40,561 bases of DNA, taken from positions 1 to 40,561 of the forward strand of contig VBLU01000006.1 of NCBI GenBank assembly GCA_005879065.1. Direction: 5' to 3'. A program made the position numbers and the translations under genes. The stretch is from Methanobacteriota archaeon (GTDB lineage Archaea > Thermoplasmatota > Thermoplasmata > RBG-16-68-12). Under the pieces are notes generated by a model, which saw only the letters and a list, made by a program, of their open reading frames with translations, had not been told where the DNA came from and searched no databases. This document shows positions 1 to 40,561 of the stretch, piece by piece; the first letter of the stretch is position 1, and each line of letters opens with the position of its first letter.

Positions 1-828
1 GCCAAGGCCCGGGAGGCCGAGGCCGGGGTCCTCTACTTCGCGATCGCGGCCTCAATCGTCGCGACGGTCGGCCTGCGATTCCTCGGCACCTCGCCGGTGC
101 AGACCTCGCAGACCCTCAGCGCGATCTCCCTGATCTGGCTCCTCGCGGCCGTGTACTTCCTCTTCCGCGCCGACCGCATCGCGACGCCGCAGGACAAGCT
201 GATCTCCGAGCGGGTCATCCTCGGCACGGCGATGTCCGCTGCCGTGATCGCGACGGCGGCCGTGTCGCTGCAGGGGGTCCAGAACGACGCGCTCGCGCAA
301 GGGTTCGAGGCCCTCGCGCTCCTCTGGCTCGTCGGGGCCTCCGTGTTCCTCTATCGGTCCATCGGCGACCTCCAGATGGCCGCGTCGACCCGCGCAGCGT
401 ATGACATGCGAGGAGACCTCGTGTACATCGACTCCGCGGCCGAGAAACCGAAACTCTTCGTGTCGAAGAAGCACGGCCTCTCCGGCCGGCCCGACGCGGT
501 CGTGATGGACGGAGAGCACCACATTCCCGTCGAGCTCAAGACGGGCCGGGTTCCCCGCGGGCCTCTCTTCTCCCACATCCTCCAGGTCGTCGCCTATTGC
601 GTGCTGCTCGAGGACGAGTACGGCCGCGCGCCGCCATATGGGATCATCCGGTACGGAGAGACGGCGTTCGAGATCGAGTACAACGAGGACCAGAAGAAGC
701 TACTCTTGCAGAAGCTCGCGGAGATGCGGCTCGCAATCACGAAGGGCGAGGCCCATCGGAACCACAGCCGACCGGGGAAGTGCATCCACTGCTCCCGGCG
801 TGCGGGATGCCCGGAGCGCCTCGCCTAA
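1..828 (+). CDS. Membrane-anchored Cas4/RecB-like PD-(D/E)XK nuclease family protein (5' end outside window)
   Basis: Frame is open from base 1 through the listed ORF at 97. Several N-terminal hydrophobic segments, then GRPDAVV...HIPVELKTG...QVVAYC and a C-terminal CIHCSRRAGCP cluster typical of Cas4-like nucleases. Confidence 0.75.
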   Translation, partial: AKAREAEAGVLYFAIAASIVATVGLRFLGTSPVQTSQTLSAISLIWLLAAVYFLFRADRIATPQDKLISERVILGTAMSAAVIATAAVSLQGVQNDALAQGFEALALLWLVGASVFLYRSIGDLQMAASTRAAYDMRGDLVYIDSAAEKPKLFVSKKHGLSGRPDAVVMDGEHHIPVELKTGRVPRGPLFSHILQVVAYCVLLEDEYGRAPPYGIIRYGETAFEIEYNEDQKKLLLQKLAEMRLAITKGEAHRNHSRPGKCIHCSRRAGCPERLA

Positions 829-1154
829 GGCGGCTTGTTCCGGTCGCCGGGCGCCAGGCCCAGGCGCGCCGCGATCTCACCGAGGCGCTCGCTCAGCTCC
901 CGGACGTCCTGACGCATCCGGAGCATCTCCTGTTCGAACGGGGTGAAGCCCTTCGTGGACAGGATGCGATGGGACACGAACATGCCCACGAACACCGCGC
1001 CGATGATGGACAGGACGGAGACGACCATGAGCGCGAGGATGAACACGAGGAACGATCCGATCGGATCGAGCCGGCCGGTCACGACTCCGATCTCGATCGC
1101 GACGAGGACGCCGATGATCAGGAGCCAGAGGAGGACCCACCGGGAAAGTCTCAT
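825..1154 (-). CDS. Small membrane protein with two N-terminal TM segments and a coiled-coil tail
   Basis: 109-aa ORF with hydrophobic N-terminus; ATG start; overlaps the 3' end of the preceding gene by 4 nt (convergent) and abuts the next minus-strand ORF. Confidence 0.6.
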   Translation of the reverse strand: MRLSRWVLLWLLIIGVLVAIEIGVVTGRLDPIGSFLVFILALMVVSVLSIIGAVFVGMFVSHRILSTKGFTPFEQEMLRMRQDVRELSERLGEIAARLGLAPGDRNKPP

Positions 1155-1678
1155 GGGATCGTACCTCGAGGGGGGATTACCTGCTTGAAGTCCTCCGGCC
1201 GTGTGATCCGGACCACCGTATCCTTCCTGTCCTTTTCGAAGGGGAAGGTGAAGACCATGACAGTGCGGCTTTGCGAATCGGTCTCGCGGTGCACGGTCAC
1301 ATTATACTCGAAGTAATTCCGCCGTTGGTCCACGCGGTCCACGTGATCCACGAGGTACACGTGGACGGAAAAAGATACGTTCCCGGCCACCCAAACATGG
1401 AACCCGAATGAGTCGTGCTCCTCATGCGGCGTCCGGTTCACGGATGGATCCGAGCCGTTGAGCGTCATCCGCACAATGTCGTATTGGTAGGCCTGGACCA
1501 CGGCCCCGAGGTTCACGATGAAGGCCGACTCGTTCCGGGACATGCCGATGGTCAAGAGCGGGACGGAGGCGAGCTCGGTCGAGGTCCGGCCGAGGAGGCT
1601 CGGGGTGATGAGGATCAGGACCATCAGCGCGAGAATCGAGAGGACCATCGCCCCTCGGATCCACACCTCCCGCTCCAT
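1151..1678 (-). CDS. Hypothetical membrane/secreted protein
   Basis: 175-aa ORF with one N-terminal TM and an extracytoplasmic-looking domain; 4-nt overlap with the next gene (1151-1154) suggests an operon. Confidence 0.6.
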   Translation of the reverse strand: MEREVWIRGAMVLSILALMVLILITPSLLGRTSTELASVPLLTIGMSRNESAFIVNLGAVVQAYQYDIVRMTLNGSDPSVNRTPHEEHDSFGFHVWVAGNVSFSVHVYLVDHVDRVDQRRNYFEYNVTVHRETDSQSRTVMVFTFPFEKDRKDTVVRITRPEDFKQVIPPRGTIP

Positions 1679-1731
1679 GGCCGTCGCGAAGGGCGTCCCG
1701 TAATAAATCTTCGTCGTCCGCTAGGGAGCAA

Positions 1732-1986
1732 TCACGCCGAGTCCGGGCCGAAATGAAAGATCGACGCGAGTCCGAAGAGACATGCGCTCGCGAGGGCCGC
1801 GAGAAAACTCGGTCCGACGCCTTCCAAGCGGCCGAAGGCCAGGACGCCGATCATGGGGACGGCGAGCGCCGCGGCGCTGAACAGGCCGGACGAGAGCCAC
1901 AGGAATTTTCGGAGTCGCACGAAGAACGTGAGTGCGAGCGGCTGGAGGAGATCCGCGGGGGTCGCGTGCTCCGCTTGCGTCGCCAC
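1732..1986 (-). CDS. Small two-TM membrane protein, paralog A
   Basis: 84 aa; aligns with the 2048..2299 product (WLSSGLFSAAALA...FLAALASACLFGLASIFHFGPDSA). Confidence 0.65.
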   Translation of the reverse strand: MATQAEHATPADLLQPLALTFFVRLRKFLWLSSGLFSAAALAVPMIGVLAFGRLEGVGPSFLAALASACLFGLASIFHFGPDSA

Positions 1987-2047
1987 GGATCGCGGCGAGG
2001 CCGCGCCAGAGGGAAGTAAGTGGCGAACCGGTTATCGCGAGTGAATA

Positions 2048-2299
2048 TCACGCGTCCATCGGACCGAACTTCAAGAAGGAGGAAAGCCCGAACATCGCCC
2101 CCGACACGATCGACGCGAGGAAGTTGGAGGCCGCGTTGGCGAAGGTCTCGGTCCATAGGTAGCCGAGGAACGCGAGGGCCAAGGCGGCCGCGCTGAACAT
2201 CCCCGTCGAGAGCCAGACGAAGTGCCGAATGCGGAGGGGGAGTTCCGCGTCGTACCCGGTGTCTTGCCACCGATTCCAGAGCCTCGTGACCGTCGCCAT
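2048..2299 (-). CDS. Small two-TM membrane protein, paralog B
   Basis: 83 aa; aligns with the 1732..1986 product (WLSTGMFSAAALA...FLASIVSGAMFGLSSFLKFGPMDA). Confidence 0.65.
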   Translation of the reverse strand: MATVTRLWNRWQDTGYDAELPLRIRHFVWLSTGMFSAAALALAFLGYLWTETFANAASNFLASIVSGAMFGLSSFLKFGPMDA

Positions 2300-2411
2300 C
2301 GAAAGGAGACGTGCCCCTCGCCTCCTTAGGCAGGGCGGTCAACCGAACCTGAAACGAGAATCGTTTCTGATTCGCTTGACAAAACACGGCGGTCGAGCGT
2401 CGTGGCTGATT

Positions 2412-2445
2412 GCGAAAAGAAAAGTGGGTGGCTCTACGGCCACCC
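2412..2445 (-). terminator. Intrinsic-terminator-like hairpin plus T-rich tract downstream of the RHH gene
   Basis: Perfect 7-bp stem GGGTGGC/GCCACCC (2426-2432 / 2439-2445) with a 6-nt loop; on the minus strand it is followed by ACTTTTCTTTTCGCA. Confidence 0.5.
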
Positions 2446-2514
2446 AGTTGGGGGGGAGGTAATCGTGACGATTCGGGGGTTCCGCCGCACCTCTTCGGCG
2501 GATGCCCGTCCATC

Positions 2515-2754
2515 TCACTGGTTCATGTATTCGCGCTTGAACGCCTCGGCTTCCGCGAGGGTGCGTTCTGCGTCCTTCATTTTCTTGAGCTTGTCCGTGA
2601 CGAGTTCCACGCGGGCGTACACGAAGTCACGGATCGCCGCGCGCACGGCCTCCGAGCGGCTCGGGAAGTCGTCGACCTCCACGAGGAAGTCGAGCGCCTT
2701 CAGGTACCGCGGGGGGAGGCGCAACGTCATCTTTTCCGAATCCGCATCTCGCAT
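2515..2754 (-). CDS. Ribbon-helix-helix (CopG/NikR-N type) transcriptional regulator
   Basis: 79 aa, MTLRLPPRYLKALDFLVEVDDFPSRSEAVRAAIRDFV is a classic RHH fold signature. Confidence 0.8.
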   Translation of the reverse strand: MRDADSEKMTLRLPPRYLKALDFLVEVDDFPSRSEAVRAAIRDFVYARVELVTDKLKKMKDAERTLAEAEAFKREYMNQ

Positions 2755-2942
2755 GTTCTCCGCCCTGCATCGTGGGTCAAAACGACATCGTTTGCCCGAC
2801 GAGCGTCCGGCGGAATAGTTACACCGTATTTAACCGTTGCTGGAACTTTGTCAAACGAAGGAACCTCGTTTCGTGTGGAAGACCTATCGTCAATCGTCGT
2901 GCAATTTTCATCGCCTCTTCGTTTTTGACCTCCCGAACGAAT

Positions 2943-2950
2943 CGTTTATC
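2943..2950 (+). promoter_or_regulatory. TATA-like box for the class V aminotransferase gene
   Basis: CGTTTATC about 30 nt upstream of the ATG at 2977, consistent with a leaderless archaeal transcript. Confidence 0.45.
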
Positions 2951-2976
2951 GCATCCTCGGACGTTCGAGCGGCGCG

Positions 2977-4116
2977 ATGACGGACCCTCCGGCGGACGTG
3001 TTCTTGCTTCCGGGCCCCGTCAGGATGGATCCGCGCGTCCTCCGGGCAATGGCGAGACCCGCCATGAACCACCGAGGTCCGGAATTTAAGGAAATACTTG
3101 CAGACGTCCGCACGCTCACGCAATACGTGTTCGGCACGAAGGGTGAAGTCGCGGTCCTCTCGGGTTCCGGCACGGCGGGCCTAGAGGCGGCGGTGACCGG
3201 GCTCGTTCGAAAGGACGACCGCGTGCTGAACCTGGTGAACGGCAAGTTCAGTCAGAGATTTCACGAACTGTGTGGGGTTTTCGCGCACGCCACGGCCCTT
3301 CCGTTTGAGTGGGGCACGGCGGTGGATCCGAAGAAGGTCGCGAGCGCCATGGAGGCAGGAGCGTTTCGCGCGGTCACCGTCTGCTGGAACGAGACGTCGA
3401 CCGGCCTCACGAATCCGATGGCCGAGATCGCGAAGGTCGTGAAGTCCCACGATGCATTCCTGATCGTCGACGGTATCACGGCCGTCGGCGGGCTCGAGAA
3501 CCAGATGGACGCGTGGGGCATCGACGCGCTCGTGATGGGTTCGCAGAAATGCCTCGCGGCACCGGCGGGCCTCAGCGCCGTCGCCCTCTCCAAAAGGGCG
3601 TACGACTCGCTCCACTCCGACACCTCGTTCTACACGAATCTCAAAGCCCACGTCGATGCGCTCGCGAAACAGGACACGCCCTACACGCCAGCGGTTCCGT
3701 TGTTCCTGGCGTTCCGCGAAGCCCTGATCCTGTTAAAGGAGGAAGGGCTGTCGAATCGAATCGCGCGCACGAAACGACTCGCCGAGGCGGCGCGGGCCGC
3801 GGTGGAGGCCCTCGGACTCGAATTGTTCCCGGATCGCCGGTTCGCTTCGAACACGGTGTCCGCGATCCGATACCCCGAAGGGGTCGAGGATGCGAAGTTT
3901 CGGCAGATCCTCCGAGAGAGGCATCGGACGATCGTGGCAGGAGGCCAGGATCACCTGAAAGGTCGGATCTTCCGGATCGGCCACATGGGCATCTGCACGT
4001 TCGAAGATCTCGAAGTGGGATTTCGTGCAATCGAGGCGACCCTCGCCGCGGAGCAGTACTCGTTCTCGAAGGGCGTTGGAGTCGAAGCCATCCGGGCTCG
4101 GAGCCAGTCGCCTTAG
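2977..4116 (+). CDS. Class V aminotransferase (alanine/serine-glyoxylate aminotransferase-like)
   Basis: LLPGPVRMDPRVLRAMARPAMNHRGPEF N-terminus and PLP-lysine context DALVMGSQKCLAAPAGLS. Confidence 0.88.
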   Translation: MTDPPADVFLLPGPVRMDPRVLRAMARPAMNHRGPEFKEILADVRTLTQYVFGTKGEVAVLSGSGTAGLEAAVTGLVRKDDRVLNLVNGKFSQRFHELCGVFAHATALPFEWGTAVDPKKVASAMEAGAFRAVTVCWNETSTGLTNPMAEIAKVVKSHDAFLIVDGITAVGGLENQMDAWGIDALVMGSQKCLAAPAGLSAVALSKRAYDSLHSDTSFYTNLKAHVDALAKQDTPYTPAVPLFLAFREALILLKEEGLSNRIARTKRLAEAARAAVEALGLELFPDRRFASNTVSAIRYPEGVEDAKFRQILRERHRTIVAGGQDHLKGRIFRIGHMGICTFEDLEVGFRAIEATLAAEQYSFSKGVGVEAIRARSQSP

Positions 4117-7100
4117 TCCGTCTGTGGCGGCTTGGGACGCCGAAGTCGACGCGCCCCGAGGAAACCCAGACCGATCCCCACGGCGAACATTGCGCCGACA
4201 CCGACCGCGATCCAAAGGGGGTCGAGGGCGAGCCGCGGAACGCCAATCGCGGGCACGGCGAGATCGAACGAATAGGTCGCTACCTGACCTTTCGAATCCG
4301 TGACGCGGACCTGCACGTGATACTTCGCGGGAGCCGCATACAGGTGTGTCGGCGCTACCTCGGTGCTCGTCCCTCCGTCCCCGAAGTCCCACAGATAGGT
4401 GTAAGGGGCTGTGCCCCCCGAGACCGTCGCGCGGAGCGTGACCATCGTCCCGGCCGAGGTCCGGACAAAGGCGGAAGGCGTAGAGACCGTGAGATTCACG
4501 GCGGCCGGGGTGACGTTCACCCACATGACGTTCGACACCTCGGATTGGCCTGCCGAGTCGTCGGCAATGAGCCACACGGAGAAGTTCCCTCCCGTGAGGT
4601 AGATGTGGACCGTGTTCGCGGCGTTGCTCCTGCTGCCGTCGCCGAACTCCCAATCGTAGGAGTAGGGAGATACACCGCCGGTCAAGGCGCTGGTGAAGGA
4701 CACGGTGAGCGGCATCGTCCCTTCGTTTGGCGTCGCCGTAATCTCCACGACAAGAGGCGGCGGCGGGGGCGGTGGGATGGTAGTGACCACGACCGTCGCG
4801 GTCCGGTTCGCGGTTAACCCTCCGGTGTCCCCCGCCTCCATGGTCACATTGTAGCTCCCCGGCACGGCGAACTGGTGCTCCTCCGTGGCATTAGTGGACA
4901 CCGGGGTGTCCCAAACACCGTCGCTTTCCCAGTCCCACCGTACTTCGAGGAGGTTCGGCGGATCTTGAGAGTCCCACGAGGTGGAGGTGAACGTGAAAAC
5001 AGTGGACGTGTTTCCGCTGGCGGGTGTCCAGCTGAAGTTCGCGTATGGCGGCGTGTTCGTCGGCGGCGGAGGGGGCGGCGAAGTGAAGGTCACATTCACG
5101 CTCGCGATCGCGGACGGATTGCCCGCGTTGTCCCATGCCTGGGCATCGATGCGGTTGCTGCCCGACACCAGGGTTGCGACGGACGTCCAAGTCGCGAGCC
5201 CCGCGGCGGCGGACCATTCGCCTCCGGAAATCCGGACCTTCACCACGCGGAGGCCGCTCCCACCGGAGTCCGAAGCGATTCCGGTCACGGGAATCGACGA
5301 ACTGTTCACCGTGGCGCCGTCCGGGGGCGACGTGATCCCGACCGTGGGAGGGGCCCTGTCATCCCGAGGGGCCTTCATGAGGGGATACCGGTCCACTCCG
5401 AGAACTTGGATCGGGTATGGAGTATCGCCGATCCCGTCGGGCCCGTTACAGACATCCTGCCCCGGTCCGCTGCATTGGTCGGCGCCCCGATAGTTGGACC
5501 AGAAGTTGCCTCCTTGTGGATAGCCATCGTCCCACGCGTTGGGATTCGGCGACGAATCGTACACTTGCGAGGTGCCGTGGACGTAGTTGTCTGCAAACGC
5601 ATTGCGGAATGTCCGGATGCCCTCCGAGTCATAGACTTGGATGCCCCCGGCGGTATTGTTCTCGAACAGGTTGCCGGTAATGTTGGCGTCGAACGAACTG
5701 TCCATACACAGTCCCGCGCCTTCGTTGGACTCGAAGTCATTGTTCGCGATCGTCATGATGTGATTCGATCGGATGCAGAACGGCCCCGCGTTCGCGGCGA
5801 TCCGGTTGCCGATGATCGTCAGGTTCGTGACGGCTTGGAAACCGGCGGAAGACCAAACGGATCGCTCAATATTGCTATCCTGGACCGCCACGTCCGTCGA
5901 ATCGGTGACGATGAGGGCGGCCGAGTTTCGCTCGAACCGGTCTCTCGTCATCGTCAGGCCGGAGAGGCTCGAAACCTGGATGGCGACCGTATTGTTGACC
6001 AATGCGCTATCTGAGACGGTCACGTTTTCGGAGGGACGGTCGACGAACAGAGCCGCTCCCTCGTTCCGGGAGAGATCGGAGAGCGAGACGGTCACATTGC
6101 GACTGCCCGCGAGATGGATCCCGCTGCCTTTGGCCGGGACCAGGGGAAGGTACGATTGCTTCGTAAACCAGACCGAGTCGTGGGCGAACAGAATGTCGGA
6201 AGAATTGGTGACGAAGACCCCCTGATCGTTGTAGCTGAAGTTCGAATTTTGGACAGACGCTCCCTGCACGTGAGCGAGTTCGAGTCCAACATCCGCATGA
6301 TCGGCGGAAACATTATCAATGGACACGTTCGTCGAATCGACGACGATCAGTTGCCCGACGTCCGAACCCTCGACGACGAGGCCGGATTCCTCCTTGAAAT
6401 ATCGAATCGGCTTGCCGTTCACGAGGTTGTCAGCGGCTACCGAATGAGACGACCGCGTCGGAACCGAAGAACCCAAGACGACGAGGCCGTCGTGATCGAA
6501 CGTGTTGCCGCGGAGCGTGGCGTTCAGACTTTCTGTCAGCCACAAGCCCGCCCCATTCCCTGAAAAGTCGTTGGATTCGATCGTCAAGTTCGAGGATTGC
6601 GTGACAAGCATCCCTTGAAATTGATTCTTCGACAGCGCGTTGGCGACGAGGCTGAGGTTGGAGCTCCCGTCAACCCGAATTCCGTAACTGTTGTTCGACA
6701 TGCGGTTCCCCACAATCGCGGCCCGACCTCCACCACTCACGGAGACGCCGGCCTGGCTGCTCGAGAGGTTGTTTTCGGACACGACCACCCCCGGAAGGGT
6801 GTCGTTCGCATACCAGACCTGGATAGCCACTTCGGCGTGGCTCAGGTTGTTTCGGGCCACGGTGAGGTTGCTCGTGAACTCCAAGGACAGATCCCAGGCG
6901 AACCCGGTGACCGTGGAGTCCTCGACCCGTCCGTTCGAGACCTCGATGAAACGGATGCCCGCGAAACCGAGACCCGGAGGCTGGTGGACGTACACATCCC
7001 GGATGACGAAACTCGCGTCGGTGTCGCGAATGAAGATCGCTTCCGTCGTATCGACGTTCGTAATCTCCCATCCCGATATGAGGTACGGATCGTCGGGTGT

Positions 7101-7304
7101 GCCGTGACCGCCGACGACACCGTTTACGGCCGTGAACTCCGCGTTGCTCCGGATGAGGATCGCACCATGGGGAGTGTGCGAGACCGCCATTCGAGGCGTC
7201 GGCAGACCCCCGGACGCAGCCACCGTCGCGAGTGCGAGCAGCCCGGTGATCGCCAGGATTAGAGCGGTCGCATGAAGCGGTCGTTGCGCTGCGTTCCCTC
7301 CCAA
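4113..7304 (-). CDS. Large surface protein: NosD-type right-handed beta-helix, Ig-like and PKD domains, C-terminal TM anchor
   Basis: Signal-like N-terminus; many N-x-beta-helix repeats (RNNLSHAEVAIQV...); PKD motifs (YDWEFGDGS, YLWDFGDGG); proline-rich linkers; C-terminal TM followed by RRLRRPK. Start appears to be TTG and is uncertain. Confidence 0.85.
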   Translation of the reverse strand: MGGNAAQRPLHATALILAITGLLALATVAASGGLPTPRMAVSHTPHGAILIRSNAEFTAVNGVVGGHGTPDDPYLISGWEITNVDTTEAIFIRDTDASFVIRDVYVHQPPGLGFAGIRFIEVSNGRVEDSTVTGFAWDLSLEFTSNLTVARNNLSHAEVAIQVWYANDTLPGVVVSENNLSSSQAGVSVSGGGRAAIVGNRMSNNSYGIRVDGSSNLSLVANALSKNQFQGMLVTQSSNLTIESNDFSGNGAGLWLTESLNATLRGNTFDHDGLVVLGSSVPTRSSHSVAADNLVNGKPIRYFKEESGLVVEGSDVGQLIVVDSTNVSIDNVSADHADVGLELAHVQGASVQNSNFSYNDQGVFVTNSSDILFAHDSVWFTKQSYLPLVPAKGSGIHLAGSRNVTVSLSDLSRNEGAALFVDRPSENVTVSDSALVNNTVAIQVSSLSGLTMTRDRFERNSAALIVTDSTDVAVQDSNIERSVWSSAGFQAVTNLTIIGNRIAANAGPFCIRSNHIMTIANNDFESNEGAGLCMDSSFDANITGNLFENNTAGGIQVYDSEGIRTFRNAFADNYVHGTSQVYDSSPNPNAWDDGYPQGGNFWSNYRGADQCSGPGQDVCNGPDGIGDTPYPIQVLGVDRYPLMKAPRDDRAPPTVGITSPPDGATVNSSSIPVTGIASDSGGSGLRVVKVRISGGEWSAAAGLATWTSVATLVSGSNRIDAQAWDNAGNPSAIASVNVTFTSPPPPPPTNTPPYANFSWTPASGNTSTVFTFTSTSWDSQDPPNLLEVRWDWESDGVWDTPVSTNATEEHQFAVPGSYNVTMEAGDTGGLTANRTATVVVTTIPPPPPPPLVVEITATPNEGTMPLTVSFTSALTGGVSPYSYDWEFGDGSRSNAANTVHIYLTGGNFSVWLIADDSAGQSEVSNVMWVNVTPAAVNLTVSTPSAFVRTSAGTMVTLRATVSGGTAPYTYLWDFGDGGTSTEVAPTHLYAAPAKYHVQVRVTDSKGQVATYSFDLAVPAIGVPRLALDPLWIAVGVGAMFAVGIGLGFLGARRLRRPKPPQTD

Positions 7305-7365
7305 AACTCACCATGGGCGCGAACTTACTTAAGGTCGATGCAGAAGGAAGCCATTCGGCTAACGG

Positions 7366-9306
<1,941 letters not shown>

Positions 9307-9343
9307 TGGCGAAGGGACCGGTGGTCCTCCATATCTCGCGAAA

Positions 9344-10591
9344 TCACCCCGACGGGTCTTTTGAATCGGGGTTCGGCCCTCGTCTCGGATCAAGGAGCCG
9401 AATTCTCTGCGGGTCCCTCACGTCGTACACATGGCCCCGCCACCGGACCGACGTCGGTCGCCGGGTGCGGACAAGGCCCCACGCCATCACCCATGGGACC
9501 GCGAGGGCCGCGAACGCGACCCGCCATGGAGGGACTTTCCATGCCGTGGCGACGGAGGGGGCGGCGGAAAACAAGGCGCGTCGTCGCACGAACGCCTTCA
9601 CGACTGCGACGAGGAGTGGCGCGAGGAAGAGAATCGCGGGAACCAGGTAGGACGGACCCAAGGCCGACGCAAGGCTCAGCGACGCGAGGCCCAAGATCAC
9701 GGACCCATCGAAGACGGCGAAGGATGCCGCGGCGTATCGGCGGACGATGGGCAGGTACAGAGTGGCCATCATCATTTGCCGAACGCACCACTCGAGACAA
9801 ATCGCGCGGGTCGCTCCCTCAAACGTCGGGACGAGGGCCGCGGGGGCATACGCGATCTTGAGGCCGGCATCCCGCACGGCCTGCGAGAGGACCAAGTCGT
9901 CGCTCAGCACCTCCCGCCATCGGTCCTCAAGCCGCAAGACCGGCAGGTGGTCGCGGCGCACCGCACACGAGCCGCCCCAGGCAAAGGCGCGCCGCGGGTC
10001 GAACAACACGTTCGCGCTCACGGCGTTCCACTCCGTGCGGACCAGGGACCAGAACGTCGGTCGGGGCGGCACATACCAGCGGAAGCCGGTGGCCACGCCG
10101 ACGGTCGAATCTGCAAGGGGTTGGACGAGCTGACGGAGCCAATCCTCCGCGGGCCGGATGTCCGAATCGGCGAAGACGACGACCTCATCCGTTGGTGTGA
10201 GATGCAGGAGGCCCGATCGGACCGCATTCACCTTCCCAGGGAGGTCGCCAGGGCCGGCCACCACCACGGACACAGGAACGCGCGATGTCTCCCTCGCAAT
10301 CGCACGTACCTGATCCGCGGCCGAATCCACCGGATCCTCCGCAACGACCACGAGGCGGTACTTTGGGTACGTCTGCCGAAGGATCGCGCGGACGTTGTCG
10401 TCAAATCCTGGGTCCATGCCGCGGACAGGGAGAATCACGACCACGGGCGGGAGGAATGCACCGAAAGCCAATCGCATCGCGCGGCGCACATGGCCTCGCA
10501 TGCGGAGCCCCTGCCCGAGGGACATGCCGTTCGGGATGAGCCCTAGGATGGCAAGTATGGTGAGAAACACCCAGAGGAATTCGGTGGCCAA
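9344..10591 (-). CDS. Membrane-associated family 2 glycosyltransferase
   Basis: VVILPVRGMDPGFDDNVRAILRQTYPKYRLVVVAED..., DSDIRPAEDWL, plus N- and C-terminal TM segments. Confidence 0.82.
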   Translation of the reverse strand: MATEFLWVFLTILAILGLIPNGMSLGQGLRMRGHVRRAMRLAFGAFLPPVVVILPVRGMDPGFDDNVRAILRQTYPKYRLVVVAEDPVDSAADQVRAIARETSRVPVSVVVAGPGDLPGKVNAVRSGLLHLTPTDEVVVFADSDIRPAEDWLRQLVQPLADSTVGVATGFRWYVPPRPTFWSLVRTEWNAVSANVLFDPRRAFAWGGSCAVRRDHLPVLRLEDRWREVLSDDLVLSQAVRDAGLKIAYAPAALVPTFEGATRAICLEWCVRQMMMATLYLPIVRRYAAASFAVFDGSVILGLASLSLASALGPSYLVPAILFLAPLLVAVVKAFVRRRALFSAAPSVATAWKVPPWRVAFAALAVPWVMAWGLVRTRRPTSVRWRGHVYDVRDPQRIRLLDPRRGPNPDSKDPSG

Positions 10592-10654
10592 GCAGTTGTG
10601 GAACCCGAGGTGAGGGTTAAGCTTGACCCGTCGGAGGTCTGTGGGCGAGCCGAC

Positions 10655-10960
10655 TCACGCGCCGACGAGGACATCGTCCCCATCGAGGCGGACCTCGTAC
10701 CTCTTGAGCCGGGCGGCAGGGTTGATCGTGTTCGCTCCCGTCCTCACATCGTACTCCCATCCGTGCATCGGACAGGTGACAATGGGCCCATCCAGTTCCC
10801 CCTCGCCCACGGGCCCACCGCGGTGCAAGCACACGTTGGAAACCGCAAAGAATCGTCCGTCCACGTTGAACAAGGCGACCGGATAGCCTTGGACGACCAC
10901 GACCCGGCCACTCCCAGGCGGGATCTCTCCTGCCTTCGCGACGCGGACGAACACGGTCAT
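10655..10960 (-). CDS. Rieske-type [2Fe-2S] ferredoxin
   Basis: CLHRGGPVGEGELDGPIVTCPMHGWEYD (CxH...CxxH). ATG at 10960 chosen; listed ORF is over-extended. Confidence 0.88.
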   Translation of the reverse strand: MTVFVRVAKAGEIPPGSGRVVVVQGYPVALFNVDGRFFAVSNVCLHRGGPVGEGELDGPIVTCPMHGWEYDVRTGANTINPAARLKRYEVRLDGDDVLVGA

Positions 10961-11041
10961 CCCATTCGCTGAGCCTTCGCCCTCCTTTGAAGGTTGCGAA
11001 AGTTTATCGAGGATGGACCGCATGGAGAGGCGGGTCTCTCC

Positions 11042-11317
11042 ATGACGCGCGAAGAACAGGCGAAGTTCCTGGCCCAGTGCAAGGAGTTCGTCCTCGGGAT
11101 GAACCGGCTGGAACAGCGGGTCGGCAAGATCGACGAGGGCCTGACGAAGGCGGAGCAGCGTGCCGTGTTCAAGGAGGTTTTCGAATGGCTCGGCGCGACG
11201 ACGGAGATTCCGCCGAACTCGTACACGAGAGAATGGGCCCGCGAACTTCTCGCGGCGATCGGCGCGACGGCGCAATACGACAAGTACGAGGGATCGCCGG
11301 ACACGTACATCGCGTAA
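11042..11317 (+). CDS. Small conserved-looking protein of unknown function
   Basis: MTREEQAKFLAQCKEFVLGMNRLEQRVGKID..., plausible helical protein with normal composition; ATG at 11042. Confidence 0.5.
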   Translation: MTREEQAKFLAQCKEFVLGMNRLEQRVGKIDEGLTKAEQRAVFKEVFEWLGATTEIPPNSYTREWARELLAAIGATAQYDKYEGSPDTYIA

Positions 11318-11457
11318 CGTCGATCTCTCTTCTCCCCCGGGAGAATCCCAAATCGCTCCGGACGCCAGCGGACGAGACGGCCGAATCGATCCGGAGAGCG
11401 GAACGAGCGAAACCTTATTCGCGCTCCCGCCTTGCGTGCACCCGAGGGATTGCACTC

Positions 11458-13023
11458 ATGGAATTTCGAAACGAACGGACGTGGCAGAACGCCGCTGATC
11501 TCGGGAAGACGGAAGATTTTCACTTGAACTACGAAGCCGCGGTCGGCAAGGTCCGCGCGGCATTCGGGGACAAGCATCCGATCATCATCGACGGCAAAGA
11601 GGTGTGGTCGAAAGCGACGTTCCCCGACACGAGCCCGGCGGATACGAGCCTCGTCCTCGGTCACTTCCAGAAGGGCACCCGATCGCACGCGAAGCAAGCG
11701 ATCAAGGCGGCGAGGGCGGCGTTCCCCGGTTGGTCGGCGACTCCCTACCTGGAACGGGTCCGCACGATCCAGCGCGCGGCGGATCGGATCTCCGAACGAA
11801 AGTACGCGTACGCGGCCCTCCTTTCCTTCGAGAACGGGAAGAATCGGTACGAGGCGGTGGCGGACATCGACGAGGCCGCCGACCTGCTGCGATGGTACGC
11901 CACCGAGATGATTCGGAACCAGGGATATGAGCACACGATGGGCCAGTTCTTGCCGGGGGAGAGCGCCCGTGCGATGTTGAAACCGTACGGCGTGTGGGCC
12001 GTCGTGGCTCCCTTCAATTTTCCGTTCGCCATTGCCGCGGGCATGTCGACAGGTGCCCTGATCGCCGGGAACACGGTCGTGTTCAAGCCCGCGAGCGACA
12101 CGCCGTACATCGGCCTCAAATTGTGCGAACTGCTTCATGAGGCGGGCCTGCCTCCGGGCGTCTTCAATTACGTCACCGGTCCGGGCGCCACTGTGGGCCA
12201 GGAACTCGTCGACAACGAAGGGGTGGACGGCTTCGTCTTCACGGGGTCGCGGACGGTCGGTCTCGCGGCCTTCAAGACGTTTACGCGAGAGCGTCCCAAG
12301 CCGATCATCACGGAAATGGGTGGCAAGAATCCGACGATCGTCACCGCGAGCGCGGACCTGGAGAAGGCCGCCATCGGCGTGACGCGCGCCGCGTTTGGGT
12401 ATGGGGGCCAGAAGTGCTCCGCGTGTTCTCGAGTCCTCGTCGACCGCACCGTGAAGGACGCATTCCTCGAACGCCTCGTGTTGGAGACGCAGAAACTGAA
12501 GGTCGGGGACCCGACTCAACGCGATGTGTACCTCGGGCCCGTGATCAACGATGCTGCGGTCGCCACGTACGAGAAGGCGATCGCGGAGATACGACGGTCG
12601 AACGGGAAGATTGTGTTCGGTGGCAAGGCCGATCCCAAGGTGGGACACTTCGTCGATCCGACGATCGTGGGAGGCTTGCCGCGAAACCACCGGATCAACA
12701 AGGAGGAGCTGTTCGTCCCGATTCTTTCCGTGATCGAGGTCAATGGACTCGAGGACGCGATCCAGGTCGCGAACGACGTCGACTACGGGCTCACCGCTGG
12801 GATCTTTTCCCGAGAACCGGGCGAACTGCGGCGCTTCTTCTCCGAGGTCGAGGCCGGTGTCCTCTACGCGAACCGCGCCGCGGGCGCAACGACCGGAGCC
12901 GTCGTCGGCGTGCAGCCCTTCGGCGGATGGAAGATGTCCGGGACCTCCGGCAAGTCCGCGGGCGGCCACTACTACCTCCCGCAATTCATGCGGGAGCAGA
13001 GCCAGTCCGAATACGCGTCGTGA
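11458..13023 (+). CDS. Aldehyde dehydrogenase, 1-pyrroline-5-carboxylate dehydrogenase-like
   Basis: ALDH signatures: PFNFPFAIAAGM, EMGGKNPTIV, GGQKCSACSR catalytic Cys, LFVPILSVIEV. ATG at 11458. Confidence 0.88.
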   Translation: MEFRNERTWQNAADLGKTEDFHLNYEAAVGKVRAAFGDKHPIIIDGKEVWSKATFPDTSPADTSLVLGHFQKGTRSHAKQAIKAARAAFPGWSATPYLERVRTIQRAADRISERKYAYAALLSFENGKNRYEAVADIDEAADLLRWYATEMIRNQGYEHTMGQFLPGESARAMLKPYGVWAVVAPFNFPFAIAAGMSTGALIAGNTVVFKPASDTPYIGLKLCELLHEAGLPPGVFNYVTGPGATVGQELVDNEGVDGFVFTGSRTVGLAAFKTFTRERPKPIITEMGGKNPTIVTASADLEKAAIGVTRAAFGYGGQKCSACSRVLVDRTVKDAFLERLVLETQKLKVGDPTQRDVYLGPVINDAAVATYEKAIAEIRRSNGKIVFGGKADPKVGHFVDPTIVGGLPRNHRINKEELFVPILSVIEVNGLEDAIQVANDVDYGLTAGIFSREPGELRRFFSEVEAGVLYANRAAGATTGAVVGVQPFGGWKMSGTSGKSAGGHYYLPQFMREQSQSEYAS

Positions 13024-13267
13024 GTCCGACGCTTCGAATTTCGGTCGCTTCCGGCGACCTTGAGTCGATGGCGCAGGACCTGAACGGCCTGAGTTCCGAA
13101 CGGCGGAAACGTTCCTCCCGTTGAAGGCAGTCGCCGCGGTCCACGCGACGCCAGCTTCGTCGAACTGTCCATCCATGAGTCGTCGGAGCCTTAGCTCTTG
13201 GAGATTGAACCCGGGAACTCGGTCGCTTGCCACCTCGTATCCTTGCCGGCGACCGTCCCGAACTCCC

Positions 13268-14545
13268 TCACGGCCTGAGTCGGCTGATCCGTTCGAGGAG
13301 TCGATGGAACCGCGAAACGCGACCGCCCCCAACGAGCCGCGAGGGGAGGGGCGTCATCGCGGGCCACGGTGCGACCGTCATCCTCCATCGCGCCAGGATG
13401 TAAGCGCACGGGACGATCGTGACGACTCCGAGGAAGAGGCCGAGGCTGAGCAGGCCCGTCGAGGTTGTCAGGAGGCCCGCCACGGGTTCCAGGATGACCA
13501 AGGCGAGCGTGTACGCGAACGCTCCCATCGAAAGTACGGTCGCGCGCTGACCCGGTTCGAGCCGGCGGTTCAGGTACGCGGTCGTGAGCGCGGGTTGCAG
13601 GCTCCAGACGACGTAGATCGGGACTTGGAAGAGGACCGCGCCCGAAAATACGCCGGCGCCGTATATGCCGAAAAATGCTGCGGAGGCCAAGGCCACCAGG
13701 AGGGCGATCGTCCCGAACTCGCCGAGGACGCGGGAGATCCCGCCCGCAAAGGCGGACCAGACCGCGGCGACGACGAGGAAGCCCGCGATCGATAGCGCGA
13801 CCTGGGCGTCGGAGAGGCCGAGGAATCGGAGGTACAGCGGCCGGTAGAGCGCCATCATGTACAGGGTGACGCCGAGGAACACCTCGAGGCCGATCAAGAG
13901 GGCGACCCCCTCCCGGCGTCGGACGACCCGGAGGCCCTGACGCAGCTGCTCGGTGTACGTCGGTTCTGTGGTCCGGGCGACCGCCGGTTCGACGAACGTG
14001 AGGGCCACCAAGACCGCGACCAGATTCAAGGCGGCACCGGCGAACAGGGTGAGCCGCAGGTCGCGCAACGCCTGGACGACGAGACCTCCCGCGAAGGCGC
14101 CCGCGGCGTTCGCCAGGAGCTGGATCATCGTGTTCCGGCCGATGTACCGCGGGAACTCGGATTCGTGCTTCGTCGCCAGCAGGGTCTCATAGAGATATGA
14201 GGAGGTCCCGATCGAGAACGCGGCCCCGAGGGACCAGACCACGTTCGCGACGACGAATCCCGCGAAGGTGGTGGCCAGACCGTATCCAAGGATTCCGGCG
14301 GAGCGAAACACCTCGCTCAGGAGGATCGTCCGCTTGCGTCCGGTCCGGTCTGCGATCACGCCGACGGGAAGCTGGAAGACGAGAAGACCGATCCAGAACG
14401 CGACGTCGACGAGGGTGAACTCGAAGTCCGAGCCCAGGTTCCCGCGGATCCAGAGGGTCCAGAACGGAATCCAAATCGCGAACGACGACGCCGCCTGGTA
14501 CGTGTAAAACCGGCGGACCTTCGCGACGACCTCAGGCGGCAGCAT
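13268..14545 (-). CDS. MFS transporter
   Basis: About 12 TM segments; motif GVIADRTGRKRTILLSEV; start ATG at 14545 (MLPPEVVAKVRRF). Confidence 0.85.
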   Translation of the reverse strand: MLPPEVVAKVRRFYTYQAASSFAIWIPFWTLWIRGNLGSDFEFTLVDVAFWIGLLVFQLPVGVIADRTGRKRTILLSEVFRSAGILGYGLATTFAGFVVANVVWSLGAAFSIGTSSYLYETLLATKHESEFPRYIGRNTMIQLLANAAGAFAGGLVVQALRDLRLTLFAGAALNLVAVLVALTFVEPAVARTTEPTYTEQLRQGLRVVRRREGVALLIGLEVFLGVTLYMMALYRPLYLRFLGLSDAQVALSIAGFLVVAAVWSAFAGGISRVLGEFGTIALLVALASAAFFGIYGAGVFSGAVLFQVPIYVVWSLQPALTTAYLNRRLEPGQRATVLSMGAFAYTLALVILEPVAGLLTTSTGLLSLGLFLGVVTIVPCAYILARWRMTVAPWPAMTPLPSRLVGGGRVSRFHRLLERISRLRP

Positions 14546-14696
14546 GGCTTCGCGCCGACCGAAACCACACAGAATATTAGTTCGTACGGACGCACGAGTC
14601 CGCGATTCGTCGCCCCATGGAAGCGAATGGGAGGGGGCCGAGAAGGACGGCCACAATGCTTACCTAGCGGAGCCCGGTTTGCCGTCGGGGAGCGCC

Positions 14697-15527
14697 ATGG
14701 AGAAGCTCGTCATCACGGTGGCCCCGACCGGCTCGGTCCCGCGGAAGAAGGACTCCCCGCACGTGCCGGTGACGCCGGACGAGATCGCGGAGACCGCCTA
14801 CCTGTGCGAGCAGGCCGGCGCATCGATCATCCACGTCCATTGCCGGGACGAGGACGAACGGCCCACTTCCCGGTTCGAGATCTTCAGAGAGACCGTGGAC
14901 AAGATCCGAAAGCGGACGAAGCTCATCGTGATGACCTCGACGAGCGGGATCGCCGGGAACACGGATGCCGATCGTGCCGCGCCCCTGAAGACGAAACCGG
15001 AGATGGGGAGCCTCACGACGGGCACGCTGAACTTCGCGGGCCGCACCCCCTCGGTCATCTACGTGAACTCGGTGGAAACGGTCCAGTTCCTCGCGAAGAC
15101 GATGCTCGACCTGCACATCAAGCCGGAGATCGAGGCCTTCGACGTCGGCTTCATCCAACAAGGAAGGAAACTGGTCGACACGGGCATCGTGAAGGAACCC
15201 GCCCACTTCCAGCTCGTGATGGGCGTCGACGGCGGCGTCCCTGCAACGCCCGACAATCTCCTCCACATGCGGAACCAGCTGCCTCCGACCGCGACCTACG
15301 TCGTCGCGGGCATGTCGCGGATGCAGCTCCCCATGACGACGATGGCGGTCCTCCTGGGCGGACACGTGCGGGTCGGACTTGAGGACAACCTCTATCTGAA
15401 GAAGGGAGTCCTCGCACGGAACGAAGAACTGGTCGCCAGGGCCCACCATCTCGCGGACGACCTGCAGCGAGAGGTCGCGACCCCCGACGAGGCCCGCCGA
15501 ATCATGGGCCTGCCCGCTCGGACATAA
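14697..15527 (+). CDS. BKACE family (DUF849) beta-keto acid cleavage enzyme
   Basis: MEKLVITVAPTGSVPRK...IPHVPVTPDEIA, AGASIIHVHCRD, HFQLVMGVDGG, GGHVRVGLEDN. Confidence 0.88.
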   Translation: MEKLVITVAPTGSVPRKKDSPHVPVTPDEIAETAYLCEQAGASIIHVHCRDEDERPTSRFEIFRETVDKIRKRTKLIVMTSTSGIAGNTDADRAAPLKTKPEMGSLTTGTLNFAGRTPSVIYVNSVETVQFLAKTMLDLHIKPEIEAFDVGFIQQGRKLVDTGIVKEPAHFQLVMGVDGGVPATPDNLLHMRNQLPPTATYVVAGMSRMQLPMTTMAVLLGGHVRVGLEDNLYLKKGVLARNEELVARAHHLADDLQREVATPDEARRIMGLPART

Positions 15528-15651
15528 TCACACCAAGGTCGGAAGGATTTCGTGGAACGCCCCGAAGGTGTGCGCGAGGGCGTAGAGCTCGTCGCCCGGT
15601 GTCGATATGCTCTTCGCCGACTCCGCACGCGCCTTCAAATCGAGACGCGCA

Positions 15652-16212
15652 ATGCGGACAACCGTGCCGGTCGTGCAAGGGGCGGCGAAAGCGCTCCGGT
15701 TCTTCGATCGAATCGCCCCCTGGTACGACCGGATCAATGTCCGTATCTACCAGCGACAATGGTTGAAGCGGGTGCGAGCCGAGATCCACGGTCTGCGGAT
15801 TCTCGATGTCGGCGTGGGGACGGGTTTCACGACGGGACACCTCACCGCCTCCGTGGGAATCGACCTGTCCCGCGAGATGCTGAAGCGCGCACGATACCAA
15901 GGCCACCTGATTCGAGCGGACGTGATGCACCCGCCGTTTCGGCCCGGTGTCTTCGACACGATCATCTTCGCGGGTTCCTTCTACTATCTTCCGAGCCCGG
16001 AGGCGGGGGCCACAATCACGGCTAATCTGCTCCGCCCCGGAGGACGTGTGATCATCCTCTCCCCCGCGACCCGGCTACTCGCCCTGTTCGTGCGCGTGTA
16101 CGGTCCCGAGGAATATCGGCAATTCATGGAGGGCGCAGGCCTGCGGCCCGTTCGATACGAGCGGCTCAATTGGGCGGCGTGTTTGGTCATCGCAGAGAGG
16201 CCGACGTCCTGA
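15652..16212 (+). CDS. Class I SAM-dependent methyltransferase
   Basis: FFDRIAPWYDRINV...LRILDVGVGTGFTT...GIDLSREML; internal ATG at 15652 preferred over 15607. Confidence 0.82.
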   Translation: MRTTVPVVQGAAKALRFFDRIAPWYDRINVRIYQRQWLKRVRAEIHGLRILDVGVGTGFTTGHLTASVGIDLSREMLKRARYQGHLIRADVMHPPFRPGVFDTIIFAGSFYYLPSPEAGATITANLLRPGGRVIILSPATRLLALFVRVYGPEEYRQFMEGAGLRPVRYERLNWAACLVIAERPTS

Positions 16213-16281
16213 AACGTTCCACCTGCGGGGAGCCCCAACGGTTAAAGGCGTCTCGGTCCCTCGGGGTATGGAGGAAGGAAG

Positions 16282-16662
16282 ATGGCGGAACCCGTCGTTG
16301 GAAAATTCTTGATGAGCACCGTGCACGTATCGGACCATGACCAGGCGAGGAAGTTCTACTCGGAGACGTTGGGCTTCAAACTCGTCGACAAGAACGAAGG
16401 AATGAAGCTGTCCGTGTATGACGCGGGCGGAATCACGTTCGGGACGCACGTACCTTGGGAGGGCGACACGGGCCGTGGGATCGGAGGCGTGACCGGGTTG
16501 ATCTTCCAGACGGACGACATCGACCGGACGTTCGAGACCCTGAAGGAGCGGGGCGTTCGAATCGGAGAGGAGCCGTCGAAGCGAGACGCGTTGAACGTCT
16601 TCATGGGCACGTTCTACGATCCGGACGACAACGAATTCGTCGTGTGGCAGCCGATCGCGTGA
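16282..16662 (+). CDS. VOC-family (glyoxalase/bleomycin resistance fold) protein
   Basis: VHVSDHDQARKFYSETLGFKLVDKN...FYDPDDNEFVVWQP. Confidence 0.85.
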   Translation: MAEPVVGKFLMSTVHVSDHDQARKFYSETLGFKLVDKNEGMKLSVYDAGGITFGTHVPWEGDTGRGIGGVTGLIFQTDDIDRTFETLKERGVRIGEEPSKRDALNVFMGTFYDPDDNEFVVWQPIA

Positions 16663-16722
16663 AGCACCGGCGAGGAGTCGACCTCGACATCGTGATCTAG
16701 CGCCAGCCTTCCCTTCCCGGAT

Positions 16723-16851
16723 TCAGCGAGCTCGCCGTGATCCGTCTGGGTTGTGAATCGGACACGGTTTCCCAGCCTTGCAAAAACGGCACTTCTCCGG
16801 CTTCGTCACGGGAAGAGGTTTGATCATCCGACCGTACTTGCGGGGCGGCAC
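16723..16851 (-). CDS. 42-aa Cys/His-rich microprotein (possible zinc knuckle)
   Basis: Not in the ORF track. GTG start gives MPPRKYGRMIKPLPVTKPEKCRFCKAGKPCPIHNPDGSRRAR; 10 nt downstream of the aminotransferase stop, with an upstream AGGAG. Confidence 0.5.
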   Translation of the reverse strand: MPPRKYGRMIKPLPVTKPEKCRFCKAGKPCPIHNPDGSRRAR

Positions 16852-16861
16852 GGCCTCTCCT

Positions 16862-18226
16862 TCAGATCGCTTCGACGATCGACATATCGGCCTGCTTCTC
16901 CTTCATCCCTTCCGCGACCTCCTCGAACGTATCGAGGTGCCGTGCGACATCGGCCTGCGTGTGAGCCACTGACGTCGTCCACTGCTCGTCCGCGCCCATG
17001 GCCATCGGGATCACACCACGATTCAGCATCGCCGTGTAGTAGCCCCACCACCGCCCCACGTCGACCTCCTCGAAGGACCGCCAATCCCGGACGATGCTGC
17101 GCGCGAAGTGGACGGTCCCGCTGATTCCACCGGCCTGGACCTTCATGGGGAGCCGGTGGTCGGCGATCACATCCGTGTAGCCCTTCGCGAGGTCGTTACC
17201 CATCCGTTGCGCGTGCCGCACGCCCGCGCGGGTCAGGATCTTCGTTAGCGTCACGAGCCCGGCGGAGATGCTGAGGGGATTCGCATTGAAGGTCCCGGCG
17301 TGCGAGATCTGACCCGGGATGACCTGGTCCAAAATCGACGCCTTGCCGCCGACGGCGGCCAAGGGGAAGCCGCCTCCGATCGCTTTGCCGAGTACCTTGA
17401 CGTCCGGCGTCACATGGAACGCCTCCTCCGCTCCCCCGTACCACTTGCCGCAGGTCTTCACCTCGTCGAAGATTAGGATCGCCCCGACCTCGTCGGCCAC
17501 GGCACGCACGCCTTCCAGGAAGCCGGGTTCCGGCTGGACGTAGCCCATATTCATCGGCACCGGCTCGAGGATGATCCCGGCTACGTCGTCGCGATGCAAG
17601 AGGGCGAGGGACTCCGTGGCATCGATGTCGTTGAAGGGAGCGACGATCGCGGTCTCGACGAGTTCCTTCAGCAGTCCCTTGGACGAAGGCACGACGTTCG
17701 GATGCTTCGGATCCCCGGACAGCTCCTTTCGCGGCTTGATCGAGACCATCAGGGAATCATGGGATCCATGGTAGCATCCCTCGAACTTGAGGATCCTCCG
17801 GCGGCCGGTCACCGCGCGGGCGAGACGGACCGCGAACAGCGTCGCGTCGAGACCCGTCATGGAGAACTTCAGGCGGTCCAAGTGGAACCGCCGGCACAGA
17901 TGATCCGCGAGCCGGCCCGCGTCGACGGATTCATATCCGAAGATCGTGCCGTTCGACACGCGCTCGCGCATCGCCTTCGCGAGGACGGGGTGGCTGTGCC
18001 CCGCGACGAGCGCTCCGAAGGCCATATTGAAGTCGACATACTGGTTCCCGTCGACGTCCCATAGTCGCGAGCCCCGCGCCTTGCGGACGTACATCGGATA
18101 CGGGTCGACGACGCGGTAGTTGCTGTTCACGCCGAACGGAATGTGCCGCTTCGCGGATTCCCACGCCCGCGCGGACTTCTTCGTCCGACGGCGATACGCC
18201 TGGAGTTCTTCCTCCCATGTTTGCAT
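16862..18226 (-). CDS. Class III PLP aminotransferase / glutamate-1-semialdehyde aminomutase-like
   Basis: FEGCYHGSHDSLM, ILIFDEVKT, VKVLGKAIGGGFPLAAVGG (PLP lysine). Confidence 0.87.
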   Translation of the reverse strand: MQTWEEELQAYRRRTKKSARAWESAKRHIPFGVNSNYRVVDPYPMYVRKARGSRLWDVDGNQYVDFNMAFGALVAGHSHPVLAKAMRERVSNGTIFGYESVDAGRLADHLCRRFHLDRLKFSMTGLDATLFAVRLARAVTGRRRILKFEGCYHGSHDSLMVSIKPRKELSGDPKHPNVVPSSKGLLKELVETAIVAPFNDIDATESLALLHRDDVAGIILEPVPMNMGYVQPEPGFLEGVRAVADEVGAILIFDEVKTCGKWYGGAEEAFHVTPDVKVLGKAIGGGFPLAAVGGKASILDQVIPGQISHAGTFNANPLSISAGLVTLTKILTRAGVRHAQRMGNDLAKGYTDVIADHRLPMKVQAGGISGTVHFARSIVRDWRSFEEVDVGRWWGYYTAMLNRGVIPMAMGADEQWTTSVAHTQADVARHLDTFEEVAEGMKEKQADMSIVEAI

Positions 18227-18260
18227 GATATCTTAATGTGCGGGCTCGAACGCTTGCATA

Positions 18261-18268
18261 CTATAAAC
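18261..18268 (-). promoter_or_regulatory. TATA-like box for the class III aminotransferase gene
   Basis: GTTTATAG on the minus strand about 38 nt upstream of the ATG at 18226. Confidence 0.4.
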
Positions 18269-18379
18269 GGTTCGTGGTCCAGTGATTTTGCAACGACAGG
18301 AACGCCAGTTGCCCATGTCCAAGGGTAACTTGCGACGACACGTCAGTGTTCGGAGGACAGCGCAGATGCTGTTCAACGA

Positions 18380-18540
18380 ATGGGCCGCATTCTCGAGTCC
18401 CATGGTCCTCGAATCCTAATCCAAAACGGTCAGGTCGTCGATGGAATGGGAGCGGCACCACGCCTTGCGAATGTCGGAATTCGGGGCGCGGTCATCGCCA
18501 GTTTGACGGGACTTGGGCTACGCCGTGCGAACAAATCGCC
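18380..18540 (+). pseudogene. Remnant of an amidohydrolase (D-aminoacylase-like) N-terminus
   Basis: Translation RILIQNGQVVDGMGAAPRLANVGIRGAVIASLTGLG matches the typical N-terminus of amidohydrolases (xLIxNGxVVDGxGxPxxxADVxIxxGxIxxxGxL), with no downstream catalytic domain. Confidence 0.5.
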
Positions 18541-18580
18541 GAAGTCCGGCACGTGGGCAAGCGCCTTATGGAGGAATCGG

Positions 18581-19198
18581 ATGAGTGTGGACATGACAGT
18601 CAAACGGACCCGCGAACGCATCTCTGAGCGGCGGATTCGGACGATCGTGCTCCGCGTCCTGGCCGAGACAAAACTCTGCTCGATCGCGACGGTCGCGAAG
18701 GGGAATCGGGCCCACATCAACACCGCGTTCTTCGCGTATTCGCCGAACCTCGAGCTGTACTTCCTGTCGGACCCCGGTTCACTCCACTGCCGGAACCTGC
18801 TGGCGAATCCCTCGATGGCCATGACGATCTTCGATTCCCATCAGAAGTGGGAGAACCCGGGGAGAGGAATCCAGCTCTTTGGCTCGGGCCAGCGGACCGG
18901 AGGTCGTCAAGCGGATCATGCCGAGTCGGTCTACGGCACGCGGTTCCCCGCCTTCGCTCGGTGGATGAAAGGAACGACGCCCACCGAACGCAGGCAGGGA
19001 GCCCTGTTGCGCTCTTACGCGCTATTCCGATTCCTGCCAAGCCGCGTCAAGATCCTCGATGAGGCGGACTTCGGCGGCGCGGTGTTCATCATCGCCTCGG
19101 TACGCAGAAACCCCAATCGGGATGGCCCATTTCGGATCGAACTCGTGTGGGAGGCGACTGAGCGGCTCGTCGCGAGCCGCGGCGATGGGCTCCGTTGA
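18581..19198 (+). CDS. Pyridoxamine 5'-phosphate oxidase-like (split-barrel flavin-binding) protein
   Basis: LAETKLCSIATVAKGNRAHINTAFFAYSPNLELYFLSDPGSLHCRNLLANPSMAMTIFD; ATG at 18581. Confidence 0.75.
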   Translation: MSVDMTVKRTRERISERRIRTIVLRVLAETKLCSIATVAKGNRAHINTAFFAYSPNLELYFLSDPGSLHCRNLLANPSMAMTIFDSHQKWENPGRGIQLFGSGQRTGGRQADHAESVYGTRFPAFARWMKGTTPTERRQGALLRSYALFRFLPSRVKILDEADFGGAVFIIASVRRNPNRDGPFRIELVWEATERLVASRGDGLR

Positions 19199-19219
19199 GG
19201 ATTGCCCCAGGGAATGGAG

Positions 19220-19292
19220 TGGGCTCGACCGGATTCGAACCGGTGACCTTCGCCATGTCAAGGCGATGTCATAGCCACTAGACCACGAGCCC
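19220..19292 (-). tRNA. tRNA-Val (anticodon GAC)
   Basis: Minus strand GGGCTCGTGGTCTAGTGGCTATGACATCGCCTTGACATGGCGAAGGTCACCGGTTCGAATCCGGTCGAGCCCA folds as a cloverleaf; anticodon loop TTGACAT. Confidence 0.95.
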
Positions 19293-19409
19293 AGCGACCG
19301 CGCCTAACCTCCGACGCGGTTTAAGCCTTTCTTCCGGGCCCGTCCATCGGTGATCGGAAGGGTCGACATCAGGGGGCCCTGGCGCGGGCCATCGCCAGAC
19401 GTGCGTTCG

Positions 19410-19931
19410 TCACTTCGTCAGCGAGGCCACAATGGCGTGGCAGAAGGCGGGGAGGTCGTCCGGGAAACGGGACGTGATCAAGTTCCCGTCCACGACGCAG
19501 TCCTTGTCCACCCAATCCGCTCCGGCATTGATGCAATCGTCCCGCACGCTCGCATAAGACGTCATCTGGCGGCCTTTCACGATGCCCGCACTAATCGGCA
19601 CCCAGGCCGCGTGACAGATCGATGCGACGATCTTGCGGGCGTCGTTCATCGATCGGACGAACGCCAGGATCTCCTTGTGCTGACGCATCCGGTCCGGGCC
19701 CGCGACGCCTCCAGGGATCACGACGGCATCGAAATCTTTCGACTTTAGGTCGGCCGCCTTCATGTCGACCTCGCATGGATAGGAGTGTTTCGAACTGTAA
19801 ATGCGCTTCTCGTGTCCTGCGAGGACAACCTCGGCCCCAGCCTCGATCAAACGGTAATACGGGACCCATAGTTCGAGGTCTTCGTGGCCGTCTTCCGCGA
19901 GCACAACAATCTTTCTCCCTTCGAGCGTCAT
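19410..19931 (-). CDS. DJ-1/PfpI family protein
   Basis: KIVVLAEDGHEDLELWVPYYRL...VIPGGVAGPD...ASICHAAWV nucleophile elbow; start ATG at 19931. Confidence 0.88.
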   Translation of the reverse strand: MTLEGRKIVVLAEDGHEDLELWVPYYRLIEAGAEVVLAGHEKRIYSSKHSYPCEVDMKAADLKSKDFDAVVIPGGVAGPDRMRQHKEILAFVRSMNDARKIVASICHAAWVPISAGIVKGRQMTSYASVRDDCINAGADWVDKDCVVDGNLITSRFPDDLPAFCHAIVASLTK

Positions 19932-20160
19932 GAAAGCGGCAAGGCGGTCCCCGGAGAAATGCCTTGCGTTGAGCGCGGCGTATTGGTCCATCGGACCGGC
20001 TCAGTCCGACAAAGCATGTGGAGACCCTCGCGGACCTTCAAATTGGCCGCCTGCTCTGCCACCGTTACGTCGACATCGATGATCGAGGTCCGTAGCCTGA
20101 TGAACCGGATGCGATCGGCGGGCTCGCGATCCGCGAAAACATTCCACCCAGGCCAAGGAA

Positions 20161-20364
20161 TCAGAGGTCTTCATGGGTCTCGCGTTCGTCTCGCAAGCCC
20201 TTCTGTGTCAGCCAAGGATCCGCCCCGAACCGTGTCTTTTTCGAACGGAACAGGCTCCTCGCCAGGATCTCATTAATCGCGTCCGAGAGGCCTCGAGGCC
20301 CCACCTTCCTTAGGAGGTGGTCCTTCACATCCTCCCGCAAGAGGACCGTCGTCCGTGACGGCAT
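20161..20364 (-). CDS. Small antitoxin-like (RHH/VapB-type) protein
   Basis: 67 aa: MPSRTTVLLREDVKDHLLRKVGPRGLSDAINEILARSLF...DPWLTQKGLRDERETHEDL. No toxin gene adjacent. Confidence 0.55.
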   Translation of the reverse strand: MPSRTTVLLREDVKDHLLRKVGPRGLSDAINEILARSLFRSKKTRFGADPWLTQKGLRDERETHEDL

Positions 20365-20505
20365 GACGCGTACGTATACGCCTACGTATTTCTGACTTTG
20401 CGACCCACGAGGGAGAATGAGAATCGAATGCTGGGGGGAACGAGCCGACCGCAAGCGATATGCCCGGTGAAGTCCTCGCACACCCGGAATCCGAGGTCGC
20501 CATCC

Positions 20506-21609
20506 ATGTCGTCGAAGGACAACTTCGAGTTCGCCCACGAACACCGCCGGGAGGTTGCCTGGATGTCGCAGAACACGAACACGCTCCCTGTGCATCCCGC
20601 CATCCTCGAGGCGATCCGGCGGAGCATCGAGGAGCGAGAGTTCAATCTCTATCCGCCAAAAGCCGGAGTGCCCGGCTTGGTCGAGGCGATCCTCGAGGAT
20701 CTCGGTCTCGAAGGCTTCGACGTGCTCCTCACGAACGGCGGGATCGAAGGGGAATACATCGCGACCCGGTCGCTCCTCGGGCCCGGGAACGAGGTCCTCT
20801 CCACCGATCCGTCCTTCCTCCCGATTCATGACCAAGTCGCCATGTCAAGGGCCAAGCCCGTCGAGGTCGACATCTATCGGAAGCCGTACGTCCTGACGCC
20901 GGAATTGGCGAACGCCTCGATCACCCCGGCCACGAAGATGCTCCTCCTGATCGATCCGAACAATCCTCTCGGTTCCGGTTGCACCCGCGATCAGGTTCGC
21001 GGCCTCTCCGATATCGCGCGCGACCATGACCTCTGGCTCCTCAACGACGTCACCTACCGGGACTTCAATAAGGGCCATGTCCTCGCGTCCTCCTTCTATC
21101 CCGAACATACCTTGACATCGTACTCGTTCAGCAAGGGTCCCGGTCTCGCGGGAATGCGCATCGGAGCGTTGGTGGCGCCTCCCGGTGGGACCGTGATGAA
21201 GGCCCTCCGGCAATTTGACACGAACGTCCTCGGCGTGAACGTGCTCGCCCAGCGAGCCGCCCTCGCGGCGCTCCAGACGAAGAAGAAGTGGCTCCGGGAG
21301 GTCCGAGCTGCGTGCGAACGGAATCAGGCGACGATCCGTCGCGCTGTCGAGAAGGTGGATGGTGCTTCGTTGCCGGTCTATCCATCGAACGCGAACATGT
21401 TCGTGGTCGACCTGTCCGAGACCGGCGTCAGTCCCGACACGGTCGAGGAACGTCTGTTGTTCGATCACCTCGTGCATACTCGCGCTGGATCCTACTTGTC
21501 GAGGAGACACGGAGGCAAATTCCTCCGGGTATCCTTCACCGTCCCGGAATCCGACGCGAAACGGTTCGCGGAGGCATTCCCGGCGGTCATGGAGACGCTC
21601 AAGAAATGA
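20506..21609 (+). CDS. Class I/II PLP aminotransferase
   Basis: LLTNGGIEGEYIATRSLLGPG, LIDPNNPLGSG, SYSFSKGPGLAGMRIGALVAP (PLP lysine); ATG at 20506. Confidence 0.87.
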   Translation: MSSKDNFEFAHEHRREVAWMSQNTNTLPVHPAILEAIRRSIEEREFNLYPPKAGVPGLVEAILEDLGLEGFDVLLTNGGIEGEYIATRSLLGPGNEVLSTDPSFLPIHDQVAMSRAKPVEVDIYRKPYVLTPELANASITPATKMLLLIDPNNPLGSGCTRDQVRGLSDIARDHDLWLLNDVTYRDFNKGHVLASSFYPEHTLTSYSFSKGPGLAGMRIGALVAPPGGTVMKALRQFDTNVLGVNVLAQRAALAALQTKKKWLREVRAACERNQATIRRAVEKVDGASLPVYPSNANMFVVDLSETGVSPDTVEERLLFDHLVHTRAGSYLSRRHGGKFLRVSFTVPESDAKRFAEAFPAVMETLKK

Positions 21610-21636
21610 GCCCAACAGGCTCATAGGACCGGACGC

Positions 21637-21864
21637 ATGTCCCGGATCGGGACCATGGGATTCCTTCAAGACGTTGCAGGCCGGGTCGAAGAGGTCGCCG
21701 CAGCCGGCGGTAAGTTCGCAGACGCGTTCGTGCGGACCGCGGGCGCCACGGTCGCGGGGGCGCTCGTCTTCGTGGAGCGCGAAATCGAGTACGCCCAAAA
21801 GGCCGCGAAGCGACCGAAGAAGGGAAGGCCCGGAGACAGAGAAGGCACCCGCAAGCAAGAGTGA
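21637..21864 (+). CDS. Small protein with one hydrophobic helix and basic C-terminus
   Basis: 75-aa ORF between the aminotransferase and ALDH genes on the same strand. Confidence 0.4.
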   Translation: MSRIGTMGFLQDVAGRVEEVAAAGGKFADAFVRTAGATVAGALVFVEREIEYAQKAAKRPKKGRPGDREGTRKQE

Positions 21865-21943
21865 CCGGACTCCTTCCGAGTCCTCGCTCGCCTCGCTCGA
21901 AAGCTACTTAGCGCTCGCCCGCGCTAGCGGGACCGTATCGGGA

Positions 21944-23458
21944 GTGAATCGGGTGGGGAAGTCCGAGTATCTCAACTTCGTGAACGGCGAATGGGTGTCG
22001 TCGCATACGGAAGACACGTACGCGGTGATCAACCCCGCGACCGGTGGCACGATCGCCGCCGTCCCGCAATCGGACCTGCAGGATACGCGGGCGGCCATCG
22101 ACGCGGCCCGAGCGGCCTTCGACCAAGGCAAGTGGCCTCGCATGACTCCGGGGGACCGCGCCGCAGCCCTGTTCAAACTCGCGAACCTCATCGAGGCAGA
22201 CATGGACCGCCTCGCTCCGCTCGAATCGCAGAACCAGGGGAAGACGATCAAACAGGCCCGGGACGGCGACCTGCCGTTCAGCGTGGACAACCTGCGGTTC
22301 ATGGCGGGCGCCTCCCGCACGTTGACAGGGCAGGCGTCGATGGAATACGCGTACGGCGCGACGAGCGTGATCCGGCGGGAGCCGATCGGTGTGATCGGCC
22401 AGATCACCCCGTGGAACTACCCATTCATGATGGCGATCTGGAAGCTCGCGCCCGCGCTCGCCGCCGGAAACACGGCGGTCCTGAAGCCCGCGTCTCTGAC
22501 GCCGCTCACGACGCTCGAGCTCGGGAAGCTGATCGAGGCGGCCGGGATTCCCGCCGGCACGGTGAACCTGATCACGGGGCCCGGGGCCGTCGTCGGGAAC
22601 GAACTCGCATCGAGCGACAAGGTCGACATGGTCTCCCTGACCGGTGACACCGCGACGGGGAGGGAGATCATGAAGGCGGCGACCTCGAACGTGAAGAAGC
22701 TCCACCTGGAGCTGGGCGGCAAGGCCCCCTTCGTCGTCTTCGAGGACGCGAACATTCCCGCCGCGGCGGAAGGAGCCGTCGCGGCCTCCATGGTGAACGG
22801 TGGCCAGGATTGCACGCAGGCCGCGCGTTTCATCGTCCAGGACAAGGTCTACAAGAAGTTCCAGGACAAGTTCGTCGAGCGGCTCAAGACGGTCCGCATG
22901 GGCGACCCGCTCCAACGATCGACGGACCTCGGGCCGCTCGTCTCGTCGAAGCAGCGGGAGAAGGTCGAGGACTACGTCGAAATCGGCTCGGACGAAGGAG
23001 CGAAGCTCGCGCTCGGCGGCCAGCGGCCGAAGGGCAAGGCCTTCGAGAAGGGATGGTACTACGAACCGACCGCGTTCGTCGACACGGATCCCTCCATGCG
23101 AATCGCCCGAGAGGAGGTCTTCGGACCCGTCGTGAACGTCCAGAAGTTCTCGGACGAGGCGGAGGCGATCGAGGCGGCGAACGACGTCGTCTACGGCCTC
23201 TATTCCTCCGTCTGGACGAAGGACGTGCAGCGTGCGCATCGCGTCGCGAACGCGCTTCGATTTGGCGCGGTCGAGATCAACGAGCATCTCCCGATCGTGA
23301 GCGAGATGCCGCACGGCGGATTCAAGCAGAGCGGGTTCGGCAAAGACCTTTCCGTCTACAGCCTGGAAGAGTACACGCAGATCAAGCATGTGTTCATCGA
23401 CCTGACGGATGCCGTGCGCAAGCCGTGGCATTACATCACGTTCGGCGATCCGACGTGA
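21944..23458 (+). CDS. Aldehyde dehydrogenase, gamma-aminobutyraldehyde dehydrogenase (YdcW/PatD)-like
   Basis: ITPWNYPFMMAIWKLAPALAAGNTAVLKPA, LELGGKAPFVVFEDAN, NGGQDCTQAARF catalytic Cys; GTG start at 21944. Confidence 0.85.
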   Translation: MNRVGKSEYLNFVNGEWVSSHTEDTYAVINPATGGTIAAVPQSDLQDTRAAIDAARAAFDQGKWPRMTPGDRAAALFKLANLIEADMDRLAPLESQNQGKTIKQARDGDLPFSVDNLRFMAGASRTLTGQASMEYAYGATSVIRREPIGVIGQITPWNYPFMMAIWKLAPALAAGNTAVLKPASLTPLTTLELGKLIEAAGIPAGTVNLITGPGAVVGNELASSDKVDMVSLTGDTATGREIMKAATSNVKKLHLELGGKAPFVVFEDANIPAAAEGAVAASMVNGGQDCTQAARFIVQDKVYKKFQDKFVERLKTVRMGDPLQRSTDLGPLVSSKQREKVEDYVEIGSDEGAKLALGGQRPKGKAFEKGWYYEPTAFVDTDPSMRIAREEVFGPVVNVQKFSDEAEAIEAANDVVYGLYSSVWTKDVQRAHRVANALRFGAVEINEHLPIVSEMPHGGFKQSGFGKDLSVYSLEEYTQIKHVFIDLTDAVRKPWHYITFGDPT

Positions 23459-23474
23459 GGTTCGGTCGGAACGT

Positions 23475-24665
23475 TCAGGCCGCGACCGCCCGCTCGGACC
23501 ACTGCATCGGCAGCTCCCGGGCCGCCCATTCCTTGAACACCCGTTCCCGGTCCAACGCTTCGGGCGGATGGACGCCGGGACCCGGGGTCGCCTGATCCCC
23601 GATCATCGCCACCCCGATCGCGGCCCCGACGGCGGTCAGGTAGTTCACGGCGGTCGTAGAGCGGCGGCGGTTCGCGTCCGGCTGCGACATGAGGACGTCG
23701 CCCCGCCGGACGAGGTGATGACCGTCCCGCACGCCCTCGACCTCGACGGTCAGGGCGGTTGCCCCCTGCAAGGGCAGGACGAGCGCGGACGGCTCGGGGA
23801 ACGCCGCCAGGAGCGCCCTCCGGAAGGAGACCATCTGGTTTCCGACGCGAATCATGCGAGAGTCCGAGAGGAGGCCGAGTCGGTCGAGGGAAATGAGGGC
23901 CCGGACCACGTCCGGATGGAGGGCGTGCTTGTAGTCCACGCGGCCCACAGGCTTCCCGAGGAACCGGGGAAGGGTCTCTACCTCTTCGTGGGAGACGAGG
24001 TAGGTCCGCTGGACGCCGACGGGAGCGGGAAAGGGAAAATCCTCGGGCTCGCTCAGCGGCTCCCGCGCCGCGAGGCCGTCGTCGAGCCACACGGACGGCC
24101 GGACCAGGACGTTCTCAAGGAACGCCTCCCGCGAGGAGAGCGGCAGGTACCCCGGACCCGGAGCCGTGACGAGCTCCCCGGCGCGAATTCGAATCGCGTC
24201 GATCGCCTCGAAGCGTTCCGCCGCGTCGCGGGCCATCACGTTCGAAATCCCCGGATCGAAGCCCATGGACACGAGCGCGGTCCGCCCTACAGCTTTGAAG
24301 TCGTCCGCCCTCGCCAGCTGCGCGAAGATCCCCGGTTGGGCGCCCGGCTCCGAAGGCCCGGCGGCCGCGATGTCCAGATAGTGCGCCCCAGCCTCCAGGG
24401 CTGCCCCCATGATCCGAAGGTTGTACCGCGGGAGCGTCGTGTTCACGACGATGTCCGAGCCCTTGATCGCCCGCCCCAGGGCGGCATGGTTCTCGACGTT
24501 CAGCTGGGTCGCCTCGATCGAGACGCGACCCGGAATGCCCGTGAGGACCCGGGCGCGCTCCCCGAACTGGTCCGTGAGGAGGAGCGACGTCACCCGGCGG
24601 TCGGCCCGGAGTTCCGACGCGAGGGTCCGGCCCAGTCCACCGACCCCGAGGATCGCGACCCGCAT
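23475..24665 (-). CDS. Saccharopine dehydrogenase / lysine 6-dehydrogenase family protein
   Basis: MRVAILGVGGLGRTLASEL Rossmann fold; NTTLPRYNLRIMGAALEAGAHYLDIA; GFDPGISNVMARDA. Confidence 0.83.
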   Translation of the reverse strand: MRVAILGVGGLGRTLASELRADRRVTSLLLTDQFGERARVLTGIPGRVSIEATQLNVENHAALGRAIKGSDIVVNTTLPRYNLRIMGAALEAGAHYLDIAAAGPSEPGAQPGIFAQLARADDFKAVGRTALVSMGFDPGISNVMARDAAERFEAIDAIRIRAGELVTAPGPGYLPLSSREAFLENVLVRPSVWLDDGLAAREPLSEPEDFPFPAPVGVQRTYLVSHEEVETLPRFLGKPVGRVDYKHALHPDVVRALISLDRLGLLSDSRMIRVGNQMVSFRRALLAAFPEPSALVLPLQGATALTVEVEGVRDGHHLVRRGDVLMSQPDANRRRSTTAVNYLTAVGAAIGVAMIGDQATPGPGVHPPEALDRERVFKEWAARELPMQWSERAVAA

Positions 24666-24820
24666 CGACCCGACCCAGGGCTCATCGTAGCGTTTAGTCT
24701 TTTCGTGGCGGTTCGCGGTCGTCGCTTCGTTTGGAAATGGTGAGGTGTAAGGATTCGCAGCGCGAATATCGTATTATTATGAGGATAGTAATCGATGGCC
24801 GCGACAGGGGCCTTGCCACG

Positions 24821-25005
24821 TCACGTCGGCCCGAGGCCCACGACAAGATTCAACAACGTGGACTTGACGCACCCGACGAGCCGAGGATCGTGACGAACTC
24901 GCCGTCGGGGATCGAGAGGTCCACCTCGCGCAGCGCTTCCATGGGCCCGCTCTTCCCGTTGAATGTCTTCCCGACTCCGATGAGTTGCATGGCGGCAACG
25001 CTCAC
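24821..25005 (-). pseudogene. Truncated, frameshifted ABC transporter ATPase (NitT/TauT-like)
   Basis: Minus strand reads MQLIGVGKTFNGKSGPMEALREVDLSIPDGEFVTILGSSG, then a frameshift inside Walker A, continuing CVKSTLLNLVVGLGPT and stopping; no remaining ATPase domain. Confidence 0.65.
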
Positions 25006-25483
25006 CGCGCACTCGTCGATCGCGGCCGGGAGTGGGACCTCCTCCGGCTCCTAGGGCGCAGGATGGACGACCACCGAACTGGAGCGGCGGCAATCTGAGC
25101 GCCGAGGTGCAGTCCACCGCGCAACGGAGGTCGCCTCCACCATCCCGTTGGCGGTTCCACCTAGGAGGCGGCACATCGTCTCGCGGGAGTTCAGCGGGGC
25201 GCCGCAACACGGTGCACCTTGGTGATAACCGAATCATTGTCGCTTATATCCGGATGGCCGGTTCTACTGATGGGGTCGGCGTTGGCGGACGGCGTTCCGC
25301 GGATTCACCGCGGCCTCCCCCTCTCCGCGTCTTCGCGGCGCCTTTCGCGGAACGCGCCTCGGTCCGCGACGCCGGCCTGCTAATAGTTAATTTGTTCGGG
25401 AGGCCATTGAGTCCCCGGTAGGGGCAGCACTTGGTGATCTCGATCGGCGACACCATTGACGAAAACAACGCTCGATGGAGAGC

Positions 25484-26377
25484 CTAGACCATTCCCTCGG
25501 GTCGGCTCAACCCGGCGGTCTGCTTGCCCGGAGGGGCCTCCGTCCGACTGCGTGAAATCGGCCGCGCGGGTCCGTTCAGACGGCGAACGAAGAGGCGCAG
25601 GGCGATCTGCAATCCCGACCGAAGAGGGAGCATCTTCGCAGGCCCGATCCGCGCGTCGTAGTCGATCGGCAATTCCGTAATCCGCGCCTGCGAAAGGCAG
25701 GCCGAGCCGAAGAGGTCGGCCTCCAAATCGAAGCCGCTCGCCTCGAGTGGAATCCGACGAAGCGCGTCGGCCTTGAATCCCCACATCCCCGTGCAGACGT
25801 CCGTCACGGAGACGCCGAAGAGGAGGCGGGCCAGCGCGCTGAGGATGCGGTTCCCGATCGCGTTGAGAGGCGTCATGGCGCCTTCCGCCATCCGTCCGCG
25901 GAAGCGCGAGCCGAGGACGACGTCGTTCCCGGAGGCGAGGGCCTCGAGGAACCTCTGAATCGCTTCCGGAGGATAGGTCCCGTCCGCGTCGAGCATGAGG
26001 AAGAACTCCGGTTCGCGCGACCCGCCGTCCGCGCGGTCCCGGGTGCGGAGCAAGTGGTCGAATGCCTGGCGCATCCCGTTTCCTTTCCCCCGCCCGGCCT
26101 GGATGAACACGCTCGCCCCGTTCTTGCGGCCCACTTCCAGGGTGCGGTCTGTCGAGTTCCCGTCGACGAGCCAGATCGACACGGTGTATCCGGCCGCCTC
26201 GAGCTGGGCGCGGGGAATCCGGTCCAGGACCTTGCCGATCGCCCGTTCCTCGTTTAGGGCCGGCAGGAAGATGACGACATGGCCTCGGGGACTCGGTTGC
26301 GGGCTGTCCCTTTCGGCGCCCGACAAGTGTGCGACCTCGTCCTCCGATTGGCCACCCCCCATCGCCTCTGCGATCAT
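25484..26377 (-). CDS. Family 2 glycosyltransferase, dolichol-phosphate mannosyltransferase-like
   Basis: VVIFLPALNEERAIGKVLDRI, IWLVDGNSTDRTLEV, FLMLDADGTYPPEAI, VVLGSRFRG; start ATG at 26377. Confidence 0.87.
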   Translation of the reverse strand: MIAEAMGGGQSEDEVAHLSGAERDSPQPSPRGHVVIFLPALNEERAIGKVLDRIPRAQLEAAGYTVSIWLVDGNSTDRTLEVGRKNGASVFIQAGRGKGNGMRQAFDHLLRTRDRADGGSREPEFFLMLDADGTYPPEAIQRFLEALASGNDVVLGSRFRGRMAEGAMTPLNAIGNRILSALARLLFGVSVTDVCTGMWGFKADALRRIPLEASGFDLEADLFGSACLSQARITELPIDYDARIGPAKMLPLRSGLQIALRLFVRRLNGPARPISRSRTEAPPGKQTAGLSRPEGMV

Positions 26378-26402
26378 GGTCGTCTGTTCTCCCTCCGGCC
26401 CG

Positions 26403-26867
26403 TCAATGCGATACGATGCCCAGATTCGCGGGCGTGCTCCTCGCCCGTCCGGCCTTGTCCTCCGGCCGCTCGTAACCTGGGAAAACCTCATCGAGGAACT
26501 CCGCGTTCCGTTCCATTTGATAGGTGAGGAAGAACAGGGCGCCATACGACTCTCCGCGCGGACTCGCAGCAACCACATCGTCACGAGCGAGCTTCGTCAG
26601 GTGGTGCTGGACGGTCGTGTAATGGAGCTCCAGCGCGCTCGCGATTTGGTTCGCGTTCAAGGGCCCGCGGTCCTGAAGAAGTTTCAGGATCCGGCATCGG
26701 TTGTGGCCGCCTCGCGACCGCGCGAGCAGGTACACGAGCGTCCGTCGGAACGGCGTGTTGGATCGATCGCTCGTGCGCGACGTCGTCGATCGAACGTCCA
26801 CGTGTGCCGGAATCGGCCACGCGCTCGACGTGGGTGCGATGAGGACACGTTCCGTTGACCCCGACAT
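26403..26867 (-). CDS. Winged-helix transcriptional regulator (ArsR-like)
   Basis: HNRCRILKLLQDRGPLNANQIASALELHYTTVQHHLTKLARDDVV; start uncertain. Confidence 0.75.
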   Translation of the reverse strand: MSGSTERVLIAPTSSAWPIPAHVDVRSTTSRTSDRSNTPFRRTLVYLLARSRGGHNRCRILKLLQDRGPLNANQIASALELHYTTVQHHLTKLARDDVVAASPRGESYGALFFLTYQMERNAEFLDEVFPGYERPEDKAGRARSTPANLGIVSH

Positions 26868-27041
26868 TAGACGCGGGCAAGCCGAACGAGGGGGATATCC
26901 ACCGCGTCTTGATGCGCGCAACTCCGCATGGGGAGTGTGCGCCGTGCGTCACACATAATGATTAAAGTTGCAAAAGACTATAACGTACCAGTGGTTGCCA
27001 ACGCATTGCCTTTATTCCGAAGAGGGCCCTGGTGAACCGAA

Positions 27042-27575
27042 TTGGCTAGTCGCACCGCGGTCACGAGGACCATCCGGTTGGATGGAGACACGGACCGGGC
27101 CCTTTCGACCTTGGCCGAGAAAGAGCGGGTCAGCGTCAATTTCCTCGTGAACCGGGCGCTTCGAAAATTCATCGAGTGGGACGTCTACGCGGAGAAGTTC
27201 GGATTCCTCTCCCTCCCCGCCTCCATGATCACGAAGATGATGAGCTATCTGACCGACGAAGAGGCGAGGGAGATGGGACGCTGGGCGGGCCAGAACCTGG
27301 TGAAGGACTTCCTCACCTTCTGGTTCAAAGAGGTGAGCGTCACGACCCTCGTGAAAGGGTATCCGGCCCTCGAGTCGAAATACGGAAAGTCGTTCGAATA
27401 CGAGGAGCATGTGGACGGCGGCCGGTGGACGATCATCCTGAAGCATGGCCGCGGAATCAAGTGGTCCTTCTACTATGAGGAACTCCTTCGGTCCGTGTTC
27501 GAGCAACTGCTCAAGAAGGAAGTCAAGACGGAACGGACGGAAGATCAGGTCGTTGCGCGATTCAGCGCCGTCTAG
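27042..27575 (+). CDS. RHH DNA-binding domain fused to an uncharacterised C-terminal domain
   Basis: TRTIRLDGDTDRALSTLAEKERVSVNFLVNRALRKFIEWD plus a ~120-aa C-terminal domain; apparent TTG start with TATA-like TTTATTCC ~27 nt upstream. Confidence 0.7.
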   Translation: MASRTAVTRTIRLDGDTDRALSTLAEKERVSVNFLVNRALRKFIEWDVYAEKFGFLSLPASMITKMMSYLTDEEAREMGRWAGQNLVKDFLTFWFKEVSVTTLVKGYPALESKYGKSFEYEEHVDGGRWTIILKHGRGIKWSFYYEELLRSVFEQLLKKEVKTERTEDQVVARFSAV

Positions 27576-27596
27576 GCCGCTCCTGGGTGCGCATCG

Positions 27597-27920
27597 CTAC
27601 TGGATGATTTTCTTCTTCGGGGACTCCTCTTCGGAGTTCTCGTATCCCGCATCGTGAAGCGCCGTGCGCTCGATCGCCTCCGCGAGCCAGCCCATCGTCA
27701 TGCGCAGGCCGAGGCACACGCGGTCGATCTCGGCGTCCCCCGTGTCCGCTTTCTTCACTTTCGACAGAAGCATCGACTTTACCATGTGGGCGTTCTGGTC
27801 GCCGAAGGTCTTCTCGAAGGCCCTCCAGTAGGCCTGCTGGAACGCCGGATCGTCTCGGGCGCCTTTGACCTTGGCTAGATGGGGGACGGTACCACCTCCT
27901 GGGCCTTGGCGTCCGTCCAC
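27597..27920 (-). CDS. Small conserved-looking helical protein, unknown function
   Basis: DDPAFQQAYWRAFEKTFGDQNAHMVKSMLLSKVKK...; normal protein composition; start uncertain. Confidence 0.5.
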   Translation of the reverse strand: MDGRQGPGGGTVPHLAKVKGARDDPAFQQAYWRAFEKTFGDQNAHMVKSMLLSKVKKADTGDAEIDRVCLGLRMTMGWLAEAIERTALHDAGYENSEEESPKKKIIQ

Positions 27921-28229
27921 GTCGGAAATCGCATGCGGCCTCGCGGATGCCCAGCGCCATCGCAGGCAACCGACCTCCTTTCGACTTTCATTGGGCCAGC
28001 CTTTCGAATCGGCTTCTGCCAGATAGCATGGACTTGATAATGCGTGCGTTTAGTTATCACCACGAGTGCGGGACGTCCTCGGTGAACCGACCACCTTCCC
28101 GTGACGACCGAATTGTTCGTCCTTGGCAACCGGGAGACAACGAGGCCCCGAATCGCGCGTCGACCCAACTTTCGCCCACCTTGACAGACCGGCTCCTCAC
28201 TCCGCGCCACCGACGTTCCTCCGTGGACG

Positions 28230-28979
28230 CTAGACGGGGTTCCCGCGGACATGCGGATGGACAATGCGGATTCCCCGAGGGCCGATGTCGATCGGGATGG
28301 GACCCATCTGGTGATTCGTGCCGCGCATCTTCGTGATCTCGATGTACCGGACCCGCGCCTCACCGGCCGGGACGATGCTGAACTTGATGACGCCATCCGC
28401 GACGAACTCCTCGACGCCGGTCCACGGGAAACCCCCCAGGGTCCCCGTCCCTTCCTCCGTGATCAACAGAGTCGTGCACCCGGAGGCTCCGCCGACGATC
28501 TTGCCGAGCAGCACGTGCGTGAAGGTCCGGAGGTCGCCGACCGTCTGGAACGCAGGAGACATCGCGGTGAAGGAGTCGATCACGAGCCGCTCGGTCTCGT
28601 TCTCGTCGATCTCCCGAGCGATCTGCTCCCATAGCGCCGGAAGGCCCTCCGAGGTCGGTGCGGGGAGCTCCAGGAAGGAGAACCGCTTCTGGGCCATCAA
28701 CGGCTCGAAGTCGAGTCCGAGCCGTCGCATGTTGTGCAAATAGGACTTCTCGCTCTCGAGCATGGAGACATACATGCCCGCCTGCTTGCCCTTCTTCGCG
28801 CCATGGTGCAGAAAGTGGGATCCGAAGATCGTCTTCCCGGTCCCGGGCCGCCCGGTGAGCGTGACCAAGCTACCCGAGAGGAACCCGCCTTCGAGCATCC
28901 CGTCGAGCTCTTGGAGGCCCGTCGCTGCGCGCTCGTCCGTGGCCGGCTCCGGCGTCTTTGACACCGCAACTTCGGTCAT
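28230..28979 (-). CDS. Single-domain KaiC/RecA-superfamily ATPase
   Basis: TGLQELDGMLEGGFLSGSLVTLTGRPGTGKTIFGSHFL (Walker A), TERLVIDSFTAMSP (Walker B). Confidence 0.85.
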   Translation of the reverse strand: MTEVAVSKTPEPATDERAATGLQELDGMLEGGFLSGSLVTLTGRPGTGKTIFGSHFLHHGAKKGKQAGMYVSMLESEKSYLHNMRRLGLDFEPLMAQKRFSFLELPAPTSEGLPALWEQIAREIDENETERLVIDSFTAMSPAFQTVGDLRTFTHVLLGKIVGGASGCTTLLITEEGTGTLGGFPWTGVEEFVADGVIKFSIVPAGEARVRYIEITKMRGTNHQMGPIPIDIGPRGIRIVHPHVRGNPV

Positions 28980-30508
28980 GCAATCAACCTCTTCTTAGCG
29001 TTTTGCATGGAACGGGCCACCGTCTCGAAGAAATCCGCCTGCGGCGCCCGCCGCCGGATGTGGACCGGGATCGAGAGGGGTGGTTCTCCCGGCGTTCCAC
29101 TCCGCTCCCGTGACAGCGTCACGTCCTGGAGCGGGATCAGCTTGAACTCCGGATACCCGTTCGCGAAGGAGAACTGGAGGCCATAGAATCCCGTGCGCGG
29201 CTTCACGCCATAGAAGACGAGCGTGCCCCAGCGCGTCGTGAGCACGAGGTGGATCTGGGAGATGTTCGCGACCTTCTCCGTGAGCTCCAGGTTCGGCCGG
29301 GCGAGGACGGACTGAATGTCCTTGTTCACGGCGACGCGGGCCGCCACCGTTGCGAGGAAGTCCATGACCCCTTGCCCGTAGAAGTTCTCGACGGTGTCCA
29401 GGGCCATCAGTTTCCAGACGATCTTTCCCTGATTCTTGAACTTCCCATAGACCTCGAGCCACATCTCAAAGTCCTTCGCCATGTCCAACGAGAACTTGAT
29501 CGCGACGGGGTCTTCGACGCGGTCCGTCGTGAAGACGCGCATGTTCGCGTCGTACATGTCTTCCGCCAGGAACTGCGTCGCGAAGAGCCGCGACCGCTTC
29601 GGATCGAAATCGCTGTACGGGAACATCATCACCGCGTTGCCCGTCGCGAGGAAATTCAGGAGGGCGGTCAGGGGCACGTAGACCTGGGCCTCGAACGGGA
29701 CGTCGCCCCGCATCTCCAGCAAGACCGTCGAACCGCGGGCGACGCCGCCGCCCAGGAGGGCATCGAGGTCTCGGCTCCCCGTGGACATGTGGGTCTCCGT
29801 GTTGTGGACCGGGCGGAACTCCGCCGTCTCCTCCGGGAGCTTGAAGTTGAACGGCTCCAGGTACTGGAACCGTCCTCCCGCGAGGGTGAACAGGTACTGG
29901 TCCTGGCGGATGGGGACGCCGCGGAGCTTTCGGATCTCCAACTCTCGCAGCCGCCGGTCGTCGATCACTTTCTGACGGAGGATCAGGATCGCGTCCGCGA
30001 GCTGGTCCAGGGTCGTGTTCGCCTCCGAGTGTTCGCTCACCAGGATGAGACGCGCCCCCGTTTCCTCGAGGACGGCCATCAGAGACTGCTCGACCTTCAT
30101 CCGCGCTTCCGCGGGGATGTAGTCCGAAATTCCCTCCCAGGAGTCGAGGACGACGAGCGGATTCTCCATGCTCGACAACAGGTCGTGGAGCCCGGAGATC
30201 ACCTTGTGCCCGACGACGAACTGGGTCGGATCGAACTCGAGGGTCGAGAAAAACTGCACGTTCGGTTCCGCGGCCAATTTCGGGAAGAGGGCATGCTGAA
30301 ATGAAAGCTTCTCTGGATACGTCCGTGTCGAAATATGGACAGAATCGCCTTCGGAGTGCAGGAGCGCCATGAGCTCCAAGGCGAGGTTGGTCTTGCCGGT
30401 GCCCGCGTCTCCCTTGACGAGGAGGATGTACCCCTTGCGGCGGAGGACCGCTTCCAATTCCGGCGGTACCGATCGCAACTGAGTCGTCGACTCGTTATTC
30501 TCAATCAT
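28976..30508 (-). CDS. GvpD/KaiC-like tandem RecA-fold protein with degenerate second P-loop
   Basis: Domain 1 GYILLVKGDAGTGKTNLALEL...NPLVVLDSWEG; domain 2 STGSRDLDALLGGGVARGSTVLLEMRGDVPFEAQ lacks GKT. 4-nt overlap with the next gene. Confidence 0.8.
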   Translation of the reverse strand: MIENNESTTQLRSVPPELEAVLRRKGYILLVKGDAGTGKTNLALELMALLHSEGDSVHISTRTYPEKLSFQHALFPKLAAEPNVQFFSTLEFDPTQFVVGHKVISGLHDLLSSMENPLVVLDSWEGISDYIPAEARMKVEQSLMAVLEETGARLILVSEHSEANTTLDQLADAILILRQKVIDDRRLRELEIRKLRGVPIRQDQYLFTLAGGRFQYLEPFNFKLPEETAEFRPVHNTETHMSTGSRDLDALLGGGVARGSTVLLEMRGDVPFEAQVYVPLTALLNFLATGNAVMMFPYSDFDPKRSRLFATQFLAEDMYDANMRVFTTDRVEDPVAIKFSLDMAKDFEMWLEVYGKFKNQGKIVWKLMALDTVENFYGQGVMDFLATVAARVAVNKDIQSVLARPNLELTEKVANISQIHLVLTTRWGTLVFYGVKPRTGFYGLQFSFANGYPEFKLIPLQDVTLSRERSGTPGEPPLSIPVHIRRRAPQADFFETVARSMQNAKKRLIA

Positions 30509-30668
30509 CTACCGCGTCGACCTCCCGCAGCGCCTGAATACATGAACGAGGACCACTTAAAAGCTTGTAGTAACCTTGTGGTCACCCCCCTCGTGCAAGC
30601 CGCGTTGTCCGCGGCCGGAACACGCACGATCGGATGAATGCACTGAAATCGACCTGATTCATTGGAAC

Positions 30669-30675
30669 TTATAAA
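30669..30675 (+). promoter_or_regulatory. TATA box for the 30704 gene
   Basis: TTATAAA 29-35 nt upstream of ATG 30704; implies a leaderless or near-leaderless transcript. Confidence 0.55.
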
Positions 30676-30703
30676 CCGGGGATAGATTCTGAATAGGCAC
30701 ACA

Positions 30704-31360
30704 ATGGACATACCGTGGCGGAGTACCGTTCTGTTCATCGTCGCGGTCGCCGGAATCCTCTTCGCCGTCGCGACCCGGAGCCTGGTCGTCCTCCAGGGCC
30801 TCACGATGATTGCCTTCGCCATCCTCGGGGTGCTCGCGGTCGTCCTGGTCCGACGCGGCGCCCGTTCGATCCCCTCGGATCCGAGGCTTGCGCGCGTGGC
30901 CGACCGCCTTCGGGAGCTGCGTCGTCTCGCCGCCTCGGCCCGGCAGGATTCCCTGGAGCACCTGGACGGGGGCCGGCAAACGATCAACGTGTATCCGTGG
31001 CCGGAAGAGGAGGACGTGGTGCGCGTGGAAGACCACGCCATGGCCCGCCGGCTCGCGCAGCGGCTCGCGCCTCCGGCCCCAGACACCGCGGTTGATGGCC
31101 GCCATTCGGCCCACCACGAAACCTTCGCGGAACTGCTTCGCGAAGGGGAGGACCTTCGCGCCCTCGGTCGGCTCCTGAAGCTCGACCTGAACGCGTACGG
31201 GAGTCAACTCGCGAAAGGCCTCGCGGCCGCCCGCGCGGGGCGGTTCGAGCAATGCGGTCTGTACCTGCAGGTGGCGAACGAACGGCTTCGATTCCAGGTG
31301 CACGCGGCCCTCGCCGAGGAATTGCTCAGCCTTCGAACGCCTTCCTATGAACAACGTTGA
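30704..31360 (+). CDS. Two-TM membrane protein with cytoplasmic helical domain
   Basis: MDIPWRSTVLFIVAVAGILFAVATRSLVVLQGLTMIAFAILGVLAVVLVRRG followed by a soluble helical region. Confidence 0.65.
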   Translation: MDIPWRSTVLFIVAVAGILFAVATRSLVVLQGLTMIAFAILGVLAVVLVRRGARSIPSDPRLARVADRLRELRRLAASARQDSLEHLDGGRQTINVYPWPEEEDVVRVEDHAMARRLAQRLAPPAPDTAVDGRHSAHHETFAELLREGEDLRALGRLLKLDLNAYGSQLAKGLAAARAGRFEQCGLYLQVANERLRFQVHAALAEELLSLRTPSYEQR

Positions 31361-31789
31361 GCGGCCCCCTTTGTAGCGGTCGAAATGCCGACGTTTTCGA
31401 CGAACATCCACACGGTGCGGAACGGCCTGAAACGCAATTCCATGTGGGCTGGATTTCGGACGGTTCTCGGGAAAGAGTGATTCCGCGCGGCCGCATTCGA
31501 CGCGGACGGCCTTCGCCGCCAGGGGTGACTTGCCAAAGGGGCAGCTATTGACAGGACCTTCGGAATCGAAGGTGTGAGTGGGGCTGTTATGGGTGCGACT
31601 TAGGTCCTCGTGCCGAGAGCTCACGCAGTGAACGGCCGGCGCGTTCGGACACGTCCACCCAGCCTCCTCTTTTTCTCGACAAGGCTTCATTCAACGGCAC
31701 CGATCTCGTCGTCCGACGAAGTGCCAAGTCAGGGCGAATGCGCCGATTCACGGTGTTTGAACGGTTCACGGAGGAATAGCGTCCCGCGG

Positions 31790-32272
31790 TCAGGGCGACG
31801 GTTCCGGCTGTGGAGTGAACGCGCCGCTGAGCCGCAGGTAGAGGAACACCGGCTCCCCCAACTTCGCCACGGTCTGCCCGTGGTCCGTGAGCGAATAAGC
31901 GACCCGCGGCGGCCGCGTGGGCTTCACGTCCCTCCGGATCAGGCCGGTTTCCTGCATCCGGGTGAGCTTGCTCGAGAGGACGCGCGAACTGATCCGGCCG
32001 AGCCCTCGACGGATCTCCTGGAACCCGGCGGACTGGCGCATGTACAGGAGGGTGAGGATGTCCAGGGACCACTTGCCGAAAACGGTGCGAGAGATCTCTG
32101 CGTTCGCGGCCGAGGGGTCGAACACGGCGGCGGAGCCGCCGTTCCAGCCGACGTCGCGGACGATCTCTCGGGAGAATCGGGAGCAGGTATCGACGAGATC
32201 GGAGAAGCGGCGCTCGAGTCTCTCTGCCTGCGAGTCGACGCGTGCCTCGGTCTGTTCGGGTCGTGCGAGCAT
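31790..32272 (-). CDS. HxlR-family winged-helix transcriptional regulator
   Basis: FGKWSLDILTLLYMRQSAGFQEIRRGLGRISSRVLSSKLTRMQETGLIRRDV. Confidence 0.85.
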   Translation of the reverse strand: MLARPEQTEARVDSQAERLERRFSDLVDTCSRFSREIVRDVGWNGGSAAVFDPSAANAEISRTVFGKWSLDILTLLYMRQSAGFQEIRRGLGRISSRVLSSKLTRMQETGLIRRDVKPTRPPRVAYSLTDHGQTVAKLGEPVFLYLRLSGAFTPQPEPSP

Positions 32273-32415
32273 CTACCGGACCAACATCCCTCACTGCGGG
32301 AATTGGATACTAAGCCGTATGTGATGACTTGTGTTCATCTTGATTATCGACGCCGCTCTTTGTTACCGAAAGGATACGGGGCCTACAAATCAGCGTTGGA
32401 CAAACCCCCGGAGGA

Positions 32416-34221
32416 ATGGCACGACCGCCCCCGGGCCGTCCTATGACGCGCGGAACGACCTGCCCGCAGCGTCCTTTTGCGGCCACCCTGGGACTCGTCC
32501 TGGGCCTCACTCTCGCAGCCCTCCTGCCGCTCGTCCTCGCGCAGCCGGCCAAGGCCGCCAACGTTTCAATCAACCTCTTCGCCAACGCTTTCGGCTGGAA
32601 CATCACGTCCGGGGAGGAGACCAACCCCGGGCCAACTTTCGTTGTGTACCACAATGACCAGATTACCGTCACGCTCACGAGCGACGACGGGCTTCCGCAT
32701 GGGTTATGGATTGACTACAGCGGCGATGGAATACAGAATAGCGAAGATTACCTCTCCCCGAAGACGTCGGTTACCCAGAACCCCATCACGTTCTCCTTCC
32801 TCGCGGACCACGTCGGCCAGTACACGTACGCCGATCAGGTCATCCCGCTGAACACCGGCCAGTGGTCGACCCACGATAACGGCGCCCCTTCGGCGACCAT
32901 CCGTGCACCGGTGCTCGGGGCATCGTGGACCGGCGGCAAGGCCCATGACATCTCCTTCAACCTCACCGACCCCGACGGAGATCCGATGACGTACAACCTC
33001 ACGTACAGCTACGGCGGGCGAGCGAGCCAATCGATCCGTAGTTCCACCCCGGCAAGCGGGAATCCAAATGTCGTCTCCTGGACCCCCACGGGATTCAGTG
33101 CGACGGACACGGTCCTGCACCTGGATGTGCTCGATTCACGGGGCGCACCGGCCCATGTGGACTCCGCCCCGTTTGAGGTGGACTCCACGCCTCCAACCAT
33201 CGCGTCGTCCTCGCCCCTCTCCGACGCGGTGAGCGTGGACCGGAACACGCTGATCCAGGTCAATTGGTCCGAGGCGATGAACGAGTCTACGACCGGTGCC
33301 GCGAACGCGTTCGGAGTGCGCGGCTCCGGAGGACCCTGGCTCACGGGGACCGTCGCATGGTCGCCCGATGCGACGCAATTCACCTTCCGACCATCGGGTA
33401 CCTTGGCCGATGGGACGGTCTACGAGGTCCACGTGAACAGCACGGCCACGGACCATTCCGATCCGGGCAATCCCTACGCCGGTTCCATGTGGAGGTTCTC
33501 GACGGGATCGACGGCGGACCGGACTCCGCCTTCCATCCTCGCGATGGCAGCCGATCCGTCGGTCCAGGTCGTGGACGGGTTCGTGAACCTGACCACGGAC
33601 GTGCAGGACAACGTGGGTATCCTCACCGTGACCGCGTCCGTCCGCGGACCCGGGTTCGACCAGAATCTCACGATGGTGCACGCATCCGGGACGCGGTGGT
33701 ACGTGAATCGCACTTACAGCGCGGTAGGCCACTACGCCTTCACGGTCTGGGCCACGGACCGCTCCGGGAACGTACGCTCGCAGACCGCGGGCTTCGACAT
33801 GTCACCGCCGGGATCGGGGAGCGTCCCCGCCCCGTTGTACGTGAACGTGTCGATGACGGACGGGGTCGTCGACGTGACGTGGAGCCCGGTCTCGTCCCCG
33901 ACGTTGGCCGGCTATTACGTCTATCGAGGGAACGGCACCGCGGGTCAGTACACGCGACTCACGATCACGCCGATCCCGAAGGCGGCACCGACCGTGTACC
34001 GCGACTCGAGCGTCCAGCCGGGGCATACCTATTTCTACACCGTGACATCTGTGAACACGACGGGCGCGGAATCCGGGTACGCGCAGGCGATCTCGGTGAC
34101 GATCCCGCCGTACACGACCCCTCCCCTCTTCGACCCGGTTCCATGGGCCGTCGCCGGGGTGACGTTGGGCGTGATCTTGGGGGCACTCTATGGCATGGTA
34201 TGGCGACGCCGACCCGCGTGA
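32416..34221 (+). CDS. Secreted surface protein: cupredoxin-like N-terminal domain, Ig-like (Big_5) and FN3-like domains, C-terminal TM
   Basis: Signal peptide; GLPHGLWIDYSGDGI; PPTIASSSPLSDAVSVDRNTLIQVNWSEAMNEST; FN3-like VDVTWSPVSSPTLAGYYVYRG; C-terminal TM. Confidence 0.8.
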   Translation: MARPPPGRPMTRGTTCPQRPFAATLGLVLGLTLAALLPLVLAQPAKAANVSINLFANAFGWNITSGEETNPGPTFVVYHNDQITVTLTSDDGLPHGLWIDYSGDGIQNSEDYLSPKTSVTQNPITFSFLADHVGQYTYADQVIPLNTGQWSTHDNGAPSATIRAPVLGASWTGGKAHDISFNLTDPDGDPMTYNLTYSYGGRASQSIRSSTPASGNPNVVSWTPTGFSATDTVLHLDVLDSRGAPAHVDSAPFEVDSTPPTIASSSPLSDAVSVDRNTLIQVNWSEAMNESTTGAANAFGVRGSGGPWLTGTVAWSPDATQFTFRPSGTLADGTVYEVHVNSTATDHSDPGNPYAGSMWRFSTGSTADRTPPSILAMAADPSVQVVDGFVNLTTDVQDNVGILTVTASVRGPGFDQNLTMVHASGTRWYVNRTYSAVGHYAFTVWATDRSGNVRSQTAGFDMSPPGSGSVPAPLYVNVSMTDGVVDVTWSPVSSPTLAGYYVYRGNGTAGQYTRLTITPIPKAAPTVYRDSSVQPGHTYFYTVTSVNTTGAESGYAQAISVTIPPYTTPPLFDPVPWAVAGVTLGVILGALYGMVWRRRPA

Positions 34222-35071
34222 CGAGCGTGCCTCGTTCGAGGCGACGGGAAGCAGCCGCCTGTGGCCTTTCGTCCTGACCGTCTTCTTCGGCATCCTCTTC
34301 GCGGGCATCGCAGACCTGGCTTGGCTGACGGCGACCGGAACGAACGCGCCCTGGTTCACCTCGGCGGTCTCTGCCCAAGTGTACACGGCGACGCTGTCGA
34401 CAGCCACGATTGCGACCCTGATCCTGGCCTCCCTCGCGGCGAGCAAACTCACCCTCCTCGAGTCAAGGGCCCGGGCGACCTTGGCCCGAAAGATCGACGA
34501 AGGCGCGGGCGGTCCGCGGATCCCGGTCGAGGCCCCCCGCTCGGTCGTCCTCGCCCCGAGCGAAAACCCGCGGGCGGAGGGGCTCGATCAGATCCTCTCG
34601 GAGCTCGAACGGTTCGCGGAGGGTCCCATGGTCGCGGTCCGGGACCGGCAGACCGGAAGTCCCATTCCGAGGCCCCTCCCCCAGTCAGACCAGCGGTTGG
34701 TGGTAGCCGGGCAGGCACGGGTGTTGCCGCGGGTGACCCGGGCCGCACTCCGGCGGGCGCGCGGACTCGTCTGGCAGACTGTCGCCGGACCCTTGGCCGT
34801 GCTCCTCATCTTCATCTCCGCCGCGGGTGCGATGTTGCCCGGCTCCGGCTCATTCGCCCAGACCCACTTCCAGCTCAATACGGGTCTCATCCTCTTCCTC
34901 GGGTACGGCTGGCCCTTCCTCGTCGCGTGGTCCATCGCGGCCATCGCGCTCCTGCACGTCCTGGTCCGTGCGGATTCGGTCGAGAATCTGGCTCCGGACC
35001 CGATGTCCCCCGGCGATGTGGCGAGCGACCGATCCACGCGGAGAGGGAACGCGCTGTACGACCGGCGATAA
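34190..35071 (+). CDS. Membrane protein with two separated TM hairpins, unknown function
   Basis: Overlaps the previous gene by 32 nt on the same strand, consistent with coupling; four hydrophobic segments. Confidence 0.6.
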   Translation: MAWYGDADPRDERASFEATGSSRLWPFVLTVFFGILFAGIADLAWLTATGTNAPWFTSAVSAQVYTATLSTATIATLILASLAASKLTLLESRARATLARKIDEGAGGPRIPVEAPRSVVLAPSENPRAEGLDQILSELERFAEGPMVAVRDRQTGSPIPRPLPQSDQRLVVAGQARVLPRVTRAALRRARGLVWQTVAGPLAVLLIFISAAGAMLPGSGSFAQTHFQLNTGLILFLGYGWPFLVAWSIAAIALLHVLVRADSVENLAPDPMSPGDVASDRSTRRGNALYDRR

Positions 35072-35256
35072 TCCGGCCTGACCCCGGCATGCACGGGCGA
35101 GGCCGGGAACAAGCGTGAAGCGAAACACACCGGAGTGCTTCCCCCTGGCGGTTTCATCGTCCAGACTATTCCCGGGCCTTGAAGGGCCCCGCCGACAATT
35201 GTGTGCGAGAGCCTTCATCTGGGGCGCTCTCGACGTGGGATAGGAGAGGGGAACGA

Positions 35257-36561
35257 ATGGGAGGAGAGACCGCGGAACTGGAACAGGATTGGCGGAGCTC
35301 GGAACGCTGGGCGGGCATCGTACGGCCGTACGGGGCCGCGGACGTCGATCGGCTGCGCGGTTCGATCCCGATCCGGCACACCCTCGCGGAGCTCGGGGCC
35401 GAACGGCTCTGGGAGCTCCTCCGGACGGAAGACTACGTCCAGGCCCTCGGGGCCCTCACCGGAAACCACGCGATCCAGCAGGTCCGCGCAGGACTCCGTG
35501 CGATTTACCTGAGCGGATGGCAGGTCGCGGCGGACGGCAACGACGCGGGTCAGATGTACCCCGATCTGAGCCTGTACCCGGCCGACAGTGTGCCGAACGT
35601 CGTGCGACGGATCAACAACGCACTGCGTCGGGAGGACGAGAAGCAGCACATGGCCGGCAAGGACGACATCCACTGGTTCGCGCCGATCGTGGCCGACGCG
35701 GAGGCCGGCTTCGGCGGATCGCTCCATGCGTTCGAGATCACGAAGGCGATGATCGAGGCCGGGGCGGCCGGAGTCCACTTCGAGGACCAGCTCGCCGCCG
35801 CGAAGAAGTGCGGACATCTCGGAGGCAAGGTGGTCGTTCCTACGGGGGAGTTCATCCAGAAACTCGTCGCGGCTCGTCTGGCTTCGGACGTCATGGGAGT
35901 GCCGACGGTCCTGGTCGCTCGGACGGACGCGAACAGTGCGCGCCTGGTGACGAGTGATGCAGACCCAAGGGACCATGCGTTCCTCACGGGAGAAAGGACC
36001 GCGGAAGGGTTCTTCCGCATGGAGGGCGGACTCTCGGCGGCGATCGCTCGCGGTCTCGCGTACGCCCCGTACGCCGACATGCTGTGGTGCGAAACATCGT
36101 CGCCCGATCTCGAGGAGGCCCGTGCCTTCGCCGACGCCATCCACGCCCGTTTTCCGGGGAAGATCCTCGCCTACAACTGCTCATCGTCCTTCAACTGGCG
36201 GAAAAAACTGGGTGCCTCCGCGATCGCGACCTTCCAGTCCGAACTCGCCCGAATGGGCTACCGCTTCCAATTCGTCACGCTCGCGGGTTTCCACACGCTG
36301 AACCTGTCCATGTTCGAGCTTGCGATGGATTACAAAGACCGCGGGATGTCCGCGTACGCGGAACTGCAAGACAAGGAGTTCGCTGCCCGCGAAAGAGGGT
36401 ATAGCGCGATCGAGCACCAGGCGTTTGTCGGGACGGAATACTTCGACGAAGTGGGCCAGGTGATCTCGGGTAGAACCTCGTCCACCCTCTCCATGGAAGG
36501 CTCGACGGAACGGGAGCAGGTGGCCATCGCACCGCAAACGAAACGCGTTGCGTCCTCGTAA
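35257..36561 (+). CDS. aceA: Isocitrate lyase
   Basis: Active-site signature [49 protein letters not shown] at 35257. Confidence 0.93.
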
Positions 36562-36785
36562 GCCCGCGGATCTCCTCGTCATCGCAACGGACGGATGGAG
36601 ATCGTCTAGAGGTACTGCCCGAAACATCGCAACTGCGGAGAGATCGGCCCCCATCGGATGCGAAGAGGGTGGGTCAGCTCCCGACCGGCGGAACGAGGTC
36701 TCGCTGCCCTTTTGCTGGATCCACGGACTCAGGAGGAAATGGCTCCAAAAGGCTTTCCCGAGCATCACAACTACACCGGGCAGCC

Positions 36786-37706
36786 ATGCCGCACATCGTG
36801 ATCATCGGGGACCGTGATTCCGGAAAGACCACTTTCCTCGCGCTCCTATACGCGGCCCAGGTGAAATCCGGTGCCACCCGGGCGGATGATTTTCGATTTC
36901 ACGTGGACCTCGCATCGATGGAAGAAATCTCCGAGGTTTTTCAACAATTGATGTCAGGGAGTTTCCCGGATTCCGCCGCGAAGGAAGGAATCAGTGACAT
37001 CAATTTCCATGTGGGCTATCGGAGGTCCAGGCTCGGGATCCTGTCGCGACGGCGGTCGAAGGCCTGGAGCCCGGATACCTCCGCCTCGTTGCACTTCGTT
37101 CTCCTGAGGAATCTGGACGCCGAGATGTCTCGATTTCGCAGCGGCAGTTCCCTCGCGAACGTGAACCTGAGGGACGTGCTCGAGAGCGATGCGATGGTCA
37201 TCTTGGTGGACAGCACAAGGCTGGCCGTCGTCGGCGAAGAGAATCCGCACGGAACGATGAGCAACTACGACGGAGCTGTGGAATCGCTCTTGACGGCCTT
37301 GCAGAGGTCGCGAGCGCGTGGCGACCCGAAGCGCTTCCATCCGATCTTCCTCTTCTCCAAGTTTGACTCCGTCAACAAGAAAGCGCTCCGAAGGGCGAAG
37401 ATCGAAGACGTGCCACCGGGCGTGCGAGAGACGACCCTGAGAGCGGCCTACGCCCGCGCGCTCCTAGACACGAATCTGCCAAAGACAATTGCGAAGATCA
37501 CTAACCGTGAGGTTCAAGGAGTGCGATTCGCCCCACCCTCGTACTTCTTCAGTCGAGTGGCGACCGAAGCCGCGACGGAGAATCTGAGGGACCGGGTTCG
37601 GCTCCTTCGCGGCGATGACGGCGGCTGGGAACTCGACTATTCTGCAGACGAATACCTCGCCCTGCTCGAGCGCCTGCGGACGATCGCCACCGAGGCGGGA
37701 GACTGA
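36786..37706 (+). CDS. P-loop GTPase-like protein A (degenerate G3 motif)
   Basis: MPHIVIIGDRDSGKTTFLALLYAAQVKSG (Walker A); SKFD G4-like; G3 position reads NLDAEM rather than DxxG. Paralogous to the next gene. Confidence 0.75.
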   Translation: MPHIVIIGDRDSGKTTFLALLYAAQVKSGATRADDFRFHVDLASMEEISEVFQQLMSGSFPDSAAKEGISDINFHVGYRRSRLGILSRRRSKAWSPDTSASLHFVLLRNLDAEMSRFRSGSSLANVNLRDVLESDAMVILVDSTRLAVVGEENPHGTMSNYDGAVESLLTALQRSRARGDPKRFHPIFLFSKFDSVNKKALRRAKIEDVPPGVRETTLRAAYARALLDTNLPKTIAKITNREVQGVRFAPPSYFFSRVATEAATENLRDRVRLLRGDDGGWELDYSADEYLALLERLRTIATEAGD

Positions 37707-37789
37707 GCCGTCCCTCCAGGCCCGGTGCTTCCCGCGGGTGATAACGTTGTGATTAGGATTAAGTACGGTTGGGGGGTGATGCACAGAAC

Positions 37790-38797
37790 ATGCCCTGCGC
37801 ACTACTCGGCGACCGCGCCTCAGGGAAGACGACCTTCCTGGGATTGCTCTATTCTGCCCAGGTCAAGTACGGTACCGGCGTGCAGGATGACTTCCGATTC
37901 CACGCGCCGATCGGATCCTTGAACCTGATGTCAGCGGTGTACGAAGGAATGAAGGATGGTCGGTTCCCTAGCGCGACGCTGAAGGAGGAAATCACCGAGC
38001 TCGGTTTCATCTTCGGCTATCTTCGCAAGGTGGTCGGCAAACTGCCCTACTACATCCGGCAACAGAACTGGGCGCGCCCGTTCTCCACCCTCCGATTTTC
38101 CGCCTATGATGTGTCGGGCGAAGATATTGAAGAGTTCATCGAGACCGGGATCGCCTCGAGGCCGTTGATCCAACAGCTTCTGAAGAGCGTCGTCGTCGTG
38201 GTCTTGGTCGACTGCAGCAAGATGACGACCGACATCGACACGCCGGCATACAAGAAAATGCTGCGATACGACAGCACCGTCGCGAAGTTGCTCGTCGCCT
38301 TCCAGACGTACAAGAGGCAGGAGTATGACCGGCTAAAGGATTCGGGGGTCAAGGCCGACGCGCCGAGAATCTACCCCGCCTTTGTCCTCTCCAAGTTCGA
38401 CACCCTCAAGGACGACGTTCTCGCTCGATTGGGCCTCCATCGCGGATTCCCCGAGAACAAGCGCGCACGAAAGGACTACGCAGAGGCCTTGCTCCGAGTC
38501 TTCGTCCCGCAAACCCTGTCCCAGATCCGTGGCGGCAAGATTGCCGGCGTCAGCATGGACAAGGCCGCGTACTTCCTGAGCTGGGTCCGAACGGAACAAC
38601 ACGAGGGCATGGAACCCGTCGGGCAATCGAAGATCGTCCGGACCGGGTTTGCACCGGAAGGCGGCGGCGAGCCCGATTTCTCGTACGACGAGTACGTCGA
38701 GTTCATTGAGCACTTCCGAGACATCGCCCACAAGATTCCCGACGAGGTCCTCGAGGCGGAGAAGTTCCAGGCCCAAGCCCTGGCTCGGGCAGCGTAG
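37790..38797 (+). CDS. P-loop GTPase-like protein B (canonical G3 motif)
   Basis: MPCALLGDRASGKTTFLGLLYSAQVKYG; G3 YDVSG; G4-like SKFD. ATG at 37790 aligned with paralog A. Confidence 0.75.
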   Translation: MPCALLGDRASGKTTFLGLLYSAQVKYGTGVQDDFRFHAPIGSLNLMSAVYEGMKDGRFPSATLKEEITELGFIFGYLRKVVGKLPYYIRQQNWARPFSTLRFSAYDVSGEDIEEFIETGIASRPLIQQLLKSVVVVVLVDCSKMTTDIDTPAYKKMLRYDSTVAKLLVAFQTYKRQEYDRLKDSGVKADAPRIYPAFVLSKFDTLKDDVLARLGLHRGFPENKRARKDYAEALLRVFVPQTLSQIRGGKIAGVSMDKAAYFLSWVRTEQHEGMEPVGQSKIVRTGFAPEGGGEPDFSYDEYVEFIEHFRDIAHKIPDEVLEAEKFQAQALARAA

Positions 38798-38808
38798 CGG
38801 GCGACACC

Positions 38809-39669
38809 ATGGGAACCGCGGAATCCCGGCACGGATCCACGGACAGAACGTTCGTGGAGTTCGACCACTGGCTCTACGGGGCGGTGTCCGGGACCGGGTA
38901 CACGACGAAAGCCGTCTCGAAGGGTCTCGACGCGGGCTTGTATGACCAATACCTTCGCGGGCACTACACGCCGATCCGCGCGGCCACCGCGCAATCGTAC
39001 GAGGACCCGATCGATCTGCACATGATCCACCCCGTCCACGGCGGGCGCGAAATCCTCCTGTCCCGGATTACCCGAGGGCCGGCCGATGAGGCGGGGAGGC
39101 CCACGTTCGCGAATCACACGATCGTCGGGCGCACGGAGCCGCTCCGGTCGGGGCTCATCACGCTCGACTCGGTCTTCCGCGCCATGGGCGAGTTCGATCG
39201 AAAGGCGCCCGACGTGATGGGAGAGATGCCGCCCCTCGAAATCCCCACGCGTTCGGAAGAGGAACGTGAAGCCCCCTTCGGCCTCGGGATCCATCGGCAC
39301 GTCACGTTCCCCGCCCTCGAGACGCTCGCGACCCGCATCATGGCCGATGCGACGAGCCGCACCCTCCTCCTGTGCCGAAACACGACGCCCGAGGCGCGCA
39401 ACGCCACCCTGCACCTCGTCTTCGAACTCCTGTGCTGGGGATGCGGACTTCCGATCCTCACGGCCATCAGCGAAACTCCACGGTCCTCCGCGATGAACTT
39501 CTTCAACTTGGTCGTCGCACCGCGGGGCGTCCGCGCCGATTCGAGCTGGGCCATCCTAGAAAGTGCCCTCGCCGAGCCCGTGTTGCCGCGCGTCATGGAC
39601 CGGGACGACGTGTACCAAAAGCTGACCACGATCGTGCGTCAGGCGCCCGGTTTGCCCTTGGCCCGATAG
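38809..39669 (+). CDS. GAP1-N-like GTPase-associated protein
   Basis: FVEFDHWLYGAVSGTGYTTKAVSKGLD...GGREILLSRITRGPADEAGRPTFANHTIVG resembles GAP1 N-terminal domains; starts 12 nt after the GTPase B stop codon. Confidence 0.6.
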   Translation: MGTAESRHGSTDRTFVEFDHWLYGAVSGTGYTTKAVSKGLDAGLYDQYLRGHYTPIRAATAQSYEDPIDLHMIHPVHGGREILLSRITRGPADEAGRPTFANHTIVGRTEPLRSGLITLDSVFRAMGEFDRKAPDVMGEMPPLEIPTRSEEEREAPFGLGIHRHVTFPALETLATRIMADATSRTLLLCRNTTPEARNATLHLVFELLCWGCGLPILTAISETPRSSAMNFFNLVVAPRGVRADSSWAILESALAEPVLPRVMDRDDVYQKLTTIVRQAPGLPLAR

Positions 39670-40561
39670 GTCGCGACTCCGCCGGTTCCTTTCTCGCGGA
39701 CGACGGTCCAACCGTGGCCGACGTCCCATTCGCCTTCTCGGCCCTCGAGATCCTGATCGAGGTGATCGAGTTCCGCTTCCAGGTACGCGCCGTCCGTCTC
39801 CACGTCGGGCACGAGGCTCCCTTTGGACAGGAGCTCGCACAGGAGCACGAGGCTGCTCGGCCTCCCTTTCCAATGGACGCCGAGGAAGGCTTTCCGCGCG
39901 GCGGCATCCGTCAAAATGAGTTCCCGCAGAGAGAGGTACGATTCGCGGTCGCGGGCATTCTCGCGCGGCGGCGGGTCCAGCCTCCCCTTGCGTTTCGCGA
40001 GATCTCGGAGAAGGAGGGCCCAGTCCTTTTTCGTGATCCCCTCCCGCTCCCACGGGGACGTCGGATCCGCGTCCACATTCGCCGCGTCGGCATTCGTCGA
40101 TTTCCGGGAGGAGCGAGCGCTGGCCTGAACGAGATCGTACGTGGCCCCGTCCTCCTGGTTCCTGGCCGGCACGATGCGGATCGACAACGCGCTCATGCCG
40201 AGGTGGAAGCGAGGATCGATGACAGTGAGGAGGTTCGCCGTCTCCTGAGGGAAGAGCTCCGTCAGGGTGATGTTCACCTCGGTCGTGCCGTTGCGTCGGG
40301 CCAGGGCGCTCAGCCCCTCGAGCGGGAGCGAACCGTCACCGTCTCGGGGGCCGTTGGCCAAGTCGTCGAGATAGGCTTGCGCGACCTGTTGGGTGAAACG
40401 CGGGCGCTTAGAGCCCAGGGAAAACTGGACCGCCTTCGCCATCATCCTCGAGCCGCGAAAGAGGCCCGTGACCCCGGCACGGAGGAAGGCCATGGTCCCG
40501 GCCGCGTCCACACATTGACCGATGAGGCCCGCCAACCGGATGGAGAGCTTTCGACTCAGCC
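39639..40561 (-). CDS. Uncharacterised protein, 5' end outside window
   Basis: Open frame through the window edge (upstream codons LSRKLSIR in frame); 298+ aa of normal composition; 31-nt convergent overlap with the GAP1-like gene. Confidence 0.6.
   Translation of the reverse strand, partial: LSRKLSIRLAGLIGQCVDAAGTMAFLRAGVTGLFRGSRMMAKAVQFSLGSKRPRFTQQVAQAYLDDLANGPRDGDGSLPLEGLSALARRNGTTEVNITLTELFPQETANLLTVIDPRFHLGMSALSIRIVPARNQEDGATYDLVQASARSSRKSTNADAANVDADPTSPWEREGITKKDWALLLRDLAKRKGRLDPPPRENARDRESYLSLRELILTDAAARKAFLGVHWKGRPSSLVLLCELLSKGSLVPDVETDGAYLEAELDHLDQDLEGREGEWDVGHGWTVVREKGTGGVATYRAKGKPGA

Follow-up and report, generated by a model that had tools for sequence, protein, structure and literature searches.

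Does a compact set of four genes at the end of an archaeal contig, preliminarily described as a conflict or signalling module of two GTPases and a GAP1-like protein, act as a weapon or as a switch? The window analysed here is one entire contig of 40,561 nucleotides (G000:C172:1-40561) from an archaeal metagenome-assembled genome (MAG) of 1.84 Mb and 75% completeness. A check of the open reading frames placed all four genes where they had been reported: the DO-GTPase-like genes A (36786..37706, plus strand, 306 aa) and B (37790..38797, plus strand, 335 aa), the GAP1-N2-like gene GAP (38809..39669, plus strand, 286 aa), and a fourth gene on the minus strand, C1 (39639..40561, stop at 39639), which is cut by the contig end such that the 3' two thirds remain. 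A TTG exists upstream of B at 37769, and the alignment begins at the ATG at 37790. GAP lies directly downstream of B, an order shared by nearly all loci; the spacing is short as described but measures 11 nt, not 12 nt. The convergent stop ends of GAP and C1 overlap by 31 nt (39639..39669), as had been noted, and the overlap has exactly this length in every locus spanning the junction in f1, the window's own family, and in f5. Elsewhere in the window, two adjoining P-loop ATPase genes on the minus strand (window:28230-30508) appear KaiC-like by eye, with GTGKT motifs.

The family lead of the preliminary description, DO-GTPases accompanied by GAP1, is supported, though weakly. In a profile search against DO-GTPase2 (PF19993, cut-off 27 bits), A scored 29.7 bits and B 23.0 bits, the latter below the cut-off; at E ≤ 1 the profile matches 19/22 A/B members. 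Two DO-GTPase-like paralogues in one locus are also found in 38% of known DO-GTPase2 systems. The anticipated GAP1-N match is present, with GAP scoring 19.7 bits (E 9e-4) against GAP1-N2 (PF20013) in a match that covers 121 of 139 profile positions (17-137); as this lies below the curated cut-off of 24 bits, we use the name GAP1-N2-like and refrain from assigning the protein to the family. Its N-terminal domain, at about residues 15-146, is followed in the alignment by ~140 more conserved residues, and neither GAP1-M nor GAP1-C finds a match in the 286 aa, so that the three-domain N, M, C layout is absent and the original wording of a pared-down archaeal version is a fair one. Few other archaeal GAP proteins are matched by PF20013 (1/15 further aligned members; 2/26 in a second set, best E 0.0049), and a search of 60 genomes of the class with this profile found nothing because the archaeal proteins lie below the reach of the model. 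The family link of GAP combines a weak match with a gene context, DO-GTPase then GAP1, that is described by Kaur et al. (2020; PMC7159879); weak as it is, it is probably right.

A and B share more than a family profile. The P-loops (GDRDSGKTT in A, 36807..36833, intact in the window genome; GDRASGKTT in B, 37808..37834; both plus strand) and the FRFH and SKFD motifs are common to both, as first reported; the loss of the Walker B motif in A had been missed. At 38108..38122 (plus strand), B carries the Walker B/switch II sequence DVSGE, including the conserved glutamate given as a family hallmark in PMC7159879, and the counterpart in A is the degenerate RNLDA (37107..37121, plus strand). In an alignment of 80 A/B proteins, DxxGE is present in 42/42 B and 0/38 A proteins, while the [ST]KxD motif is retained by nearly all A proteins; the P-loop lysine of A is kept in 15/16 members of f1 and in 0/19 of f15. 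The term GTPase pair therefore needs correcting: B has intact catalytic motifs, and A is by motif a pseudo-GTPase. The coding genes of the module are under purifying selection (dN/dS 0.014-0.30), with values of about 0.07-0.30 for A and 0.014-0.09 for B, and because A is still under such selection we read it as a functional pseudo-GTPase and not as a decaying copy.

The pairing appears to be old. In the tree, the A proteins of f1 and f15 group together in a single clade (support 100/98), and the A/B pair is therefore older than the split between these two families. The degenerate partners of f24 and f28 fall outside this clade (AU p 0.006 for all three, 0.003 and 0.02 separately, in a test that was chosen after the first tree and in which the f24/f28 rows are long branches). 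Their failure to join the A clade suggests that GTPase/pseudo-GTPase pairs arose more than once.

The fourth gene was called uncharacterised, and it is: C1 has no match in Pfam, NCBIfam, PADLOC or PHROGs, and its structural model (pLDDT 64) finds no PDB match with E ≤ 0.001. Judged from its sequence, C1 represents a new protein family linked to the GTPase module; its full-length relatives measure about 445-465 aa. In f1 the protein begins with a short hydrophobic N-terminus that passes the hydropathy threshold in some members only; some variants elsewhere carry transmembrane (TM) and extracellular parts, a few of them PKD. C1 and A both evolve fast. At one further locus (L084:7504-10917), two C1 genes stand in tandem; in one of them, a signal-like N-terminus and a TM segment accompany an N-terminal part that has no Pfam match.

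How far the unit recurs was followed in 300 genomes of the class. GAP is found in 44 of these genomes and C1 in 38, and 37 have both (Fisher p 4e-39, kinship ignored); the sole C1 genome that has no GAP, G167, has just part of a C1 gene, situated at the edge of a contig, and the GAPs of the 7 genomes that have no C1 are divergent. A neighbourhood map gives the order A-B-GAP with convergent C1 in f1, and B-GAP with convergent C1 on one f5 contig that is cut upstream. In f15 the order is SPFH-B-GAP-A, C1 lying on the other side of A and mostly convergent to it; a second f15 locus type has a C1 bearing PKD and several TM segments. The flotillin-like SPFH protein, distinguished from C1 by profiles, has an N-terminal TM segment and adjoins B in 12 f15 loci. 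Presence is patchy: neither the 94%-complete G199, of the window's genus, nor the 100%-complete G009 of f15 has the module, and copy number reaches two or three in some f15 genomes. The co-occurrence of A, B and GAP that the preliminary description anticipated in relatives is thus borne out in f1 and f15, with convergent C1 in addition. The layout is more than chance, given that two archaeal families repeat the order and the overlap, that 37 genomes contain both GAP and C1, and that the genes are under purifying selection.

Three further loci were noted. On a 2.2-kb contig of a MAG labelled Deltaproteobacteria (L040:1-2252), f1-type A, B and GAP are found; we do not read this contig as a transfer, and it is probably misbinned. 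In f28 (L073:4387-7467), a HEAT/Arm-repeat protein kinase stands beside GAP-B-A, with a Cas12f/TnpB-like gene on the opposite side. At L070:2474-4342, directly after the B gene, GAP is fused behind a HerA-like ATPase domain.

Descent was gauged against RpoB. Across 22 genomes, the distances of B and GAP correlate with those of RpoB at r 0.96 and 0.95, within f1/f5 at 0.63 and 0.62, and within f15 at 0.87 and 0.91. Because both genes track RpoB, the descent of the module is mostly vertical, with apparent losses. B evolves about as slowly as RpoB (window vs G060, 0.057 for B and 0.046 for RpoB; window vs G090, 0.104 and 0.116), although it diverges more in some close pairs (window vs G183, 0.084 vs 0.027). 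Among the scanned IMG/VR virus contigs neither A/B nor C1 has a relative, and a plasmid search found no relatives of B; plasmid matches to the B protein of the f15 locus L068 were rejected as chance-level P-loop matches. The neighbours are mostly metabolic enzymes that differ by clade, with a few isolated PADLOC-type hits. One locus, L032, in which A is 49% and B 98% identical to the window, had suggested exchange of A alleles between strains. We rejected this, since the sequence changes within B (L032:4188-4388) from resembling L079 to resembling the window and a sister contig in the same MAG, L048, has the window-like upstream part; L032 is likely a chimeric metagenome contig.

A fuller version of the locus is found in f15 (L068:2-19901, genome G244). 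Along with B, it encodes a vWA protein, a PP2C phosphatase and a Ser/Thr kinase. Its GAP is joined to an AAA/RuvB-like ATPase, A lies on the opposite strand, and a cNMP-binding and a zinc-ribbon protein are also encoded. The C1 of this locus forms a fusion with a class III cyclase and DUF835. The locus thus shows the kinase-PP2C-vWA theme, which PMC7159879 reports as restricted to actinobacteria. The gene set of L068 suggests a signalling system whose core is the four-gene form of the window.

The fold of GAP was queried by Foldseek with a model of pLDDT 64, whose best PDB match is the type VI secretion protein TagF (9t0n, E 4e-4, TM 0.37); weak longin-type hits (E 0.085-0.3) appear amid much PAS/LOV noise. 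A 61-residue approximate TagF consensus served solely as a search probe for retrieval, and the profile comparison itself was made on ten TagF sequences from the database. The homology proposed between GAP and TagF finds no significant support in sequence (HHalign E 0.16-0.25, probability <0.4%), and that between B and TssM was rejected because HHalign aligns the two out of register. The relation of GAP to TagF stays a lead.

Taken together, we infer, with a probability of about one half, that the module is a vertically inherited, membrane-linked GTPase/pseudo-GTPase signalling switch. In such a switch, B would be the working GTPase, and A, its degenerate and probably non-catalytic paralogue, would form a heterodimer with B and set its nucleotide cycle or carry specificity. 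GAP, encoded right behind B, would probably sense the state of the A-B pair as its adaptor or regulator. C1 would probably link the complex with the membrane or with an input, a role proposed from its hydrophobic N-terminus in f1 and the TM and extracellular parts of some variants; in other variants, the flotillin-like SPFH protein beside B may provide the membrane link. Consistent with this model are the conserved order and 31-nt overlap, the presence of GAP in 37/38 genomes with C1, the DxxGE asymmetry, selection on A, the shared clade of A in f1 and f15, the RpoB-like descent, the SPFH neighbour, the TM/PKD parts or hydrophobic N-termini of C1, and L068. Against it count the patchy presence and the shortness of the hydrophobic segment of C1 in f1, and the fast evolution of A and C1 could also fit recognition of a changing partner.

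That fast evolution, together with the patchy presence and the multiple copies per genome in part of f15, is what a conflict or defence system might leave, in which A, B and GAP would impose a threshold, detect an invader and set an effector free, with C1 as the sensor or effector; the relation to the families named in PMC7159879 points the same way. We nevertheless regard this reading as unlikely, and the conflict label of the preliminary description is not supported. The same four genes are found everywhere, with no variable effector gene among them, no FNIII family occurs among the neighbours and partners listed (at least 25 neighbour families), and the mostly housekeeping surroundings hold scattered PADLOC hits only. 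The absence of viral and plasmid relatives in the searches above, the mostly vertical descent and a B as slow as RpoB also speak against it.

The TagF match of the GAP model raises the idea of a phospho-signalling switch akin to the threonine-phosphorylation module of type VI secretion, with a TagF-like GAP, B in the place of the NTPase TssM, and a kinase, PP2C and vWA protein that were kept in L068 and lost elsewhere. The gene order of the Tistrella secretion locus, tssM-tagF-PP2C-kinase-vWA, does resemble the kinase-PP2C-vWA-GTPase-GAP set of L068, but the GAP model is modest, the profile comparison of GAP with TagF (E 0.16-0.21) stays in the range of unrelated controls, and the B/TssM match is out of register, which leaves this idea distinctly improbable. 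Mixtures of active and inactive GTPases are known from septins, and A and B could co-polymerise or oligomerise on membrane microdomains, in a septin- or dynamin-like manner, with SPFH or C1 as a scaffold. The flotillin-like neighbour in f15 would suit such an assembly; dynamin and septin profiles find no match and a stalk-like extension is absent, and we hold it to be very improbable. A bolder extension of the signalling switch, which we consider improbable, is that an asymmetric heterodimer is held at the membrane by the flotillin-like protein or C1 and read by a TagF-/longin-like regulator, that GAP1, TagF and perhaps the eukaryotic longin-DENN regulators are one ancient fold, and that the active/inactive GTPase pair evolved repeatedly.

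Among known systems, the GAP1-N2-type DO-GTPase systems, as PMC7159879 presents them, share with the module the placement of a GAP1-like gene directly behind a GTPase gene, the frequent presence of two GTPase paralogues, links to the membrane and, in L068, the kinase-PP2C-vWA theme. Unlike them, the window type has no GAP1-M/C, GTPase zinc ribbons, FNIII protein or variable effectors, and the archaeal module adds C1 (and SPFH in f15) and has one degenerate GTPase; the searched passages of PMC7159879 do not mention an inactive GTPase. DO-GTPase-GAP1 loci were defined computationally as conflict systems, and no experiment on such loci is reported in the papers found. TagF (DUF2094) is alike in the weak fold match and the L068-like gene set, and unlike in that sequence similarity is not significant and no secretion genes were seen near the archaeal module. 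The SPFH partner of f15 is hit by two profiles, the flotillin model of NCBIfam at E 1.6e-10 and Band_7 at E 1.3e-3, both below curated cut-offs, and is absent beside the module in f1. The Rag heterodimer with its longin-DENN regulators FLCN-FNIP or Lst4-Lst7 offers a works-like analogy, an asymmetric GTPase pair with a dedicated membrane regulator, to which the weak longin-type hits of the GAP model correspond; the likeness to the module is by analogy alone. Both Rag proteins are GTPases, and A, unlike them, lost its motif.

New here are the active/degenerate GTPase pair, a B that evolves at a rate like that of RpoB, the unmatched C1, and the kinase, PP2C, vWA, cyclase and AAA extras of L068. 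An effector-free, mostly vertically inherited core in which an RpoB-slow GTPase is joined by a motif-less twin would separate a core switch from weapons, and makes the biochemistry of that switch testable.
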